This document shows positions 1 through 64,000 of a DNA stretch of 64,000 nucleotides, in pieces; position 1 is the first letter of the stretch, and the number at the start of each line of letters is the position of its first letter. The DNA is from Oscillospiraceae bacterium (lineage in GTDB: Bacteria > Bacillota > Clostridia > Oscillospirales > Oscillospiraceae). A program made the position numbers and the translations under genes. The notes below the pieces were generated by a model. That model was not told where the DNA came from and searched no databases. It saw only the letters and a program-made list of their open reading frames with translations. The stretch lies in assembly GCA_902787755.1 (NCBI GenBank), contig CADAHL010000002.1:57878-121877 (forward strand), read 5' to 3'.

Positions 1-2
1 AC

Positions 3-806
3 GAGATGCTCTTTGACTACGTCAACCAGATGGCGGGCCAGCAGGCCAGAGAGCAGTATGCCATCCAGATGCGGGCGCTGTACTCAGAGCTTACAGACGA
101 AGAGCTGGTGGAAGATTTCCGGCTTCTGTCCCTGGAGGAGAAAGACTATATCTGGATCTACGACAACGCCATGCCCCCGGTGTACTCCACCACCACGCTG
201 AAGGACAATCTGAAGAAGCTGGGCTATGTGGATCTCCAGACCCCCAGCGTCATCAACATCTACGCCTCCAGCTTCGAGGACAAGGATAATATCGGCGAGG
301 CCATCAAGCACTACAACGAGACCGTGGACGAGGACGACCAGATCAGCTATACCGACGTGGTGGCCCTGCTCATGAGCTCCATCACCAATATCATCAACGT
401 CATCTCCTATGTGCTCATCGCCTTCGTGGCCATTTCGCTGGTGGTCTCCTCCATCATGATCGGCATCATCACTTACATCAGCGTTCTGGAACGCACCAAG
501 GAGATCGGTATCCTCCGGGCCATCGGTGCCTCCAAGAAGGATGTGTCCCGGGTTTTCAACGCGGAGACCTTCATTATCGGCTTTACCGCCGGCGCCATTG
601 GCATTCTGATGACGCTGCTGCTGAATATCCCCATCAACATCATCGTCCACGATCTGACCGGGATCCAGGCGCTCAATTCCTCCCTGCCCTGGCAGGGGGC
701 CGCGGGCCTGGTGCTGATCAGCGTGATCCTGACCTTTATCGCCGGCCTGATCCCCTCGGGCCTGGCGGCCAAGAAGGATCCGGTGGAAGCGCTCAGAACA
801 GAGTAA
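3..806 (+). CDS. ABC transporter permease, MacB/FtsX type (C-terminal part)
   Basis: The reading frame is open from the window edge, so the N-terminus lies upstream and the Met at 6 is probably internal. The visible 268 codons hold the end of a large extracytoplasmic region followed by three hydrophobic segments. After the first of these comes the signature stretch ERTKEIGILRAIGASKKDV, typical of the cytoplasmic coupling loop of FtsX-like permeases. It ends with AAKKDPVEALRTE, the usual C-terminus of MacB/LolC-type permeases. Such proteins pair with a MacB/LolD-like ATPase, presumably encoded upstream, and act in mechanotransmission or export of lipoproteins or peptides. Substrate unknown. 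Confidence 0.9.
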   Translation, partial: EMLFDYVNQMAGQQAREQYAIQMRALYSELTDEELVEDFRLLSLEEKDYIWIYDNAMPPVYSTTTLKDNLKKLGYVDLQTPSVINIYASSFEDKDNIGEAIKHYNETVDEDDQISYTDVVALLMSSITNIINVISYVLIAFVAISLVVSSIMIGIITYISVLERTKEIGILRAIGASKKDVSRVFNAETFIIGFTAGAIGILMTLLLNIPINIIVHDLTGIQALNSSLPWQGAAGLVLISVILTFIAGLIPSGLAAKKDPVEALRTE

Positions 807-818
807 AGGAGCGAGAGT

Positions 819-1601
819 ATGTCAAAACGTCCCGCGGATCTCGTCACAAGTCAGGTGGCGAAGGATCTGCTGTTCTGCCCCAACCGCTATCGGCTGGATA
901 CCCGTTTTCTGCTGAAGGATGGAGAGAAACATCCCGTGGCCGTCATTTGCCCCGGCGGGGCTTATGCCTCGGTGTGCAGCTTCATTGAGGGCGTGCCCGT
1001 TGCAAGGCGGCTCAACGAGATGGGGATCTCGGCGGTGATCGTGTACTATCGCACGAAAAAGAAGGCGCAGTATCCCGCGCCTCAGGACGATCTGGCCCGG
1101 GGCGTCCGGGAGGTGCTGGCGAACGCGGAGAAGTGGAACCTGGACACGGAGCATTACAGCGTCTGGGGCTCCTCCGCCGGCGGCCATTTGGCGGCTTCCT
1201 TCGGCACCCGGCATATGGGCTATGCCAAGTACGCGCTGCCCAGGCCCGCCGCCCTGATCCTGAGCTATCCGGTGATCTCCATGCGCCCGACGCTGACCCA
1301 TCAGACCACCCACGATCTGCTGCTGGGCAAGGATGCCGCCGAAGAGAGGGAGCATTTTGCCAGTATCGACGAGCAGGTGACCGGCGAGTATCCGCCCACC
1401 TATATCTGGTGCGGCGACGGCGACCGGACGGTTCAGCCGGAGAACACCCGCCGGATGGCGGCAGCGCTGGAACAGGCCGGCGTCAAGTATCAGTGCGAGA
1501 TCTTCCCGGGCGTGGATCACGGCGTGGGGCCCGGGACCGGTACCCCGGCCCAGGGCTGGATCGACCGGGCCGTCCGCTTCTGGCGGGAACAGATGAAATA
1601 A
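819..1601 (+). CDS. Alpha/beta hydrolase, acetyl-esterase-like
   Basis: A 260-residue cytosolic alpha/beta hydrolase of the BD-FAE/esterase-lipase group. The oxyanion-hole region reads CPGGAYASV, the nucleophile elbow is WGSSAGG (GxSxG type), the acid lies in CGDGDRTVQPEN, and the histidine in GVDHGVGPG. Such enzymes remove acetyl or other small acyl groups from sugars or xylan fragments, but the substrate cannot be read from the sequence. An AAGGAG ribosome-binding site lies just upstream and the gene starts 12 nt after the permease gene, so co-transcription is likely. No signal peptide is seen. Confidence 0.85.
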   Translation: MSKRPADLVTSQVAKDLLFCPNRYRLDTRFLLKDGEKHPVAVICPGGAYASVCSFIEGVPVARRLNEMGISAVIVYYRTKKKAQYPAPQDDLARGVREVLANAEKWNLDTEHYSVWGSSAGGHLAASFGTRHMGYAKYALPRPAALILSYPVISMRPTLTHQTTHDLLLGKDAAEEREHFASIDEQVTGEYPPTYIWCGDGDRTVQPENTRRMAAALEQAGVKYQCEIFPGVDHGVGPGTGTPAQGWIDRAVRFWREQMK

Positions 1602-1615
1602 ACAGGGAACAAAGC

Positions 1616-1649
1616 CGACCCGCTTGCGTCATAGGACGTGAGCGGGTCG
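1616..1649 (+). terminator. Hairpin after the esterase gene, possible terminator
   Basis: CGACCCGCT and AGCGGGTCG can pair around a short loop right after the stop codon. There is no clear T-run after it, so termination would be weak or factor-assisted. Confidence 0.4.
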
Positions 1650-1718
1650 AGTGCTTCTCAGAATTGAGGAGGCCCGTGGAAATAGCTGCCGGAAACTTGC
1701 GTTATTTGAAGTTCTCTG

Positions 1719-1747
1719 TTGCATTTTTATACATTTTCCGGTATAGT
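1719..1747 (+). promoter_or_regulatory. Sigma-A-type promoter for the SPFH operon
   Basis: TTGCAT (-35) at 1719-1724 and TATAGT (-10) at 1742-1747 are separated by exactly 17 nt. The expected start site is near 1754, about 55 nt before the ATG at 1809. Confidence 0.7.
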
Positions 1748-1808
1748 GTCAATTAGGAAGGTATGGATTCCGGCCGCTCTGCGGCATCAATTGAAAGGAG
1801 ATTTCATC

Positions 1809-3140
1809 ATGGGTCTTATTCAAGCAGGTCTCAGCGCTGTCAGCAGTGTTCTGGCAGATCAGTGGAAGGAATATTTTTACTGTGAAGCGCTTCCCAACAA
1901 TGTCCTTGCGGTCAAGGGGCAGAAAAAGGCGACCGGCCGCTCTGCCAACAAGGGCAGCGACAATATCATCACCAGCGGCTCTGTGATCGCCGTGGCCGAC
2001 GGCCAGTGCATGCTGATCGTGGAGCAGGGCAAGATCGTGGACGTCTGCGCCGTCCCCGGCGAGTATGTCTATGACGCCTCCACCGAGCCTTCCATCTTCT
2101 CCGGCAACCTGGGCGACGGTATCAAGGCCGTGTTCCAGCAGATCGGCAAACGCTTTACCTTCGGCGGAGAGATCCCCAAGGACCAGAGAGTGTATTACTT
2201 CAACACCAAGGAGCTGACCGGCAACAAGTACGGCACGCCTTCTCCCGTTCCCTTCCGTGTGGTGGACGCCAACATCGGCCTGGATATCGACATCTCCATC
2301 CGCTGCTTTGGCGAGTACAGCTATCGGATCTCCAACCCCCTGCTGTTCTACACCAACATTTGCGGCAATGTGACCGCTGCCTATACCAGAGATCAACTGG
2401 ACGGCCAGCTGAAGACCGAACTGCTCACCGCTTTGCAGCCTGCCTTCGCCAAGATCTCCGACATGGGCATCCGTTACTCCGCGCTGCCCGGCCACACCAC
2501 CGAGATCGCCGACGCCCTCAATGACGTGCTCTCCGCCAAGTGGAGGGATCTGCGCGGCATCGAGATCGTCGCCTTCGGCGTGTCCTCCGTGAAGGCCAGC
2601 GAGGAAGACGAGGCCATGATCAAGGAGCTGCAGCGCAACGCCGCGTTCCGCAATCCCAACATGGCCGCCGCCCACCTGGTAGGCGCTCAGGCAGCTGCCA
2701 TGCAGGCTGCCGCCGCCAATGAGAACGCCGGCCCCGCCATGGCCTTCATGGGCATGAACATGGCCGGCAATGCCGGCGGCATGAACGCCCAGAGCCTGTT
2801 CCAGATGGGTCAGCAGCAGGCCCAGCAGCCCGTTCAGCAGGCTGCTCCCGCCGCCAACACCTGGACCTGCCCCAGCTGCGGCGCTTCCGCCAGCGGCAAG
2901 TTCTGCCCCGAGTGCGGCACCAAGAAGCCCGAGCCCGCGGCGGCCGTGGGCTGGACCTGCCCCAGCTGCGGCACTGTGAACAAGGGCAAGTTCTGCGCCG
3001 AGTGCGGCGCCAAGAAGCCCGCTTCCGTGCCCCAGTACCGCTGCGATAAGTGCGGCTGGGAGCCGGCCGATCCCTCCAAGCCCCCGCGCTTCTGCCCGGA
3101 GTGCGGTGATCCCTTTGACCAGGGAGATATCGTCGGCTGA
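1809..3140 (+). CDS. SPFH/band-7 protein with C-terminal zinc ribbons (YdjI-like)
   Basis: 443 residues. The N-terminal two thirds is an SPFH (flotillin/virion-core-like) domain of the YdjI family, including GDGIKAVFQQIGKRF and a YYFNTKEL segment. A Gly/Ala/Met/Gln-rich linker follows (about residues 290-350), then three short CxxC...CxxC zinc-ribbon units with WTCPSCG and FCPECG motifs. ATG 1809 is chosen because GAAAGGAG ends 8 nt upstream; a longer in-frame extension would start inside the promoter. In Bacillus subtilis YdjI works with YdjG, YdjH and PspA in membrane stress; the next genes are the counterparts. It probably assembles on the inner face of the membrane. Confidence 0.88.
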   Translation: MGLIQAGLSAVSSVLADQWKEYFYCEALPNNVLAVKGQKKATGRSANKGSDNIITSGSVIAVADGQCMLIVEQGKIVDVCAVPGEYVYDASTEPSIFSGNLGDGIKAVFQQIGKRFTFGGEIPKDQRVYYFNTKELTGNKYGTPSPVPFRVVDANIGLDIDISIRCFGEYSYRISNPLLFYTNICGNVTAAYTRDQLDGQLKTELLTALQPAFAKISDMGIRYSALPGHTTEIADALNDVLSAKWRDLRGIEIVAFGVSSVKASEEDEAMIKELQRNAAFRNPNMAAAHLVGAQAAAMQAAAANENAGPAMAFMGMNMAGNAGGMNAQSLFQMGQQQAQQPVQQAAPAANTWTCPSCGASASGKFCPECGTKKPEPAAAVGWTCPSCGTVNKGKFCAECGAKKPASVPQYRCDKCGWEPADPSKPPRFCPECGDPFDQGDIVG

Positions 3141-3186
3141 GACAGCGGCGAAAGAATCGGCTACAACAGACAGAGAGGAGCCAAAC

Positions 3187-4188
3187 ATGAAAAAGATATT
3201 GACTGTTCTTCTTGCATTGGCACTGATGTTCAGCCTCTGCGCCTGCGGGGAAGAGGATCCCAACGCGGGCCTGTACACCTGCACCCAGCTTGAGGCTTCC
3301 GGAATGACCCTGGCGGTGGAGGACGTCTTCCCCGAAGGGATCACCCTGGAGCTGAAGAGCGGCGGACGCGGCACCCTGAATGTGGAGGGGGACGCGGGAA
3401 CGGTGAAATGGGCTCTGGACGGCAACAAGTTCATCATGGAGACCGCTGACGGAACCTCGGAAGGCACGCTGGAAAACGGCGTGATCACCGTGGAGCTGAT
3501 CGGCAGCGGCGTGATCATGACTCTGGTGGGGGAGAACGCAAAGGTATCCTCCCTGATCCAGGAGCTGCCCTCCGCGCCTCCCGCGGAGGAGCCCGCGGAG
3601 ACGCCTGCTGAGACCCCCGCCGAGACCCCGGCCGAAGCTCCTGCGGAGACCAGCTCCCTGGTCCCCGACTGGTGGAACGGCGACTGGTACGGCTGGTGGT
3701 CCGCGGAGAACTCCCAGGGCCAGTTCCCTGAATCCTGGTGGGACGCGTTCGCTGAGATCGAAGTCATGACCGACGGCAGCGTGTACATGGCGCTCTGGGA
3801 CGAGGACTACGAGCGCAACGATCCCATTGCCGAAGTGGCCTTCCGCTTTGAGGAAGGGGCCACCGATCTGGGCAGACTGGTGTCTACCAGTGGATATTTC
3901 TACGGGATGGACATTGGTGAGGGAGATTGGGTCATTGATCCGGACGATGTGATCGTTGAAAAGGCTATTCTCATCGACAGTCACTACACCGACGATACCG
4001 GAGAGGACTTCGACTTCGGTGTACTGCTGCGCCCCTGGGGGACCGACTGGTCCGACATGGACGAGGAGGATCTGCCCTACTTCTACAGCAACTGGTATCT
4101 GCCTCTGATCGAGGCGGGTGAGCCTATGCCTGACAAGATCCCGGAGGACGTGATCGAGGCGGCCTACGGCGAAAGCGATTCCAACTGA
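3187..4188 (+). CDS. Putative lipoprotein of the SPFH operon
   Basis: 333 residues. A short basic N-terminus and hydrophobic core end in a lipobox-like LCAC, with Cys20 as the likely lipidated residue. A roughly 110-residue beta-rich domain follows, then a Pro/Glu/Thr repeat (EETPAETPAE type, about residues 130-155) as a spacer, and a Trp-rich acidic domain (WWNGDWYGWW). A GAGAGGAG site precedes ATG 3187; the reading frame extends upstream into the previous gene but without a ribosome-binding site. This is a widespread clostridial architecture without a defined function. Its place between SPFH and zinc-ribbon genes suggests an envelope component of that module. Confidence 0.82.
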   Translation: MKKILTVLLALALMFSLCACGEEDPNAGLYTCTQLEASGMTLAVEDVFPEGITLELKSGGRGTLNVEGDAGTVKWALDGNKFIMETADGTSEGTLENGVITVELIGSGVIMTLVGENAKVSSLIQELPSAPPAEEPAETPAETPAETPAEAPAETSSLVPDWWNGDWYGWWSAENSQGQFPESWWDAFAEIEVMTDGSVYMALWDEDYERNDPIAEVAFRFEEGATDLGRLVSTSGYFYGMDIGEGDWVIDPDDVIVEKAILIDSHYTDDTGEDFDFGVLLRPWGTDWSDMDEEDLPYFYSNWYLPLIEAGEPMPDKIPEDVIEAAYGESDSN

Positions 4189-4197
4189 TCAAGCCCG

Positions 4198-4228
4198 AAC
4201 CGGCGGCGGAGTTCCGCCGCCGGTTTTT
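4198..4228 (+). terminator. Rho-independent terminator or attenuator
   Basis: A 12-bp GC-rich stem (AACCGGCGGCGG with its complement) is followed by TTTTT. It lies only 20 nt before the next start codon, so it may attenuate rather than end the operon. Confidence 0.75.
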
Positions 4229-4248
4229 GAAAAGGAAGGAGGACGACT

Positions 4249-5355
4249 ATGGCCTCACAAATTGCCAATTATCAGTGCCCGGCCTGTACCGGCCCGCTGC
4301 GTTTTGACGGCGCCAGCGGGAAGCTGGTCTGCGATTACTGCGGCAGTACCTTCACTGTGCAGGAGATCGAAGCGCTGAATGCCGATAAGGTGGAACAGGC
4401 GGAGCAGGCCGGTGTTCAGGCCCAGGAGAAGCCGCAGGAGAACTGGGGCTGGGACGACGCGGGCAGCGACTGGGGTGCGGACGGACAGGGCATGAAGGCC
4501 TACAATTGCCCCTCCTGCGGAGCGGAGCTGATCTGCGACGCCACCACCGCCGCCACCAGCTGCCCCTACTGCGGCAACCCCACGGTGGTTCCCGTCCAGT
4601 TCCACGGCATGCTGAAGCCCGACTATATTCTGCCCTTCAAGCTGAACAAGGAAGCGGCCATTGCCGCGCTGAAAAACTATTATAAGGGCAAGAGACTGCT
4701 TCCCAAGGCCTTTGCCGACCAGAACCACATCGAAGAGATCAAGGGCGTTTACGTGCCCTTCTGGCTTTTCGACGGGCAGGCGGTGGTGGATATCACCTTC
4801 AACGCCACCCGCTCCGAATCTCACCGTCGGGGCAATCAGCGCGTTACGATCACCGATCACTTTGCCGTGCGCCGGGCCGGGACCGTGGACTTTGCCAAGA
4901 TCCCGGTGGACGGAGCCAGCAAGATGCCCGACGCCCACATGGACGCCATCGAGCCCTTTGACTATTCGGAGCTGAAGCCCTTTTCCATGGCCTATATGCC
5001 GGGCTTCCTGGCGGATAAGTACGACGTGGATTCCAAGGACTGCGCCAAACGGGCCGACGCCCGGGCGGCGGCCACGGCGGAAAATGAGATCCTTCAGACC
5101 GCTCAGGGCTATACCACCTGTGTGCCGGTGAACAAAAACATTCGCCTGCGCCGGGGCAAGGTGAAATACGCGCTGCTGCCGGTGTGGATGCTCTCCACCC
5201 GCTGGAACGGCAAGAGCTTCCTGTTCGCCATGAACGGCCAGACCGGCAAGCTCATCGGCGATCTGCCGGTGGATATGGGCCGCTACTGGGCCTGGTTTGC
5301 CGGGATCGCCGCCCCAATCGCGGCGGTGCTGGCGGCGCTGCTGTTTCTGATGTGA
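4249..5355 (+). CDS. Zinc-ribbon membrane-anchored protein (YdjG-like)
   Basis: 368 residues. Two zinc ribbons lie at the N-terminus: YQCPACTGPL...CDYCGSTF (residues 8-35) and YNCPSCGAEL...CPYCGNPT (about 84-110). A conserved YdjG-type core domain follows and includes GVYVPFWLFDGQAVVDITF. The C-terminus is a single membrane segment (AGIAAPIAAVLAALLFLM) with almost nothing after it. An AAGGAAGGAGG site precedes ATG 4249. B. subtilis YdjG is a partner of YdjH and YdjI, and the same three families lie together here. It is therefore likely part of a membrane-associated SPFH complex. Confidence 0.85.
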   Translation: MASQIANYQCPACTGPLRFDGASGKLVCDYCGSTFTVQEIEALNADKVEQAEQAGVQAQEKPQENWGWDDAGSDWGADGQGMKAYNCPSCGAELICDATTAATSCPYCGNPTVVPVQFHGMLKPDYILPFKLNKEAAIAALKNYYKGKRLLPKAFADQNHIEEIKGVYVPFWLFDGQAVVDITFNATRSESHRRGNQRVTITDHFAVRRAGTVDFAKIPVDGASKMPDAHMDAIEPFDYSELKPFSMAYMPGFLADKYDVDSKDCAKRADARAAATAENEILQTAQGYTTCVPVNKNIRLRRGKVKYALLPVWMLSTRWNGKSFLFAMNGQTGKLIGDLPVDMGRYWAWFAGIAAPIAAVLAALLFLM

Positions 5356-5368
5356 GGAGGCGAGTGAG

Positions 5369-6670
5369 ATGAAGAGACGTATTCTTGTGAGCCTTCTCCT
5401 GGCGACAGCGCTGCTGCTGTCCCTGTCTGTCACGGCCTACGCCGAACCCGGCCTGGGTTCGGTGACCGATTCCGCCGGCATCCTGAGCGAGACCCAGCGG
5501 CAGGGCCTGGGTGCGGCCGCGGACCAGGTCTCCCAGTCCGTCGGTTCCGGGATCTACGTGGTCACCGTGGACGACTACGAGGCCTATAACCCCGAGGGTA
5601 TCGATCTGTGCGCCGAGGGGATCTATGAGTACTATGAACTGGGCCTGGGGGACGACCATGAGGGGACCCTGCTGCTGGTCAGCGTCAAGCACAAACAGGG
5701 CATGGCTGTGGCCATGGGGCCGCAGACCCGCGCGGCGCTGGACGCCGCGGCCCTTCGGGAGATCAACGACGCCATCGCCCCCTATTTTGCAGAAGAGGAC
5801 TGGTACAACGGGATCAGCACCTTCTTCAGCCTCAGCGCGACCAGACTGAACAATGCCGCTCACGGTTCTCAGGAGAGCGAGACCGCTCCCGCGACCGAGA
5901 CCCCGGCGGCGGAGGGCGCCTCCCAGGGCGAACAGACCCTGGCCTATGTGACCGACACGGCGGGACTGCTGACCCAGAGCCAGCGGGATGAGCTGAACAG
6001 CCTGGCCGAGCAGGTCTCCCTGCGCTATTCCTGCGGCGTGTACGTGGTCACTGTGGACGATTACAAAAACTACAACCCCAGCAGCGTGGCTGAATGTGCC
6101 GAGGGGATCTACCAGTATTACCAACTGGGCTACGGCGCGGACCGGGACGGCGTGCTGCTGCTTCTGAGCATGGCCGACCGGGACTATGATATCGCTGCCT
6201 ACGGTGATTTCGGCAACTACTCCTTCACCGACTACGGAAAAGATGTGCTGGCCGATACCTTCCTGGATAATTTCCGGAGCAACGATTGGTACGGCGGCTT
6301 CCGGGACTTCATCTCCAACAGCGCCGATTTCCTCCAGGCGGCCCGGAACGGGGAACCGGTGGACACATACGGCGGTTCCGGCTCTGCCGGGATGCCCACG
6401 GTGCTCAAGCTGGTGATCGTGATCGCGCTGCCCTGCGTGATCGCCCTGATCGCGGTGTCGTCCATGAAAGCCAAAATGAAGACTGCCCGGGAGAAGACCA
6501 CGGCGGAGGATTATCTGATCCGAGGCTCCCTGAATCTGCGGATCCGGGAGGATCGCTTCCTGAACCGTACCCAGCATGTGGAGGTCATTCAGGAGTCCAG
6601 CCATCGCAGCGGAGGCGGCGGCACCAGCGTCGGCGCCAGCGGCTTCTCCCACCACAGCGGAAAATTCTGA
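5369..6670 (+). CDS. Secreted/membrane TPM-domain protein with duplicated TPM domain
   Basis: 433 residues. A signal peptide (about 1-26, ending AYA) is followed by a first TPM domain (residues about 27-155) and a second (about 190-330). Each begins with a VTD(S/T)AG(I/L)L segment and carries YVVTVDDY and EGIYEYY/EGIYQYY. The first copy lacks part of the downstream region present in the second. A transmembrane segment (about 348-365) and a basic cytosolic tail ending in a Gly/Ser/His-rich SGFSHHSGKF follow, typical of YdjH-like proteins. It starts 13 nt after the zinc-ribbon gene behind a GAGGAGG site. The family also includes repair and quality-control proteins, so the reaction is uncertain. 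Confidence 0.85.
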   Translation: MKRRILVSLLLATALLLSLSVTAYAEPGLGSVTDSAGILSETQRQGLGAAADQVSQSVGSGIYVVTVDDYEAYNPEGIDLCAEGIYEYYELGLGDDHEGTLLLVSVKHKQGMAVAMGPQTRAALDAAALREINDAIAPYFAEEDWYNGISTFFSLSATRLNNAAHGSQESETAPATETPAAEGASQGEQTLAYVTDTAGLLTQSQRDELNSLAEQVSLRYSCGVYVVTVDDYKNYNPSSVAECAEGIYQYYQLGYGADRDGVLLLLSMADRDYDIAAYGDFGNYSFTDYGKDVLADTFLDNFRSNDWYGGFRDFISNSADFLQAARNGEPVDTYGGSGSAGMPTVLKLVIVIALPCVIALIAVSSMKAKMKTAREKTTAEDYLIRGSLNLRIREDRFLNRTQHVEVIQESSHRSGGGGTSVGASGFSHHSGKF

Positions 6671-6684
6671 TATTCCAAGCCAAA

Positions 6685-6721
6685 GAAAACGCGGGGTCCG
6701 GTGCGTCCGGATCCCGTTTTC
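6685..6721 (+). terminator. Rho-independent terminator of the SPFH operon
   Basis: GAAAAC...GTTTTC closes a longer stem (GGGGTCCGG paired to CCGGATCCC) around a small loop. The A and T runs on either side make it usable on both strands. Confidence 0.8.
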
Positions 6722-6739
6722 TGTTATGACGGAATTCTG

Positions 6740-6768
6740 TTGACAGCCGTGGGATTATCGGCTTTAAT
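6740..6768 (+). promoter_or_regulatory. Sigma-A-type promoter for the esterase/PI-PLC/pcp operon
   Basis: TTGACA at 6740-6745, a 17-nt spacer, TTTAAT at 6763-6768. The predicted start site (about 6775) lies after an upstream in-frame ATG (6774), which argues for a downstream start codon. Confidence 0.75.
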
Positions 6769-6800
6769 ATTGAATGGAAAACATGATGGGCGGTGAGAGG

Positions 6801-8594
6801 ATGGAAAAGAAGAAGACAAAAAGCGGCCTGGGCTTTGCCATCTGGATCGGGCTGTTCGGCCTGATCTGGCTTGCGCTGCTGGAGCTGAACAAAAACACGG
6901 TGATCGGATGGGTCCAGACCATCGCGGTGTTGGTGGTTTATGGCATCCTGCGCAATCACTGGATCAAAAACGGAAAATGGTGGCTGCGGGCGCTCTGCTT
7001 TGTATTGATGCTGGCCTTCCTGGCCGGGATCTTTGTCAACACCCAGGGACCTTACAAGGCCCATCCCGCTGTGACCGGCAAAAACGGCGGCGTTACCGAT
7101 GTGGTGACCATCGACGACGGGAAGCTCACCGGTGTGTACACTGCCGACCGGCAGGTGGAGGTCTATGCCGGCATCCCCTATGCCAAGGCTCCGGTGGGGG
7201 AGCTTCGCTGGAAGGCGCCCCAGGATCCGGAACCCTGGAAGGGCGTTCTGGCGGCGGATTCCTTCGCGCCCATGTTCATGCAGCCGGTGAATTCGACCCT
7301 CTACAGCTCTCTGGCCCAGATCATCGGGTACCACGATTACGAGATCAGCCTGGACGACAACTACCGGGATCAGGTCAGTGAGGACGCGCTGTATCTGAAC
7401 ATCTGGAAACCGGCGGGAGACGTGTCGGGTCTGCCGGTTCTGGTCTATATCCACGGCGGCTCTCTGCAGACCGGACAACCCTGGTACGCCGATTATCGGG
7501 GCGAGGGCCTGGCCCGGAAGGACGTGGTAGTAGTCAACATGGGCTACCGCCTGGGTGTGTTCGGTTTCCTGGCCACCGATGAGCTGATGGACGAGGCCGG
7601 CTCTGCCGGCAACTACGGCCTGATGGATCAGATCAAGGCGCTGCAGTGGGTGCAGGAGAATATCGAGGCCTTCGGCGGCGATCCCGGGAACGTGACTCTG
7701 GCGGGCGAGTCTGCCGGGGCGGCCTGTGTCAGCGCCCTGTGCGTCTCTCCCGAGGCCAAGGGCCTGTTCCGTCGGGCCATTGCGGAGAGCTCCACGGTCA
7801 CCGCTCCGGAGCCCGCTCATTCCTATGCGCTGCTGGAGGATGCGCTGGAGCTGGGGCAGGGCGTGATGGAGCGCTTCGGCGTCAGCAGCCTGGAGGAGCT
7901 TCGTCAGATCCCGGCGGAGGAACTGGTGGCCGCCACCGATCGGATCCACCAGATCACCATTGACGGACAGATCCTGACCAAGACGCCCTACGAGGCTTCC
8001 ATGGCCGGCGAAATGAACGTGGAGGCCATTCTCCACGGCTTCAACGCCGAGGAGGGGACCCCCTTTATCCTGTTCAATATGGCCAGCATGAAGGATTACG
8101 AGGAGAAGGTCCGCCGTCTGTTCGGCGAGGGGGCCGACGAACTGCTGGCTCTGTATCCCGCAGAAACGGACGAGGAAGCGCGGATGCAGTTTATCCACCT
8201 GTATTCGGTTTACTTCTTCACCCATGGGCACTACTGTTGGGCCCGCCAGGCCGAGGCCCAGGGTATCCCCAGCTACGAGTACTGGTTTAACAAGGACAAC
8301 GGCCGCCTGGGCACCTGGCACAGCGGCGAGGAGGTCTATTTCTACGGCAACATCCCCGCGAACTCCCGGCTCTATGACCAGGCGGACCGGGATCTGAGCG
8401 AGATCATGTGCTCTTACTTTGCCAACTTTGCCCGTACCGGCGATCCCAACGGGCCGGGGCTGCCGCGCTGGGAGACCTCGGTAAACGGCGAGAACGTGAT
8501 GGAACTGGGGCTGCGGCAGGGCATGACCCGGGATCCCTATCTCGCGGCCTATCCTGTCCTGGATCAGCTCCAGGGCTATGGCAGCGACAAGTAA
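6801..8594 (+). CDS. Type-B carboxylesterase with N-terminal membrane segments
   Basis: 597 residues from ATG 6801. Two hydrophobic helices lie in the first 80 residues, then a carboxylesterase/COesterase domain. Seen are GIPYAKAPVGELRW, the oxyanion motif YIHGGS, the nucleophile elbow GESAGAA, the acid in FNAEEGTPF and the histidine in GTWHSGEE. It probably hydrolyses esters outside the cell while anchored in the membrane. In-frame ATGs at 6774, 6783 and 6786 exist, but the promoter would start transcription at about 6775, so 6801 behind GGTGAGAGG is preferred with moderate certainty. It is the first gene of a three-gene operon with PI-PLC-like and pyroglutamyl-peptidase genes. Confidence 0.85.
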   Translation: MEKKKTKSGLGFAIWIGLFGLIWLALLELNKNTVIGWVQTIAVLVVYGILRNHWIKNGKWWLRALCFVLMLAFLAGIFVNTQGPYKAHPAVTGKNGGVTDVVTIDDGKLTGVYTADRQVEVYAGIPYAKAPVGELRWKAPQDPEPWKGVLAADSFAPMFMQPVNSTLYSSLAQIIGYHDYEISLDDNYRDQVSEDALYLNIWKPAGDVSGLPVLVYIHGGSLQTGQPWYADYRGEGLARKDVVVVNMGYRLGVFGFLATDELMDEAGSAGNYGLMDQIKALQWVQENIEAFGGDPGNVTLAGESAGAACVSALCVSPEAKGLFRRAIAESSTVTAPEPAHSYALLEDALELGQGVMERFGVSSLEELRQIPAEELVAATDRIHQITIDGQILTKTPYEASMAGEMNVEAILHGFNAEEGTPFILFNMASMKDYEEKVRRLFGEGADELLALYPAETDEEARMQFIHLYSVYFFTHGHYCWARQAEAQGIPSYEYWFNKDNGRLGTWHSGEEVYFYGNIPANSRLYDQADRDLSEIMCSYFANFARTGDPNGPGLPRWETSVNGENVMELGLRQGMTRDPYLAAYPVLDQLQGYGSDK

Positions 8595-8609
8595 CAGGAG
8601 GAAGAGAAG

Positions 8610-9602
8610 ATGAAGGCTAAGAAAAAACCGGGACTGGGCGGGATTCTCCTGCGGATCCTGGCGCTGGTATTGCTGTTTCTGCTGGTCATGTGGGGGATAC
8701 CCATGACCGAGACGGCCGACAGGACCGCGGTTCCCGATTCGGCGGACTGGATGGGCAAGCTGCCCGATGAAATGCCGCTGAATGCCATCGTGATCCCGGG
8801 GACCCATGACAGCGGCACTCAATACGTGCAGTTGGCCTTTTTCTCCAAATGCCAGGCCCTGAGTATCGGCAGTCAGCTGGAGGCCGGGTTCCGGTATCTG
8901 GATATCCGGCTGAGCGTGGACGGAGAGAGAATGCGTCTGAAGCACGGCTTTACCGACTGCAAAACCGGGCCCATGCCCTGGAGCGCCGCTCTCAGTCTGG
9001 AGGACGTGCTGCGCCAATGCTATACCTTCCTGGCCGAGCACCCGACGGAGACCGTGATCTTTGCCGTCAAGCAGGAACACGGAGACGAGAGCGTGGAACA
9101 GTTTGAGCGCTGCCTGGATGGGATCATCGGGCAGGAGCCGGAGTTCTGGCTATTCACCGATTCCATCCCCACCCTGGGGCAAGCCCGGGGCAAGCTGGTG
9201 CTGCTGCGGCGCTATGAGGACGCGGCGGGACTTGGCGAGCGCAGCGGGATCCCGCTGCTGTGGCCCAATCAGAACGGCTATGAGGATCCCACACTGAACA
9301 CCGCCATGACCGATCAGGGTGCCTACCGCCTCTGGGTGCAGGACCGCTATGAGTATGATGCAGGGGAGAAGTGGGAGGCCTTCCGGGCCGGACTGCGGGA
9401 GGATCAGATCGGATCCGGGGATCTGGCGATCCACTTTCTCAGCACCAAGGGCCATGCCGCCTACGGTCATCCCTTCGCTTTTGCCGGAAAGCTCAATCCG
9501 GAACTCATGGACTATGAGCTGCTGCCCGGCAGCGGCTGGGTGATCGTGGACTTTGCCTCGGCGCTCCTGGCGGAGCACATCTACACGGCCAATTTCGCCT
9601 GA
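8610..9602 (+). CDS. PI-PLC X-domain-like phosphodiesterase, membrane-anchored
   Basis: 330 residues. A basic N-terminus and one hydrophobic helix (about 11-31) precede a bacterial phosphatidylinositol-specific phospholipase C-like barrel. His66 lies in VIPGTHDSG, Asp98 and Arg100 in YLDIRLS and His112 in KHGF; these match the catalytic His/Asp/Arg/His set of the family. The active domain would sit outside the membrane. Substrate could be phosphatidylinositol, a glycosyl-PI or another phosphodiester, and cannot be fixed from sequence. A CAGGAGGAAG site lies upstream, 15 nt after the esterase gene. Confidence 0.8.
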   Translation: MKAKKKPGLGGILLRILALVLLFLLVMWGIPMTETADRTAVPDSADWMGKLPDEMPLNAIVIPGTHDSGTQYVQLAFFSKCQALSIGSQLEAGFRYLDIRLSVDGERMRLKHGFTDCKTGPMPWSAALSLEDVLRQCYTFLAEHPTETVIFAVKQEHGDESVEQFERCLDGIIGQEPEFWLFTDSIPTLGQARGKLVLLRRYEDAAGLGERSGIPLLWPNQNGYEDPTLNTAMTDQGAYRLWVQDRYEYDAGEKWEAFRAGLREDQIGSGDLAIHFLSTKGHAAYGHPFAFAGKLNPELMDYELLPGSGWVIVDFASALLAEHIYTANFA

Positions 9603-9614
9603 CGGAGGCCGGAT

Positions 9615-10187
9615 ATGAAACTGCTGATCACCGGGTTTGAACCTTTTGGCGGCGAGGAGCGCAACGCCTCCTGGGACGCGGTGGCCCTTCTGCCGGACCG
9701 GATCGGCCCCTGGGAACTGGACAAGCTCTGCCTTCCCGTGGTTTACGGCGAGGCCTTTCGGGTTCTGGCTCCGCATCTGGCGGAAAAGAGGCCCGACGCT
9801 GTGATCTGCGTGGGCCAGGCGGGCGGCAGGACGGCGATCACGCCGGAGCGGGTGGCCGTCAATCTTCGGGACGCCCGGATCCCGGACAACGCCGGGAATC
9901 AGCCCCGGGACGAGGCGGTGGAGCCCCAGGGTCCTGCGGCGTATTTTTCCACCCTGCCGGTCAGACAAATGACCGAGGCGATCCGGTCTGCCGGGATCCC
10001 GGCGGCGCTGTCCCTTTCGGCGGGCGCCTTTGTGTGCAACGATCTGTTCTATCTGCTGATGCATTCTCTGGCGGGAAGCGGCGTTCCCGGCGGCTTTATC
10101 CACGTGCCCGCGGCAAAGGATCTGCCCCCGGATCAGACAGCCCGGGGACTTGCCCTTGCGATCCTGGCCATAAACCCTCAAAACTAA
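9615..10187 (+). CDS. pcp: Pyroglutamyl-peptidase I
   Basis: 190 residues, slightly shorter than the usual 200-215. The N-terminal MKLLITGFEPFGG is diagnostic. The catalytic Glu78 lies in ITPERVAVN, Cys141 in GAFVCNDLFY and His163 in GFIHVPA, completing the Cys/His/Glu triad. It removes N-terminal pyroglutamate from peptides in the cytosol. A GGAGG site lies upstream, 12 nt after the PI-PLC-like gene; the shared operon suggests scavenging of host or dietary material, which is inference. Confidence 0.93.
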   Translation: MKLLITGFEPFGGEERNASWDAVALLPDRIGPWELDKLCLPVVYGEAFRVLAPHLAEKRPDAVICVGQAGGRTAITPERVAVNLRDARIPDNAGNQPRDEAVEPQGPAAYFSTLPVRQMTEAIRSAGIPAALSLSAGAFVCNDLFYLLMHSLAGSGVPGGFIHVPAAKDLPPDQTARGLALAILAINPQN

Positions 10188-10229
10188 CAAACGGACGATC
10201 CCAAAGCCGGGATCGTCCGTTTGTTAGTT
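10182..10229. terminator. Bidirectional terminator between convergent genes
   Basis: A perfect 21-bp inverted repeat with a 6-nt loop (AAAGCC). The left arm overlaps the stop codon of pcp. It can end transcription of pcp on the plus strand and of the DUF3783 gene on the minus strand. Confidence 0.9.
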
Positions 10230-10240
10230 AGTTAGGGAGG

Positions 10241-10648
10241 CTATTGCCGATGGGGACTGTTTTTCGGCGCGTCCTTCGGGCTGAGTCTGCTCATGGCCTC
10301 GTGTTCCGCGCTCAGCTCGCGATGGAGCCGGAAGGAGGACCAGCGGGAATTGGTCTCAGTGACGACGGCCTTCAGAGCCACAGGAACACGGTTCTGCCTG
10401 AGAGCGCCCAGAAGGGCGTTAAACTGAGCGGAGCTCAGACCGAACATCACCAACATCTCATCATGAAAAGCCTCCCGGGAGCCCTCCTGAGGCTCAGGAG
10501 AGACCTCAAGACCCAGAAGGGAACCCACCGGTGCGGAGAATTCCTCCTGCTGGACCTCACGCAGCCCGATCCCCAGCTTGAAGAGAATGAACTTGATCTT
10601 CCCCAGCTTTTCTCTCTGACGGATATTGTAAAGCAATACGGTTGCCAT
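10241..10648 (-). CDS. DUF3783 family protein
   Basis: 135 residues, no signal peptide or membrane segment. It has the DUF3783 pattern: VLLYNIRQREKLGKIKFILFKLGIGLR at the start and a GLLGLE-type motif mid-domain, followed by an alpha-helical region ending RLHRELSAEHEAM. The family is common in Clostridia and has no known function. It has its own promoter just upstream and a very short leader. The minus-strand D-lyxose isomerase gene ends 63 nt before it. Confidence 0.75.
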   Translation of the reverse strand: MATVLLYNIRQREKLGKIKFILFKLGIGLREVQQEEFSAPVGSLLGLEVSPEPQEGSREAFHDEMLVMFGLSSAQFNALLGALRQNRVPVALKAVVTETNSRWSSFRLHRELSAEHEAMSRLSPKDAPKNSPHRQ

Positions 10649-10666
10649 GTATCATCACCCGGGAAA

Positions 10667-10695
10667 AGTATATCGCAAAACGTCGGCGCTGGCAA
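10667..10695 (-). promoter_or_regulatory. Promoter for the DUF3783 gene
   Basis: On the minus strand, TTGCCA (10690-10695), a 17-nt spacer and TATACT (10667-10672). The start site would be about 12 nt before the ATG, giving an almost leaderless mRNA. Confidence 0.65.
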
Positions 10696-10711
10696 GAGCG
10701 GGTTCGGAGGC

Positions 10712-11398
10712 TTACGGGGCGTCCGGATACTCGGTGCAGAGCAGCCGGTAGGGCGGCTCGTCCTCTTCAATCTCCGGAAACCGGCCCACCGGCTCCAGAA
10801 ACCGGTTGTCGGTGCTGTCATCATTGCACTGGCTGACCTCGCCCAGCAGCACGGGACCGGTTCCGGCTTCCACGGTAAAATCATGGTACAGACGGGGCGT
10901 GATGCTGATGCTCTGGCCGGGGCAGAGCCGGATCCGGGTCCCCGGGGTCACGGAGAAAGTCCGCCCGTCCACGTGAACGGTTACGGGGGAGGACCGATCG
11001 GGCTGCTCCTGCTCGTCGGATGCGAAGACCCGGATCAGAACGACTCCGCCGCCCCGATTGATGATATCCTCCATTTTGAACCAGTGAAAGTGCATGGGGG
11101 AGTACTGGCCCTCCCGAAGATACAGCAGCTTTTCCGCGTATGGCTTGGGATACTTTTGCGGCTGATGCTGATTGCCGTTTCGCAGGGTGATGAGAGAAAA
11201 GCCCACCTCCTCAAAACGGCCCAGACCGTAGTCGGTAATGTCCCAACCCAGGCCGTTGTCCCGGATCTCGTCGTACTCGTGTCCCTTGGTCTGCCACTGT
11301 TCGGGAGTAAAATGACAGAAATCCGGCAGCGCGAAGCGGTATTCCCGGAGCATGTCCTCCATCTCCCGCAGGGCGGCGTTGATCTGACTTCGTTTCAT
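10712..11398 (-). CDS. D-lyxose isomerase (D-lyxose/D-mannose family)
   Basis: 228 residues, cupin fold. The N-terminus MKRSQINAALREMEDML and the metal-binding MHFHWFKMEDIINRGGG are characteristic of D-lyxose ketol-isomerases; a further His lies in RLYHDFTVEAG. These enzymes interconvert D-lyxose with D-xylulose (and often D-mannose with D-fructose) using Mn. The gene lies 14 nt downstream of a ROK-type kinase gene in the same direction, which supports a small sugar-use operon: kinase-like protein plus isomerase. No transporter lies alongside. Confidence 0.88.
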   Translation of the reverse strand: MKRSQINAALREMEDMLREYRFALPDFCHFTPEQWQTKGHEYDEIRDNGLGWDITDYGLGRFEEVGFSLITLRNGNQHQPQKYPKPYAEKLLYLREGQYSPMHFHWFKMEDIINRGGGVVLIRVFASDEQEQPDRSSPVTVHVDGRTFSVTPGTRIRLCPGQSISITPRLYHDFTVEAGTGPVLLGEVSQCNDDSTDNRFLEPVGRFPEIEEDEPPYRLLCTEYPDAP

Positions 11399-11412
11399 GG
11401 CGTGTCCCTTCC

Positions 11413-13128
11413 TTACGGTAAAGAATAGTAGATGGCCCCGACGGCCTGGCCAAATTGGGCTACCGTGGCGTCGGGCCGGGCAGCCAGCTGCCGCATCAGC
11501 GAGGTGTTGGCCAGGTCCCGGTCAGCCGCCCGGAGCGTGAGGCCGGTATTCTCCCCATCGAAGCCCTGGCACAGCAGCGCAAAACAGCGCGGAGAACGGA
11601 CGAAGCGTCCAAACAGCCAGCGGGTCTTCGGCCGGGGAGAGGCCAGGTATTCCATCTCCAGGCAGACCATGGCCAGGTTCTGCCCGATGCGCCGGAAAAT
11701 CTCCTCCGCAGCCGGATCGCCGGCCTCGGCTCTGGACATGAGATGCTCCAGGCAGGGCTTGCGCAGATCCCGGTCTCCGTCCGGGAGGACCAGAAGACCG
11801 TCCTGCTCCTCGGCAAAGCCGCGCAGCAGATCGGGATCCAGCTCCCAGGCCAGGCGGAAGGCGGCGGCCTGCCCCAGGTAGCGCCTGACGCCGCAGAGGC
11901 CGGAATTTTCGTTCTTTTTGCTCCGGAGATCCCTGGCGGGATATTCCCGGGAAGGATCCGCTCCCAAATCCAGCAGCAGATCGTACAGCTCCAGGGGGAT
12001 CTGAGGGATCCGGCCGTCGGCTGTCAGCCAGCCGGTGCCCAGATCGGTTCCCAGGGTGTGCGCGATCACGCCCTCCCGTACCGAGTCCGGGTCGTCCCCG
12101 AAGGACAGCTCCGCCGCTGCGGTAAAAGCGGCCATGCTGCCGTCGTTGCAGATATGGCAGTCCCCGCCCGGCCTGCACAACGCGAGGATCGGATCCCGAA
12201 GGCGGCCAAGCCTGGCAAACTCTGTTTCATAGGGGCGGGAAGGGTTCTCCCGCAGACCCTTGGTTTTCGGCGTCTCCCCGCCCAGAATCCGGTCTCCGAT
12301 CACAATATCCGGGAAGCTGACGCCAACCCCGTCCAGAAGGTTTGCCCGGTCCCCGAGAGAAGCCTCGGCGGCGATGACGGCCTGTTCCATCTGATCCAGA
12401 CCGGCATCCCGGCCCAGCGCCGCGGCCAGATCCGGCGGCAGAGACGCTGGGTCCCAGGCCAGGCAGACCCGCATCAGCCGAACAAGCAGCAGGATCGGAT
12501 CCAGGATCTGTACCGCGGTCGTATAAGAAGCGGGATCCCAGTCGAATTCCTTCAGGTAGGCCAGGCGGCCCGCCCGGGAGGCGGCCAGCTTGATATCGGT
12601 TCCGCCGATATCGATACCCACGCGGCATCCTTCGGCTGCCGCCATCACCCGGGAGCGGAGCCGTTCCGGCAGGCTGCCGGAATCCGGCGGGGAACAGGGC
12701 GGAAGGGGTGACCAAAGGGAAAACTCTTCCAACCGGAATCGAAAAGGGGCGGCCCCGATGGCGCTGCACAGGCGGTTGGCGATGTTGATCGGCTTGCCGA
12801 GGCCGGTTCGCTCCCCGCGCCTGACCTGAAACCGCTCGTCCAGGCGGGAGAACAGAGCAAGCTGCCCGGAGTCGGACGAGTCAAGGAAAACGGTCACTTC
12901 CCGGGCGCTGAAGACGGCCAGAGCATTAAACGCCGTGCTCAGAAAGATGCTTTCCGTGAGGGAAGGATCCTCCGGGACCAGAGGGCAGGCCAGATCCCGC
13001 AAGGAACCGTCCAAAAGCAGCAGGCGGAGAATCACCCGCCCGCTTCCCGCACGGCAGAGCAGAGACCGGCGAACCAGAGGAAGACAGCCGCGCTCGTCGG
13101 ACGGGGATGGCAATACGTCAAGTCTCAT
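11413..13128 (-). CDS. ROK-like sugar kinase/regulator with long N-terminal extension
   Basis: 571 residues, far longer than a normal ROK kinase (about 300). The phosphate-binding motif VGIDIGGTDIKLA begins near residue 165, and a second motif, LGTDLGTGW, lies in the middle of the kinase fold; HICNDGSMAAF supplies a catalytic-type Asp. The classic ROK zinc motif is not evident. The N-terminal about 160 residues form a separate domain that I do not recognise. ATG 13128 is preferred over an upstream ATG (13170) because AGGAGGAG sits 5 nt before it. The isomerase downstream suggests a carbohydrate role. Confidence 0.75.
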   Translation of the reverse strand: MRLDVLPSPSDERGCLPLVRRSLLCRAGSGRVILRLLLLDGSLRDLACPLVPEDPSLTESIFLSTAFNALAVFSAREVTVFLDSSDSGQLALFSRLDERFQVRRGERTGLGKPINIANRLCSAIGAAPFRFRLEEFSLWSPLPPCSPPDSGSLPERLRSRVMAAAEGCRVGIDIGGTDIKLAASRAGRLAYLKEFDWDPASYTTAVQILDPILLLVRLMRVCLAWDPASLPPDLAAALGRDAGLDQMEQAVIAAEASLGDRANLLDGVGVSFPDIVIGDRILGGETPKTKGLRENPSRPYETEFARLGRLRDPILALCRPGGDCHICNDGSMAAFTAAAELSFGDDPDSVREGVIAHTLGTDLGTGWLTADGRIPQIPLELYDLLLDLGADPSREYPARDLRSKKNENSGLCGVRRYLGQAAAFRLAWELDPDLLRGFAEEQDGLLVLPDGDRDLRKPCLEHLMSRAEAGDPAAEEIFRRIGQNLAMVCLEMEYLASPRPKTRWLFGRFVRSPRCFALLCQGFDGENTGLTLRAADRDLANTSLMRQLAARPDATVAQFGQAVGAIYYSLP

Positions 13129-13165
13129 AGGCTCCTCCTGACAGGGTAGGTTCGTTGTCGCTTCC

Positions 13166-13195
13166 ATCATAGCACTCCCGAAAGGGAACCGTCAA
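13166..13195 (-). promoter_or_regulatory. Promoter for the ROK/lyxose isomerase operon
   Basis: Minus strand TTGACG (13190-13195), 18-nt spacer, TATGAT (13166-13171), about 38 nt before the chosen start codon. Confidence 0.7.
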
Positions 13196-13204
13196 CAAGG
13201 TCTC

Positions 13205-13233
13205 TTGCCAGCAAAGCTCTGATGATGTAAAAT
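13205..13233 (+). promoter_or_regulatory. Promoter for the traX-like gene
   Basis: TTGCCA (13205-13210), 17-nt spacer, TAAAAT (13228-13233). It is divergent from the ROK promoter with only about 10 nt between the -35 boxes. Confidence 0.7.
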
Positions 13234-13257
13234 GAAAAACGGAAGGAAGGGATCCGG

Positions 13258-13938
13258 ATGGAGTTTTGGAAAAAGATACAGGTTCTGGATGGGACGAACC
13301 TCAAGCTGTTGGCTATGGGCTCCATGCTGATCGATCATATCGGGATGGTCCTGCTGCCGGGACATACCTGGCTGCGCATCGTCGGGCGTCTGGCCATGCC
13401 GATCTTTGCCTTTTTTGTGGCGGAAGGCTTTCTCCACACCCGCAGCAGATGGCGCTATTGCCTTCGGCTGGGCCTCTTCGGTCTCATCAGCGAGATCCCC
13501 TTTGACCTGGCGGTGATGAAGAAGATCAGCCTGGCGGATCAGAACATCATGTTTGCCTTCCTGCTGGCGGTAGGCGCAATGTGGAGTTATGAGTGGCTTC
13601 GCGAGCACGCCGGCCGCTGCGGATGGATCCTGGGCCTGGCTTCCGCGGCGGTGTTTGTTGCGGCCGGGAAGCTTCTTCGCGTGGACTACGGCTGGTTCGG
13701 AGTGGGACTTGTCTTTCTGTTATATCTTCTGCGGGAGCAGAACCGGGGCCTTCGCTGTGCCGGCGCGGCCGCCTATATTCTCTTCTTCCGCTCCAGGACC
13801 ATAGAAAGATACGCGGCGCTGTCCGCCATTCCTCTGCTCCTGTACAACGGAAAGCGGGGAGCGGACCTGCGATGGCTTTTCTATCTGTTCTATCCCGGCC
13901 ATCTGCTGGCGCTGGTCCTGCTCAAACAAATCCTGTAA
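13258..13938 (+). CDS. TraX family membrane protein
   Basis: 226 residues, almost entirely hydrophobic with about eight predicted membrane segments. It shows the TraX signature LKLLAMGSMLIDHIGMV, LRIVGRLAMPIFAFFVAEGF and LISEIPFDLA with following QNIMF. TraX acetylates F-pilin in plasmids, but chromosomal homologues in Firmicutes probably acylate other substrates; the exact acceptor is unknown. A GGAAGGAAGGG site precedes ATG 13258. It is a single-gene transcription unit with its own promoter and terminator. Confidence 0.85.
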   Translation: MEFWKKIQVLDGTNLKLLAMGSMLIDHIGMVLLPGHTWLRIVGRLAMPIFAFFVAEGFLHTRSRWRYCLRLGLFGLISEIPFDLAVMKKISLADQNIMFAFLLAVGAMWSYEWLREHAGRCGWILGLASAAVFVAAGKLLRVDYGWFGVGLVFLLYLLREQNRGLRCAGAAAYILFFRSRTIERYAALSAIPLLLYNGKRGADLRWLFYLFYPGHLLALVLLKQIL

Positions 13939-13945
13939 CACACAG

Positions 13946-13980
13946 ACAACCCATTCTCAATTTTGAGGATGGGTTGTTCT
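13946..13980 (+). terminator. Terminator after traX
   Basis: A 15-bp near-perfect stem (ACAACCCATTCTCAA with its complement, one G-U pair) closes right after the traX stop codon and is followed by TCTC. Confidence 0.7.
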
Positions 13981-14073
13981 CTATACGGCAGAAAAATACC
14001 AAATAATGGAACTATAACACCAAAAATGAGTAGAAAACTGTCCAAAGTGATAGTGGTCCGGATGGGAGAAAAC

Positions 14074-14082
14074 TGATACAAT
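14074..14082 (+). promoter_or_regulatory. Possible extended -10 promoter for the LuxR-type regulators
   Basis: TGATACAAT matches an extended -10 element (TGnTAnAAT type). No convincing -35 box lies 17 nt upstream. It sits about 40 nt before the response-regulator gene. Confidence 0.35.
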
Positions 14083-14121
14083 ACGAACAGAAAGAGCGGA
14101 GCCTCTGATAGAAGGGATGAA

Positions 14122-14784
14122 TTGGAAATGCAGGACATGATCCGGGTCGCCGTTGTGGACGATCAGAATATCTCCCGCAGTTTTTTTGAAATGTATGTAC
14201 GCAGCTCCAAACGATATGAGCTCATCGCAGCCCTGCCCAGTGCGGAGATGGCTGTTGACCTGGTGGAGCGGCAGCCGGTGGATCTGATCATTATGGATGT
14301 TCTCATGCGCTGGGGGCTGGATGGCCTGTCCGCTGCGGAGCGGATCAAGAAAGCGCATCCCGAGATCAAAATCATTCTGACGACCTCGACCTCCGAGACC
14401 AGCTGGGAGGAGAAGGCCAGAGAGATCGGCGTGGAGAGCTTCTGGTACAAGGAGTACGATGAGCAGTCTTTGCTGGAGATCATGGATCGGACGACAGAGG
14501 GAGAGCACATCTACCCGGAATCTCCGCCCGATCAGGAATTCGGCAGGATCCGCCGTTCGGATCTGACGGAGCGGGAATTAGAGGTCCTTCGGGAACTGAC
14601 CAACTGCCTGAGCAATGAGGAAATTGCGGGGAAGCTGTTTATCTCCGTGAATACCGTGCGTTTTCATATCCAGAACATGCTGAGCAAAACCGGATTTGAA
14701 AATCGCTTGGAGCTCGCGATGAACGCAAAAGCGCTCGGTCTGGTGGTAAGTGACGAAGATCGCACAAAAAACGCGAAACGGTAA
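14122..14784 (+). CDS. NarL/LuxR-family response regulator
   Basis: 220 residues. The receiver domain (residues about 6-120) has the acidic pair in VAVVDDQN, the phospho-acceptor Asp in DLIIMDVLM and the conserved Lys in FWYKEYDE. The LuxR-type HTH (about 150-210) reads LTERELEVLRELTNCLSNEEIA...ISVNTVRFHI. The start is ambiguous: TTG 14122 sits 5 nt after GAAGGG, while ATG 14128 is 11 nt after it. No histidine kinase gene is adjacent, so the partner lies elsewhere. It is followed by another LuxR-HTH gene. Confidence 0.85.
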   Translation: MEMQDMIRVAVVDDQNISRSFFEMYVRSSKRYELIAALPSAEMAVDLVERQPVDLIIMDVLMRWGLDGLSAAERIKKAHPEIKIILTTSTSETSWEEKAREIGVESFWYKEYDEQSLLEIMDRTTEGEHIYPESPPDQEFGRIRRSDLTERELEVLRELTNCLSNEEIAGKLFISVNTVRFHIQNMLSKTGFENRLELAMNAKALGLVVSDEDRTKNAKR

Positions 14785-14817
14785 GAGGAACCATGATCAG
14801 GGAAAGGAGGCACCGGG

Positions 14818-15333
14818 ATGACGATCCAATTTCGCCCCTCCAGTCTGCATGACCGATTTTCCTTGTTGAAGCTTGAATCCGGTACTACCAACTCCCAGGT
14901 ATCACAGGCTGCAAGCATCCCGGAGTGGATCCTGGCCGGAATCGATCAGGCGTCTCTGTCGGCGGCGGAGGATCAGGTGCTGCTGCGACTGTGCCGGTTT
15001 TTCGGGGTATCCATGGAATTTCTTCTGGGCTATGACGAGGAAGCGGATGGCAGACGCAGGATAGGACCGGATGTGCGCGGAAAAGAGAATGAAAAGCAAG
15101 GCGGTGAGACGCCCAAGAGCCTGCGAATCTCGTCCGGAAGTCCTCTGACAAAACGGGAAATGGATGTTCTGAAGGAACTGATGAACGGGCTGAGCGATGA
15201 GAGCATTGCCCAGACCCTGGGAATCAAGGTCAGTACGGTTCGATGTCATGTGAAGCACCTGTTGGAGAAGACCGACCAGCCTTCCCGAACGGCCCTGGCG
15301 GTCCAGGCGCTGAAAAGTGTAATGCAGAAATAA
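14818..15333 (+). CDS. Two-headed regulator: XRE-like N-terminus plus LuxR-type HTH
   Basis: 171 residues. Residues about 5-75 resemble an XRE/Cro-like helix-turn-helix ending LCRFFGVSMEFLLGYDEE. A charged linker (about 76-105) leads to a LuxR/GerE HTH (about 108-168): LTKREMDVLKELMNGLSDESIA and GIKVSTVRCHVKHLLEK. There is no receiver domain, so phosphorylation control is not expected. It starts 33 nt after the response regulator, behind GGAAAGGAGG. The two LuxR domains are similar, suggesting joint or competing control of shared sites. Confidence 0.78.
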   Translation: MTIQFRPSSLHDRFSLLKLESGTTNSQVSQAASIPEWILAGIDQASLSAAEDQVLLRLCRFFGVSMEFLLGYDEEADGRRRIGPDVRGKENEKQGGETPKSLRISSGSPLTKREMDVLKELMNGLSDESIAQTLGIKVSTVRCHVKHLLEKTDQPSRTALAVQALKSVMQK

Positions 15334-15345
15334 ACGCCCTCAGAC

Positions 15346-15394
15346 AAACCCAAAGGCCCCTGTCCGAAGCAATCGGACAGGGGCCTTTGGGTTT
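15346..15394. terminator. Bidirectional terminator between LuxR gene and kinase operon
   Basis: A perfect 22-bp stem with a 5-nt loop (AGCAA), bounded by AAAC and GTTT. It separates convergent genes and marks the 3' end of the long minus-strand signalling/export operon. Confidence 0.9.
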
Positions 15395-15398
15395 GGGT

Positions 15399-17135
15399 TC
15401 ATCCGCCGGAAGGAGCGTCATCCCAGTTGTCGTCTTTGTATGCGCTGCCGGGATCTGAGGAAGGCGTGGGTTCGGGAGCCGCAGTGACCACCGGCGTCGG
15501 CTCGGGCGTGGGCTCCGGGCTGGGAGTGGAAGCGGGACGGCCGCCAAGAACACCGGTACTCAGAAGCACGACTGCGGCAAGGATCAGAGTAATGACAGCT
15601 GCGGCCAGCCCAATAAGCAGACCTTTTTTCGGAGCGGGTTTCTTTTCTTTCACGGAGGTCTCGCTTCGATCCGCCTGCCTGGGCGACTGGGCGATCGGCT
15701 CCTGCCTGGGCGGCTGGACAACCGGTTCCTGTCTGGGCAGCTGAGCGGCCGGCTCCTGCCTGGGCGGCTGAGCGATCGGCTCCTGTTTGGGCGGCTGAGC
15801 GATCGGTTCCTGCCTGGGCGGCTGAGCAGCCGGCTCCTGTTTGGGCGGCTGAGCGATCGGTTCCCGCCTGGGCGGCTGAGCAGCCGGCTCCTGTTTGGGC
15901 GGCTGAGCCATCGGCTCCTGCCGGGGAGGCTGAGCAACCGGCTTTTGCCTGGGGGCGGGAGAGGCGGCTTTTGGCTCCTCCCGAGGGGGGATCGGAATGG
16001 GCCGGGAGGGAGTGGAGAAGGAATAATAGCCATCGCTGACGGCGCTGACCGTGCCGTCCTCTTCCTCCTCCGGGACCTCCGGAATCCGATAGGATACGGC
16101 GCTGACGGTGCCTTCATCCTCCTGTATGGCGGGGGATTTCGGCTTCGGGAAGACCGGAGCGGGGGAGCGGACGGTCAGATCCTCGTCCTCCTCTTCCTCC
16201 GGAGAAGCGCCAAAATCGTTCATCGCCAGGACCTTTTCCAGAGCCTTGCGCATCTCTCCCGGACTTTGCCAGCGATCCGCCGGCCGATAAGCGCAGGCCT
16301 TCAGAACGATAGGCCCCAGGGCGCCTGCCGGATTGGCCGGCGGGGGCAGAGGCGCGCCGGAAACCCGGTTGAGCAGAGCCCGCTCCCGGTCGCTGTGACT
16401 CAGCTGACCGGTCAGCGGGAGGAAGGGCGCCCGGTTGTTGTTCAGCAGGCGGTAGAGCACGATTCCGAGAGAGTAGATATCCACAGAAGCGCTGTAAGGC
16501 TCTTCCTTGTAGATCTCCGGGGCCATATAGGTATAGGTGCCCTTTTTGGACATGTTGGAGTTGCTGCGCTCGATGGTGCGGGCGATGCCGAAGTCACCCA
16601 GCTTGAAGTCGCCGAGCTCGTTGACAAACATATTTTCAGGCTTGATGTCCCGGTGAATGATGTTGTTTCTCTCGCAGAGCTCCAGCGCACGGCACATGTC
16701 CACGCCGACCTTGGCCACCTCCCGGGGCTCCATCAGACGGCTGCCCATGAAGTCCAGCATGGGCTGCAGCAGCTCCATGCGGATCAGAATATCCCAGCCG
16801 ATGCCCTCGGTGTGCTGCATGACCCGGTGGTCCTCGTAGCTTACAATGTTGGAGTTGCCCTTGAGCTTGGCCATGATGGCAAATTCCTGTACCATCTCCT
16901 CCACCATGCCGTGGAAGTACGCCGTGATCCCGGCGTCGTCCATGCCCTCGGCCCGGGCGCTCTGGACCTCGCTCTGACTGGCGGGGATCGTGATGATCTT
17001 GATGGCGGCTTTTACCACGATGCCGAAGTCTTCTCGCTCGGCCTCAAAAACCTTGCCGTAGCTGCCCTGGCCCAGAAGCTTGGCCAGCCTCCATTCGCCC
17101 AGGACGATATCCCCGGTACGGTAATGTCCGTTCAT
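15399..17135 (-). CDS. Membrane Ser/Thr protein kinase with Pro-rich linker
   Basis: 578 residues. The Hanks-type kinase domain spans about 14-290: LGQGSYGKVFEA (P-loop), Lys46 in AAIKIITI, the catalytic loop HRDIKPEN (161-168), DFG at 181-183 and MAPEIY in the activation segment. A low-complexity region of tandem EP(I/M/A)AQPP(R/K)Q units (about 385-495) follows, then one membrane helix (about 505-525) and a short Pro/Thr-rich external tail without PASTA domains. As last gene of the run it follows the PP2C gene by 13 nt. It would phosphorylate cytosolic targets, with the two FHA domains encoded upstream as obvious phospho-Thr readers (inference). Confidence 0.9.
   Translation of the reverse strand: MNGHYRTGDIVLGEWRLAKLLGQGSYGKVFEAEREDFGIVVKAAIKIITIPASQSEVQSARAEGMDDAGITAYFHGMVEEMVQEFAIMAKLKGNSNIVSYEDHRVMQHTEGIGWDILIRMELLQPMLDFMGSRLMEPREVAKVGVDMCRALELCERNNIIHRDIKPENMFVNELGDFKLGDFGIARTIERSNSNMSKKGTYTYMAPEIYKEEPYSASVDIYSLGIVLYRLLNNNRAPFLPLTGQLSHSDRERALLNRVSGAPLPPPANPAGALGPIVLKACAYRPADRWQSPGEMRKALEKVLAMNDFGASPEEEEDEDLTVRSPAPVFPKPKSPAIQEDEGTVSAVSYRIPEVPEEEEDGTVSAVSDGYYSFSTPSRPIPIPPREEPKAASPAPRQKPVAQPPRQEPMAQPPKQEPAAQPPRREPIAQPPKQEPAAQPPRQEPIAQPPKQEPIAQPPRQEPAAQLPRQEPVVQPPRQEPIAQSPRQADRSETSVKEKKPAPKKGLLIGLAAAVITLILAAVVLLSTGVLGGRPASTPSPEPTPEPTPVVTAAPEPTPSSDPGSAYKDDNWDDAPSGG
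15690..15955. repeat. 24-27 bp tandem coding repeats in the kinase gene
   Basis: Degenerate copies of a unit reading GGCTGAGCGATCGGCTCCTG followed by CCTGGGC or TTTGGGC. They encode the Gln-Pro-Pro-Arg/Lys-Gln-Glu-Pro linker and could vary in number by slippage. Confidence 0.8.
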
Positions 17136-17148
17136 AGCTGCTCTCCTG

Positions 17149-17919
17149 TCATTCGCTCTCGGCGATCTCGATCACAAGGACGGTGGTGTTGTCCCGCCCG
17201 CCGTTGAAGAGCGCGGTTTTGAACAGCGCCTCCGCTTTCTTCCCAACCGGACCCCGCGCGCCCAGGATCCGCGCGATCTCGTCGTCCTCCACCATGTCGG
17301 TGAGTCCGTCGCTGCAGATCAGGTACAGGTCTCCGGGGAGAAGATTTCCGGTCACGGTATAGGGCTCAATGAGCATCTCATCCGGGAAGATCCCAATGTG
17401 TTGGGTGATCTTGTGTCGGGCGGAATGGGTCTTGGCCTTGGCTTCGTCGATGATGCCCCGATCCAGCAGCTGCTGGATCACGGTATGGTCCCGGCTGATC
17501 CGGTCCAGAATGCCGTTTCGGAACCGATAAACCCGGCTGTCACCGATGTTGGTCATGGTCATGTGCCCGTCCCGAAGGACCAGCCCGGCGAAGGTCGTCC
17601 CGATCCGGCGGCCGCCGTAGGCGGTAATGAGCTCGCAGACACGGCGGTTGGCCTCGTCGATCACTGCTTCCATATCGACACTGCCGTGATCCGCGGCCCG
17701 CAGGCAGCGGACCGTCTCCAGAGAGGCAAGCTCTCCATGGGTTTCGCCGCCCATGCCGTCGGCTACGACAAATACCCCGGCGGGCAGATCGGACAGCTCT
17801 CCCTTCAGATTGCGAACGTCGTCCACCGAGCCCCGGTAGCTGCCGTTGAAGTAAAAGTTGTCCTGATTCTGCCTGCGGACACGGCCGGGGCCGCACAGAA
17901 TGGCTGCGTGGATCCTCAA
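17149..17919 (-). CDS. PP2C-family Ser/Thr phosphatase
   Basis: 256 residues, cytosolic. All main PPM motifs are present: RRQNQDNFY, VVADGMGGETHGE, TNIGDSRVYRF, CSDGLTDMV and the terminal RDNTTVLVIEI, supplying the Asp ligands of the Mn/Mg centre. It would reverse phosphorylation by the kinase encoded 13 nt downstream; such pairs are usual (PrkC/PrpC, PpkA/PppA). It lies 27 nt after a small gene of unknown function. Confidence 0.92.
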   Translation of the reverse strand: MRIHAAILCGPGRVRRQNQDNFYFNGSYRGSVDDVRNLKGELSDLPAGVFVVADGMGGETHGELASLETVRCLRAADHGSVDMEAVIDEANRRVCELITAYGGRRIGTTFAGLVLRDGHMTMTNIGDSRVYRFRNGILDRISRDHTVIQQLLDRGIIDEAKAKTHSARHKITQHIGIFPDEMLIEPYTVTGNLLPGDLYLICSDGLTDMVEDDEIARILGARGPVGKKAEALFKTALFNGGRDNTTVLVIEIAESE

Positions 17920-17946
17920 TTTGCACTCCTCGCTTTCCGAACGGGT

Positions 17947-18156
17947 TCAGGGGGCGTGGGGATGATGCTCCGGGACGTAGGTGGCTTCCTCTTCCTCCGG
18001 GAAGACAAGACCCTCGCACAGGCTGTCCCAGCGGAGCTCGAACGTATATTCCGAAAGGACGCCCGCTTCGTTGCCTTCGGGGCGATAAGCCGCACGGCTG
18101 TCATCTACGGTTCTCTCCTCATCGTCGGAGAGAAGCTGCTTGTCTTGTTCTATCAT
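17947..18156 (-). CDS. Small acidic protein of unknown function
   Basis: 69 residues, strongly acidic at the start (DDEERTVDD) and near the end (FPEEEEATYVPEHHPHAP), without a membrane segment. Its ATG overlaps the TGA of the preceding LRR gene as ATGA, a classic sign of translational coupling, which makes it likely to be a real gene despite its size. I do not recognise a family. Position between the LRR lipoprotein and phosphatase genes suggests an accessory of the signalling module. Confidence 0.6.
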   Translation of the reverse strand: MIEQDKQLLSDDEERTVDDSRAAYRPEGNEAGVLSEYTFELRWDSLCEGLVFPEEEEATYVPEHHPHAP

Positions 18157-19304
18157 TGTTTCGAGTTGTACTCCATGTTCAGCTCAATGCTGTAACGCCA
18201 CTTGTCGTTCTTCTTGACCTTGCTGAAATCGGTGGAGGAGCCGCGGTATCCCAGAACACGCAGGTGCTCGTCTCCCTCCAGAATGCCATAGCCGAGCTCG
18301 GTCAGCGACTTGGGAAGGATGATCTTTTCCAGGCCGGTGCAGCCGGCGAAGCAGCGCTCGCCGATCTTGGTCACACCTTCCGCCAGGCTGAGCGTCTTGA
18401 GCGCGGTGCAGTCGGAGAAGGCCCGATAGCCCAGTTCCAGGCTGCCGCCTTCCTCGATCTCAATGGTGCTCAGAGAGGTGCAGCCGGCGAAGCTCTCATC
18501 GCCCAGAAGCTGCATGGAGGCGGGGATCCGGATGCTGGTCAGGGCGGTGCAGCCCTTGAAGGCGTAGTCGTCGATCTGGGTCATGTTGGGACCCAGGGTG
18601 ATGTAGCGCAGGGAAGTGCAGTTGGTGAAGGCATAGCTGCTGACCCGGGTGACGTGTTCGCCGAAGCTCACGTCCTTCAGCCCCGCCAGATTCTCAAAGC
18701 TGTGGGAAGGCAGATCGCAGTCCACGGTAAAGCTGGCCAGACCGGTGCAGCCGTCGAATACGTCGGTGCCCAGATCCGTCAGACTGGGGCCGAAATCCAT
18801 GCCGGCCAGGCTGGTGCAGCCGGCAAAGGCCCGGTTGCCGATGGAGCGGACGCCGGCTCCCAGCAGAACCTCCCGCAGAGCGGCGCAGCCGGAGAACGCG
18901 TTGCGGCCGATGACGGTGACGGAATCGCCGACCACCACCCGTGTGAGGGCGGTGAAATCAGAGAACACACCGTCTCCCAGTTCGGAGACGCCGTCCTCCA
19001 GCTTCAGGCTGGTCACGCTGCCCACATAGCTGCTGACCACGTCCAGATTCTTCAGGTTCTCTTTCACGTCGCCGCCGGTGAAGACCAGCTCGCCGTTGGA
19101 ATAGAGCACGTAGGAAGCGCCGCCGGAGACCTCGCCCTCCCGGATCACGCTGCGGGAGCTCTCCGGAGCGGCGTCGGCGGCCTGGCTGCCGCCAGAGCTC
19201 TCCTGCTGGTTCATCATGCTCATATCCGGCTGTTTCTTTCCGCCGCAGGCTGTCAGAGACAGGAGAACGGCAATTGCGCAAAGGATACAGATCAATTTTT
19301 TCAT
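18153..19304 (-). CDS. BspA-type leucine-rich-repeat lipoprotein
   Basis: 383 residues. A lipoprotein signal (LSLTACGG, Cys20 as lipid site) is followed by about 60 flexible residues and at least nine LRR_5 (BspA/TpLRR) repeats of the form F-x-x-C-T-x-L-x-x-I-x-(L/I)-G. The repeat array would form an elongated surface outside the membrane. Such proteins usually bind ligands or partner proteins. Being in an operon with a kinase whose tail is external, it might sense or tether the exported peptide, which is speculation. It is 13 nt after the TIR-FHA gene. Confidence 0.88.
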   Translation of the reverse strand: MKKLICILCAIAVLLSLTACGGKKQPDMSMMNQQESSGGSQAADAAPESSRSVIREGEVSGGASYVLYSNGELVFTGGDVKENLKNLDVVSSYVGSVTSLKLEDGVSELGDGVFSDFTALTRVVVGDSVTVIGRNAFSGCAALREVLLGAGVRSIGNRAFAGCTSLAGMDFGPSLTDLGTDVFDGCTGLASFTVDCDLPSHSFENLAGLKDVSFGEHVTRVSSYAFTNCTSLRYITLGPNMTQIDDYAFKGCTALTSIRIPASMQLLGDESFAGCTSLSTIEIEEGGSLELGYRAFSDCTALKTLSLAEGVTKIGERCFAGCTGLEKIILPKSLTELGYGILEGDEHLRVLGYRGSSTDFSKVKKNDKWRYSIELNMEYNSKQ

Positions 19305-19317
19305 TTCCGAACCTCCA

Positions 19318-21234
19318 TTACCGAGTGATCGTATATTCGAAGCTGACGTTGCCGAGCTTGATGCTGTCCCGGTCCTTCAGCTCCCGCTCCTGCCCCTTGG
19401 GCAGCAGCTCCCCGTTGAGGAAGGTGCCGTTGGTGGAGCGCTCATCCAAAATGAATCGTTTTCCGCCCCGGGCAAAGATCATGGCGTGACTCTTGCCGCT
19501 GATCATTCTGTCGGCCAATACGCCGTCAGTCCACTCGTCCTTATGGCTCCGGTCCAGATAGATCGGATCGGTGCCGAGCTGTTTGGTCTCGCCGCTGTTG
19601 AGGCACCGGAGCTTTTCGATGATCACCGGCTTGGGAGCGGGAGCGCCGTCAATACCGAAGATCAGCTCTTCCTGTTCGCTGAGAACGATCCGGCTGCCGT
19701 TGTTCAGAAGCGTGGAGCCGCCGGGACTCAGGCGATTGCCGTCCACCGCGGTGCCGCCGGCGGATTCGTTATCCCGGATCCAGTACTTGCCGCCCATGGA
19801 CAGGATCTCCGCATGGCGGCGGCTGATGGAGGGATTGTCGCTCAGATCCACGTCGGGACTGGGATTGAGCTTGCTCTTGCGGCCGATGACCGCGTTGGCC
19901 CCCGACAGGCGGAAGACCTGGCCGGTAGCGGTCCTGGTGACGCTGTAAGACCGGGTAAGCTGCCGGGCCACGGATACGGTGGCCTCGAAGTCCTCCTCTT
20001 CATCCTTGCGGGAGGGGGCGATGGATACGGTGGCCTCGCCCCATTCGTCGTCATAAGCCGGGGCGGGAGCAGGCTGCTGCACCTGGCGTCGGGCCTCTTC
20101 GGCTTTCTGGCGGGCGTCTGCGATCGCCTGAGCGCACTGGGCGTCCAGGGCCTGGAGTTGGGCGGCATACTGCCCCTCCAGAAGCTCCGCTTCCTGCCGT
20201 TTGGCCTGCGCCTGACTCTCCAGCTCTTTGAGCTGGGCGCGGAGCGCCTCTGCCTGCTTCTCGAGCGCCTTGATCGCCTCGTCGGCTGCGGCTTTGTCCG
20301 CCTCCAGCCGGGCTCGGAGGGCGGCTTTCTGCTCCTCATAACCGCGGCTGATGGAGGCTTCGTCGACGGCAGCCGCTGCCGGCGCAGGGGCGGGAGGAGG
20401 CGGGACCGGCCTTGCGGCAATTGGGGAAGTGGTTTTCTCCTCTTCGATCAGGAACGGATTCGGCTCAGGCTCGGATTTCGGCGCGGGAGCGGGAGCGGGT
20501 TCCGGCTTCGGCGCGGGAGCGGGGGCCGGTTCGGGCTTCGGTGCGGGAGCGGGAGCCGGTTCGGGTTTCGGCGCAGGAGCAGGGGCCGGTTCCGGCTTCG
20601 GCGCAGGAGCGGGGGCCGGTTCCGGTTTCGGTGCAGGAGCGGGTTCCGGCTTGGACTCTGTCTCGGGGGCGCTGTTATGCCAGCGGGTAATGAGGATACT
20701 TCCCATGGTGGGCTCCTCCTCCCAATCGTTGGAGGCCTGGGCGTAGAGCTGGGAGTTTTCCATCCAGCGGTGGAAATCCTCCCGGCTGACAGGACGCTCC
20801 TCCAGACAGGCGCCCATACCGGACTGGGTAAACAGCGCGGTGTAGAAGTGCTCGGGATCCGGAGAGTCAGCCATACTCACGCTGGGGAAGCCTGCAAAAG
20901 CGGCCTGCATGATGGGGGAGAGCTCGATCCGGTCGGGGAAGAGCAGAACGGTGGGCAGCTTTTTCGCCACCCGGAAGATCAGCTCGTTGCGGAAGTTGTG
21001 GCTGGCCACGGAGGCCGGGGTCACGGCGGCCAGGGCCAGAGAGCAGCGGCGAAGATGATCGGCGATCACGTCAAGGCCGGCCTCGCCGGGATTGGAACCG
21101 TCGTCGAACCAGATCCGATACCCGTGCAGGCTCAGACGGTCGATGATGGGGTAGACGGTGGCGGCGTCGGAGGGAGAACAGCTGAAGAACAGATAGGGTT
21201 TATCGCCCTCATAGGGCTTGGACAGACAATTCAT
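19318..21234 (-). CDS. TIR domain - coiled coil - tandem FHA protein
   Basis: 638 residues. Residues about 11-125 form a TIR domain (YLFFSCSPSDAATVY, YRIWFDDGSNPGEAG, then FRNELIF with Glu84 at the place of the catalytic Glu of TIR NADases). A Lys-Pro-Glu-Pro-Ala-Pro repeat region (about 195-260) follows, then an Ala/Glu/Gln-rich coiled coil (about 295-385). Two FHA domains close the protein: the first near 430-520 (IGRKSKLNP...SISRRHAEI), the second near 545-635 (MISGKSHAMI...DERSTNGTFLNG). FHA domains bind phospho-threonine, so it is a likely target or reader of the operon kinase. No membrane segment. Whether the TIR part is an enzyme or a scaffold is open. Confidence 0.9.
   Translation of the reverse strand: MNCLSKPYEGDKPYLFFSCSPSDAATVYPIIDRLSLHGYRIWFDDGSNPGEAGLDVIADHLRRCSLALAAVTPASVASHNFRNELIFRVAKKLPTVLLFPDRIELSPIMQAAFAGFPSVSMADSPDPEHFYTALFTQSGMGACLEERPVSREDFHRWMENSQLYAQASNDWEEEPTMGSILITRWHNSAPETESKPEPAPAPKPEPAPAPAPKPEPAPAPAPKPEPAPAPAPKPEPAPAPAPKPEPAPAPAPKSEPEPNPFLIEEEKTTSPIAARPVPPPPAPAPAAAAVDEASISRGYEEQKAALRARLEADKAAADEAIKALEKQAEALRAQLKELESQAQAKRQEAELLEGQYAAQLQALDAQCAQAIADARQKAEEARRQVQQPAPAPAYDDEWGEATVSIAPSRKDEEEDFEATVSVARQLTRSYSVTRTATGQVFRLSGANAVIGRKSKLNPSPDVDLSDNPSISRRHAEILSMGGKYWIRDNESAGGTAVDGNRLSPGGSTLLNNGSRIVLSEQEELIFGIDGAPAPKPVIIEKLRCLNSGETKQLGTDPIYLDRSHKDEWTDGVLADRMISGKSHAMIFARGGKRFILDERSTNGTFLNGELLPKGQERELKDRDSIKLGNVSFEYTITR
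20475..20655. repeat. 30-bp tandem coding repeats in the TIR-FHA gene
   Basis: About six copies of a GC-rich unit (GGCGCGGGAGCGGGAGCGGG / TTCCGGCTTC type) encode KPEPAPAPAP units. They form an extended linker between the TIR domain and the coiled coil. Confidence 0.8.
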
Positions 21235-21246
21235 CTTCTCGCCTCC

Positions 21247-21621
21247 TTATTCTTCGATCATCAGCAAATCGGTCAGACCGATGCTGTCCAGGGACCGATA
21301 CACGTCCTTGGGAACCTTGACCAGCGTGAGGCTGCCGCAGCCCAGCTGATCGATGCTCTGCTGGATCTCCAGGAGCACGGACATGCTGGAGTTGGAGATC
21401 TTCTCCAGCTTTTCCAGGTCCAGCCGGATCTCCAGCTGCATGGCCACGCAGAGCATCAGCTCATCCCGCAGATCATAGCGCACGTCGCTGCGCAGAGAGC
21501 CGCTCACAGCCAGCACAGCCGTTTTCTCCTCGGACTTCAGCTCCTCTGTAAAGCTCAGAAATTCGCTGCCGCCCTCGGTAAAGCGGGTCACCCCGCCAAA
21601 GGTATAGCGTTCAATGCTCAT
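21247..21621 (-). CDS. STAS-domain protein (anti-sigma-factor-antagonist-like)
   Basis: 124 residues. After an about 30-residue lead comes a STAS fold: VLAVSGSLRSDVRYDLRDEL, IRLDLEKLEKISNSSMSVLLEIQ and LTLVKVPKDVYRSLDSIGL. The ISNSSMS segment lies where SpoIIAA-type proteins carry the phosphorylated Ser. No RsbW/SpoIIAB-type kinase lies nearby, so it may instead be acted on by the Hanks kinase and PP2C of the operon (inference). It starts 9 nt after the NHLP ABC gene, behind GAGGTG. Confidence 0.82.
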   Translation of the reverse strand: MSIERYTFGGVTRFTEGGSEFLSFTEELKSEEKTAVLAVSGSLRSDVRYDLRDELMLCVAMQLEIRLDLEKLEKISNSSMSVLLEIQQSIDQLGCGSLTLVKVPKDVYRSLDSIGLTDLLMIEE

Positions 21622-21630
21622 GGTGTCACC

Positions 21631-24189
21631 TCATTCCGAGATCTGTCTGGCGGCCAGCTGGTGGAACAGCCCGCCCAGACGCATCAGCTCGTCGTAATTG
21701 CCCTCTTCCACGATCTTGCCTTCATTGAGCACCAGGATCCGGTCGCAGTTTTTGATGGTGCTGAGCCGGTGCGCGATGACGATCCTGGTCACGTTCATCT
21801 TGTCCAGGTTCTCGGACACCGCGGCCTGGGTCAGGTTGTCCAAAGCGCTGGTGGCCTCGTCAAAGAGCAGGATGGAGGGGCTTCCGATAATGGCCCGGGC
21901 GATCAGAATACGCTGCTGCTGGCCGCCGGAGATGGTACCGGAGGACTCGGAGAGCACCGTGTGGATCCCCATGGGCATCCGTTCGATATCCTTTTTGAGG
22001 CCCACCTTGGCGATCACATCGTTCACGTCGGCGATGGTGGCGGTGGGGCAGGTGATGGTGATGTTTTCAAAGATGCTGCCCGAGATCAGGTGTCCGTTCT
22101 GCAGCACCACACCCAGGTTGTGGCGAAGTTCGCGCTTGTCCAGCGTCTTCAGGTCCTTGCCGTCGTAGCAGACGGTGCCGCTCTTGGGGTTCTCAAAGCC
22201 CAGAAGCAGCTTCAGCAGCGTGGATTTGCCGCAGCCGGAGGAGCCCACGATGCCCACGTATTCTCCGGCCTTGATGGTGGTGGTGATGCCGTCGAGCACG
22301 TTCCGGCCGCCTTCCTCATAGGAGAAGCGCACATCCTTGAGCGTAATCTCGCCGGTGAGCTTGCCGGGGATCTCACTGTTCTCGCCGTCCTCGGGCGCGG
22401 TCTCGATGACCGGGCGGAGCCGGTCATATTCCGGGCGGATCTGGAAAATGCTCATGACGGAGTTGGTCATCTCCAGAATGGCGGCGGAGAAGGCGCCGAA
22501 GGCGGAGGTGAAGGCCATGTAGGAGCCTACGGACAGGGAGCCGTTGTCCTTCTTCATGATGACGTTTACCACGATCAGGTAGAAGATCATGGAGAAGATG
22601 TTGCCCACGGAGCCGCCCAGCGCGCCGGAGAAGGAGGAGATGCGGCTTTCCTTGATGGAGGCGCTCTCCCGGTCGGTGAAGGGGATCAGGTACTGGAAGG
22701 CGGCCCGATCCTCGGCGCCCGCCATGCGGATCTTCTCAATACCGGAAAGGTACTGATAAAGCCTGGCGCTGGCCTTGCCCCCGGCCTCCACGATCCGCCG
22801 GTGATACTTCAGCGAGGTCATGTTGATGAGGTAGGTGAAGACGGCGTAAACCACCAGCATCAGCAGGGCGACCCAGCTGAGCTTGGCGGAGTATTTGAAC
22901 ATCCGCACCAGATACATCAGGGAGAACAGGGTGGACAGACCCGTGACCAGGAAGGTGTTGACAAAGGTGGTGCCGAAGGACCCTACGGAATTGACGCGCT
23001 CGGCCAGATCCGCGCTGTCGTAATCCCGGAAGAAGCTCTCGGGCAGATGGAACACCCGGTAGTACACCGCGTTCTGCAGATCATAGCCCACATGACCGCT
23101 GATGCGGTATTCGCTGAGCTTCTTGACCATGTCGAAGAACAGGTTGCCCACCATGAAGGTGGCGATCACGATACACAGCTGAATGAGCTGGGAGGAGTCG
23201 CCCACGGGAATGTAATCGTCGTAGATCTTCTGGTTCAGCATGGGCAGGAGGATGCCGATCAGCACGCCCACCAGACCCAGAAGAATGACCATCAAAAGAT
23301 CCGCCCGGCGGATGCTCTTGAGAGAGAAAGCGATCAGATCCTTCACGTTCAGCTTCCGGCCGGGCAGGGCGCGGGTGATGGTGAAGGCCTTGGGGTCCAC
23401 GGTCTCGGCGATCTCTTTGGTGAGCTTCTTCTTTTCTCCGGTCTTGCCGTAGTAGACGTCGTAGCCGGTCTGGCCTCTTGGCACGCAGGCCACGGGCTCT
23501 CCCTCGATCCAGCCGATGATGGTGCCGCTGTCATTGGCATACCACTTGGGATCCAGCACCACATTCCGGCAGATGAAGCGGGAGGCCTTGGCGATGCTCC
23601 GCACGGTCAGCTCATCCGAGATGTTCAGCTTGTCCATGGGGAGGATATCGATGGCGGCGGAGCGGCAGGCGAAGGCTACCGCCCGATACAGGGGATCGTT
23701 GCCCTCGATGCGTTCCTCGGTCTTGGTGAAGGACTCGGCGATCATGCGGTTGGAGTCCTGGGCCACGGCCGGGTCGTTTTTCTTGCCGCGGTTAATGAAG
23801 ACGTTGTCCTTCAGGGCTTCCAGCTTATAGCGGTCGATGACGCTGCGGTTGAAGCCCTCGGTGGCGAAATCGGTGAGTCCCGCGCCGGTGCAGAAACGCT
23901 TGTACAGAACGCTGGTGGCCTTGCCGGGCATCATGTTCAGATCGGCCTCATCCTCGGGGATGAGAACGAAGCGCCAGTCCACGCCGTCCTCGTCCCGACA
24001 GGAGAAGGAGGGGATGCTGCGGCCCTCGCTGACCTCGCACAGCTTGATGCGCCGGATGGGAGCGCCGTCCTTCAGAGGCGCTACGAAAACGATAACGGTG
24101 CCGGAAACGACGCGATAGGCGTCGCCGTCATGCTCGGTGACGTATTGGTCGGTGCTGTAGAGATGTATGGCTTTTCCCAGATCGTCCAT
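21631..24189 (-). CDS. NHLP-type bacteriocin export ABC permease/ATPase (no peptidase)
   Basis: 852 residues, matching the NHLP/NHLM exporter permease-ATPase subunit (TIGR03797 type). An N-terminal about 270-residue soluble region takes the place of the C39 domain. An ABC exporter membrane domain with six helices (about 290-560) and a C-terminal ATPase follow: VGSSGCGKSTLLKLL (Walker A), SGGQQQRILIARAI (signature) and ILLFDEATSALD (Walker B). It likely forms a heterodimer with the C39-ABC protein encoded 14 nt upstream, exporting leader-bearing peptides of the Nif11/nitrile-hydratase class. Confidence 0.93.
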   Translation of the reverse strand: MDDLGKAIHLYSTDQYVTEHDGDAYRVVSGTVIVFVAPLKDGAPIRRIKLCEVSEGRSIPSFSCRDEDGVDWRFVLIPEDEADLNMMPGKATSVLYKRFCTGAGLTDFATEGFNRSVIDRYKLEALKDNVFINRGKKNDPAVAQDSNRMIAESFTKTEERIEGNDPLYRAVAFACRSAAIDILPMDKLNISDELTVRSIAKASRFICRNVVLDPKWYANDSGTIIGWIEGEPVACVPRGQTGYDVYYGKTGEKKKLTKEIAETVDPKAFTITRALPGRKLNVKDLIAFSLKSIRRADLLMVILLGLVGVLIGILLPMLNQKIYDDYIPVGDSSQLIQLCIVIATFMVGNLFFDMVKKLSEYRISGHVGYDLQNAVYYRVFHLPESFFRDYDSADLAERVNSVGSFGTTFVNTFLVTGLSTLFSLMYLVRMFKYSAKLSWVALLMLVVYAVFTYLINMTSLKYHRRIVEAGGKASARLYQYLSGIEKIRMAGAEDRAAFQYLIPFTDRESASIKESRISSFSGALGGSVGNIFSMIFYLIVVNVIMKKDNGSLSVGSYMAFTSAFGAFSAAILEMTNSVMSIFQIRPEYDRLRPVIETAPEDGENSEIPGKLTGEITLKDVRFSYEEGGRNVLDGITTTIKAGEYVGIVGSSGCGKSTLLKLLLGFENPKSGTVCYDGKDLKTLDKRELRHNLGVVLQNGHLISGSIFENITITCPTATIADVNDVIAKVGLKKDIERMPMGIHTVLSESSGTISGGQQQRILIARAIIGSPSILLFDEATSALDNLTQAAVSENLDKMNVTRIVIAHRLSTIKNCDRILVLNEGKIVEEGNYDELMRLGGLFHQLAARQISE

Positions 24190-24203
24190 CGTACTGCCTC
24201 CTT

Positions 24204-26348
24204 TCAGATGTTATTGACAAACTCTCTGTAGTACCCGTCCACGTCCTTCAGACTGCGGTGGGTGCCGCGCTGTACGATCTTGCCGTTTTCCATAACGACG
24301 ATCTGGTTGCAGTCGCGGATGGCAGAGAGCCTGTGGGCCACGATGATGCAGGTGCAGCCCCGGCGTTTGATGTTGTCAAGGATCTGCTTTTCCACAATGG
24401 GGTCCAGGGCGCTGGTGGCCTCGTCCATAATGAGGATGGTGGGCTTGGTGGCCAACGCCCGGGCGATCTCGATGCGCTGGCGCTGACCGCCGGACAGGTT
24501 GGTGGCGCCTTCGGTGAGCATGTAGTCGTAGCCGCCGTTGCAGCGCATGATGTAATCGTGGATACAGGCGTCCTTTGCGGCCTGGACCATGTCATCCTCC
24601 AGAATGGCCGGGTTCCACATGGTGATATTGTCCCGGATGGAGCCGGAGAAGAGAACGATGTTCTGACTGACGGTGGCAACGCTGGCGTTCATCACTTCCC
24701 GGGAGAGCTTGCGCATCTCGACGCCGTCCAGACGCACGGTGCCGCCCCAGGGCTCATACAGGCCGCTGACCACCTTGGCCACCGTGGACTTGCCGCAGCC
24801 GGAGGCGCCGACGAAGGCGATGCTCTCGCCGCTGCGCAGGTGGAAGTTGAAGTTCTCCACCAGGGGAGGGGCCAGTCTGCTGTAGCCGAAGGAGATGTCG
24901 TCCAGCTCGATCTCGCCGGAGAGCTTCCGGGTCATGGAGGTCTTCTCCGTCTGATCGGTGTAGCGGCTGTCTTCCCCGTAATTGTCGATGTCGTCCACTC
25001 TTCGCAGGTCCGCCTTCAGCTGCTGGATGCGCTGAATGAAGCCGACCAGGGAGTTGATGGGCTCGTTGAAGGAGTCGAACAGGGAGTTAAAGGCCAGCAG
25101 AGCGCCCATGGTCATGTTGCCGTTGATGACCAGAATACCGCCGGCCAGCAGAAGCAGGGCGTCGGTGATCTTGCCGAAGCCGTCGGGGATGGCACCGGAG
25201 ATCTGCTGGAAGCGGCTGAGCTGCTGCTCGTAGTTGGCGCCTTTGGCCTGGTAGCCCAGGATGCGGGTGGTGTACTCGGACTCGGCGCCGGAGGCCTTGA
25301 TGGTGTCGGTGATGCTCAGGCCCGCGCACAGCGCGCCGTAGAGCTTGCCCATGGCCATCTGCCGCTTCATGGTCACGCCGCTCATGAGCTTGTTGGACAC
25401 GAACACCGCCGTCAGGCTCACCGCCACGTTCACCAGACCGATCAGGGTCAGGGGAATGCTGTACAGCAGCAGCATCAGGAAGTAGAAGATGGCGATGATG
25501 ATGTTCAGTACCGTCTCGGCCAGGTCGCCGGCCAGAAACTCGTTGACGTTGTTGTTGCTGGTCATGCGCTCCACCAGGTCGCCGGAGTAGCGCTGGTCGA
25601 AGAAGCTCACCGGCAGGCGCAGCAGATGCCGCAGGAAACCATTGCCGGACATGAGAATCATCTTGCTGCGCAGCTTCTGCAGCACCAGGCCCCGGTAGTA
25701 GGTCAGGCCCATCTTCAAAGCAATGGCACAGCCGATGAAAACCAGAATCTTGGTTAGCCAGTCGGTATAGCCGCCCACCAGGATATCGTCCATGAACACC
25801 TGGCTGAGCACCGGCATCACCAGACCGGGGAACACCAGCAGCAGACCGATGTAGAAGAGCTTGAAGAGAACAGAGTACTGGCCTTTGAGCCGCTGCTGGA
25901 TAAAGGTCAGGGACGTGGGGGGCTTCTTGGCTCTCTCCCACTTGTCGGTGAGGGAGAAGGTCAGGACCACGCCGGTAAAACCGTCGTCCAATTCCTCCCA
26001 GGTGAGCTTGCGCCTGCCCTCGGCAGGGTCGTTCAGGTAGGCGTACTTGCCTTTGATGCCTTCAAATACCACAAAGTGGTTGAAGTTCCAGTGGATGATG
26101 CAGGGGGTCTGGATCTCCTTCAGGGCGTCGATCTCCTTGCGGAAGCCCTTGCAGGCCAGACCGTATTTCTTTGCGCAGCGCATGATGTTTCCCGCCACAC
26201 AGCCGTCTCGGGAGACGCCGGTTTCGATACGCATCTGCTCCAGGGGCATGAATTTCCCGAAATAGCCGAAAATCATGGACAGGGAAGCGGCGCCGCATTC
26301 CGTTGCCTCCATCTGATAGACGGTCGGCGTCCTCACATAATTCCCCAC
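24204..26348 (-). CDS. NHLP-type C39 peptidase/permease/ATPase exporter
   Basis: 714 residues, TIGR03796 type. The N-terminal C39 peptidase has Cys18 (TECGAASL), His91 (NHFVVFEG) and Asp107 (LNDPAEG), the complete catalytic set for cleaving after double-Gly leaders. Six membrane helices and an ATPase with GASGCGKSTVAKVV, LSGGQRQRIEIARAL and ILIMDEATSALD follow. It would both remove the leader and export the Nif11-like peptides encoded at 31627-32317, both of which carry an Ala-Gly-Gly site. It lies 3 nt downstream of the HlyD-type gene, consistent with one transcript. Confidence 0.95.
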   Translation of the reverse strand: MGNYVRTPTVYQMEATECGAASLSMIFGYFGKFMPLEQMRIETGVSRDGCVAGNIMRCAKKYGLACKGFRKEIDALKEIQTPCIIHWNFNHFVVFEGIKGKYAYLNDPAEGRRKLTWEELDDGFTGVVLTFSLTDKWERAKKPPTSLTFIQQRLKGQYSVLFKLFYIGLLLVFPGLVMPVLSQVFMDDILVGGYTDWLTKILVFIGCAIALKMGLTYYRGLVLQKLRSKMILMSGNGFLRHLLRLPVSFFDQRYSGDLVERMTSNNNVNEFLAGDLAETVLNIIIAIFYFLMLLLYSIPLTLIGLVNVAVSLTAVFVSNKLMSGVTMKRQMAMGKLYGALCAGLSITDTIKASGAESEYTTRILGYQAKGANYEQQLSRFQQISGAIPDGFGKITDALLLLAGGILVINGNMTMGALLAFNSLFDSFNEPINSLVGFIQRIQQLKADLRRVDDIDNYGEDSRYTDQTEKTSMTRKLSGEIELDDISFGYSRLAPPLVENFNFHLRSGESIAFVGASGCGKSTVAKVVSGLYEPWGGTVRLDGVEMRKLSREVMNASVATVSQNIVLFSGSIRDNITMWNPAILEDDMVQAAKDACIHDYIMRCNGGYDYMLTEGATNLSGGQRQRIEIARALATKPTILIMDEATSALDPIVEKQILDNIKRRGCTCIIVAHRLSAIRDCNQIVVMENGKIVQRGTHRSLKDVDGYYREFVNNI

Positions 26349-26351
26349 GGC

Positions 26352-27203
26352 TTATTTTCCTCCCCAGAGCTCGGCCAGCTTCTCAGACAGCTTCTTGATG
26401 GGAGGGATCTCCTCCACCACGAACTTGGCGCTGACCGGAGTATCGTCCGTCTCCTGTACGCGGCTTCCGCCGGAGCTGTTGGACCAGTAGTAACCGCTGG
26501 CGGTGGAGTCATCCAGAATGATCTCGCAGACAACGGCCACGGTGTTGTTCTCTGCCCCCAGAACAGCCTTGGCGTGGGGGTTGGAGGGGTCGATGGTGGC
26601 GTCGATGTTGGTCACGCGGGCCACCATGTAGCCGTTGCGCTGGCTTTCCTCACCGGTCAGGTAGACGTTTACGTACAGACCGCCGTCGGCCCAGCGGCGG
26701 ATCTTGCTGCGGTCGGCGAGTTTCAGATAGCAGACCACCACCTGATCATAACCGGCCTTCTGATTGTGCGTGACCGAGGGGGTGACCCGGGCCACCAAAG
26801 TACCGTTTTCCAGGGCGTCACCCACTTTGACGTTCACACTGCTGACGGTCCCCACCTGATCGGAGAACAGGGTCTGCTCTTCTCCGCTGGCATCGGTGTA
26901 GGTGAGGATGGCGGTGGGATTGTCGATGTGCAGCTGACTGCCTTCGGCCACGTTGATCCACTTCACCACACCTTTTTCCCTGGCGTAGACGGCGCTGACC
27001 CCAGTGGGGTTGGTGATCACGCCGTCGGCAGTGACGGTGACCGGGATCCTGCCTACGATGGACCAGATCAGCGTCACCACGATGATGAGAGTGACGGCGG
27101 CCAGGGCCAGCCAGGACAGGGGAGAGGTCACGGTCAGTGCCTTGTCGAGCTGTTCCGGCGAGGAGATTTTTTCCAACGCCGACTTTCTGTAAAGCTGAGC
27201 CAT
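26352..27203 (-). CDS. HlyD-type NHLP secretion protein
   Basis: 283 residues, matching the NHLP bacteriocin system secretion protein (TIGR03794 type). A cytosolic start (SALEKISSPEQLDKAL) is followed by one membrane helix (about 33-52) and a periplasmic-adaptor-like barrel/lipoyl region with REKGVVKWINVAEGSQL and VGTVSSVNVKVGDALENGTLV. It bridges the exporter to the envelope. It is the first gene of the nine-gene minus-strand run and lies 61 nt after the sigma-factor gene, behind an AGGAGGAAA site. Confidence 0.92.
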   Translation of the reverse strand: MAQLYRKSALEKISSPEQLDKALTVTSPLSWLALAAVTLIIVVTLIWSIVGRIPVTVTADGVITNPTGVSAVYAREKGVVKWINVAEGSQLHIDNPTAILTYTDASGEEQTLFSDQVGTVSSVNVKVGDALENGTLVARVTPSVTHNQKAGYDQVVVCYLKLADRSKIRRWADGGLYVNVYLTGEESQRNGYMVARVTNIDATIDPSNPHAKAVLGAENNTVAVVCEIILDDSTASGYYWSNSSGGSRVQETDDTPVSAKFVVEEIPPIKKLSEKLAELWGGK

Positions 27204-27264
27204 ATCATTTCCTCCTGCTTTGCATTTTTCGGTAGGGGCGATCTATGATCAAGCCGACATCGGC

Positions 27265-27783
27265 CTATTTCCATTCGGCCAGCAGTTCCTCCAGCCGGTC
27301 CAGACCCCGGGAGAGGATCACCCTGGCGTTTCCGGGGCTCACGCCCAGCTCCTCGCTGATCCGCCCGGAGTCATAACCTTTGAAGTAGCGCAGCACGACA
27401 GCCTTGCGCTGCTTCTCCGGCAATTCCATGAGGGCGGAAGCCACGCTTCCGCGCAGCTGCTCCAGCCAGACACAGCGATCCATGTCCGTCTCGGCTGCGG
27501 ACAGGATCTCCTCCACGGCGCCCAGGTCCACCGTTTCCCTGTGGTCCCGGTAATGGTTCTTGATCCGGCTGTTCATGACCATGTACAGCCAGGTGCTGAC
27601 GGAACTGACGGCGGGATCATATTCTTCATAATGGTCGTAGCAGTAAATGAGCGCGTTCTGGACCAGATCCTCCGCGTCCTCCTTGCTGCCGACCTTCTTC
27701 ATGGTATAAAAAAGGAGAGTGGAATAATACTGTCGGTAAACATCCTCAAAAGGCGGTTTCCGACTGCTGGCGTTCTGAGCCAT
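27265..27783 (-). CDS. ECF-type sigma-70 factor
   Basis: 172 residues. Region 2 (about 12-80) includes EDAEDLVQNALIYCYDHYEEYDP and STWLYMVMNSRIKNHYRD; region 4 (about 115-165) includes LPEKQRKAVVLRYFKGYDSGRISEELGVSPGNARVILSRG. No anti-sigma gene lies next to it. Since it heads the exporter operon and shares a motif-bearing neighbourhood with the divergent maturation/precursor promoters, it is the best candidate for cluster control. The STAS, FHA and kinase genes downstream could feed into its regulation (inference). Confidence 0.9.
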   Translation of the reverse strand: MAQNASSRKPPFEDVYRQYYSTLLFYTMKKVGSKEDAEDLVQNALIYCYDHYEEYDPAVSSVSTWLYMVMNSRIKNHYRDHRETVDLGAVEEILSAAETDMDRCVWLEQLRGSVASALMELPEKQRKAVVLRYFKGYDSGRISEELGVSPGNARVILSRGLDRLEELLAEWK

Positions 27784-27804
27784 ATTCTCACTCCCTCTCT
27801 GTAA

Positions 27805-27832
27805 ATTATATTTGTAACAGGGACGGTTTCAC
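27805..27832 (-). promoter_or_regulatory. Probable sigma-A promoter of the sigma-factor gene
   Basis: Minus strand GTGAAA (27827-27832), 16-nt spacer, TATAAT (27805-27810), about 20 nt before the start codon. It overlaps, on the opposite strand, the TGTAAC-type motif at 27813-27840. Confidence 0.5.
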
Positions 27833-27840
27833 GGTGTATA
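27813..27840 (+). promoter_or_regulatory. Third copy of the cluster motif, TGTAAC-N16-TGTATA
   Basis: TGTAAC at 27813-27818, 16 nt, TGTATA at 27835-27840, reading on the plus strand. It resembles the two sites at 31480-31567 in half-site and spacing. No plus-strand gene follows, so it may be an operator over the sigma promoter or drive an antisense RNA ending near 28008. Confidence 0.4.
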
Positions 27841-27963
27841 ACTGTAAGTTGGGTCCTTTCCGAAATGTGTGTAAAAATAATCCAGTCTTATTATAAACTG
27901 CTTTGATTTTTCGCGCGTCCTCAATACTGAGTAGATTTCTTCAATTTCCTGCACTTTTTGCAT

Positions 27964-28008
27964 AAATAAAAGCAAAGCGACCGAGCCTTCGGAGGCAACG
28001 GCCGCTTT
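27964..28008 (-). terminator. Terminator of the maturation operon
   Basis: A 10-bp stem with one mismatch (AAAGCGGCCG side) and an inner GCCT/AGGC stem is followed on the minus strand by GCTTTTATTT. It overlaps the stop codon of the small acidic protein gene. Confidence 0.8.
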
Positions 28009-28204
28009 ACTTCTTTCGGTTCTCCAAAGCCCGCAAAAACTGTTCATAGCTGGGGCGGGAAGCGGCGGCAGAGATCCGATCCAGATCGTCCATCTCCAAT
28101 TCGTCGTCCGCACAGTCCCGCAGAATCTGGCTCAGAGCGTCCTCACCATCGGAGAACGGCTCCATATCCGCTGCCAGAAGCAGCAGCTTCTCCACCCGGC
28201 TCAT
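28007..28204 (-). CDS. Small acidic protein at the end of the maturation operon
   Basis: 65 residues, no Cys and no membrane segment. A very strong ribosome-binding site (AAGGAGGTG) precedes its ATG, so it is probably expressed well. The middle, DDELEMDDLDRISAAAS, resembles the end of Nif11/NHLP leaders (eLs..dLd.v.GG) as seen in the two precursors of this cluster, and is followed by a basic RALENRKK end. It could be a leader-like decoy, a third peptide, or an unrelated helper; there is no double-Gly. I assign no function. Confidence 0.6.
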   Translation of the reverse strand: MSRVEKLLLLAADMEPFSDGEDALSQILRDCADDELEMDDLDRISAAASRPSYEQFLRALENRKK

Positions 28205-28245
28205 CTGTCACCACCTCCTTTCCGCATCGTGATCCGGGACCCGGG

Positions 28246-29130
28246 TCAGGCCCGGTAGTTTTCCAGCATGTCATCCCGCAGCTGGAGAGGATAGATCTCC
28301 CGCAGCCCCTCCAGCACCAGGCCCTCCACCATCTCCCATTTGTTTGACGGGCAGTACCCGGAGATCCGGGAGCGGCAGATGTCGATCACGGCGGGCTGCA
28401 GCTCGGTTTCCTTCAGCCAGGCCATGAACTTATCCACCCGCTGACGGATCCGCTCGTCCCGGGTTTCCCTGGGATTCGGCGCCGGGTCCCGGATCTGCAT
28501 GTAATAGCGGCCGTCTTTCTCAAAGGCGTAGACGATCCGTTTGGCCAGGATCCGACAGGGATGCCTGGGATCGGTACGGAAGGCGCGGTAGGCCTCTTCC
28601 GTGATCTCCAGACGGGCGGGCGTTCCGGTGGATAGGGTGTTGTCCCAGCAGAAGTAGTCGATGTCGATGTCCAAGACCACCGGCACATCAATGGGGGGCA
28701 GCGGATTCAGACTCAGCTGCAGGTAGTCTACGGCTTTGACGTTCTCATTGCCGCTGTCGGTCAGAGGGATATAATCGCGAAGGATCAGCTCCTGAGTGCC
28801 CCGGAGAGCCACCGCCTTGACCTGAGGAGGCTTGTTGGAGGGGAAAATGCTCTTGAAATTCACCATCTTGTCAAAGATCCCCTCCCAGAAAGCGGGGGCG
28901 ATAAAATCGGCGATGCCGAGCCCGTCCCGGAGAAACTCCATGGCTTGAGCGACATTGGGAAAGGGCTGGGTAAAATCGTGATCATAGGGGCCGCATTCCA
29001 GGTCGTCGTGATGGTCCACGTGCACAAGCACGTTCCCGGAAGCCGGGATCAGGCCCTCCTCCACCGCAATGTGCCAGATGGCGTAGGCCTCGCTGTGCTC
29101 TTCCATTCTGAATACAGGGATCATATCCAT
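28246..29130 (-). CDS. UPF0489 family protein, likely peptide arginase
   Basis: 294 residues. It carries the arginase-like metal motifs of UPF0489: HVDHHDD (residues 37-43) and LDIDIDYF (Asp154, Asp156, Asp158), fitting a binuclear Mn site. UPF0489 members OspR (landornamide pathway) and the enteropeptin-cluster enzyme turn Arg residues of RiPP precursors into ornithine. Here the gene overlaps the upstream HExxH gene by 10 nt in a radical SAM operon, divergent from two precursors whose cores end in WRxIKxFFRRW, giving four Arg per core as candidate targets. Family assignment is firm; peptide arginase activity is inference from family and context. Confidence 0.82.
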   Translation of the reverse strand: MDMIPVFRMEEHSEAYAIWHIAVEEGLIPASGNVLVHVDHHDDLECGPYDHDFTQPFPNVAQAMEFLRDGLGIADFIAPAFWEGIFDKMVNFKSIFPSNKPPQVKAVALRGTQELILRDYIPLTDSGNENVKAVDYLQLSLNPLPPIDVPVVLDIDIDYFCWDNTLSTGTPARLEITEEAYRAFRTDPRHPCRILAKRIVYAFEKDGRYYMQIRDPAPNPRETRDERIRQRVDKFMAWLKETELQPAVIDICRSRISGYCPSNKWEMVEGLVLEGLREIYPLQLRDDMLENYRA

Positions 29131-29987
29131 AGCTCCAATCCAATCGTATTGTTCTCAATGTCCGCCAGGAACGCAAAGGGATCCTGGAAGCGCTCCGGGT
29201 TCCGGGCGGAAAGCAGATTGATCTGTTTTCTGACCTTCTCCAACAAGACGGGCGAGGGCAGGCCGCCCTCCACATAGTTCTGCAGCCGTCCGCCCTCTCG
29301 ATAGCCCCAGGGCTCCAGACCCAGAAGCCGGGCGGCCAGATCCGTGTCGTAGCGGCCGAAGGCGGCCAGCAGCCCGATGCAGTCGGCCACGATCTCGTCC
29401 CGGATGGCCTGCTGGTGGTCCTTCCAGAGCCTGCGGCAGATCCAGTGGGTGATCTCGTGGTAGCTGCGGATCGTCAGGGACGCCTCCAGCCAGACCTCCG
29501 GGCTGAAGCCCGCGGCTTCCGCCGGAAAGGCGCTGTAGGGGCCCTCGCTGACCAGCAGCAGACAGTCCCGATAGTTGTCCGGCTGAGCGGTGAAGGCGCG
29601 AAACTCCGCCTGCCAGTCTCCTGCCGGATGCTCGGCAAGCCACCGGGCCTTGTGGCGGTGGAGCTTTCTCCAGTTCACCACGCCGCTGATGGTCACCGCT
29701 CCCATGGAATCCGGGATCTTCACCGGCTCGCAGCGGTGGGCCAGGGCCTGTACCGCCCGGATGAAATCCCCCCGGCGGCCCAGGCGGATCAACTCCACGT
29801 CCCCAGCTGGGGTGTGACAGATGCTGGCGGAATCGCTGGGGCTGCCGGGGAAGGGATTGGGCAGCTCCACGGGCAGGATACCTTTGCGAACGATGCGGCG
29901 GTAGGCCTCGCTCTCGCTCTGCCCGGCCTGAATGGGCAGGGAGAGCTGGGGATATTCATAGATGAGCCGGTGCATGATCTCAGACAT
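29121..29987 (-). CDS. HExxH-containing protein, putative zinc peptidase of the RiPP operon
   Basis: 288 residues, no signal peptide. The central SYHEITHWICRR contains HExxH (His177, Glu178, His181), and DEIVADCIGLLAAFGRYD about 20 residues later offers a third ligand (Glu198) as in gluzincin-type peptidases. The flanking domains are not familiar. It overlaps the radical SAM gene by 8 nt and the UPF0489 gene by 10 nt, so all three are probably translated in step. It may trim a leader or core inside the cell, or use the motif for another metal reaction; both are inference. Confidence 0.65.
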   Translation of the reverse strand: MSEIMHRLIYEYPQLSLPIQAGQSESEAYRRIVRKGILPVELPNPFPGSPSDSASICHTPAGDVELIRLGRRGDFIRAVQALAHRCEPVKIPDSMGAVTISGVVNWRKLHRHKARWLAEHPAGDWQAEFRAFTAQPDNYRDCLLLVSEGPYSAFPAEAAGFSPEVWLEASLTIRSYHEITHWICRRLWKDHQQAIRDEIVADCIGLLAAFGRYDTDLAARLLGLEPWGYREGGRLQNYVEGGLPSPVLLEKVRKQINLLSARNPERFQDPFAFLADIENNTIGLELWI

Positions 29988-31446
29988 GGCCGGCCTCCCG
30001 TTTCTCGGCCAGGGGACAGGTGGCGTCGCCCCGGCTTAATCGACCGTGGAGCTTCAGATTCACCGCCATGCAGTGCCGGCAGGCGTTCTCAAAGCGGCAG
30101 GAGGCGCAGGGCTCCTCCGGACTTTTCTGGGCATCCCGGATCTGCTGGAGAACGGGGGACTGATTCCAGTACTCCTCGATGCTGTCCCGGTCCTCAAACA
30201 GTTCGATGTGCCGGCAGGGGGACAGGCGGCCGTCCAGGCCCACGGAGAAGGAATCCCGCCCGGCGCCGCAGCCCCGGAAGGGACCCCGGTTGCGGTTGCC
30301 GAAGAAGCTCTGACCCACCAGGGCCTTGAGGGAGGAGTAGCAGGATTCGATACACAGGTCCAGGGGACCCTGGTAGTCCCGGATCTGCCGGGCCAGCTTC
30401 TGCATCTGCTCCCGGCTGGGCAGGCTGGGCAGGGCATTCTGGCTGTCGGGCTTGAAGGCCATGACCATCAGGCCATGTACTTTATATTCCTCTGCCAGCT
30501 TCAGCATCTCCGGCAGGAGGTCGGCGTTGGAGTCATGCACGACCCAATTAATATAGGTATTGTCAAAGCCCCGGTCCCGCAGAAGGCTGAGCAGATGGAT
30601 GGCCAACTCGTAGCCGTCCCGGGTGTGGGCGTTGATCTCAGCGGTGGGGCCGTTGAGGGAGACATAGATCCCCCGGACCCCGGCGGAGAGCAGCCGGTCC
30701 AGGCTTTTGTCGTTGATGCCGAAGCCGGACAGAGCCACGCTGGGGTCAATGCCGTTTTTCACGGCGCATTCAATGATCTCAAACAGCCAGGGGTAGCACA
30801 TGGTCTCACCGCCGGAGAGGTTCACCGTATCCACTCCCAGACGGCCTGCCTCCTCCAGACGACGGATGGCCACCTCCCGGGGCATATGGCGTCCGGCCTG
30901 GAGATGGACATAGCACTGGGGACAGCGCAGAGGGCACTGAGTGGTCAACTCCAGGTTCATGGCCAGGGGATAGGCGAAGCCGTCCTCCACCGCCCCGCAG
31001 CCCTCCAGCAGCAGAGCCACCGGGAAGACACCGCCCTTACGATCCAGCAGCAGGCCCAGTCCGGTCCTGCACTCGGGGCACAGACAGGGGCGCAGGGACA
31101 GAAAGCGCTCCAGCTGCTGACAGCAGCGCTGGGACAGGAGCTTGGCTTCCTTTATAATAGTAAGACAGGCTAAGCTGCCGTTGAGGCAGATCCAGTCTCC
31201 GTCACTCTGTCTGGCGGCCTTGTCTGAAATATGGCTGCGCAGAGGCTCCAGCGGCTCCGGAAGAGCGATCTGCCCGGGGCGGATCCTCTCCGCGCTCTTA
31301 TTTATAATAGGAATGCTGCGGCCATCCTGATCCAGAAGAAGTCCGCCCTGGGCCTGGGGCAGAGGAACGGGAGAGAAGGACAGGGCCTCGGGCTGCTCCA
31401 GCAGGCGCAGGGCCTGGGCCTCATATTCCCGGGACATATCTTTCAT
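29980..31446 (-). CDS. Radical SAM/SPASM peptide-modifying enzyme
   Basis: 488 residues. An N-terminal about 150-residue region includes a Cys-rich LRPCLCPECRTG segment. The radical SAM domain has the cluster motif CPLRCPQC (Cys171, Cys175, Cys178) and an NLSGGET loop. The C-terminal SPASM region has Cys in CGAGRDSFSVGLDGRLSPCRH and a final CASCRFENACRHC set for auxiliary clusters. This layout is typical of RiPP-maturing enzymes. The precursor cores have no Cys, so sactionine formation is excluded; C-C crosslinks (cyclophane type), epimerisation or another change at Trp/Phe/Arg/Lys is possible. First gene of its operon, with a dedicated promoter. Confidence 0.92.
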   Translation of the reverse strand: MKDMSREYEAQALRLLEQPEALSFSPVPLPQAQGGLLLDQDGRSIPIINKSAERIRPGQIALPEPLEPLRSHISDKAARQSDGDWICLNGSLACLTIIKEAKLLSQRCCQQLERFLSLRPCLCPECRTGLGLLLDRKGGVFPVALLLEGCGAVEDGFAYPLAMNLELTTQCPLRCPQCYVHLQAGRHMPREVAIRRLEEAGRLGVDTVNLSGGETMCYPWLFEIIECAVKNGIDPSVALSGFGINDKSLDRLLSAGVRGIYVSLNGPTAEINAHTRDGYELAIHLLSLLRDRGFDNTYINWVVHDSNADLLPEMLKLAEEYKVHGLMVMAFKPDSQNALPSLPSREQMQKLARQIRDYQGPLDLCIESCYSSLKALVGQSFFGNRNRGPFRGCGAGRDSFSVGLDGRLSPCRHIELFEDRDSIEEYWNQSPVLQQIRDAQKSPEEPCASCRFENACRHCMAVNLKLHGRLSRGDATCPLAEKREAGHV

Positions 31447-31479
31447 TCCGATCCCTCCTCATTATTGCTTACACTCCTT

Positions 31480-31507
31480 TATAACCCACAGTTTCACCCG
31501 TGTTACA
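31480..31507 (-). promoter_or_regulatory. Non-sigma-A promoter of the maturation operon (TGTAAC-N16-GTTATA)
   Basis: On the minus strand TGTAAC (31502-31507), 16-nt spacer, GTTATA (31480-31485), about 35 nt before the radical SAM start codon. The identical boxes with identical spacing face the other way at 31540-31567. Suggests a shared ECF sigma promoter; the boxes also form a near inverted repeat, so an operator is the alternative. Confidence 0.55.
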
Positions 31508-31539
31508 TTTCAAAATCGGAAAGTTTTTTCCCCGCGGTC

Positions 31540-31567
31540 TGTAACGCTTTCGGGCTTTCGGGTTATA
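31540..31567 (+). promoter_or_regulatory. Matching promoter of the precursor genes (TGTAAC-N16-GTTATA)
   Basis: TGTAAC (31540-31545), 16-nt spacer, GTTATA (31562-31567), about 60 nt before the first precursor ATG. The spacers of the two divergent copies differ while the boxes agree, as expected of a real promoter class. Confidence 0.55.
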
Positions 31568-31626
31568 CATTGGCGAAAGCGAAATACGGCTTTCGAAAAA
31601 AACAAAATGAAAAGGAGATTAATACC

Positions 31627-31944
31627 ATGAAAGAAAAGATCAATGAGATCCTTGCCAAGGAAGGCTTTGTGGAGAAAATGCTGGCTTGCGAGGAGCCCGA
31701 GCAGGTTCAGGCTCTGTTTGCCGCCGAGGGCATCGAGCTGACCATCGACGAGGTCAAGGCCATCGGCCGTGGCCTGGAGCTGGCCTCTACCGAGGGTGAC
31801 GAGCTGTCTGAGGACGCTCTGGATGCGGTTGCCGGCGGCGTGAGCTCCGACACCGTGAACGCCATCATCGACGGCATCTCCACCGCCGCCAAGTGGGTGT
31901 CCAACAACTGGCGCAGAATCAAGGACTTCTTCCGCCGCTGGTAA
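31627..31944 (+). CDS. Nif11-like RiPP precursor peptide 1
   Basis: 105 residues behind AAAAGGAGA. The leader (1-71) is Nif11-like: FVEKMLACEEPEQVQALFAA, then ELTIDEVKAIGRGLE and ELSEDALDAVAGG with Gly70-Gly71 as the C39 cleavage site. The predicted 34-residue core has a polar/hydrophobic front with three Ser/Thr and an Arg/Trp/Phe-rich end, WRRIKDFFRRW. No Cys in the core, so neither lanthionine nor sactionine bridges are possible. It would be modified by the radical SAM and UPF0489 enzymes and exported by the NHLP transporter. An upstream in-frame extension exists but lacks a ribosome-binding site. Confidence 0.9.
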   Translation: MKEKINEILAKEGFVEKMLACEEPEQVQALFAAEGIELTIDEVKAIGRGLELASTEGDELSEDALDAVAGGVSSDTVNAIIDGISTAAKWVSNNWRRIKDFFRRW

Positions 31945-32008
31945 TCGGAAGCGGTCGGGAAGTCATCGCAACACGTACTGAGGAATAATAGAAAAGGAGA
32001 CTGCTGCA

Positions 32009-32317
32009 ATGGAAGAAAAAATCCAGGCCATTCTGGCCGAAGAAGGTTTCGTTGAAAAACTGATGGACTGCGAGGAGCCGGAACAGGTTCAGGCTCTGTT
32101 CGCGGAAAAGGGCGTGGAGCTGAGCCTGGATGACGTCATGGGCATCAGCAAGGGCCTGAAGGCGGCTCTGGACGAGAGCGATGAGCTGGACGAGGATTCT
32201 CTGGACTCCGTGGCCGGCGGCTCCGCCACTGTGGCGATCATCGGCGCGGTCGTCACCGGCGTCTCGCTGGTGGTCAGACACTGGCGCAGCATCAAGAACT
32301 TCTTCCGCCGCTGGTAA
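32009..32317 (+). CDS. Nif11-like RiPP precursor peptide 2
   Basis: 102 residues, 64 nt after precursor 1, behind AAAAGGAGA. The leader is closely related to that of precursor 1 (EGFVEKLMDCEEPEQVQALFA, and DEDSLDSVAGG with Gly70-Gly71). The 31-residue core begins with a very hydrophobic Ala/Val/Ile/Gly stretch and ends HWRSIKNFFRRW. The two cores differ at the front but share W-R-x-I-K-x-F-F-R-R-W, implying that the maturation enzymes or the target recognise this end. The hydrophobic front plus cationic end suits a membrane-active peptide, possibly two-component with peptide 1. Confidence 0.9.
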   Translation: MEEKIQAILAEEGFVEKLMDCEEPEQVQALFAEKGVELSLDDVMGISKGLKAALDESDELDEDSLDSVAGGSATVAIIGAVVTGVSLVVRHWRSIKNFFRRW

Positions 32318-32335
32318 GCGAATAAGAACATAGCG

Positions 32336-32368
32336 ATGAACGCAGGTAAAACGCCTGCGTTCATTTTT
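32336..32368 (+). terminator. Terminator of the precursor genes
   Basis: An 11-bp stem (ATGAACGCAGG with its complement) and a short A-rich loop, followed by TTTTT. Confidence 0.85.
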
Positions 32369-32381
32369 GCCCCGTATTCGG

Positions 32382-32410
32382 TTGACTTTTTCTTTCTTCG
32401 GTCGTATGAT
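32382..32410 (+). promoter_or_regulatory. Sigma-A promoter of the CPBP protease gene
   Basis: TTGACT (32382-32387), 17-nt spacer, TATGAT (32405-32410), so this gene can be expressed independently of the precursors. Confidence 0.7.
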
Positions 32411-32443
32411 GTGCGCAGTTTGAGAAAAGAGAGGTCTGTCTCC

Positions 32444-33319
32444 ATGGAACAAAACGAGATTGTCTCGAGCAATAAACCGAAAAAGCTGAAACGTCACTTT
32501 ATTATCTGGGTACTGCTGCTGAGCTTTGTGATGATGCTGTTGGGCCAGATCCTGGGCGAGGTGATCTGCCTGCCCTTGAATCGGCTGGCAGGGGACCGGG
32601 GCGACATTCAGTTTGCCCTGATGTACCTGAGCTTTATCGGGATCCACATCATTGTGCTGCTGTTCTGCCTGCTGTGGGAGAAGCCTGCGTTCCGCAGCTT
32701 CTGGCACGTGAAGCAGGGCGGCGGAAAGGGCAACACCTTCAAGATGCTGGTCCTGGGCCTGCTGATCGGTATCGTCATGAACGGCGCCTGCATTCTGATC
32801 GCCTGGCTCCACGGGGATCTGGATCTGAGCATGGGGGTGTTTCACCCCGGCTATCTGCTGTTTGCACTGGCCTGCGTGTTCGTCCAGTCTGCGGCGGAGG
32901 AACTGCTGACCCGGGGCTATATGATGAAAACCCTGGGAGAGCGCTACGGCGTCTGGGTGGCGGCTATCGCCAATTCCCTCTTCTTCGGCGCGCTGCATCT
33001 GATGAACACCGGCATCACGGTGCTGTCCTTCTTGAACATCGTGGCCATCGGCTTTGCCTTGAGCCTGGTCATGATTTACTTCGACAGCCTGTGGATGTGC
33101 GCGGCGCTACACACCGGCTGGAACTTTACCCAGAGCCTGCTGTTTGGCCTGCCCAATTCCGGCATCGTCTCCCAGTCATCCTGGTTCCATCTGGAGGGCG
33201 CCAGGGGCAGCCTCTGCTACGACCCGGTTTTCGGCGTGGAGGGGACCATTGTCGCAGTACTCGTCATCTGCGTGTTCGGTCTGCTGGTCTTCCTGCGGGG
33301 AAGAAAACAGAAAGCATAA
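32444..33319 (+). CDS. CPBP-family intramembrane glutamic protease
   Basis: 291 residues with about seven membrane helices. The CPBP (Abi) motifs are present: AAEELLTRGYM (EExxxR), SLFFGALHLMN (FxxxH) and LHTGWNF. The ATG at 32444 lies after GAGAGG and is preferred to an upstream in-frame start that would fall before the promoter. CPBP proteases near bacteriocin genes take part in maturation or self-immunity. Its place directly after the two precursors with a separate promoter fits immunity best, but this is inference. Confidence 0.85.
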   Translation: MEQNEIVSSNKPKKLKRHFIIWVLLLSFVMMLLGQILGEVICLPLNRLAGDRGDIQFALMYLSFIGIHIIVLLFCLLWEKPAFRSFWHVKQGGGKGNTFKMLVLGLLIGIVMNGACILIAWLHGDLDLSMGVFHPGYLLFALACVFVQSAAEELLTRGYMMKTLGERYGVWVAAIANSLFFGALHLMNTGITVLSFLNIVAIGFALSLVMIYFDSLWMCAALHTGWNFTQSLLFGLPNSGIVSQSSWFHLEGARGSLCYDPVFGVEGTIVAVLVICVFGLLVFLRGRKQKA

Positions 33320-33328
33320 TACTATGAC

Positions 33329-33362
33329 AAAAGACCCCGGATCGTGTGATCCGGGGTCTTTT
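33329..33362. terminator. Bidirectional terminator between the CPBP gene and rnpB
   Basis: A 15-bp stem (AAAAGACCCCGGATC with its complement) with loop GTGT and T-runs on both strands. It ends the plus-strand CPBP gene and lies directly after the 3' end of the minus-strand RNase P RNA. Confidence 0.85.
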
Positions 33363-33366
33363 GTAT

Positions 33367-33708
33367 GAGTCGGCCTGTAAGCCGGGTTCTGTCGAGAACG
33401 ACCATCTATCTGTGGCCAGGAATTGCTCCCTGGCTCAAGCCACCTCCCGGGGACGGCCGGGCCGGCCATATGTCCCTCCCACGGTGTTGCTCCGGATAGA
33501 GTTTACAGCGCCAACGTGTCTCCACGCGGCGGGTGAGCTCTTACCTCGCCTTTCCACCCTTACCCCGGCAAGCCGGGGCGGTATCTCTCTGTTGCACTTG
33601 TCCGAGGGTCACCCCTGGCGGGCGTTACCCGTTATCCTTGCCCTATGGAGCCCGGACTTTCCTCACGCACAGGCTTTCGCCTTATGCCCGCGGTCGTTCG
33701 GCCGACTC
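33367..33708 (-). ncRNA. rnpB: RNase P RNA, bacterial class A
   Basis: The minus strand starts GAGTCGGCCGAACGACCGC and ends with the standard CCCGGCTTACAGGCCGACTC, the two ends pairing as P1. The conserved GAGGAAAGTCCGGGCTC lies near the 5' end, with ATAGGGCAAGGATAACGG, GGGTAAGGGTGGAAAGGCG and the GACAGAACCCGGCTTA 3' part. The length of about 340 nt fits. It is the catalytic RNA that matures tRNA 5' ends. Reading frames predicted across it are not genes. Confidence 0.95.
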
Positions 33709-33716
33709 ACCCGGAT

Positions 33717-33745
33717 ATTGTACTCGGAATCAAAGCGCTCGTCAA
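33717..33745 (-). promoter_or_regulatory. Promoter of rnpB
   Basis: Minus strand TTGACG (33740-33745), 17-nt spacer, TACAAT (33717-33722); the start falls a few nt before the mature 5' end. Confidence 0.8.
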
Positions 33746-33753
33746 CTTTTTTC

Positions 33754-33782
33754 TTGTCATGAGGACAGGGGAGGAGTATAAT
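33754..33782 (+). promoter_or_regulatory. Promoter of murD
   Basis: TTGTCA (33754-33759), 17-nt spacer, TATAAT (33777-33782), divergent from the rnpB promoter with 8 nt between the -35 boxes. The leader contains a GGGTCCC/GGGACC hairpin before the start codon. Confidence 0.75.
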
Positions 33783-33837
33783 TCATCGGTACGGGTCCCA
33801 TCGGAGGGCCCGGGACCAAAGACTTGAGAGGTGCCTT

Positions 33838-35205
33838 ATGACCTTGTCGGAATATATCGACAGCATTCGCGGAAAGTCCGTCGGCGTGATCGGCGCGGGC
33901 GTCAGCAACACCCCCTGGATCGAGCTTCTGCTGCGGGAGGGGATTCGGGTGAAGGTCCATGACCGCAGAACAGAGGAACAGATGGGACATCTGGCGGAAC
34001 AGTTCCGGGCTTCCGGTGCGGCTCTCTCTCTGGGGGAGCGCTATCTGGAGGACCTGGACGAAGATATTCTGTTCCGCACGCCCGGTCTCATGCCCTTTGA
34101 GGCGCATCTGGCCGCGGCGAAGGCCCGGGGCGCGGTGCTGACCTCGGAGATGGAGCTGTTTCTGTCCCTGTGCCCCTGTCCGGTGATCGCCGTCACCGGC
34201 AGCGACGGCAAGACCACGACCACCACCATCATCTCCGAGTTGCTGAAGGCGGCGGGATACCGGGTCCACCTGGGCGGCAACATTGGCAAGCCCCTGCTCT
34301 GCAAGCTGCCGGATTTCCGGGAGGGAGACGCGGCGGTGCTGGAGCTCAGCTCCTTCCAGCTGCACAGCATGCGCTGCCATACCGATGTGGCGGTGATCAC
34401 GAATCTTTCTCCCAACCACCTGGACAAGCATCTGGATTATCAGGACTATATCGACGCCAAGGCCAACATCTTTCTGGGCCAGAGCGAGACCGGGCGGCTG
34501 GTCCTCTGGGCGGACGACGCTCACGCGGCCTATTATGCCTCCCAGACTCCCGGTCAGGTCAGCTGGTTTGCCAACGGACACCGGGTCTCCCGGGGCAGCT
34601 TCTGCGACGGCGAGAGCCTGTACCGCCACGGACGCAAGGTGCTGGACAAGGCGGAGATCCGTCTGCCCGGGGAACACAATGTGCTCAACTTCCTGGCGGC
34701 CTTTGAGGCCACCGAGGGAAGAGTCAGCGACGAGGTCTGCCGAAAGGTAGCCATGGAGTTTGCGGGGGTGGCCCACCGCCTGGAGCTTGTCCGGGAAAAG
34801 GACGGCGTGCGGTACATCAACGACTCCATTGGCTCCAGCCCCAGCAGGACCATCGCCGGACTCAAGGCCATGAAGAAAAAGCCGATCATTCTCTGCGGCG
34901 GTTATGACAAACACATCCCCTTTGAGCCCCTGGGCGAGGCTCTGGTTCAGATGGCCAAGACCGTGGTGCTCACAGGCGCCACCGCCGACAAGATCCGGGC
35001 CGCCATCGAAGCAGCGCCTGGCTGTGCCGAGAGCGGCCTGCGGGTGGAACTGGAGCCTGATTTTGACGCCGCCGTGCGTCTGGCCGCCTCCCTGGCTCAG
35101 CCCGGAGACACGGTGCTCTTGAGCCCCGCCTGTGCCTCCTTCGACCATTTCAAGAATTTCGAGGAGCGGGGCGAACACTTCCGCAGCCTGGTCATGGCGC
35201 TCTAA
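33838..35205 (+). CDS. murD: UDP-N-acetylmuramoyl-L-alanine:D-glutamate ligase
   Basis: 455 residues. The N-terminal Rossmann domain starts KSVGVIGAGVSNTPWIELLL. The central ATPase has AVTGSDGKTTTTTII (P-loop) and VLELSSFQLHSM, then NLSPNHLDKHLDYQDY; the C-terminal Mur ligase domain has NDSIGSSPSRTIAGLKAM and LCGGYDKHIPFEPL. It adds D-Glu to UDP-MurNAc-L-Ala in cytosolic peptidoglycan precursor synthesis. Here it stands apart from the usual division/cell-wall cluster, with its own promoter. A GAGAGGTG site lies before the ATG. Confidence 0.95.
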   Translation: MTLSEYIDSIRGKSVGVIGAGVSNTPWIELLLREGIRVKVHDRRTEEQMGHLAEQFRASGAALSLGERYLEDLDEDILFRTPGLMPFEAHLAAAKARGAVLTSEMELFLSLCPCPVIAVTGSDGKTTTTTIISELLKAAGYRVHLGGNIGKPLLCKLPDFREGDAAVLELSSFQLHSMRCHTDVAVITNLSPNHLDKHLDYQDYIDAKANIFLGQSETGRLVLWADDAHAAYYASQTPGQVSWFANGHRVSRGSFCDGESLYRHGRKVLDKAEIRLPGEHNVLNFLAAFEATEGRVSDEVCRKVAMEFAGVAHRLELVREKDGVRYINDSIGSSPSRTIAGLKAMKKKPIILCGGYDKHIPFEPLGEALVQMAKTVVLTGATADKIRAAIEAAPGCAESGLRVELEPDFDAAVRLAASLAQPGDTVLLSPACASFDHFKNFEERGEHFRSLVMAL

Positions 35206-35231
35206 TCCATTATTCCGAAAGAGAGAAGAAG

Positions 35232-36482
35232 ATGAAAATTTCCGATATCAAGCCCCAGGTCTATGAAATGGCCGCCCGGGCGGAGGCCCGCTGCCGGAAT
35301 CGCTTTGCCGAGATCGACGCGGTAGCGCTGGAGAATACCCGCCGGGTCATGGAGGCCTTCCAGGAGTTCAAGGTCTCCGAGGCCCATTTTGCCGGAACCA
35401 CCGGCTACGGCTACGACGATCTGGGCCGGGACACCCTGGACCAGATCTACGCCAGACTTTTCGGCACCGAGGCGGCGCTGGTTCGCCTGGGCTTCGTCAA
35501 CGGCACCCACGCGCTGACGGCGGCCATGTTTTCCCTGGCCGGACCCGGCGAAAAGGTTCTGGCGGTGACGGGCCTGCCCTACGACACCCTGCGCCAGGCC
35601 ATCGGTATTTCCGGCGACGCCCACGGCTCCCTGAAGTTCTATGGCATCGAATACGGTCAGGTGGATCTGGGGCCCGACGGCTGCCCGGATCTCGACGCCA
35701 TTGAGAAGGCCGCGGCCGATCCCAAGGTCCGGGGCGTGATGATCCAGCGCTCCCGGGGCTATGCCGACCGGAAGGCTCTGACCGTACAGGAGATCGGCCA
35801 GATCATCCAGGCGGTGCGGAAGGTCAATCCTACGGCAAATATCATGGTGGACAACTGCTACGGCGAGTTTACCGACGTCATCGAACCCAGCCATCTGGGC
35901 GCGGATATCCTGGCCGGCTCTCTCATCAAGAACCCCGGCGGCGGCCTGGCCCCCACCGGCGGCTACGTGGCCGGGCGGAAGGATCTGGTGGAGCGGGCGG
36001 CTTATCGCCTGACCTGCCCCGGCATCGGCGGGGAATGCGGCTCCACCCTGGGCAACAACCGGCTGCTGTATCAGGGCCTGTTTTTCGCCCCTCACACGGT
36101 GGCCCAGGCGCTGAAGACCGCCGTGTTCTGCGCGGCCATGATGGAGGAGCTTGGAATCGAATCCAGCCCCAGCGTTGAGGAAAAGCGCTCGGACATTATC
36201 CAGATGGTGAAGCTCCGGGATCCCAAAAAGATGGAGCGCTTCTGCCTGGGGATCCAGGCCGGCGCGCCGGTGGATTCCTATGTGACGCCGGTACCCTGGC
36301 AGATGCCGGGCTACGATTGCCCAGTCATTATGGCCGCGGGCGCTTTTATCCAGGGCAGCTCCATCGAACTGAGTGCGGACGGCCCCATCCGGGAGCCCTA
36401 CACCATCTACATGCAGGGCGGTCTGACTTATGAGTCCGGCAAGCTGGGCATCATGATGGCGGTCAGCGCCATGATCGAGTAA
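35232..36482 (+). CDS. Aluminium-resistance / methionine gamma-lyase family PLP enzyme
   Basis: 416 residues of the YnbB-type PLP family. Features seen are FAGTTGYGYDDLGRDTLD, NGTHALTAAMF, the phosphate-binding region around TGLPYDTL, MVDNCYGEFTD and the PLP lysine in GSLIKNPGGGLAPTGGY. Members are annotated as aluminium resistance proteins or methionine gamma-lyase-like enzymes; the true substrate is not settled. It follows murD by 26 nt behind AGAGAAGAAG, so co-transcription is likely. Cytosolic. Confidence 0.88.
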   Translation: MKISDIKPQVYEMAARAEARCRNRFAEIDAVALENTRRVMEAFQEFKVSEAHFAGTTGYGYDDLGRDTLDQIYARLFGTEAALVRLGFVNGTHALTAAMFSLAGPGEKVLAVTGLPYDTLRQAIGISGDAHGSLKFYGIEYGQVDLGPDGCPDLDAIEKAAADPKVRGVMIQRSRGYADRKALTVQEIGQIIQAVRKVNPTANIMVDNCYGEFTDVIEPSHLGADILAGSLIKNPGGGLAPTGGYVAGRKDLVERAAYRLTCPGIGGECGSTLGNNRLLYQGLFFAPHTVAQALKTAVFCAAMMEELGIESSPSVEEKRSDIIQMVKLRDPKKMERFCLGIQAGAPVDSYVTPVPWQMPGYDCPVIMAAGAFIQGSSIELSADGPIREPYTIYMQGGLTYESGKLGIMMAVSAMIE

Positions 36483-36549
36483 GTCGGAGATCGGAATTAT
36501 GTAAACCAATCTGCACAGGTATTCTGAGCGAGCAATACTGGCATAAGAA

Positions 36550-36599
36550 AAAGCTCCATCTCATATCCTCCAAGGAGGGGGGATCTGAGATGGAGCTTT
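36550..36599 (+). promoter_or_regulatory. Hairpin enclosing the yunB ribosome-binding site and start codon
   Basis: A 13-bp perfect stem (AAAGCTCCATCTC with GAGATGGAGCTTT) contains the ATG at 36590, and the loop contains AAGGAGGGGGG, itself able to pair with TCCTCC. It could end transcription from upstream weakly or block yunB translation on the read-through mRNA. Confidence 0.6.
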
Positions 36600-37228
36600 C
36601 TGTTTTGAAGAAGAAGCGCCGGGGCGGCGGGATCGCCTTCTTGCTGACTCTGGGGGCGCTGCTGCTGTTTTTGTCCAGCGCACTGCTGTTTCTGCGGAAC
36701 CTGTCCTCCCGCATCGCGGTCTCCGACGCGGCGGACGTGGTGACCGCGCGCATCAACAGCGTGGTGGCCCGGATCATGGCGGAGGAGGAGTACCCGGCGG
36801 ATTCCTTCGTGCAGATGGAGAAGGACGGCGAGGGTCGGGTCACGGCGGTCAGCTGCAATATGGCCCGCATCAACGCCCTCAGCGCCCGGGTGCTGGAGGA
36901 GATCGTGGACGCCACCGAAGGCCATGACCTGACGGTATCGGTTCCTCTCGGAAACCTGACCGGACTGAGCCTGCTCATGGGCCGGGGGCCGGCGGTGCCG
37001 GTGAAGATCGTGGTGCTGACCTCCTCCCGTGTGGAGTTTCAGAACAGCATCGTCACCGCCGGGATCAACCAGACCAAGCACCAGATCGCCCTGGTGGCCA
37101 CGGTGGATATCGACGTGCTGGTGCCCTGGGCCACCGAGAGCGCCCAGGTGTCCAGCGAGGTGCTGATCGCCGATACGGTCATCGTGGGCCAGGTGCCCCA
37201 GAGCTACTGGAACCTGGGCGGAGGATAA
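36590..37228 (+). CDS. yunB: Sporulation protein YunB
   Basis: 212 residues. A basic N-terminus and one membrane helix (about 15-36) precede a YunB domain: DVVTARINSVVARIM, VSCNMARINALSARV, TVSVPLGNLTGLSLLMGRGP and VSSEVLIADTVIVGQVPQSYW. YunB is made in the mother cell under sigma-E and is needed for proper spore formation in B. subtilis. This is the clearest sporulation marker in the window. The start ATG 36590 follows AAGGAGGGGGG; TTG 36605 is a less likely alternative. The start region lies in a strong hairpin. Confidence 0.92.
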   Translation: MELSVLKKKRRGGGIAFLLTLGALLLFLSSALLFLRNLSSRIAVSDAADVVTARINSVVARIMAEEEYPADSFVQMEKDGEGRVTAVSCNMARINALSARVLEEIVDATEGHDLTVSVPLGNLTGLSLLMGRGPAVPVKIVVLTSSRVEFQNSIVTAGINQTKHQIALVATVDIDVLVPWATESAQVSSEVLIADTVIVGQVPQSYWNLGGG

Positions 37229-37265
37229 AAAGCGCTGCTGTGAGGGGTTCACAGCAGCATTTTTA
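37229..37265. terminator. Shared terminator between yunB and ligA
   Basis: A 10-bp stem (GCTGCTGTGA with TCACAGCAGC), loop GGGGT, with A5 before and T5 after, between convergent genes. Confidence 0.85.
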
Positions 37266-37278
37266 TACAGGTATTGCT

Positions 37279-39261
37279 TCAGATCCCGAATCGTTCCACA
37301 AACTCGTCCTCGGAAAGGATGGGGACGCCCAGGTCCTTGGCCTTCTTGTTCTTGGAGGAAGTGGACGCGACGTCGTTGTTCACCAGAAAATCCGTCTTTT
37401 TGGAGACGCTGCCGGCCACCTTGCCGCCGTTTGTCTCCACGTAGGCCTTGAAGGCGTCCCGGTTCTTGAACCGGTGTACGTCCCCGGTGATCACGAAGGT
37501 CAGGCCGGCGCAGGAGCCGGCGGCCTCAGTCTTCGGTTCTGCGGGGGGGATCTCCATGAGCCCGATCAATTCATGGAACAGCGCCCGATTCCGCTCCGTG
37601 TACCAGCCATAGATGGCGGCGGAGCGCTCCGGCCCGATGCCGTCCACCTCGTCGAAGCTCCGGCCCTCGTCCAGCTTTTCCGCAAAGCCCGGCCAGCCGT
37701 AGGCGCCGATCAGCTTCTTGGCGGCGTCGGAGCCGATCTGGGGAATGCACAGAGCGGTCAGGAAATGGATGGCGTCGGTGCTGACCCGGGATTTCTCGAT
37801 GGCGGCCAGAAGATTGTCACAGCTTTTCTGGCCGAAGCCCTCCATAGCCCGGATCGCCTCCGCGTGCTCTCCCAAACGGAAGAGATCGGCGAAGGAATGA
37901 ATGAAGCCGGCCCCCACAAAGTCCCGCAGGGATTCAATGGAAAGACCGTCGATATCCAGGCCCTGTTTGCTGACAAAGCGCTCGAACTTTTTCAGATTCT
38001 TGGCCGGACAGTCGGGGTTGAGACACTTGAGGGTCATGGCGCCGCTCTCGCTGGTCTGGATGCTGGTGGGACCCTCACAGGCGGGACAGCGCTGGGGGAT
38101 CTCGTATTTCCCGACGGCGCTGGGAACGGAGACGATTTTGGGAATGATCTTGTTGGCCTTGATGACCTCCACCTGAGTTCCCCCGTTGGCGCCGATGCCC
38201 AGCCGGTCCAGCTCGCTGAGATTCACCAGAGAGGCCCGGGATACGGTGGTGCCCTCCAGCTGCACCGGGTCGAAGATCGCCACCGGGGTGATGGTGGTGG
38301 CCCCACAGGACCATTCGATGCTCCGCAGGGTGCTCAGAGCGGATTCGTCCTGCCATTTGAAGGCCAGGCCCGCCCGGGTGGCGTGGTGACCGGTGACGCT
38401 GCCGGTGGCGGCGTACTCCGTGTCGTCATAGCAGATCACCAGACCGTCCACAGGGATGTCCATCGCTCCGGTTTCGACCTGTTTTGTCCAGCGCTCGATC
38501 ACCTCGGGAAGTCCGGCGGCGTCGGTACGCTCCCGGTCCACCACCGTAAAGCCCCAGCGCTCCAGCTGATCCATGCGCTCTCCCCAGGAGAGAATGTCGT
38601 CGTCGATGTGAACCAGGGTGAAGGCGTTGAAGCGCACGTGCCGCTGGGCCACCAGGTCCGCGTTCTTGGCGTCCAGCGCCAGCGTGCCGGAGGCCAGGTT
38701 CCGGGGGTTGGCATAGCGAGCGTTCTCGTCGGTGATCGCCTCGTTGATCTTTGCAAAATCGCTGTAGGAGATGGTGGCTTCCCCCCGGACCACCAGGTGG
38801 CCCGAGTAGGGGAGCGTAAGGGGGAAGCCCTTGATGGCGTTCTGGAGATAGGTGATGTTCGTGCCCACGGCGCCGTTGCCCCGGGTCAGGATCTTGGTGA
38901 GCTTCCCGCCGTCGTAGGTCAGCACCAGGGTCAGTCCGTCCAGCTTCCAGGAAAGCCAGATGGGTCTGTCACCGGCCCAATCCTGCAGCTCCTCCACCTT
39001 CTTGGTTTTGGCCAGGGAAAGAGCGGGAAACTCGTGGGCCTCCTTGCTGCCACCGCTGCTCTCCTCCTCGGCGGTGCTGACGCTGTGGGTGGGGCTGTCC
39101 GGCAGAACGATGCCGGTCTCGGCCTCCAGGCGGGAGAGCGCGTCAAACATGGCGTCCCACTCATAGTTGGTCATGATCTCGTCCCGGCCGCCGTAGTAGG
39201 CCTCGGAGGCCTCGTTGAGCTGCCGGATCATCTCCCGCATCTGCTGCAGCTTTTCGTCCAT
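37279..39261 (-). CDS. ligA: NAD-dependent DNA ligase, divergent LigA
   Basis: 660 residues. The adenylation domain carries the AMP-accepting Lys in WKLDGLTL, then TRGNGAVGTNIT and VVRGEATI. An OB fold, a four-Cys zinc site (CPACEGP...LKCLNPDCPAKN), helix-hairpin-helix repeats and a C-terminal BRCT (VITGDVHRFKNRDAF) follow. It departs from the usual sequence: the Glu two before the Lys is Ser and the usual RGDGxxGEDVT is RGNGAVGTNIT. It may be a second, specialised copy rather than the replicative ligase. ATG 39261 is preferred because AGGAAAGG precedes it; the frame extends 12 codons further up. Confidence 0.88.
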   Translation of the reverse strand: MDEKLQQMREMIRQLNEASEAYYGGRDEIMTNYEWDAMFDALSRLEAETGIVLPDSPTHSVSTAEEESSGGSKEAHEFPALSLAKTKKVEELQDWAGDRPIWLSWKLDGLTLVLTYDGGKLTKILTRGNGAVGTNITYLQNAIKGFPLTLPYSGHLVVRGEATISYSDFAKINEAITDENARYANPRNLASGTLALDAKNADLVAQRHVRFNAFTLVHIDDDILSWGERMDQLERWGFTVVDRERTDAAGLPEVIERWTKQVETGAMDIPVDGLVICYDDTEYAATGSVTGHHATRAGLAFKWQDESALSTLRSIEWSCGATTITPVAIFDPVQLEGTTVSRASLVNLSELDRLGIGANGGTQVEVIKANKIIPKIVSVPSAVGKYEIPQRCPACEGPTSIQTSESGAMTLKCLNPDCPAKNLKKFERFVSKQGLDIDGLSIESLRDFVGAGFIHSFADLFRLGEHAEAIRAMEGFGQKSCDNLLAAIEKSRVSTDAIHFLTALCIPQIGSDAAKKLIGAYGWPGFAEKLDEGRSFDEVDGIGPERSAAIYGWYTERNRALFHELIGLMEIPPAEPKTEAAGSCAGLTFVITGDVHRFKNRDAFKAYVETNGGKVAGSVSKKTDFLVNNDVASTSSKNKKAKDLGVPILSEDEFVERFGI

Positions 39262-39303
39262 ACTTGTACCTTTCCTGCCGCTTTCGGCGGCTGTCAATTG
39301 ATC

Positions 39304-39774
39304 TTATTGTTCCGCTTTCGGCGGAAAATAAAACATCAGATTCCGGCAGTCGGGCGCGTCCTCGTCGATATAGCCCGTATCCGTGAACCCGAGCTTTTCA
39401 TATACCCGCAGAGCGGCGGCGTCCTGCTTTTTGACGCAGACCTCCACGCAGTCGTATTTCTTTTCCCGCTCCAGTTCGGCCAGGATCAGGCCCAGGGCTT
39501 CCGTACCGAAGCCGTGCCCCTGAAACCGCCGGTCGATCATGAACTGCTGCAGGTCGTAGCAGGCGGGCTCCTCGTCCAGATCCTTCACCAGCGCCAGACC
39601 CACGGCGGTCGCGTCGTTTGCGATCCCGATGACTTTGGCCCGGCAGCGGCGATAGACGTAGCCCCGGGCGAGGATCCCCAGCGGGCTGTCCAGAAAGCCG
39701 GTCTGTTCATCGCCCAGCTGCAGGGACCGGAAATCCATCCAGTTTTCTTCGTTTACTTCGATCAGTTTGAGCAT
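39304..39774 (-). CDS. GNAT-family N-acetyltransferase
   Basis: 156 residues. The GNAT fold has the acetyl-CoA loop RRFQGHGFGTEALGLIL and ends with ALRVYEKLGFTDTGYID. The motif ICVKKQD-like stretch and the N-terminal LIEVNEENWMDF resemble SpeG/BltD-type polyamine acetyltransferases, but the acceptor is not certain. ATG 39774 follows GGAGG at 8 nt; a start five codons earlier would overlap that site. It precedes ligA in the same direction by 42 nt. Confidence 0.85.
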   Translation of the reverse strand: MLKLIEVNEENWMDFRSLQLGDEQTGFLDSPLGILARGYVYRRCRAKVIGIANDATAVGLALVKDLDEEPACYDLQQFMIDRRFQGHGFGTEALGLILAELEREKKYDCVEVCVKKQDAAALRVYEKLGFTDTGYIDEDAPDCRNLMFYFPPKAEQ

Positions 39775-39921
39775 GCTTGCATCCTCCATAATAATATTGG
39801 AGGGTCAGGTCTCGTGGGCCCTCCGTACACGATTTTTCTTCATACAGAATCACCCTTTCCCGTCGAAGTCTGCCCGTCTGGCAGCGACACTATTATACTT
39901 CGCATCCCGTTTCTTTTCAAT

Positions 39922-39958
39922 AAAAAAGTCCTCCGCCGCGTACGCAGCGAAGGACTTT
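39922..39958 (-). terminator. Terminator of the CofE-like gene
   Basis: Minus strand: AAAGTCCT/AGGACTTT outer stem with an inner CGCnGCG stem, followed by TTTTTTA. It lies 14 nt after the CofE-like stop codon. Confidence 0.85.
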
Positions 39959-39971
39959 CGTCATAATCCGA

Positions 39972-41165
39972 TCATTCGTTGGTGTAGTTGTCGAAGTAGC
40001 CCTGGATGAAGACCACCGGGGTGCCCTTGTCGCCGCTGCCGGAGGTCAGGTCGCACAGGGAACCGATCAGATCGGTCAGACGCCGGGGCGTGGTGCCCTC
40101 GGAGACCATCTGGCCCACCAGGTCCGAATCCTTCTTCTCGATCTCGCCCTTGATGGCGTCGCGCAGGGCTTCGCCGGAGAGAGAAGCAAAATCGTTGTCA
40201 GCCAGATACTTGAGCTTCAGCTCGTTGGGGGTGCCCTCCAGACCCTTGGTGTAGGCAGGGGAGACCACCGGATCCGCCAGCTCCCAGATCTTGCCGACGG
40301 GGTCCTTGAAGGCGCCGTCGCCGTAGACCATGACCTCCACGTGCTTGCCGGTGCGCTTGAGAAGCTCCGCCTGGATGTCCTCTACCAGACCCTGGCAGTC
40401 CCGGGGGAAGAGCTTGACCTTGTCCTCGGTGGCCTTGTTGGAGCCCAGCAGACCGTAGCGCTCGTTGCAGCCGCTTCCATTCACGGGGGAGGTCATCAGA
40501 TCGTCCAGGCCGAAGACGCGCTCGGCCCCGGCGGCCTTCAGCAGCCGCTTGGTCCTGGCGCGGGTGTGAATGTCGCAGTTGATCACGTTCTTGGTGTACT
40601 TCAGGATCTCTCTGGGGTCATTGGCGAAGATCACTTCCACCTCCGCGCCGGACTCCCGAATAAGCTGGGCGTAGTAGTCCACGTAGTCCACGCCGGTAAA
40701 ACGGTGCTTCCGATAGCCGAATAGGGCCCGGTATTTCTCCAGATCCAGTACGTCCCGGTAGGGATCGATGCCGGCTTCGTCCATGCTGTCCCAGTCGATC
40801 AGATGGTTGCCCACCTCATCGGAGGGGTAGGAGAGCATGAGAACGATCTTTTTCGCACCGCCGGCGATGCCGCGCAGGCAGATGGCGAAGCGATTGCGGC
40901 TGAGAATGGGGAAGATCACGCCCACGGTTTCGCCGCCGAGCTTTGCTTTCACATCGGCGGAGATGTCCTCGACGCTGGCGTAGTTGCCCTGGGCCCTGGC
41001 CACGATGGCCTCGGTCATGGCCACGACATCCCGGTCACGGAGGGAGAAGCCATCCTGCTCGGCAGCCTGGAGCAGAGAATCGACAACGATCTCTTTCAGA
41101 TCGTCTCCCTGGCGGATGATGGGCGTGCGGATCCCGCGGGAAACAGTTCCTACCATACGGCTCAT
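39972..41165 (-). CDS. F420-0:gamma-glutamyl ligase (CofE)-like protein
   Basis: 397 residues. The N-terminal half resembles CofE: VGTVSRGIRTPIIRQGDDL, DVVAMTEAIVARAQGNYA and MTSPVNGSGCNERYGLLGSNKA later in the sequence. CofE adds glutamate to coenzyme F420-0 in archaea and actinobacteria; Firmicutes homologues occur without the rest of the F420 pathway, and none is visible here, so another amino-acid ligation is likely. ATG 41165 follows GAGGTG; a GTG at 41174 lies inside that site. It is a single-gene unit with promoter and terminator. Confidence 0.82.
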   Translation of the reverse strand: MSRMVGTVSRGIRTPIIRQGDDLKEIVVDSLLQAAEQDGFSLRDRDVVAMTEAIVARAQGNYASVEDISADVKAKLGGETVGVIFPILSRNRFAICLRGIAGGAKKIVLMLSYPSDEVGNHLIDWDSMDEAGIDPYRDVLDLEKYRALFGYRKHRFTGVDYVDYYAQLIRESGAEVEVIFANDPREILKYTKNVINCDIHTRARTKRLLKAAGAERVFGLDDLMTSPVNGSGCNERYGLLGSNKATEDKVKLFPRDCQGLVEDIQAELLKRTGKHVEVMVYGDGAFKDPVGKIWELADPVVSPAYTKGLEGTPNELKLKYLADNDFASLSGEALRDAIKGEIEKKDSDLVGQMVSEGTTPRRLTDLIGSLCDLTSGSGDKGTPVVFIQGYFDNYTNE

Positions 41166-41201
41166 AAGATGCACCTCGTTTCTATAAAATCAACGAGTGG
41201 T

Positions 41202-41230
41202 ATCATACACCTTTTCTTTCGGAAAGTAAA
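41202..41230 (-). promoter_or_regulatory. Promoter of the CofE-like gene
   Basis: Minus strand TTTACT (41225-41230), 17-nt spacer, TATGAT (41202-41207). Confidence 0.6.
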
Positions 41231-41310
41231 GTATTTCCGGGCCTCTCCGCGAAAAAAACAGGTCACAAAAACGCCCGTCGGCCAGCCGGGAAAAAGACAG
41301 GCCTCCGCGC

Positions 41311-41339
41311 TTGAAATGAACGCTGCGCTGCGGTATAAT
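41311..41339 (+). promoter_or_regulatory. Promoter of the guanylate-kinase-like gene
   Basis: TTGAAA (41311-41316), 17-nt spacer, TATAAT (41334-41339), about 30 nt before the ATG. Confidence 0.75.
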
Positions 41340-41368
41340 ATCGAAAAACGATTGCGGGAGGAAATGAA

Positions 41369-41917
41369 ATGAAGAAGCTGTTTGTCGTCTCCGGACCCTC
41401 GGGAGTCGGGCTGGGCGAGGTGATCGCCCGCGTCGTCGCCATGCGCCGGGATCTGGGCGAGGTGACCCCGATCACAGCCAGGAAGATGAAGAAGGGCGAA
41501 ATAAACGGCACGGGCTTCTGGTTCTATGACCTGGAGGGCTGGAATGCGCTGAAGGAATCCGGCGGGATCCTGGAGTGCACGGAGTTTGCCGGCAACGATT
41601 ACGGGACCTCCCGGATCCTGGTTCAGGAACAGCTGGACCAGGGCAGGAACGTACTGCTGAACCTGACGGTGGACAGAGCGCTGCAGGTCAAACGGAACAT
41701 GCCGGAGGCCGTCTGCGTCTATCTGGAGCCCTCGGAGGAAGAACTGAAACAGCGCCTTGAGGCCATATCCCGCAGCAGCTTCGAGCGGGATGTCCGGCAG
41801 CGCCAGGCCGGAGAAGAGAGAGCTGCTTCCGGCTTCTGCGACGCCAGGATCAATTCCGACGATCCGGACCGGGCCGCGCAGGAGCTGAGCGCTCTGATCG
41901 ACCGGCTGACCGACTGA
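41369..41917 (+). CDS. Guanylate-kinase-like protein without P-loop lysine
   Basis: 182 residues, length near that of Gmk (about 200). The N-terminus aligns with GMP kinase, but the Walker A motif reads GPSGVGLG where GPSGVGKG is expected, so the phosphate-binding Lys is Leu15. The substrate loop is also altered (TPITARKMKKGEINGTGFWFY). The AGNDYGTSRILVQEQLDQGRNVLL region, matching Gmk's YGTs...v...l..G.dvlL, is kept. Catalysis as a GMP kinase is doubtful; a regulatory or scaffolding role, or relaxed chemistry, is possible. Good promoter and GGGAGGAAA site, so it appears to be expressed. Confidence 0.8.
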   Translation: MKKLFVVSGPSGVGLGEVIARVVAMRRDLGEVTPITARKMKKGEINGTGFWFYDLEGWNALKESGGILECTEFAGNDYGTSRILVQEQLDQGRNVLLNLTVDRALQVKRNMPEAVCVYLEPSEEELKQRLEAISRSSFERDVRQRQAGEERAASGFCDARINSDDPDRAAQELSALIDRLTD

Positions 41918-41935
41918 AACAGAATAAGGCAGAAG

Positions 41936-41966
41936 AACCGCTCTGCGAATTTCGCAGGGCGGTTTT
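41936..41966. terminator. Terminator between convergent genes
   Basis: A 13-bp stem (AACCGCTCTGCGA with TCGCAGGGCGGTT, one G-U pair), TTTT on the plus strand. Confidence 0.8.
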
Positions 41967-41986
41967 CTCGCGGAAGGGGAAGACGC

Positions 41987-42448
41987 TCAGGCATTGTCGG
42001 AGGGTTCGTTGTCATACAGGCCCCGCATGAAGCCGTCCAGGGCGTTGGAGTGGATGTCTCCGGCAATGACCCGGTTCCCCTGAATATAGAGGGTCACGTA
42101 CACGGGCTTTGTGCTTTCGGCATAATTTGTCACAGTATAAGTGTATTGTTCGCAGCTCTCGCCCAGATGCTTGGCCAGATCGAAGCCCTGGTCCAGCTGC
42201 AGGGCGTTGTAGTCGGACATGACGCCCTCCAGCTCCTGCGGGATCAGGACCGTCTTGTGCTCTTCCGTAGCCGGGTCCACTTCCCAGCCAAGGTCTGCAA
42301 GATACTGAACCCTGCCCTCCGGATCGGACAGCTTCAGGCGGCTTCCTGCCAGAGAGCGGATCAGGATCAGCGCCAGCAGAAGCACCGCGGCGATCCCGAC
42401 GATACGCAGCGCGTTTTTTCTGCTCAGGCGGCCGTTATTTGTCACCAT
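41987..42448 (-). CDS. DUF4830 membrane-anchored protein
   Basis: 153 residues. A basic start, one membrane helix (about 15-33), then a DUF4830 domain: VQYLADLGWEVDP, VLIPQELEGVMSDYNALQLDQGFDL, YTYTVTNY and VIAGDIHSNALDGFMRGL. The domain lies outside the cytosolic membrane and has no known function; it is frequent in Clostridia. It stands alone between a convergent and a divergent gene. Confidence 0.82.
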   Translation of the reverse strand: MVTNNGRLSRKNALRIVGIAAVLLLALILIRSLAGSRLKLSDPEGRVQYLADLGWEVDPATEEHKTVLIPQELEGVMSDYNALQLDQGFDLAKHLGESCEQYTYTVTNYAESTKPVYVTLYIQGNRVIAGDIHSNALDGFMRGLYDNEPSDNA

Positions 42449-42517
42449 CGAATCATCACCTCACCAAAGGGTATGCGCACTTGTGCAGGTCCATAAAAAC
42501 AATCCGGCTAAAAATAG

Positions 42518-42546
42518 TTGCAATTTGGTAAAAATTCTGGTATAGT
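42518..42546 (+). promoter_or_regulatory. Promoter of the pseudouridine synthase gene
   Basis: TTGCAA (42518-42523), 17-nt spacer, TATAGT (42541-42546). Confidence 0.75.
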
Positions 42547-42589
42547 AGGGGACAATCTGGAGAGGAATGACCGGGAAGGAGAGGTCCGA

Positions 42590-43315
42590 ATGGCGCAGAA
42601 CCGCTTGGATAAGGTGCTCAGCGATCTGGGCGTGGCCTCCCGGAAGGAACTCAAGGAAATCATCCGTTCGGGCCGGGTCACCGTGGACGGCCAGGTGGAA
42701 AAGCGCCCGGAGCGAAGGCTCGATCCCGAACAAAACCGAATCTGTCTGGATGGCAAAGCCCTGGAATACCGCAGATACCGGTATTTTATGATGGATAAAC
42801 CGCTTGGCGTGGTCACAGCCACCGAGGATGCCGGGCAGAAGACGGTCATCGACCTGCTGCCGGAGGATCTAAAGGGACTGGGGCTGTTTCCGGTGGGCCG
42901 TCTGGACAAGGACACCAGCGGGCTTCTGCTCCTGACAAACGACGGAGATTTTGCCCATCGGGTGATTTCGCCAAAATCCTGTGTGGAAAAACGGTATTAT
43001 GCAAGAGTCGAGGGAAAACCGGACGGATCGGATGTGCTGGCTTTCCGGGCCGGACTGACCCTGGGAGACGGGACGGTCTGCCAGCCGGCGGCGCTGGAGA
43101 TCCTGGGGGAGAGCGAATGCCTGGTCACGGTGACGGAGGGAAAGTACCACCAGGTCCGGCGGATGCTGGCCAGCAGGGGAAAACCCGTCCGGGAGCTGCG
43201 CAGATTGTCCGAAGGGGGACTCTCCCTGGATGAAAACCTGGGCCCCGGAGGAATCCGGGAACTGGACGATGGGGATTTGTGCAGAGTGCTGGGGAAGGAT
43301 CATCTGGAAAAATAG
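42590..43315 (+). CDS. RsuA/RluB-family rRNA pseudouridine synthase
   Basis: 241 residues. The N-terminal S4 RNA-binding domain (MAQNRLDKVLSDLGVASRKELK) is followed by the synthase domain with YFMMDKPLGVVTAT and the catalytic Asp in GRLDKDTSGLLLLTNDG, then KRYYARVEG and EGKYHQVRRMLASRG. The length and the S4 plus short C-terminus fit RsuA-type enzymes acting on 16S rRNA. ATG 42590 follows GAAGGAGAGG; the frame extends upstream through the promoter. Confidence 0.9.
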   Translation: MAQNRLDKVLSDLGVASRKELKEIIRSGRVTVDGQVEKRPERRLDPEQNRICLDGKALEYRRYRYFMMDKPLGVVTATEDAGQKTVIDLLPEDLKGLGLFPVGRLDKDTSGLLLLTNDGDFAHRVISPKSCVEKRYYARVEGKPDGSDVLAFRAGLTLGDGTVCQPAALEILGESECLVTVTEGKYHQVRRMLASRGKPVRELRRLSEGGLSLDENLGPGGIRELDDGDLCRVLGKDHLEK

Positions 43316-43401
43316 TCAAAAAACTGGGTCAAAATTCCCGAGCTTTTGAGCGATTAGGAAACAAAGCGAAAAAAATTCACAAAAAAACAGAGCATTTTCT
43401 A

Positions 43402-43430
43402 TTGAAAATCACAGACATTGGCGTTATTAT
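43402..43430 (+). promoter_or_regulatory. Promoter of the CdaR-like gene and perhaps ftsEX
   Basis: TTGAAA (43402-43407), 17-nt spacer, TATTAT (43425-43430) in an AT-rich stretch, about 75 nt before the start codon. Confidence 0.75.
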
Positions 43431-43504
43431 GTAGAAAGAAATTTTATGGGCGCTTGTTAAATTGACCAGACCCCCTGTGAAACGCGCCCGCGGGAGGTAA
43501 GCTA

Positions 43505-44605
43505 ATGTCCACCAGGATATTCCAGAATGTGATCATTCAGATGAAGGATGCAGTCGGCTGCACACTCGGCGTCGTGGATGAGCAGGGCTATGTGATCGCC
43601 AGCAGCGAACTTGCCAAGATCGGTTCCCGGCTGGAGGATTTCCGCCCCTCTGAGCTGGAGGCCAACCCCAACCAGACGCTGATCACCGAGAACCGCTGCT
43701 ATCGCGCTCTCTCCGCTGAGGGCGCCGCGCTGGACTATGCCGCTTTTGTGGACGGGTCCGACGCGCCGGCCGCCTCCATCTGCGCCGTTGCCGCCGTGGC
43801 CTTCAACGAAGCCCGCAGCAACTACGAGGAGAAGCACAACAAGGCTGCCTTTGTCAAGAACATTCTCTCCGACAATATTCTGCCGGGGGACGTGTATGTT
43901 CGGGCGAAAGAACTGCATTTTGTCACCGATGAGCCGAGGATCGTTTTCCTGATCCGTCAGCTTGATTCCGCGGACGTGGCGGCGGTGGAAGTGATCCAGC
44001 GCCTCTTCCCGGACAAACAGAAGGACTTCGTGCTGAATTTCAATGAGACCGACGTGGTGGTGGTCAAGGCGCTGCCCTCGGCCAACTGCCCGGAGGAGGT
44101 CACACGCTGCGCCAGAAGCATTGAGAACACCCTGCGGGATGAGCTGGGGCTGCACACCGTCATCGGCGTGAGCACCTACGCCCGGCACCTGCGGGAGCTG
44201 GCCGACCGCTACAAGGAAGCGCAGGTCGCCATTGACGTGGGCCGCGTGTTCGAAAGCGACAAGTCCATTATTCACTATGAGAGCCTGGGTCTGGGCCGCA
44301 TCATCTATCAGCTGCCCACCACCCTGTGCGAGATGTTCCTCAACGAGGTGTTCAAGAAGAATCCCATTGAGACTCTGGACGAGGACACCCTTGAGACCAT
44401 CAACCGCTTCTTTGAAAACAATCTGAACGTCTCCGAGACTTCCCGAAAGCTGTATGTGCACCGGAACACGCTGGTGTACCGGCTGGAGAAGATCAAGAAG
44501 ATCACGGGGCTGGATCTGCGGGAATTTGACCACGCCATTGTATTCAAGGTGGCCATGATGGTCAAACAGTACCTGGATTCCCTCAACAGCGGCAGCAAGT
44601 ACTGA
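43505..44605 (+). CDS. CdaR/PucR-family transcriptional regulator
   Basis: 366 residues. The N-terminus (MSTRIFQNVIIQMKDAVGCTLGVVDEQGYVIASS) is a sugar-diacid-recognition-like sensor. The C-terminus carries the PucR-type HTH: NNLNVSETSRKLYVHRNTLVYRLEKIKKITGLDL. A GGDEF-like middle region lies between. It has a GGGAGG site and a strong promoter, and lies 57 nt before ftsE. Control of the ftsEX operon or of itself is plausible but not shown. The effector is unknown. Confidence 0.85.
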   Translation: MSTRIFQNVIIQMKDAVGCTLGVVDEQGYVIASSELAKIGSRLEDFRPSELEANPNQTLITENRCYRALSAEGAALDYAAFVDGSDAPAASICAVAAVAFNEARSNYEEKHNKAAFVKNILSDNILPGDVYVRAKELHFVTDEPRIVFLIRQLDSADVAAVEVIQRLFPDKQKDFVLNFNETDVVVVKALPSANCPEEVTRCARSIENTLRDELGLHTVIGVSTYARHLRELADRYKEAQVAIDVGRVFESDKSIIHYESLGLGRIIYQLPTTLCEMFLNEVFKKNPIETLDEDTLETINRFFENNLNVSETSRKLYVHRNTLVYRLEKIKKITGLDLREFDHAIVFKVAMMVKQYLDSLNSGSKY

Positions 44606-44662
44606 GCTGCCGGACCTATCACTTCTCCCAGGCAGGGAGAGCATATTTCAGGAGGATAACCT

Positions 44663-45355
44663 ATGGTTCGCATGGAAAATGTCACCAAGGTGTATGACAG
44701 CAGCGGTACCGTCGCCCTGGACAGTATCAGCCTGGACATCGAGGAAGGCGAATTCGTTTTTCTGATGGGGCCCTCCGGCTCCGGAAAGACGACCATTGTG
44801 AAGCTGATCACCGGCGAGATCAAAGCCAACTCCGGCAAGGTGATCGTCAACGATTTTGATCTGACCAAGATCAGACGCGGCAAGCTGCCCAAAATGCGCA
44901 GGACCCTGGGCGTGGTGTTCCAGGATTACCGGCTCATCGAGGATATGACCGTGTACGACAACGTGGCCTTCGCCATGCGCGTGGTGGGCGCTCCCGGCCG
45001 GGAGATCGCCAAGCGCGTGCCCTACGTTCTGGACCTGGTCGGTCTGGAGGGGCGGGAACGGCGTCTGCCCAGAGAGCTCTCCGGCGGCGAGCAGCAGCGT
45101 GTGGCCATCGCCCGCGCTCTGGTAAACAGCCCGAGAATGATCATTGCAGACGAGCCTACCGGCAACCTGGATCCGGTGCGCAGCCTGGAACTGATGCTGC
45201 TGCTGGAGAAGATCAACGAGATGGGCACCACCGTGGTGGTGGTCACCCATGAGAAGGATCTGGTCGATGCGCTGGGCCGCCGGGTCATCACCATCGACAA
45301 CGGCAAGGTCATGAGCGACGGAATGGATGGGGTATACAGCTATGAGATTGAGTAG
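44663..45355 (+). CDS. ftsE: Cell division ATPase FtsE
   Basis: 230 residues. ABC ATPase with GPSGSGKTTIVKLI (Walker A), VVFQDYRLIEDMTVYDNVAFAM, LSGGEQQRVAIARAL (signature) and MIIADEPTGNLDP (Walker B). It powers FtsX, which activates cell-wall hydrolases outside the membrane during elongation or division. The gene overlaps ftsX by 14 nt. Confidence 0.96.
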   Translation: MVRMENVTKVYDSSGTVALDSISLDIEEGEFVFLMGPSGSGKTTIVKLITGEIKANSGKVIVNDFDLTKIRRGKLPKMRRTLGVVFQDYRLIEDMTVYDNVAFAMRVVGAPGREIAKRVPYVLDLVGLEGRERRLPRELSGGEQQRVAIARALVNSPRMIIADEPTGNLDPVRSLELMLLLEKINEMGTTVVVVTHEKDLVDALGRRVITIDNGKVMSDGMDGVYSYEIE

Positions 45356-46226
45356 AGGCGGATATCTGATCCGGGAAGGCTTCCGGAGCATCAAGACCCA
45401 CAGCTTTATGTCCTTCGCCACCGTGACGATCATTATGGCCTGCCTGATCATCATGGGCAGCATCTCTCTGCTGAGCCTGAATATCGACGCGCTGATCGAC
45501 GATCTGGAAAACCAGAACGAGATGGTCGCCTATGTGGACGAAAAGCTCAGCGAGGAGCAGGCCCGGGAGCTGGAGCAGAAGCTCCTGTCTCTGGACAACG
45601 TGCAGGACGTGGAGTTCGTGACCCGGAAAGAGGCCATGGACAACTACTTCAGCAAGTTCGACGATTACGTAAAGGAAGGCATCGACGAAGAGGTTTTCCG
45701 GCATCGCTATGTGATCCATCTGGTGGATATCGCCTTCATGGCCGATACCAAGGCCCAGCTGGAGAACATTGAAGGCGTGGGAGACGTTCTGGCCCACCAG
45801 GACTATGCCGACGCGTTCGTTACGATCCGGAATATTGTCAGCATCGTTTCTCTGGTACTTACGGTTATTCTAGTGTTCGTGTCCATTTTCATCATGACCA
45901 ACACCATCAAGCTCGCCACCTTCGGACGCCGGGAAGAGATCGGCATCATGAAGATGGTCGGCGCCACCAACGCGTTTATCCGTCTGCCCTTCATCGTGGA
46001 GGGCATGGTCCTGGGTATTCTGGGCGGCGGCCTGGGCTACCTGGTGCAGTGGGGTCTGTACAGCCTGCTGGCCGGACGCCTGATGGGCACCCTTACCGGC
46101 AGCTTTATCACCCTGGTGCCCTTCAGCACCGTTGCTCTGCCCCTGCTGATCATCTACCTGGGCCTGGGCGTGTTCGTTGGCGTGTTCGGCGCGCTCAACG
46201 CCATCCGGAATTACCTGAAGGTCTGA
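45342..46226 (+). CDS. ftsX: Cell division permease FtsX
   Basis: 294 residues. A first membrane helix (about 20-42), an external domain with ENQNEMVAYVDEKLSEEQAREL and VEFVTRKEAMDNYF, then three membrane helices with GRREEIGIMKMVGATNAFIRLPF and a terminal FGALNAIRNYLKV. The external domain contacts the hydrolases, presumably the two M23 proteins encoded next. ATG 45342 inside ftsE is chosen over ATG 45327; GGATGGGG lies before it. Confidence 0.95.
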   Translation: MRLSRGGYLIREGFRSIKTHSFMSFATVTIIMACLIIMGSISLLSLNIDALIDDLENQNEMVAYVDEKLSEEQARELEQKLLSLDNVQDVEFVTRKEAMDNYFSKFDDYVKEGIDEEVFRHRYVIHLVDIAFMADTKAQLENIEGVGDVLAHQDYADAFVTIRNIVSIVSLVLTVILVFVSIFIMTNTIKLATFGRREEIGIMKMVGATNAFIRLPFIVEGMVLGILGGGLGYLVQWGLYSLLAGRLMGTLTGSFITLVPFSTVALPLLIIYLGLGVFVGVFGALNAIRNYLKV

Positions 46227-46266
46227 GAAACGCCGCAGACGGGAATTTAGATTTGAGGCGAGCGAT

Positions 46267-47706
46267 ATGAACAACAAACGCGCCATATCCATTATCGCGA
46301 TCATTATGGCGGCCCTGATGCTCTTCGGACTGGTGGCCAGCGTGATCCCCATGCAGGCGTACGCCATCAGCCAGGAGGATATCGACGCGCTCCAGGATCG
46401 GCGCAACGAGCTGTCCGCCCGGGTGGACGAAGCCCAGGACCGGGTCGATGCGCTGAAGGAAGAGGAGAACAGCGTTCTGCAGGAAGTCGCGGCGCTGGAG
46501 GAGAAGGCCAACGCGGCCACGGAAGCTCTGGAGCTGGTGGATGAAGAGCTTCGGATGTATGACGAGATCATCGCCGAGAAGGCTCTGGAAGTGGACGCGG
46601 CCCAGGAGCTGGAGGATGAACAGCGCACCCGCTATCACGTCCGGGTCAGGGCCATGGAAGAGAGCGGCGGATTCAATTTCCTGTCCCTGCTGCTCAATTC
46701 CAACAATTTTTCCGAATTTCTCTCCGCTCTGGAGGACATGAGCCTGATCATGCAGAGCGACCGGAAGCTGGAACAGCTCTACCGGGAAGCCCGGCAGGAG
46801 ACCGAACGGGTCAAGGGCGAGTATGAGCAGGTTCGCGAGGACGTCCAGAAAAAGAAGGACGAACTCCGGGAGGAGCAGGAAAGGATCCAGGCTGAGATCG
46901 ACGACGCCAAGAAGACGCTGGACAGCCTGTCGGGTCAGATCGACGTGGCCATCGCCCAGTACCAGTCCGAGGTGAACGCGGAAAACGCGGCCGCGGATGA
47001 GCTGACCCAGCTGATCCTGCGGTATCAAGAGCAGAAACGCCAGGAGGCCGAGGAGGAACGACGGCGCCTGGAAGAGGAAGAACGGCTCCGGAACGAGCAG
47101 AACAATACCGGAGGCGGCGAGGGCGGTACCGAACCGACGCCCGCTCCCGAAGACGGAGGCGAGAACGGCGGAGACAACACCGGCTCCGATCCCGCGGAAG
47201 GCGGTTCCGGAGAGGATCCGGCTCCCACGCCGACTCCGGCGCCCCCACCGGCTCCCACCCCGACGCCCGAACCCCAGGTGCCCAGCTTCAGCCCCATCTG
47301 GCCGGTGCCCTGTTCCACCAGAGTGACCAGCCGCTTCGGCTACCGCATTGATCCCTTTACCGGCAACGTGACCGGGCACCAGGGCATTGATATTGACGGC
47401 TACGCCAATGACGGACAGCCCATCGTGGCCGCCGCCGGAGGCACCGTGATCGTAGCAAGCTATGGCAACAGCGGCTACGGAAACTATGTGACGATCGACC
47501 ACGGCAACGGCTATGCCACCGTATATGCCCATATGTCCGGCATCGCGGTGGGCTGGGGCCAGTGGGTCGACGCGGGCACCACGGTCGGCTGGCTGGGCTC
47601 CACCGGCCGCTCCACCGGAACCCACTGCCACTATGAAGTCAGAGTGAACGGAACCCCCATTGATCCGGAACAGTTCTACTCCGGCCTGAGCCACTGGAAT
47701 TGCTGA
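46267..47706 (+). CDS. EnvC-like M23 peptidoglycan hydrolase 1
   Basis: 479 residues. A signal peptide (about 1-33, ending QAYA) is followed by a long coiled coil (about 36-260) rich in Glu/Arg/Leu, a Gly/Glu/Pro-rich linker and a C-terminal M23 (LytM) domain with HQGIDIDG and HCHYEV zinc ligands, so catalysis is expected. This is the usual partner type for FtsEX, the coiled coil docking to FtsX. 40 nt after ftsX. Its paralogue follows immediately. Confidence 0.92.
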   Translation: MNNKRAISIIAIIMAALMLFGLVASVIPMQAYAISQEDIDALQDRRNELSARVDEAQDRVDALKEEENSVLQEVAALEEKANAATEALELVDEELRMYDEIIAEKALEVDAAQELEDEQRTRYHVRVRAMEESGGFNFLSLLLNSNNFSEFLSALEDMSLIMQSDRKLEQLYREARQETERVKGEYEQVREDVQKKKDELREEQERIQAEIDDAKKTLDSLSGQIDVAIAQYQSEVNAENAAADELTQLILRYQEQKRQEAEEERRRLEEEERLRNEQNNTGGGEGGTEPTPAPEDGGENGGDNTGSDPAEGGSGEDPAPTPTPAPPPAPTPTPEPQVPSFSPIWPVPCSTRVTSRFGYRIDPFTGNVTGHQGIDIDGYANDGQPIVAAAGGTVIVASYGNSGYGNYVTIDHGNGYATVYAHMSGIAVGWGQWVDAGTTVGWLGSTGRSTGTHCHYEVRVNGTPIDPEQFYSGLSHWNC

Positions 47707-47732
47707 TCCGAAACGCCCAGGAGGGCTGTGTT

Positions 47733-49031
47733 ATGTACAAAAACCTGAGTAAGAAAACAGTCGCGCTTCTGCTGAGCCTGCTTCTGACCCTGTCCCTGGC
47801 GGTTTTGCCCGCCCGGGCTGTGAGCCAGGAGGAGATCGATGCTCTGCGGGAGTATCGGGACCAGGTCACCGCCGAGCGCGAGGCCAAGGACGCCGAGGTG
47901 GAAGCACTGGAGGCGCAGGAGGCCGGTCTGCTCGAACGCAAGCGGGCCATGGATGAGCGCAACGCGGTGGTTCTGGAGCAGATCCGCCTCAACGACGAGG
48001 AGATCGCCCTGTACGACGAGATCATCGCGGACAAGGCCCAGGAAGTGGACGCCGCCAGAGCGCTGGAGGAAGAACAGCTCGCCCGGTATCGGGTCCGGGT
48101 TCGGGCCATGGAGGAGAGCGGCGGATACAATATTCTGTCCATGCTCCTGCATACGGATAACCTGTCCGAGCTTCTGACCATGCTGGACGACGTCAACGAA
48201 ATCATGGAGAGCGACCGCCAGCTGGAGGACGCGTATATTGAGGCGCGCATCAAGACCGAGGCGGTCAAGGCCGAGTACGAGGAAGTCAAGGCCGACCTGG
48301 AGGAGAAGAAGGCGTTTCTGGAGGATCAGAAGGAAGATCTGTGGGCCAAGATCGACGAGGCCAATCAGTTGATCGCCCAGCTCCAGGAGGACATCGCCGC
48401 CGGCAAGGAAGAGGCCCACGAGATCCTGCTGCAGGAGATCAAGGCCGATGAGGAGCTGGAGGCCATGGTGGCCGAGCTGGAACGCCAGCGCCAGGAAGAG
48501 CTGGAGCGCCAGCGCCAGGCCGCCGCAGCTGCCGCGGCAGCGGCTGCCGCTGAGGGCGGCGGAGGTGGCGGTGGCGGTGGCGGCGGAGGAGGCTCCGCAG
48601 CCTCCACCGGCAGCTTCATCTGGCCCGTGCCTTCCTGCACCTATCTGACCAGCCGGTTCGGCAACCGCTTCCACCCCATTTTCAATGAGTGGCGGTCTCA
48701 CACCGGAATCGATATCGGCGCCGGTTACGGAGCATCCATCCTGGCCGCCGATGGCGGTACGGTGATCCATGCAGGCGACGCCGGCAACGGTTACGGCAAC
48801 TATGTGATGATCGACCACGGCAACGGGTATATCACACTGTACGGTCATATGTCCTCTGTCGCGGTGTACAACGGACAGTACGTGAGTCAGGGAGATACCA
48901 TCGGCTATGTGGGATCCACCGGCTGGGCTACCGGCCCGCACCTGCACTACGAGATCTGGTCCGGCGGCAGTCGGATCGATCCGGAGCAGTTCTATTCCGG
49001 GCTTAGCTATGCCCCGGATGCCGGCGAATGA
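47733..49031 (+). CDS. EnvC-like M23 peptidoglycan hydrolase 2
   Basis: 432 residues. A signal peptide (about 1-29, ending PARA), a coiled coil clearly related to the previous protein (MEESGGYNILSMLLHTDNLSELL against MEESGGFNFLSLLLNSNNFSEFL), a poly-Ala/poly-Gly linker and an M23 domain with HTGIDIG and HLHYEI. All zinc ligands are present. It is a tandem duplicate of the first hydrolase. ATG 47733 follows CAGGAGGG; the frame extends 11 codons further up. Confidence 0.92.
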   Translation: MYKNLSKKTVALLLSLLLTLSLAVLPARAVSQEEIDALREYRDQVTAEREAKDAEVEALEAQEAGLLERKRAMDERNAVVLEQIRLNDEEIALYDEIIADKAQEVDAARALEEEQLARYRVRVRAMEESGGYNILSMLLHTDNLSELLTMLDDVNEIMESDRQLEDAYIEARIKTEAVKAEYEEVKADLEEKKAFLEDQKEDLWAKIDEANQLIAQLQEDIAAGKEEAHEILLQEIKADEELEAMVAELERQRQEELERQRQAAAAAAAAAAAEGGGGGGGGGGGGGSAASTGSFIWPVPSCTYLTSRFGNRFHPIFNEWRSHTGIDIGAGYGASILAADGGTVIHAGDAGNGYGNYVMIDHGNGYITLYGHMSSVAVYNGQYVSQGDTIGYVGSTGWATGPHLHYEIWSGGSRIDPEQFYSGLSYAPDAGE

Positions 49032-49115
49032 TCGAAAAGAAAAAAACAGAGCGTTTCCGGGTGAATGCCGCACGGATTTCCGTGCGGCTTCAGCCATGCA
49101 TAAAGGAGGATTTTT

Positions 49116-50366
49116 GTGGGTAATCTGTTCAGACGCCTGCTGGCAGCGATTGGCCGCGGTCTGGCGCGGATCTTCAATGTGGGGATTTCTCTCAAGTGGG
49201 TCGCGCTTTTGCTGGTCATTGTGGGGGCGGGCACCTATTTCTGGACCTACAATTCCATGCTTGATACCGTCGGAGGCAAAGACGATTTCGAGGAAGCCAT
49301 GCGCTACATCGAGATCAAGGACCTGCTGGACGAGCATTTCATCGAACCTGTAGACCGGAAGACCATGGGCCAAAACGCAGCGGCCGCTATGGTCAGCGGA
49401 CTTCGGGACGACTGGAGCTACTTTATGACCGAGGACGAATTCCGCACCTATCAGCTGTCCGCGGCCAATGATTACGCGGATATCGGCATGTCCATCGTCA
49501 AGGACGAAGCGGTAGGCGGTTTCCAGGTTATCGCCCTGTATGCCGGATCTCCCGCGGCAACCGCTGGCGTTGCTTCCGGAATGGTGATCACCGCGGTGGA
49601 CGGTCAGAACGTGGCCAATTACTCCACCGATCAGGTGCGCACGCTGATCCGCTCCAAGCTCAACACTCAGTTCGTCCTGGAGATCAGCAACGGTCAGAAT
49701 TACATCACGGTGGACTGCACCAATACCAATCTTGGCGCGGTGAGCTACCGGATGGAGAAGACGGAGGCCGGCTATATCCAGATCACGAACTTTGAGGCCG
49801 GCAGCGGACAGGCCGCGGTGGACGCCATCGAGAGCCTTCTGAACCAGGGCGCTGTGGCTCTGGTGCTGGACCTGAGAAACAATTCCGGCGGCCTGACCGA
49901 GGAAGTGGCGATCCTGCTGGATTACCTGCTCCCCGGCGGACGGCTGTTCTCCGAGGTGGACAAGAATGGGGACGAGATCGTCACCAATTCCGACACCATG
50001 AGCCTGCAGATGCCCATGTGCGTGCTCATTAACCGCGGCACCTATCGGGAAGCGGAGCTGTGCGCGGCGGTGCTGAAGGAGTGGAACTGGGCTACCCTGA
50101 TCGGCGAGCCCACCATCGGCAATACCCGTACGCAGGAGACCCTGGAGCTCTCGGACGGCAGCGCCATTCACCTGTCCACCCGCAGCTATCTGACCTCCAA
50201 CGGAGTGGATATCTCCCAGAACGGGGGAGTGATCCCCGACGCCATCGTGTACAACAGCGATGAATCCGCAACCGGCACCACAGAAGGCACCACAGGCGGC
50301 GAAGACGGCACCGCCAGCATCTCCAACGACGATCAGCTCATGTTCGCTCTGAGAACTTTGAGTTGA
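49116..50366 (+). CDS. S41 (CtpA/CtpB)-like PDZ protein lacking the Ser-Lys dyad
   Basis: 416 residues from a GTG behind AAAGGAGG. One membrane helix (about 26-45), an N-terminal cap, a PDZ domain (about 125-205; GSPAATAGVASGMVITAVDGQNV) and an S41 fold with LDLRNNSGGL. In active CtpB-type enzymes the next motif reads NxG(S/T)ASASE and later GExTxGKGxxQ. Here it is NRGTYREAE and GEPTIGNTRTQ, so the catalytic Ser is Arg311 and the Lys, 25 residues on, is Asn336. A CtpB gene next to ftsEX is known in Bacillus; here it seems to be a non-catalytic binder. Confidence 0.88.
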   Translation: MGNLFRRLLAAIGRGLARIFNVGISLKWVALLLVIVGAGTYFWTYNSMLDTVGGKDDFEEAMRYIEIKDLLDEHFIEPVDRKTMGQNAAAAMVSGLRDDWSYFMTEDEFRTYQLSAANDYADIGMSIVKDEAVGGFQVIALYAGSPAATAGVASGMVITAVDGQNVANYSTDQVRTLIRSKLNTQFVLEISNGQNYITVDCTNTNLGAVSYRMEKTEAGYIQITNFEAGSGQAAVDAIESLLNQGAVALVLDLRNNSGGLTEEVAILLDYLLPGGRLFSEVDKNGDEIVTNSDTMSLQMPMCVLINRGTYREAELCAAVLKEWNWATLIGEPTIGNTRTQETLELSDGSAIHLSTRSYLTSNGVDISQNGGVIPDAIVYNSDESATGTTEGTTGGEDGTASISNDDQLMFALRTLS

Positions 50367-50391
50367 CAGTTGGAAGGGGATAGTTTAAAAT
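50363..50391 (+). promoter_or_regulatory. Promoter of greA-lysS
   Basis: TTGACA (50363-50368) overlapping the S41 stop codon, 17-nt spacer, TAAAAT (50386-50391). Confidence 0.8.
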
Positions 50392-50433
50392 ACGCATTCG
50401 TGAAATACTGTATTTAGAAGGAGAACTTGCTTT

Positions 50434-50922
50434 ATGGCCATTGCAAATCGGTACAAGATGAGCCGCGCCCGGTATGAGGCTCTGCAGGAAGAGCTGTTTT
50501 ATCTGGAGACCGTCCGTGAGAAGGAGGTCGCAGAGCAGATCAAGGAGGCGCGCAGCTTCGGCGATCTGTCGGAGAACAGCGAATATGACGAGGCCAAAAC
50601 GGAGCAGGGCAAGCTCTATTCCCACATCGCGGAGCTGAAGAATCTGATCGAGAACGCCGAGATCGTGGAGGAACTGGATCAGGACGCTCCCAAGGATGCT
50701 ATCACTCTGCGCAGCAAGATCGTGATCCGCTCTCTGGATACCGGCCTGGAGCAGCACTATGAGATCGTGGGCTCCCAGGAGGCCAACCCCATGAAGGGCC
50801 TGATCTCGGATGATTCCCCCAAGGGCAAGGCCCTGGTGGGCCATCGCGCGGGCGACGAGGTGTCCTTTATGGCTCCCGCCGGCGAGATGCGCTTCCAGAT
50901 CCTCTCCGTGGAGAACGAGTAA
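50434..50922 (+). CDS. greA: Transcription elongation factor GreA
   Basis: 162 residues. The coiled coil has the acidic tip GDLSENSEYDEAK used to stimulate RNA cleavage by stalled RNA polymerase; the C-terminal FKBP-like domain ends IEILSVE-like. The N-terminus is slightly longer than in E. coli GreA. It is transcribed from a strong promoter behind GAAGGAGAA and lies 15 nt before lysS, a common clostridial pairing. Confidence 0.95.
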   Translation: MAIANRYKMSRARYEALQEELFYLETVREKEVAEQIKEARSFGDLSENSEYDEAKTEQGKLYSHIAELKNLIENAEIVEELDQDAPKDAITLRSKIVIRSLDTGLEQHYEIVGSQEANPMKGLISDDSPKGKALVGHRAGDEVSFMAPAGEMRFQILSVENE

Positions 50923-50937
50923 GGCGGAGGCGGCAGA

Positions 50938-52944
50938 ATGAAGGAAAACAATCCGGCCCCCGCAAAGGAGAACGCTCCGGCTCCCGCCACCGACCAGGAA
51001 CTGTCCGAGGTCCTGCAGGTCCGGCGCGACAAGCTCAGCGCCCTTCGCCAGGAGGGGAGAGATCCCTTCGTGGTCACCAAATTCGATCGCAGCGCCTATT
51101 CCGAGCAGATCAAGAACGACTACGAGCATTTTGAAAACCAGACGGTGTCTGTCTGCGGACGCATGATCTCCAAGCGCGGCATGGGCAAGGCCATTTTCTG
51201 CCACATTCAGGACGATCAGGGCCAGATCCAGCTGTATATTCGCTCCGACGCCGTCAGCGAACAGGAATTCCTGGACTTCCGGAAATATGATATCGGCGAC
51301 ATCGTCGGCGTTACCGGTTATGTGTTCAAGACCAAGACCGGCGAGGTCTCTGTTCACGCCCAGAGCGTGGTGCTGCTGGCCAAGTCCCTGCATCCGCTGC
51401 CTGAGAAGTTCCATGGCATGACCGACCGGGAGCTGCGTTACCGGATGCGCTACGTGGATCTGATCGTCAATCCCGAGGTCAAGGAGACTTTCATCCGCCG
51501 CAGCCGCATCCTGCGGGAGCTGCGCTCTTTCCTGGACGGCCGTGGCTTTGTGGAAGTGGAGACCCCCGTGCTGACCCCCTTTGAGATCGGCGCCTCCGCC
51601 CGGCCTTTCTATACCCATCACAACACCCTGGACATGGATATGGTCCTGCGTATCGAGACCGAGCTGTATCTGAAGCGGCTGATCGTCGGCGGCATGGAGC
51701 GCGTGTATGAGGTGGGGCGTATCTTCCGCAACGAGGGCATGGACACCAAGCACAATCCGGAGTTCACCACCATCGAGGTGTATCAGTCCTACACCGATTT
51801 CCACGGCATGATGGAGCTGGTGGAGGATATGATGAAGACTGTGGCCATGAAGGTCTGCGGCAGCCTGGTGGTGCCCTATCAGGGAAACCTGATCGATCTG
51901 AGCCACTGGGAGAAGCTGACCATGATCGAGGCGGTGAAGAAGTACTCCGGCGTGGACTTCCGGGATTGGAAGACCGACGAGGACGCCATCGCCTGCGCCA
52001 AGGCCCACAAGGTGGATCTGCCCGAGGTGCCCACCCGCGGCGCCATCCTGGCCGAGTTCTTCGACGCTTTCGTGGAGGAGAACCTGATCCAGCCCACCTT
52101 TATCTATGATTACCCCGTGGAGATCAGCCCGCTGGCCAAGCGCAAGCCGGATGATCCGGAGTTTACCGAGCGCTTTGAGTACTTCATCAACGCCACCGAG
52201 TTCGGCAACGCCTTCTCGGAACTGAACGATCCCATCGATCAGCGGGAGCGCTTCGAGCGCCAGGTGGCCGAGCGCCGCGCGCTGGATCCCAATACCGGCG
52301 CCCAGGTGGATTACGATTTCGTGAACGCTCTGGAGTACGGCATGCCTCCCACCGGCGGCCTGGGCTTCGGCGTGGACCGTCTGGTCATGCTGCTGACCAA
52401 CAGCGATTCGATTCGTGATGTTCTCCTTTTCCCGACCATGCGGCCTGAGGGAGCGCAGAAGAAGGAAAGCGCGGCGGAGCAGCCTGTCACTGAGGAGAAG
52501 GCGGCAGCTCAGGAAGGGCCGGCGGATGAGGCGGCGGCTCCTGTTTCTCCGCCGGCTGAGGAAGCCATCGACTTCTCCAAGGTCGTCATTGAGCCGCTGT
52601 TCCAGGACCAGGTGGATTTTGAGACCTTCTCCAAGTCCGACTTCCGCGCCGTCAAGGTTTTGGCGTGTGAGGCGGTGAAGAAGTCCAAGAAGCTTCTGAA
52701 GTTCACGCTGGACGACGGTACGGGCAAGGAGCGGACGATCCTCAGCGGTATTCACGCCTATTACGAGCCGGAGGAGCTGATAGGGAAGACCCTCATTGCG
52801 ATCACTAACCTGCCGCCCCGGGCGATGATGGGTATCGAATCCTGCGGCATGCTGCTCTCCGCCGTTCATCACGAAGGGGAGGAAGAGAAGCTTCATCTGT
52901 TGATGGTCGATCCCCATATCCCGGCCGGCGCCAAGCTGTACTGA
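50938..52944 (+). CDS. lysS: Lysyl-tRNA synthetase, class II, with C-terminal tRNA-binding domain
   Basis: 668 residues, about 170 more than standard LysS. An Ala/Pro/Asn-rich N-terminus (about 1-20), the anticodon-binding OB fold (VSVCGRMISKRGMGKAIF), then class II motifs: RFIR/RIFRNEGMDTKHNPEFT and GLGFGVDRLVML. A Glu/Ala-rich linker (about 503-542) leads to an EMAP/Trbp111-like OB domain (about 550-668; KSDFRAVKVLACEAV...GIESCGMLLSA), as found at the end of many MetRS. The extra domain should raise tRNA affinity. It charges tRNA-Lys in the cytosol. Confidence 0.95.
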   Translation: MKENNPAPAKENAPAPATDQELSEVLQVRRDKLSALRQEGRDPFVVTKFDRSAYSEQIKNDYEHFENQTVSVCGRMISKRGMGKAIFCHIQDDQGQIQLYIRSDAVSEQEFLDFRKYDIGDIVGVTGYVFKTKTGEVSVHAQSVVLLAKSLHPLPEKFHGMTDRELRYRMRYVDLIVNPEVKETFIRRSRILRELRSFLDGRGFVEVETPVLTPFEIGASARPFYTHHNTLDMDMVLRIETELYLKRLIVGGMERVYEVGRIFRNEGMDTKHNPEFTTIEVYQSYTDFHGMMELVEDMMKTVAMKVCGSLVVPYQGNLIDLSHWEKLTMIEAVKKYSGVDFRDWKTDEDAIACAKAHKVDLPEVPTRGAILAEFFDAFVEENLIQPTFIYDYPVEISPLAKRKPDDPEFTERFEYFINATEFGNAFSELNDPIDQRERFERQVAERRALDPNTGAQVDYDFVNALEYGMPPTGGLGFGVDRLVMLLTNSDSIRDVLLFPTMRPEGAQKKESAAEQPVTEEKAAAQEGPADEAAAPVSPPAEEAIDFSKVVIEPLFQDQVDFETFSKSDFRAVKVLACEAVKKSKKLLKFTLDDGTGKERTILSGIHAYYEPEELIGKTLIAITNLPPRAMMGIESCGMLLSAVHHEGEEEKLHLLMVDPHIPAGAKLY

Positions 52945-53187
52945 TTTTTGAACGGAGAAAACAAAAATCGCCTTTCGATCTCCAATCGGAGGGTAACATG
53001 TGCGATTCCCCATGGAATGGCATGAATAGCGTTCATCTGCAAGAGACTCACGATCATAGGTTCGTGGGTCTCTTTTTTGAACATTCCATTTTTTGTATGT
53101 TTTGCCCTGTGGCCTTTAACAATTTAAAATCAAAATTGTGCTATGCTCCAAAAAACACTTTAACAAGGTAATTTGATGATTTTTGTG
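52945..53187 (+). other. Intergenic stretch between lysS and the lanthipeptide genes
   Basis: Base composition drops towards AT after about 53080. A possible 57-codon reading frame (ATG 52998 to TAA 53171) follows a GGAGGG site, but it runs through the terminator at 53041-53078, so it may be a short leader peptide or chance. Nothing else is recognised. Confidence 0.35.
53041..53078 (+). terminator. Terminator downstream of lysS
   Basis: AAGAGACTCACGA pairs with TTCGTGGGTCTCTT around a short loop, followed by TTTT. It lies about 100 nt after the lysS stop codon. Confidence 0.75.
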
Positions 53188-53216
53188 TTGACAAATGTGG
53201 AATTTGAGGCTATTCT
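53188..53216 (+). promoter_or_regulatory. Promoter of the lanthipeptide operon
   Basis: TTGACA (53188-53193), 17-nt spacer, TATTCT (53211-53216), giving an about 95-nt leader before the precursor ATG. Confidence 0.75.
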
Positions 53217-53316
53217 TTTAGGCGTGGAGGGTTTAAAGTACACAGAAAAGTACATAGAAAGGTATCTGTTCCGTTTCTTGATCCGACCACAAATAAAAGG
53301 AAAAGGAGATTTTATC

Positions 53317-53499
53317 ATGGCTTACGAGAAAAAGACCGGTTTTGTTGAGCTGGAAAAGCTGGAGAATGATTCCGAGATGCTCAATGTTCAGGGCGGCACT
53401 TACGTTTGGGTAAAGAGCTTCTGCCTAGTTCAGACCCACATTTATCGTGAATGCTTCAAAGCCCCTCTTACGGGACCTATTGATCCTCTTCTGCCCTAA
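53317..53499 (+). CDS. lanA: Class II lanthipeptide precursor
   Basis: 60 residues behind AAAAGGAGA. The leader (1-27) has FVELEKLENDSEML and ends NVQGG, the double-Gly site for a C39 exporter. The 33-residue core has two Cys (core 9 and 19) and Ser7, Thr1, Thr13 and Thr25, and ends with a Pro-rich tail TGPIDPLLP. A T-x5-C stretch (THIYREC) recalls the T-x-S/T-x-E-C of lipid-II binders of the mersacidin/lacticin 481 type, but the rest looks different. At most two thioether rings are possible. LanM and LanT genes follow. Confidence 0.88.
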   Translation: MAYEKKTGFVELEKLENDSEMLNVQGGTYVWVKSFCLVQTHIYRECFKAPLTGPIDPLLP

Positions 53500-53553
53500 T
53501 CGCGAGTCTTGGTTTGATTTTCTTTTAATTAGGTTACGTAGCGAAAAGCATAC

Positions 53554-53590
53554 AAAGCGCCACTCTCGTAGGAAAGTGGCGCTTTGTTAT
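53554..53590 (+). terminator. Attenuator between precursor and lanM
   Basis: An 11-bp stem (AAAGCGCCACT with AGTGGCGCTTT) with a 10-nt loop and a weak T-run (GTTATTG). Partial termination would keep precursor mRNA in excess over lanM, as in other lanthipeptide operons. Confidence 0.7.
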
Positions 53591-53687
53591 TGCCTTTTTC
53601 ATTTTTGCGAGTACAATAAAGTGAATGAATATCAGCACGTTCTGTGTACTTTACTATTGGGCATGATTTCGCCGGAAGGAGCAAGCC

Positions 53688-56543
53688 GTGAATAACAGAT
53701 CTTCTTTTGTGAAAAAAGTAGTTGACTCCATCCTGGATGAACAACACTATGCTTTCGAGACGATTTTTCGAGACAGACTTACTCAATTCATCGAGTCGCT
53801 GGAGCTGCTTTTGGATGATATTGACCTGCCCTTCTCGAATCGGTTTTCTTTATTGAAAAGGGCAGGAGGAACAACGCTGCACAGTGCTGCGGAGATCGCA
53901 ATTCGCGCTCTTTTGGATCTTTTATATCATCATCAGGAGGAATTGGTCGGTGAGACGCCGGAAGCAAGATACAATGATTTCGTCCAGCGCTTTGTTGAAA
54001 ATCGCCTGGACGAATTATTCCCCTCAGGTTCTGAGCTTCGGATACTGATCGAACAGAAATTCTCCTCGAATTATCGAGCGATCCGGGAACTTCTGGAACG
54101 ATTCAAACACGACTGTACTGAGATCTCAACGCAGTTCGGCCTCCCATTCCGATCCATTGAGAGCTTTTCCATGGGCCAGGGGGATACGCATAATGACGGT
54201 CGGGCCGTCTGCGTTGTATCAATCAACGATAACGAAAAGATCGTTTACAAGCCCCATTCTCTTCAAAATGACATCATTTGGGCTCGGATTCTCCACTGGT
54301 TTTCTTCAAAAGCCGAGCTCAAAACGGATATGCGCCATATGAAGGTGATCGAGCGAGGCGATTACGGTTGGCAGTCTTATGTGCACGCGGAACCCTGCGA
54401 AGGAAAAGAACAGGTGACGCGGTACATGTACCGTATCGGTGCTCTGCTGTTCATCTCCTATGTGACAGGATTCAATGACCTGCACCTGGAGAACATCATT
54501 GCCTGCGGGGAGTATCCGATCGTGATCGATACAGAAACGCTGTTTTCCAACCGCAGCTCTTTTGAGAAGATCGATCAGGATAATGCTTCGCCTCTGAGCA
54601 AGGTGCTCAACAATTCCGTGTTCTCAACGCTACTGCTGCCCACCGATTTTCTGCGCGGGGGAGAGACGGCACAGAGGATCGATACCAGCGGGCTTCTGGG
54701 GGGACTGGAACAGCGAAAGCCGAAAGCGCTTCATCTCATCAACCTCGGCCGCGACGATATCTCTTTTGACGATGGAGAAATCGACGAAATTGCCACGGAT
54801 GAAGGCGTTGCCCGTTTCGAAGGCGAACGCCTGAATCCTGCGGATTATATCGAGGATATCATAAAAGGCTTTCAGGATGCTTACCATTGTGCCCTTAAAA
54901 ACAGGGAAAGCTTCTGCGAGCTGCTGAATGAAGCGTGTTTTTCCAAGGGCGTATTCCGCCAGCTGATGAGAGATACGGAGCTGTATCACAGATATCTGCA
55001 GGCTTCCTATCACCCGGCTTATGCAAAGGATCGCGCGACAAGGGAAATGGTGTACAGGAGACTCAAAGGGAAAGGCGGATACCTCAATCTCAATCATCAG
55101 CGTTTGGTAAACTCCGAAGTCGAACAATTGCTCAACAACGATATCCCATGTTTTTTTACGGGCTATGACTGTCTGGATCTGTTTCCGCCCTACGGGGAAA
55201 GCATCCCCGGCTTCTTCGCAATGACCGCTCACGAACAGACGACGGAGAAGCTTCGATCGCTCTCGGAAAAAGACAAATGGCTGCAGTCCTATTTTATCAG
55301 GTGCGCGATGATCAAAGATCCTTTTCGCCCTGAGGAAGGCAACTGTACGGCCATCATGGATCCTCTTCCGGCGGATCTGACCAGACAGGAGCAGATCAAA
55401 GCCGTTTCGGAACAGGTTTACCGTATCCGAGAGCAGTCCCGAATTTCCGATACAACCGGCAGAACGCTTGGCTATATCAATGTTGACCATCATGAACTCA
55501 ACGGACGATTCAAAACGGAAGATCACGGTTTATATGAGGGGAGCGGCGCAGCGCTGTTCTATCTTCAGATGTACCGCATCTACGGGGAGGAATACCTCGA
55601 TTCGGCAAAGCGGATGGTCGAGCACTCGCTGTCCGGCCTGCTGGCGGGAAGCGACGCCTTAGAGCATATCGGTTTGTTTACCGGAGCGGGAAGCTATCTT
55701 TATCTCTGCCTGCAGGCGTACAGAGTTTTCCGGGAAGAAAGTTATCTTGACCGGATGAATGGGCTGTGCGAAAAAATGCTGGCGTCGGCCCTGCCCATGG
55801 AAGAAGAAACCGATGTGATCGCAGGTTACAGCGGAAATATTATCTTCTGCCTGAACGCCTATCATAGCGACCCAACGCTGGTGAATCTCCGCAATCTGGC
55901 GATCAGATATGGAAAGAGCCTGTTTGAAGCCTGCCAGAAGGATCGGATCCGGTTTCAAAACGGCTTTTCCCACGGCTATGCCGGCAGCTCGTTGGCCTTG
56001 TTCATGCTGGCGAAGGAAACGGGATGCAGAGAGTATTATGATGCGGCTGCAGAGCTTTTGAAACGCGAGAGAACACTGTATGTCCCGGAAACGAATCAAT
56101 GGATCGACGTGAGATTCCAAACGCCAGGCCTTGAAAACTGGTGCTACGGTGCCGGCGGGATCCTGGTTGCCAGGATGCTGTCGCTGAACTACGTGGAACC
56201 GGCGGAAAAAAGCGCATTGGAGGAAGAGATCTCACGCTGTCTGGATAAACTGCTGGAAAAGACCAGCGTTTCCATGCCGACGATTCTCTGCCACGGAATC
56301 GCGGGCAATCTGGACATCCTGCTGTGGTATTTGCAGCAGAGAGAGGACGAGTGGGTCCGCGCCTTTGTCAATGAACAAACGGATCAGATGCTTCAGCAGA
56401 TGATTACCCGCGGCGTCGTGACCGAGAGCGCGCCAGGTATCCTTGATATCTCTTTTATGACGGGTATATCCGGTATGTCCTATTATCTTCTCCGCTGCCT
56501 GGATCCCTCCATTCCCTGTGTTCTGGCTTTGGAAACCATGTGA
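53688..56543 (+). CDS. lanM: Class II lanthipeptide synthetase LanM
   Basis: 951 residues from GTG 53688 behind GGAAGGAG. The N-terminal dehydratase domain (DUF4135) has SFSMGQGDTHNDGRAVC, KIVYKPHSLQND and FNDLHLENIIACGEYPIVIDTETLF, which contain the catalytic Asp/Lys/His-type residues of the kinase-like active site. The C-terminal LanC-like cyclase (from about 590) has zinc ligands Cys819 (ENWCYGAGG), Cys868 and His869 (ILCHGIAGN). It phosphorylates and eliminates Ser/Thr and closes thioether rings on the precursor. Codon use is visibly less GC-rich than the housekeeping genes nearby, a sign of acquisition. Confidence 0.96.
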   Translation: MNNRSSFVKKVVDSILDEQHYAFETIFRDRLTQFIESLELLLDDIDLPFSNRFSLLKRAGGTTLHSAAEIAIRALLDLLYHHQEELVGETPEARYNDFVQRFVENRLDELFPSGSELRILIEQKFSSNYRAIRELLERFKHDCTEISTQFGLPFRSIESFSMGQGDTHNDGRAVCVVSINDNEKIVYKPHSLQNDIIWARILHWFSSKAELKTDMRHMKVIERGDYGWQSYVHAEPCEGKEQVTRYMYRIGALLFISYVTGFNDLHLENIIACGEYPIVIDTETLFSNRSSFEKIDQDNASPLSKVLNNSVFSTLLLPTDFLRGGETAQRIDTSGLLGGLEQRKPKALHLINLGRDDISFDDGEIDEIATDEGVARFEGERLNPADYIEDIIKGFQDAYHCALKNRESFCELLNEACFSKGVFRQLMRDTELYHRYLQASYHPAYAKDRATREMVYRRLKGKGGYLNLNHQRLVNSEVEQLLNNDIPCFFTGYDCLDLFPPYGESIPGFFAMTAHEQTTEKLRSLSEKDKWLQSYFIRCAMIKDPFRPEEGNCTAIMDPLPADLTRQEQIKAVSEQVYRIREQSRISDTTGRTLGYINVDHHELNGRFKTEDHGLYEGSGAALFYLQMYRIYGEEYLDSAKRMVEHSLSGLLAGSDALEHIGLFTGAGSYLYLCLQAYRVFREESYLDRMNGLCEKMLASALPMEEETDVIAGYSGNIIFCLNAYHSDPTLVNLRNLAIRYGKSLFEACQKDRIRFQNGFSHGYAGSSLALFMLAKETGCREYYDAAAELLKRERTLYVPETNQWIDVRFQTPGLENWCYGAGGILVARMLSLNYVEPAEKSALEEEISRCLDKLLEKTSVSMPTILCHGIAGNLDILLWYLQQREDEWVRAFVNEQTDQMLQQMITRGVVTESAPGILDISFMTGISGMSYYLLRCLDPSIPCVLALETM

Positions 56544-56564
56544 AATCAGAAAGGAAAGACATCG

Positions 56565-58709
56565 ATGCGAAGAATCAGATACATTCCGCAGATCATGCAG
56601 ACAGAATGCGGCTTGTGCTGTATCGCAATGATCGCCGACTACTACGGACACCACGTTACTTTAAGTGAACTGAGGGAATACCAGCAGCCGGGCCGCGATG
56701 GTATCTCTTTAAAACACCTGTGTGAGATCCTGGACTGGATCCATTTTGATCATGCGGTGTATCGGGGCAACATCGCTTCCCTGGCTGCGATAAAAGCGCC
56801 GTTTATCGTCTATTTTAGCGAGGCCCATTTTGTTGTAGTTGAAAAAGTATCTCCTAAGTTCATCTATGTTGTGGATCCGGTTCAGGGGCGGGTGCCGTAT
56901 TCGTATGAAGAAATGGAGAGCCTTTTCTCCGGCATCATACTTACAGCCTATCCGGCCAAGGATCTGAAGCGGAAACCCAAAGAGAGATCGGTCTGGTGGC
57001 AGTTTCTCCCTCTGTTTCTGAAGGAAAAATGGCTCGTGCTCGGGATCCTGTTTTTCAGCGGCGTCTCATACGGCACAACGCTTCTGATGCCGGCGCTTAC
57101 CGAACGAATCATCAACGGAACGGGACAGTTCTCCGTTAAGCTTGTCGCGGCGGCGGCTGCCGTAATTGCAGGATACGGTTTAGCCAATCTGTTGAACGGT
57201 TTTTCGAACGTTCTTCTCCGTACGAACATTTTCAGAAATTTTTACGTATCGATCATCGAAAAAATGGGAAAACTGAAGTACCGTTATTTCGAAAGCAGAC
57301 CAAAGTCGGCGATCCTTTACAGCCTGAACTGTATCGAAAACGTAAACCAGTTTTACGCCTCCAGCTTCATTCGGCTTTTCATCGTCGTCGGCGCGCTCAT
57401 TGTCCAGCTGGGCTACATTGCGAGCCGAAGCTTTTCCATGATGTGGATCCTGGTGATCCTTATCATCCTATATTCGATCACGGTTCGGACTTTCAATCAG
57501 TTCGCGGTACGCTTGAATCAAACGGCGACCACCGGCAGAACAAGAATGAACCAGGTGCAGATGGAGTATATGGATTCTATCGAAAGCATCAAAGTGTCGG
57601 GCGTGGAGGACGTGTATCTGGAGCGCTGGATAAAGGAATTGGACGGAATGATAAAGAAGACGAGAGAGACCGATCTCTTTTCTTCCGCGAACTCCACGAT
57701 TTCCGGCGTATTGGTTACTGCGATCCCTCTGGCGATCCTGTTTGTCGGCGTATGGATGTCCTATCATGTCCAGGGATTTCTGATCGGAACGGCTGTCGCC
57801 CTCTATTCTGTTGCAAACCTGGCCGTCGCTTATGCCGGCGAGGTGATCTCCATCATCAACTCCTTCGAGATGGTTGGGGCATATATGGATCGGATCAAAG
57901 ATATAGTCGTGCAGAAGGAGCAGGTCCCCGGCAGCAGGAAGGTCGACGCCTTGAAAGATATCGAGGTGAGGGGCGTCAATTTCCGATACGATCGACATGC
58001 GCCGACTGTCCTGGACGGGATCAATATGCGCTTTTCACCAGGGGAAAAAATCGCTATCGTGGGCGGATCTGGATCCGGCAAATCCACGATCGCAAAGCTC
58101 ATCATGGGGCTTTATTCGCCGTTTGAGGGCCATCTGTATTATAACGATATCCCCGAAAATGAATTGGACTATACATCATTAAGAGGCAAGCTGTTCATGA
58201 TCCCCCAGGAAGGAACGCTTTTTTCTGGAAATATTCGCAAAAATCTTACTTTCTTCAATCATGACTGCACGGAAAAGGAGCTTCTCGACGCCTGCCGTTC
58301 CATGCAGATCCTGGACGATATCATGGGTATGCCCATGAAGTTTGAAACGCCGATGTCAGAAATCGGCACGAATATCTCCGGCGGACAGAAACAGCGGATC
58401 ATTCTTGCCAGGGCGATCCTGGCGAAGCCAACATTCCTGATCCTTGATGAAGCGACCAGCGCACTGGACGCTGTGACGGAACGGGCAATCTATCAGGAGC
58501 TCCGGAAGCTGGACTGCACCCAGATCGTGATCGCGCACCGGCTGTCCACGATCGAGGACGCCGACCGGATCTATGTGATGAAGGGCGGAAAACTGGTCGA
58601 GGAGGGGAAGCATGAGGAGCTGCTTGCGAAAGGCGGAGAATACGCACGCCTGTATCAGTCCTCTCTGCTGGATACGGAAGGGGCCGAGCCGCCTGCTGAC
58701 GGCGAATGA
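56565..58709 (+). CDS. lanT: C39 peptidase-containing lanthipeptide exporter LanT
   Basis: 714 residues behind GAAAGGAAAG. The C39 domain has Cys15 (TECGLCCI), His88 (EAHFVVVE) and Asp104 (VVDPVQG). Six membrane helices and an ATPase follow, with GGSGSGKSTIAKLI, ISGGQKQRIILARAI and FLILDEATSALD. It cleaves after the double-Gly and exports the lanthipeptide. No immunity (LanFEG or LanI) gene is recognised downstream, so self-protection must be encoded elsewhere or be unusual. Confidence 0.95.
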   Translation: MRRIRYIPQIMQTECGLCCIAMIADYYGHHVTLSELREYQQPGRDGISLKHLCEILDWIHFDHAVYRGNIASLAAIKAPFIVYFSEAHFVVVEKVSPKFIYVVDPVQGRVPYSYEEMESLFSGIILTAYPAKDLKRKPKERSVWWQFLPLFLKEKWLVLGILFFSGVSYGTTLLMPALTERIINGTGQFSVKLVAAAAAVIAGYGLANLLNGFSNVLLRTNIFRNFYVSIIEKMGKLKYRYFESRPKSAILYSLNCIENVNQFYASSFIRLFIVVGALIVQLGYIASRSFSMMWILVILIILYSITVRTFNQFAVRLNQTATTGRTRMNQVQMEYMDSIESIKVSGVEDVYLERWIKELDGMIKKTRETDLFSSANSTISGVLVTAIPLAILFVGVWMSYHVQGFLIGTAVALYSVANLAVAYAGEVISIINSFEMVGAYMDRIKDIVVQKEQVPGSRKVDALKDIEVRGVNFRYDRHAPTVLDGINMRFSPGEKIAIVGGSGSGKSTIAKLIMGLYSPFEGHLYYNDIPENELDYTSLRGKLFMIPQEGTLFSGNIRKNLTFFNHDCTEKELLDACRSMQILDDIMGMPMKFETPMSEIGTNISGGQKQRIILARAILAKPTFLILDEATSALDAVTERAIYQELRKLDCTQIVIAHRLSTIEDADRIYVMKGGKLVEEGKHEELLAKGGEYARLYQSSLLDTEGAEPPADGE

Positions 58710-58751
58710 TCTGCCCCTGACGCGGACGAGCTTTGGCGGACTACGCGCTTA

Positions 58752-58771
58752 TTACGAGCGAAAAGCATACA
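58752..58771 (+). repeat. Right copy of a direct repeat bracketing the lanM-lanT segment
   Basis: TTACGAGCGAAAAGCATACA here matches 53534-53554 (TTACGTAGCGAAAAGCATAC plus A) with one inserted base. The copies lie before lanM and after lanT. Confidence 0.6.
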
Positions 58772-58778
58772 CAAGTCA

Positions 58779-59051
58779 AAGAGGTACGGTCCACGGACCG
58801 CACCTCTCAAGCTGTCGACAAAGCCGAAAGGCTTTGCCGACAGAAGGGAACGCAGCCTGCTTCGCGCACTCGCATACGGGGGATGCTCGCACACTTGCAG
58901 GCTGAGAAGTGTTTTTTCCGAGGTACACGCCCCCGGAAAAAACGGATCTTACTCTATTTTTCGCGTTGCGACGCGAAAAACTCTGCGAGGCTTTCTTTGA
59001 TAGTGGGTTTGTCTACAGTCTGAGAGGTACGGTCCACGGGCCGTACCTCTT
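58779..59051. repeat. Intergenic element with about 44-bp terminal inverted repeats
   Basis: Left arm 58779-58823 and right arm 59008-59051 are inverted copies with a few mismatches, each containing a GAGGTACGGTCC/GG(A/G)CCG(C/T)ACCTC hairpin and a TGT(C/A)GACAAA-type piece. Between them lie smaller hairpins (TTTTTTCCG...CGGAAAAAA at about 58910-58940; TTTTTCGCG...CGCGAAAAA at about 58959-58982). There is no convincing coding frame. It looks like a non-autonomous intergenic repeat (MITE/REP-like) of clostridial type. Confidence 0.65.
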
Positions 59052-59056
59052 TTTTA
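59022..59056 (+). terminator. Terminator at the right end of the repeat element
   Basis: AGAGGTACGG pairs with CCGTACCTCT, followed by TTTTTT. It would end transcripts leaving the lanthipeptide operon. Confidence 0.8.
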
Positions 59057-59073
59057 AATTTTGTGTTACCCTC

Positions 59074-59102
59074 TTGTAATTTTTGAAAAAAATGAGTATA
59101 AT
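59074..59102 (+). promoter_or_regulatory. Promoter of the two-component operon
   Basis: TTGTAA (59074-59079), 17-nt spacer, TATAAT (59097-59102). The start would be near 59109. Confidence 0.75.
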
Positions 59103-59108
59103 GAGTAT

Positions 59109-59370
59109 GATTCAATTTGGGGTTCCATGAGCAAATCAGGGCGCTGATAGGCGAAAACTGTCGTCGATCCGCTCTGTCCACGCTTCTGCGGGGCGGAAAA
59201 GTTGCGAAAGGGAAACAGTGTACGAAGCTGCGAGATGAGAGAAAGCAGCGCTTTCGCAATGGAGATGCTTCGGGGGAGGAGCGTGCCCGATGCCGGTGGG
59301 ACAGCTGTTATGCAGCTTCCTGTGTTGAGACCCGGGCAGAGGGAGGTAGGGCCAATTGGAAGGAAATTCT
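59109..59370 (+). other. Long untranslated leader before the histidine kinase gene
   Basis: About 260 nt between the promoter and ATG 59371 with many short GC-rich complementary stretches (for example GCGAAAACTGTCG, GCGGGGCGGAAAAG, GCAGCGCTTTCGCAATG). I do not recognise a known riboswitch class and see no credible coding frame with a ribosome-binding site. A structured regulatory leader is possible. Confidence 0.35.
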
Positions 59371-60666
59371 ATGAATGTAAGCATTGGCACAGCCGGACTC
59401 ATGATCAGCATATTGGGATTGATCCAGGTGCTGATCGGCCCCCATTTTGAAAGGTGGACAAAGCGGTTTTTTGTCACCTTCTTCAGCATTATGGTCGCCG
59501 TTACGGCCCTGAACCTGACCGGACAGCTGGTGTCTCTGTATCCCGACCCGATTCACGCGAGAATTTTTCGCGTCACCCTGTTTCTGGAATCTCTTCTGCC
59601 CTCGTTCCTGATGCTCCTTCTCATGGTTTTTCTGCTCCGTTCAAGCGGCGAGAAAGACTGGGGGAGCAACCGGCTGTTTCATGTGGTGGCGGTCCTGTGT
59701 GTCGTCTATGTGGGACTTCTGATCTATACCCAGTTTTCCACCGTGATCTACAGTATCGACGACAGCAGCGTATATCGGCGCGGCCCCCTGTACCCGCTGC
59801 TGCTTGTTCCGCCGGTGCTGATCATGGCGGTCAATATCGTCGCTCTTTGGCTCCGGAGAAAGGATCTGAGTCCGAAGCAGCGTCTGGCATTCGGCGTGTA
59901 CATCACGATCCCCATGATCTCCATGCTGATCCAGATGTTCTTCTACGGCATCTATACCATACTGCTCGGCTCGTCCGCCGCCGCGGTATTTATGTTCAAC
60001 TACATCTGGCTCGACCAGTCCGAGCGATACTATCAGCAGGTGCAGGAGAACAAACAGCTGCGAATAGACATTATGCTCAGCCAGATCCAGCCCCACTTCC
60101 TGTACAATACCCTTGGCGCGATCCAGAGCCTTTGCAAGACCGATCCCCCGGCCGCAGAGAAAGCCATAGCCAAGTTTTCGAGATATCTGCGGGGGAACAT
60201 GGATTCTCTCTCGAAGGACAGAACGATCGCTTTCACCCAGGAACTGGAGCATACGAGGCTGTATCTGGAGCTGGAGCAGCTGCGATATGAGGATGCGCTG
60301 CAGGTCAGATACGAGCTGGGCTGTACCGATTTCCGCATCCCGACGCTGACTCTGCAGCCCCTGGTCGAGAACGCCGTGCGCCACGGCGTCAGAGGAAAGA
60401 TCAGCGGCCGCGGATACGTTGCGATTGCAACACAAGAATACTCCGATCGATATGAGGTGGTTGTCTCGGACGACGGACCGGGCTTTGATCCGGAAAAGGA
60501 GATCCGGGACGGACGATCTCACATCGGCCTTACAAACGTCAGAGAACGATTGCAGCGCGTTGTCGGCGGCAGTTTGCGCATTGATTCGCAGCCCGGCGCC
60601 GGAACAAGAGCGGTGATCGTGATACCGAAAGGCGTTGACGAGAATGCGTATTTATGCCATAGATGA
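59371..60666 (+). CDS. LytS/YesM-like sensor histidine kinase
   Basis: 431 residues. About seven membrane helices (residues 5-220) form a 7TM-type sensor, followed by a short coiled coil and the His_kinase domain with the phospho-His in IQPHFLYNTLGAIQSL, then an HATPase with LQPLVENAVRHGVRG (N box) and VSDDGPGFDP (G1). ATG 59371 follows GGAAGGAAATT; an in-frame TTG at 59356 is less likely. It overlaps the response regulator gene by 23 nt. Confidence 0.9.
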   Translation: MNVSIGTAGLMISILGLIQVLIGPHFERWTKRFFVTFFSIMVAVTALNLTGQLVSLYPDPIHARIFRVTLFLESLLPSFLMLLLMVFLLRSSGEKDWGSNRLFHVVAVLCVVYVGLLIYTQFSTVIYSIDDSSVYRRGPLYPLLLVPPVLIMAVNIVALWLRRKDLSPKQRLAFGVYITIPMISMLIQMFFYGIYTILLGSSAAAVFMFNYIWLDQSERYYQQVQENKQLRIDIMLSQIQPHFLYNTLGAIQSLCKTDPPAAEKAIAKFSRYLRGNMDSLSKDRTIAFTQELEHTRLYLELEQLRYEDALQVRYELGCTDFRIPTLTLQPLVENAVRHGVRGKISGRGYVAIATQEYSDRYEVVVSDDGPGFDPEKEIRDGRSHIGLTNVRERLQRVVGGSLRIDSQPGAGTRAVIVIPKGVDENAYLCHR

Positions 60667-61444
60667 CGAACCCAAAATGATGCGCGCGCTGCGGGATGCG
60701 ATTCAGGAAGCGGAGCCCAACGCGGTGGTCGATGCATTTTCCAGCGCGAAGGATGTGCTGGACGCCCTGGAAGATGCGGAGAAGCGGCCGGACGTGGTGT
60801 TTTCCGATATTGAGCTTCCCGGTATGAACGGCCTCAACCTTGCCGCGAGGATCAAAGAAGCTGCGCCGAACGCGAGGATCGTTTTCGTTACAGGCTATGA
60901 CCAGTATGCCCTGGAGGCCTACCGCCTGCATGCGCACGGTTACGTTCTGAAGCCGGTCGATGCGGCGGCCATCCGGGAGGAGCTGGATCAGATCCCTCAG
61001 CCTGTGAGATCCGAAGCGAAGGGCCTGTATGTGCAGTGCTTCGGAGCCTTTGATGTGTTCTGGAAGGGTGAATTGCTTTCGTTTCGGCGGCGCCGGACGA
61101 AGGAGCTGCTGGCTTTTCTGATAGATCGAAAGGGCGTGGCCTGCACCTCGGAGGAGATCTCGGCGGTGCTCTGGGAGGATGAGCCGGATCTGGGAAAGGC
61201 AAAGCACCAGCTGCGAAACCTGATCAGCGACCTGCGGGCGACGCTCAAAGAAATCGGCAAGGAGGATCTGCTGATTCGCAGAAGCGGCATGCTGGCTATC
61301 CGCGCAGATCAGATCGAATGCGATTACTACCGGATGCTCAGCGGAAACCCCGAGGCGGTCAACGCGTACCACGGGGAATACATGAGCCAGTACAGCTGGG
61401 CGGAGATGACCTCCGGCAGACTGTGGTTTGAATACCGTCAGTGA
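60644..61444 (+). CDS. Response regulator with SARP-like winged-helix output
   Basis: 266 residues. The receiver domain (1-120) has AIDDEPKMM, the phospho-acceptor in VVFSDIELPGMNGL and the Lys in GYVLKPVD. Instead of the LytTR domain usual with LytS-type kinases, the C-terminus (about 130-265) is a winged helix of the OmpR/SARP kind (YVQCFGAFDVFWKGELLSFRRRRTKELLAFLIDRKG...LGKAKHQLRNLISDLRATL), then a BTAD-like end. It probably controls the surface protein gene that follows and perhaps itself. Confidence 0.86.
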   Translation: MRIYAIDDEPKMMRALRDAIQEAEPNAVVDAFSSAKDVLDALEDAEKRPDVVFSDIELPGMNGLNLAARIKEAAPNARIVFVTGYDQYALEAYRLHAHGYVLKPVDAAAIREELDQIPQPVRSEAKGLYVQCFGAFDVFWKGELLSFRRRRTKELLAFLIDRKGVACTSEEISAVLWEDEPDLGKAKHQLRNLISDLRATLKEIGKEDLLIRRSGMLAIRADQIECDYYRMLSGNPEAVNAYHGEYMSQYSWAEMTSGRLWFEYRQ

Positions 61445-61533
61445 ATAAACTGAGAGTTCGGCCCTGATCCGTTTTTACACCCGAAGCCTGCCGGAGCGGA
61501 ACGCTCTGTGACGTTTTTGGGCGGGCCTGCGCG

Positions 61534-61539
61534 TATAAT
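61534..61539 (+). promoter_or_regulatory. -10 box (TATAAT) before the CHAP surface protein gene
   Basis: A perfect TATAAT without a recognisable -35 box, as expected of an activator-dependent promoter; the adjacent response regulator is the obvious candidate. The leader would be about 95 nt. Confidence 0.5.
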
Positions 61540-61639
61540 ACTTTAATCAGAAAAAGGATAGTGGATATGAGGACATCCGGCTATTCAAAAAATCCTTCCC
61601 ATTGCCTATTGATTGAATCTGAGAAAGGAGGTAAGCGTT

Positions 61640-64000
61640 ATGGAACAGTCGGCGAGAAGCTCGCTGTTGCCCCGGCTGCTGTATGAGAAGAAAGTTCGTA
61701 AATACATGTTTCCTGTTCTGCTGATCTTGGCGCTTGCCGCTTTCTTCACGACCACGGCCATACTCTCCCGGAACGCCGAGACGATGACCAAGAAGAGCGT
61801 GGTGCTGGACTGCCATTATCAGGTCCAGACAGGACCGGGCTTTGCCGGATACGCCGTGCACGTACATAATGAGGACTGCTATAACGCGGCAGGGGACCTG
61901 GTCTGCGAGCTGCCTGAGATCCCGGCCCATGTGCACGACGCCAGCTGCTGGCACACGGAAACGGTCCTGAGCTGCGGACTGGAGGAATCGGATGGCCACG
62001 TCCATACGGAAAGCTGCTATGGCCCCGTGCGCGGAGACCTGATCTGCAGCTTGGAAGAGGCCGGCCATGTGCACGATGACAGCTGCTACACTCCCGTCCG
62101 CGGAGCACTGATCTGCGGCCTGGAGGAAAACGAACAGCACCAGCACACGGACGACTGCTTTGCCTGGACGACGGAGCTGACCTGCGGGCAGCAGGAGCTG
62201 GTTGGCCATGTGCATACCGACGAGTGCTACGCGTGGACCGAGGGCCTGATTTGCGGCCAGGAGGAATGCGAGGAGCACCACCATAGCGACAGCTGCTACC
62301 AGACCGTGACCACGCCGATCTGCGGTCTGCAGGAGCTGCATATCCACACGCCTGCCTGCTATGACGAGACGGGAGCGCTCTCCTGCGGCCAGCTGCAGCT
62401 GGAGGAGCATATCCACGGCCCCGGCTGCTTCCTGGCGCTGGAGACCGACGAGGATTCGGATCCCACCGCCGATGTGGAGAGCTATTGGGACTATGCCGCG
62501 CGGTTTGAGTACATGGATAAGACCGGGCCTTGGAACCAGCTGCTGGTTGAGGTCGCCAAGACCCAGCTGGGTTACACGGAGAGCACCCGGAACTTTGTGA
62601 TCGAGAACGGGGAGCGCAAGGGCTACACCCGCTACGGCGCCTGGTATGGGCTGCCCTATGGGGACTGGTGCGCCATGTTCGTGTCTTTCTGCCTGAACTT
62701 CTCCGATATCCCGACGGACGCGATGCCGATCGAGTGCGGCGTGACCCGCTGGATCGACGCGCTGATCGAGAAAGGTCTGTACACAGCTCCGGCCGGGTAC
62801 ACGCCGAAGACCGGCGATATCATCTTCTTTGATTACGACTACGATATAAAGGGTGACCACGTCGGCATCGTGATGACTGTCGACGAAGCAAACGGCACCC
62901 TGGTGACCATCGAGGGCAACCACAACCCGGCGGTGGCTCAGTTTACTTATGAGCTGAGCGATCCGACGATCCTGGGCTATGGTATCCTGCCCGAGCGTCC
63001 CGCCGCGGAGGACCCCGAGGCCGGGAGTACGGGCGTGGAGGCTTCTCTGGCGCAGATCACCGCTGCCGACGGAACGCCGCTGCCGGAGGAGATCAAGGTC
63101 TACGCCTACGAGCTCAACGGCGATGAGGCCGAGAGCGCGCGGCAGGAGGTAGAGAACTACCTGGCGGCCCCCATTGTGCCCGGCCCGCTGATGACAATGG
63201 GTGTCCAGTCTGTGGAGCCCGCGTCGCTGGCCGAGCCTGCTTCGCTGGCCGAGCCTGCGTCCAATGAAACCGAAATGAACTCCGAGACCCGGTACGAAGT
63301 GTTCGAGATCGGGCTGGAGAATGTGGAAGAAACGGCCTATGAGGGCGGTTTCCGCGTCAGCGTGACCTTGCCCGCGGCCCTGACCGGGCGTGATTTCGAG
63401 CTCTATCACCTGGGCGAATCAGGCGTTGAGGCCCTGGAGGCGGAATACGAGAGCGTCCTGAACGCGGACGGCACCGAGACCGTGACCGGCTTCCGCTTCG
63501 TCACTGATTCCTTCAGCCCCTTCGTCCTGCGCTACACGGTGGACTTCTCGTACTCGGTGAACGGCAAAATGTACGATTTCAGCCTTCCCGGGGGCGGATT
63601 TGTGAGTTTCACAGACCTCATAGAAGTCCTTGGTATAATTGAGGGAACGAACAGCGAGGAAAATTACGTTAATTCTGCGGAAGTAATGGATGAAGATGCG
63701 CTCACGCTGAGTGATGTGACGGTTTCCGAGGAGACGAGGAAATTCGTTGCGGATGTGGAGAATGTAGAATTCTCTAATCCTAAGCTTGTATGGGTTGGGA
63801 AGGTTGAAACTGACAGCACGGTTGGCGAGATTAAAGAAGCCAACGGGCTGGAGTGTGAGTACTCAGCGGAGCTGACAGAAGAGCAGATTGAAGAGATTAA
63901 TGCGCAGACCGTGGAGAGCGGCGACTGGGCGCTGGTCAGCATTCTTCCATTCCTGAGCGAGGAATCTCTGACCGTCACCATGAAGACCGGGGAAGTGTTT
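61640..64000 (+). CDS. CHAP-domain surface protein with HxH-Cys repeats (3' end beyond window)
   Basis: 787 codons are open to the window edge behind AAAGGAGG. A basic start and one membrane helix (about 22-43) precede nine repeats (about 70-270) of the form H-(V/Q/H/I)-H-x3-C-(Y/W/F) followed about 10 residues later by (I/V/L)CG or a similar Cys. A CHAP amidase domain follows (about 285-450) with Cys344 in DWCAMFV and His407 in GDHVGIV. After it come a linker and beta-rich segments that may be Cna-type or cell-surface domains. CHAP enzymes cut peptidoglycan peptides. It is probably a large cell-wall-associated adhesin/hydrolase. Confidence 0.88.
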   Translation, partial: MEQSARSSLLPRLLYEKKVRKYMFPVLLILALAAFFTTTAILSRNAETMTKKSVVLDCHYQVQTGPGFAGYAVHVHNEDCYNAAGDLVCELPEIPAHVHDASCWHTETVLSCGLEESDGHVHTESCYGPVRGDLICSLEEAGHVHDDSCYTPVRGALICGLEENEQHQHTDDCFAWTTELTCGQQELVGHVHTDECYAWTEGLICGQEECEEHHHSDSCYQTVTTPICGLQELHIHTPACYDETGALSCGQLQLEEHIHGPGCFLALETDEDSDPTADVESYWDYAARFEYMDKTGPWNQLLVEVAKTQLGYTESTRNFVIENGERKGYTRYGAWYGLPYGDWCAMFVSFCLNFSDIPTDAMPIECGVTRWIDALIEKGLYTAPAGYTPKTGDIIFFDYDYDIKGDHVGIVMTVDEANGTLVTIEGNHNPAVAQFTYELSDPTILGYGILPERPAAEDPEAGSTGVEASLAQITAADGTPLPEEIKVYAYELNGDEAESARQEVENYLAAPIVPGPLMTMGVQSVEPASLAEPASLAEPASNETEMNSETRYEVFEIGLENVEETAYEGGFRVSVTLPAALTGRDFELYHLGESGVEALEAEYESVLNADGTETVTGFRFVTDSFSPFVLRYTVDFSYSVNGKMYDFSLPGGGFVSFTDLIEVLGIIEGTNSEENYVNSAEVMDEDALTLSDVTVSEETRKFVADVENVEFSNPKLVWVGKVETDSTVGEIKEANGLECEYSAELTEEQIEEINAQTVESGDWALVSILPFLSEESLTVTMKTGEVF

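What the first reader, a model, noticed from the sequence alone, without database searches (positions are those of the whole stretch)
28246..32317. Peptide arginase homologue paired with arginine-ending precursor cores
The UPF0489 protein keeps the metal motifs HVDHHDD and LDIDIDYF. Characterised RiPP members of this family convert Arg to ornithine in precursor peptides. Both precursors in the divergent operon end in a segment with several Arg (WRRIKDFFRRW and WRSIKNFFRRW). The enzyme's expected substrate residue is thus concentrated in the part conserved between the two cores, which predicts a Nif11-type, ornithine-containing peptide.
Basis: partly seen in the sequence, partly recalled or inferred. 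Interest (0 to 1): 0.85.

Follow-up and report, generated by a model that had tools for sequence, protein, structure and literature searches.

The report
Arg-Trp-tailed Nif11 peptides with peptide arginase
A bacterial genome carries a small peptide-making gene cluster whose enzyme most likely turns the arginine just before a peptide's last tryptophan into ornithine, and related clusters suggest that this arginine-tryptophan tail marks a wider family of such peptides.

Summary
The UPF0489 protein (28246-29130, minus strand) is a peptide arginase homologue: E=1.4e-42 and 33% identity to crystallised OspR, with all six Mn ligands plus Glu11 and Ile73 identical in 22 of 22 aligned enzymes. It lies in an overlapping gene run with a radical SAM/SPASM enzyme and a DUF7005 protein, facing two Nif11-like precursors.

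Comparison sharpens the substrate call. Of 103 leader-selected precursors from 16 arginase-bearing genomes, 80 end in Trp and 70 in Arg-Trp (30 of 54 without one precursor-rich genome). Leader-matched controls: 0 of 33 from family genomes where no peptide arginase was found, and 0 of 9 from genomes not checked for it. The likely target is the penultimate Arg, not every Arg of WRRIKDFFRRW. The window's genome holds two further precursors, also ending FRRW.

Kin clusters add an ABBA-prenyltransferase-like domain, in several fused to the radical SAM enzyme, and in five loci an isopentenyl-diphosphate isomerase. Neither was found in the window's genome. DUF7005 has an invariant HExxH...DExxAD motif and no PDB fold match.

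Peptide arginases on Nif11 precursors are known. The RW-tail family, the fusion and DUF7005's role look new. Ornithine formation is not shown.

The parts
28246..29130 (-). peptide arginase homologue (UPF0489, PF12640), 294 aa
   Evidence: all six Mn ligands; E=1.4e-42 to OspR 8brp
29121..29987 (-). DUF7005 protein with HExxH...DExxAD (H177/E178/H181; D197/E198/A201/D202); probable metalloenzyme without a known fold
   Evidence: PF22541, 1.6e-63; these residues invariant in 13 of 13; pLDDT 89.9, no PDB match; ORF overlaps the arginase ORF by 10 nt
29980..31446 (-). radical SAM/SPASM protein, 488 aa; CxxxCxxC present; N-terminal 162 aa of unknown kind
   Evidence: Radical_SAM 4.2e-19, SPASM 2.8e-05; none of the 25 NCBIfam models shown reaches its cut-off; ORF overlaps DUF7005 by 8 nt
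31627..31944 (+). precursor 1, 105 aa: Nif11-like leader, AGG, core VSSDTVNAIIDGISTAAKWVSNNWRRIKDFFRRW
31933..31941 (+). codons of the C-terminal Arg103-Arg104-Trp105 of precursor 1
32009..32317 (+). precursor 2, 102 aa: Nif11-like leader, AGG, core SATVAIIGAVVTGVSLVVRHWRSIKNFFRRW
32306..32314 (+). codons of the C-terminal Arg100-Arg101-Trp102 of precursor 2
28007..28204 (-). small ORF (65 aa, ADDELEMDDLDRISAA) between arginase and sigma factor; several kin clusters hold a small leader-like ORF right after the sigma factor (likeness by eye)
27265..27783 (-). ECF-type sigma factor, possible cluster regulator
   Evidence: sigma homologues also in kin clusters
26352..27203 (-). HlyD-like NHLP secretion protein
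   Evidence: TIGR03794 120.9 bits, below cut-off 156.2
24204..26348 (-). NHLP bacteriocin exporter with C39 peptidase, expected to cut after GG
   Evidence: TIGR03796 959 bits, cut-off 853; Peptidase_C39
21631..24189 (-). second NHLP bacteriocin exporter subunit (permease/ATPase, 852 aa)
   Evidence: TIGR03797 772 bits, cut-off 709
32336..33319 (+). CPBP (Rce1-like) intramembrane protease downstream of the precursors; possible immunity or processing gene, membership uncertain
   Evidence: PF02517 9.9e-18; a weak homologue (35 bits) lies beside precursors in L063

Best explanation
This is a RiPP pathway for C-terminally modified peptides exported through a double-glycine exporter. Shown by sequence: a run of radical SAM, DUF7005 and peptide arginase genes with overlapping ORFs, facing two Nif11-like precursors that end in FRRW, with an NHLP C39 exporter next door. 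Inferred: the arginase binds the precursor and hydrolyses the penultimate Arg (possibly also Arg -3) to ornithine, releasing urea, by the two-Mn mechanism proposed for OspR. The radical SAM enzyme and the DUF7005 metalloenzyme act on the same C-terminal Arg-Trp region or prepare it (their chemistry is unknown). The C39 exporter then cuts after GG and exports a peptide ending in Arg/Orn-Orn-Trp. In many relatives an ABBA-type prenyltransferase, perhaps fed by an isopentenyl-diphosphate isomerase in some, probably prenylates the C-terminal Trp or its neighbour. The window's genome appears to lack that step.
For: Catalytic residues identical to OspR in 22 of 22 enzymes, clade of nine at 100/99. 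8brp E=1.4e-42. Of 103 leader-selected precursors of 16 arginase genomes 80 end in W and 70 in RW; Arg is at -2 in 70 of the 80 W-ending cores; 39 of 70 RW cores have Arg only in the last four residues; Arg density upstream of -4 in RW cores is 54 of 3343. Controls: 0 of 33 RW in family genomes where one search found no peptide arginase; 0 of 9 in genomes not searched for it. Two more precursors of the same genome also end FRRW. Of 18 arginase genomes, DUF7005 in 16 and an rSAM homologue in 15. In the phylum draw UPF0489 is in 5 and DUF7005 in 6 of 398 genomes, shared by 4, Fisher P=7e-8. Precedent: pfam12640 arginases are described for N11P precursors (introduction of PMC12703449).
Against: No biochemical data. 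The window arginase sits on a long branch (1.57), so its activity could have drifted. Two kin genomes without the prenyltransferase domain (G865, G866) have precursors ending FRGW, with Arg at -3, so the position is not absolute; ten of 80 W-ending precursors lack Arg at -2. 40 of the 70 RW precursors come from one genome (G867); without it 30 of 54. The radical SAM enzyme or DUF7005 could be the reason for the motif instead. Nif11 model scores are below cut-off.
Confidence: 0.7

Rival explanations
1. The arginase acts only after the radical SAM enzyme or DUF7005 has changed the Arg-Trp tail, so that precursor plus arginase alone shows nothing although the pathway does make ornithine (a variant of the best explanation that differs in order).
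For: [quoted passage not shown] ORF overlaps suggest the three enzymes are made together.
Against: OspR works independently of the other maturases (opening text of PMC10028609); FlmR and OhkR convert precursors in co-expression with the arginase alone.
Confidence: 0.25
2. The RW tail is a removable recognition tag (a follower): DUF7005, an HExxH protein, cleaves or oxidatively removes it, and the arginase works on other Arg of the core or only helps recognition.
For: DUF7005 has HExxH...DExxAD invariant in 13 of 13 and is in 16 of 18 arginase genomes. HEXXH enzymes PflC/PosC recognise and remove a conserved C-terminal ARMD tetrapeptide (abstract and passages of PMC12636437). A tail conserved while the rest of the core varies is also what a tag looks like.
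Against: DUF7005 found no fold match in the PDB library and no NCBIfam model, so kinship to aKG-HEXXH enzymes is not shown. Core Arg upstream of the tail are rare in RW cores, which would leave the arginase without a conserved substrate.
Confidence: 0.13
3. The precursors are ordinary unmodified double-glycine (class II-like) cationic bacteriocins; the Arg and Trp simply help membrane binding and the arginase is unrelated to them.
For: Weak matches to Bacteriocin_IIc, below cut-off; hydrophobic cores; C39 exporter.
Against: C-terminal RW in 70 of 103 against 0 of 33 and 0 of 9; DUF7005 and an rSAM homologue recur in the arginase genomes.
Confidence: 0.06

Closest known systems
OspR / landornamide-type peptide arginases (pfam12640), including those described for N11P precursors
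   Same: Same enzyme family, same six Mn ligands, Glu11 and Ile73; RiPP cluster; Nif11 precursors are a known substrate type
   Different: 33% identity, in another clade; no lanthionine synthetase among the ten cluster proteins scanned; C-terminal Arg-Trp tail; with rSAM/SPASM and DUF7005
FlmR/OhkR 'DD(I/V)LF' RiPPs
   Same: Peptide arginase with a short conserved C-terminal precursor motif
   Different: NCBIfam FlmR/OhkR score 195 against cut-off 350; motif differs; there the modified Arg lie upstream of the motif
Biphenomycin-like pbs/bpm pathways (PbsE arginase)
   Same: pfam12640 arginase together with a radical SAM enzyme and, in bpm, an HExxH protein (passages)
   Different: There MNIO plus B12-rSAM on an FRF motif; here no MNIO among the ten proteins scanned, a SPASM-type rSAM, and DUF7005 is not shown to be an aKG-HEXXH enzyme
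Prenylated RiPPs: MppC (ABBA enzyme, Nif11 lanthipeptide, Trp), PalQ (C-terminal Trp), AutF (Arg)
   Same: Kin clusters have a domain with an ABBA-like model, Nif11 leaders and a C-terminal Trp
   Different: Kin domain has no NCBIfam match and no convincing Pfam match and is fused to an rSAM in several; PalQ is related to isoprene synthases; domain not found in the window genome. AutF seen as a search listing only

Membership tests
Peptide arginase (pfam12640) | Six Mn-binding residues in DxHxD, EEH and LDIDxD motifs | tested here: met
   H12, D39, H41, D43, D154, D156
Peptide arginase (pfam12640) | Full-length homology to OspR, dimerisation region included | tested here: met
   (query residues 4-282 against 5-293); 33.2% over 277; dimer formation itself not tested
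Peptide arginase (pfam12640) | Arg to Orn conversion in a precursor (-42.02 Da) | not testable with these tools
   needs co-expression and MS
FlmR/OhkR subfamily (NF052474) | Score over the curated cut-off of 350 bits | tested here: not met
   195 bits
Nif11-leader RiPP precursor (TIGR03798) | Score over the curated cut-off of 32.3 bits | tested here: not met
   29.7 and 25.2 bits, although E 5.6e-07 and 1.4e-05; kin L011 33.4 bits, over the cut-off
Nif11-leader RiPP precursor (TIGR03798) | Double-glycine end of leader and an NHLP C39 exporter in the cluster | tested here: met
   VAGG in both; TIGR03796 959 bits, TIGR03797 772 bits
aKG-dependent HEXXH hydroxylase or metallopeptidase (for DUF7005) | HExxH motif | tested here: met
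   invariant in 13 of 13
aKG-dependent HEXXH hydroxylase or metallopeptidase (for DUF7005) | Fold shared with solved metallopeptidases or HEXXH enzymes | tested here: inconclusive
   Foldseek PDB best E 1.4, none at 1e-3
ABBA prenyltransferase (kin clusters only) | Ten-strand ABBA barrel | tested here: met
   one kin domain, pLDDT 88.5, ten strands of 3 or more residues; the 42 hits with E<=1e-3 are all prenyltransferases; TMq 0.42-0.57, TMt 0.34-0.52; that they are ABBA enzymes is recalled
ABBA prenyltransferase (window) | Domain present in the window or its genome | tested here: not met
   the genome is 92% complete

The most novel reading that the evidence does not exclude
A previously undescribed RiPP family, spread over gut and syntrophic Bacillota, whose highly variable cores share only a C-terminal Arg-Trp. 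The pair is rebuilt into an ornithine-tryptophan terminus (prenylated in most members) by a conserved set of peptide arginase, radical SAM/SPASM enzyme and DUF7005, a metalloenzyme of a new fold; in several members the prenyltransferase and the radical SAM enzyme, and in one the isopentenyl-diphosphate isomerase too, form one polypeptide. The window is the minimal, prenyl-free form.
Probability: 0.5. Interest if true: 0.85.

Novelty: new variant of a known kind. Interest (0 to 1): 0.72.

Why it matters
The conserved tail turns a vague guess ('several Arg') into one testable residue and gives a simple handle for mining the family: Nif11-like leader plus C-terminal RW. It suggests that one enzyme set tolerates very different cores, with at least 41 RW-ending precursors in a single sheep-rumen genome, which would be useful for making ornithine- and perhaps prenyl-bearing peptides. 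It also points to a fused prenyltransferase/radical SAM/isomerase polypeptide and to a protein family (DUF7005) for which no solved fold relative was found.

Tried and rejected
Window rSAM N-terminus as a decayed prenyltransferase: local alignment scores lie inside those of 300 shuffles for all 5 PT domains tried, and likewise for 4 RRE-like N-termini. Rejected.

The idea that the rSAM is dispensable because the L027 copy lacks CxxxCxxC: withdrawn, since the same genome has a second rSAM match (G867:C102, 46% identity, one TAA inside the match).

Plasmid or phage origin: tblastn of the arginase found no match in the phage or plasmid collections.

L002 (G283; E 8.9e-4, 38% over 48 residues) was taken as a chance match; its genome is among the control genomes. 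L004/L141 is a UPF0489 protein that scores only 15.9 bits with my arginase model and shows no RiPP genes by eye.

DUF7005 alone is not diagnostic: G484 and G815 have it without a UPF0489 match.

Limits of the tail count: loci were reached with alignment A4, which includes the tail, then re-selected with a leader-only model. The arginase genomes and the 33-member control both went that way; the 9-member control came through TIGR03798, and its genomes were not searched for the arginase (my notebook entries call them arginase-free, which is more than was tested). Several of the 33 control ORFs score low (13-20 bits) and may not be precursors. Only part of the control matches was fetched. One search was given 17 of the 20 loci (L017, L020, L026 left out) plus G000; 16 of the 18 genomes yielded matches. 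Rows dropped: 3 truncated ORFs in G867 and 1 whose leader end was unaligned, itself ending RRW.
Full report
Anatomy. On the minus strand the window carries a radical SAM/SPASM gene (29980-31446), a DUF7005 gene (29121-29987) and the UPF0489 gene (28246-29130). The ORFs overlap by 8 and 10 nt, so the three are probably translated together (inference). Downstream on the same strand lie a 65-aa ORF, an ECF sigma factor, an HlyD-like protein and two NHLP bacteriocin exporter subunits, the first of them with a C39 peptidase. Facing them on the plus strand are two precursors, each behind what by eye is a good ribosome-binding site, with VAGG and cores ending FFRRW.

The enzyme. phmmer against the PDB chains gives one distinct sequence, OspR 8brp, at E=1.4e-42 over residues 4-282. 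The three motifs and the six manganese ligands reported for OspR (opening text and part of the structure section of PMC10028609) are present, as are Glu11 and Ile73. In an alignment of 22 enzymes (21 from this work plus an OspR stretch) these eight columns do not vary. In a maximum-likelihood tree the window protein groups with eight enzymes from Bacillota (100/99), several of whose records name animal guts or rumens, on a long end branch of 1.57; OspR falls in the other half. The enzyme is rare: in 400 genomes of the window's family only the window's own has it, apart from one 48-residue match taken as chance; the Pfam family is in 5 of 398 genomes of the phylum.

Kin clusters. One scan of genome contigs with an arginase alignment gave 20 loci. 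Five of them (L009, L010, L011, L012, L028) hold the arginase together with an isopentenyl-diphosphate-isomerase-type Nudix protein: over the cut-off of NF002995 for L009, L028 and the C-terminal part of the L011 rSAM protein, below it for the incomplete L010 protein and the short L012 protein (121.5 against 127). The rSAM proteins of L009, L011 and L028 have about 300 extra residues at the N-terminus with no NCBIfam match and no convincing Pfam match (best E 0.037). AlphaFold2 models this domain of L028 at pLDDT 88.5 with ten strands. All 42 PDB matches at E<=1e-3 are prenyltransferases of the kind I know as ABBA enzymes, with TM-scores of 0.34-0.57. The domain is also fused to an rSAM in L062, to an rSAM remnant in L027, and stands alone beside the arginase in several Syntrophomonadaceae-type loci. 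A profile of it finds 12 of 18 arginase genomes and not the window's, in which no type 1 isopentenyl-diphosphate isomerase was found either (the genome is 92% complete).

The tail. Precursors were collected with a full model, then re-selected with a model of the leader only. Of 103 kept, 80 end in Trp and 70 in Arg-Trp; 12 of 16 genomes have at least one RW precursor. Forty of the 70 are from one genome, G867; without it the count is 30 of 54. Of the ten W-ending precursors without Arg at -2, four end GW, two KW and one each HW, NW, QW and PW. Several of the 23 that do not end in W belong, by eye, to a second, NHLP-like precursor type beside another rSAM. Controls: 33 leader-matched ORFs from genomes of the window's family, where one search had found no peptide arginase, 0 RW and 2 W; 9 from a class-wide draw whose genomes were not searched for the arginase, 0 RW and 1 W. 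Arg is scarce in RW cores outside the last four residues (54 of 3343), and 39 of 70 have Arg only there. The window's genome has four precursor matches in all, two at the cluster and two on other contigs, and all four end FRRW.

The partners. DUF7005 is found in 16 of 18 arginase genomes and an rSAM homologue at E<=1e-15 in 15 of 18. In the phylum draw 4 genomes have both UPF0489 and DUF7005, against 5 and 6 in 398 (Fisher P=7e-8; I take the two draws to be the same genomes because their handles agree). DUF7005 has HExxH and DExxAD invariant in 13 of 13 and models at pLDDT 89.9, yet Foldseek finds nothing convincing in the PDB (best E 1.4). HEXXH proteins of RiPP pathways can be hydroxylases or cleave off a C-terminal tetrapeptide (abstract and passages of PMC12636437), so the motif does not by itself make it a protease.

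How it most likely works. Established for the family: peptide arginases are two-Mn enzymes that hydrolyse peptidyl Arg to Orn, and N11P precursors are among the described substrates (introduction and results parts 1-2 of PMC12703449). Inferred here: the arginase acts on the penultimate Arg of the FRRW tail, with or after the rSAM and DUF7005, before GG cleavage and export. In relatives the ABBA-like domain probably prenylates the C-terminal Trp. Precedents are MppC, an ABBA enzyme that geranylates a Trp of a Nif11 lanthipeptide (first of three parts of PMC12715784), and PalQ, which prenylates a C-terminal Trp but is related to isoprene synthases (abstract and passages of PMC10853753). Arg prenylation (AutF, PMC9609003, search listing only) is an alternative.

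Known or new. Arginase plus Nif11 is known. I saw no description of the Arg-Trp tail, of the rSAM/prenyltransferase fusion or of DUF7005 in ten searches of the held open-access library, of which I mostly read listings, nor in the passages read of PMC2887384, PMC9505594 and PMC11002830. The 2020 paper on diverse peptide arginases was seen only as a citation, and supplements could not be read, so some of these clusters may be listed there.

Noticed in passing
L097-L101, L035/L050/L061 (G867 contigs C136, C480, C148, C60, C351, C184): One sheep-rumen Oscillospiraceae genome holds 50 complete leader-matched ORFs in the contigs fetched, with very different cores; 41 end in RW and one in KW, often NITRW or SRW.
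   Followed up: partly
L011 1625-4102: Single 825-aa polypeptide: ABBA-like prenyltransferase domain, radical SAM/SPASM domain and isopentenyl-diphosphate isomerase (Nudix).
   Followed up: partly
L009 10895-11638: Isopentenyl-diphosphate isomerase fused to a LuxR-type (GerE) HTH domain.
   Followed up: no
L027 1081-2778: Prenyltransferase-like domain fused to an rSAM part that, by eye, lost CxxxCxxC; a second rSAM match lies on G867:C102 (one TAA inside).
   Followed up: partly
L021 9736-11112, L019 8705-9964, L018 8646-9965; L025 9731-9979, L020 2047-2322: Lone prenyltransferase-like proteins carry a C-terminal tail that by eye looks like a nitrile-hydratase-type leader; in L020 and L025 only such a tail is seen, as a small ORF.
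   Followed up: no
L018 10899-11639, L021 11202-11927: A protein of about 245 aa without Pfam match near the arginase that by eye looks like a GNAT acyltransferase, which would fit ornithine acylation as in selidamides.
   Followed up: partly
L018 6373-8285, L021 5186-7863, L024 7772-9711: A second precursor type (by eye NHase-like leader, some with GWKWP or similar ends) beside an rSAM protein (rSAM-SPASM-TPR in L018) inside the same clusters.
   Followed up: no
window 28007-28204 and L018 3735-4076, L019 6755-7045, L021 3248-3556, L024 5410-5661: A small ORF right after the sigma factor, in kin with a leader-like LDxVAGG end; could be an anti-sigma factor or decoy leader (likeness by eye).
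   Followed up: no
window 33362-33709 (-): Bacterial RNase P class A RNA just beyond the cluster, which suggests a chromosomal setting.
   Followed up: no
L012 about 2380-2440: The prenyltransferase and rSAM parts are in different frames; real break or assembly error not decided.
   Followed up: no
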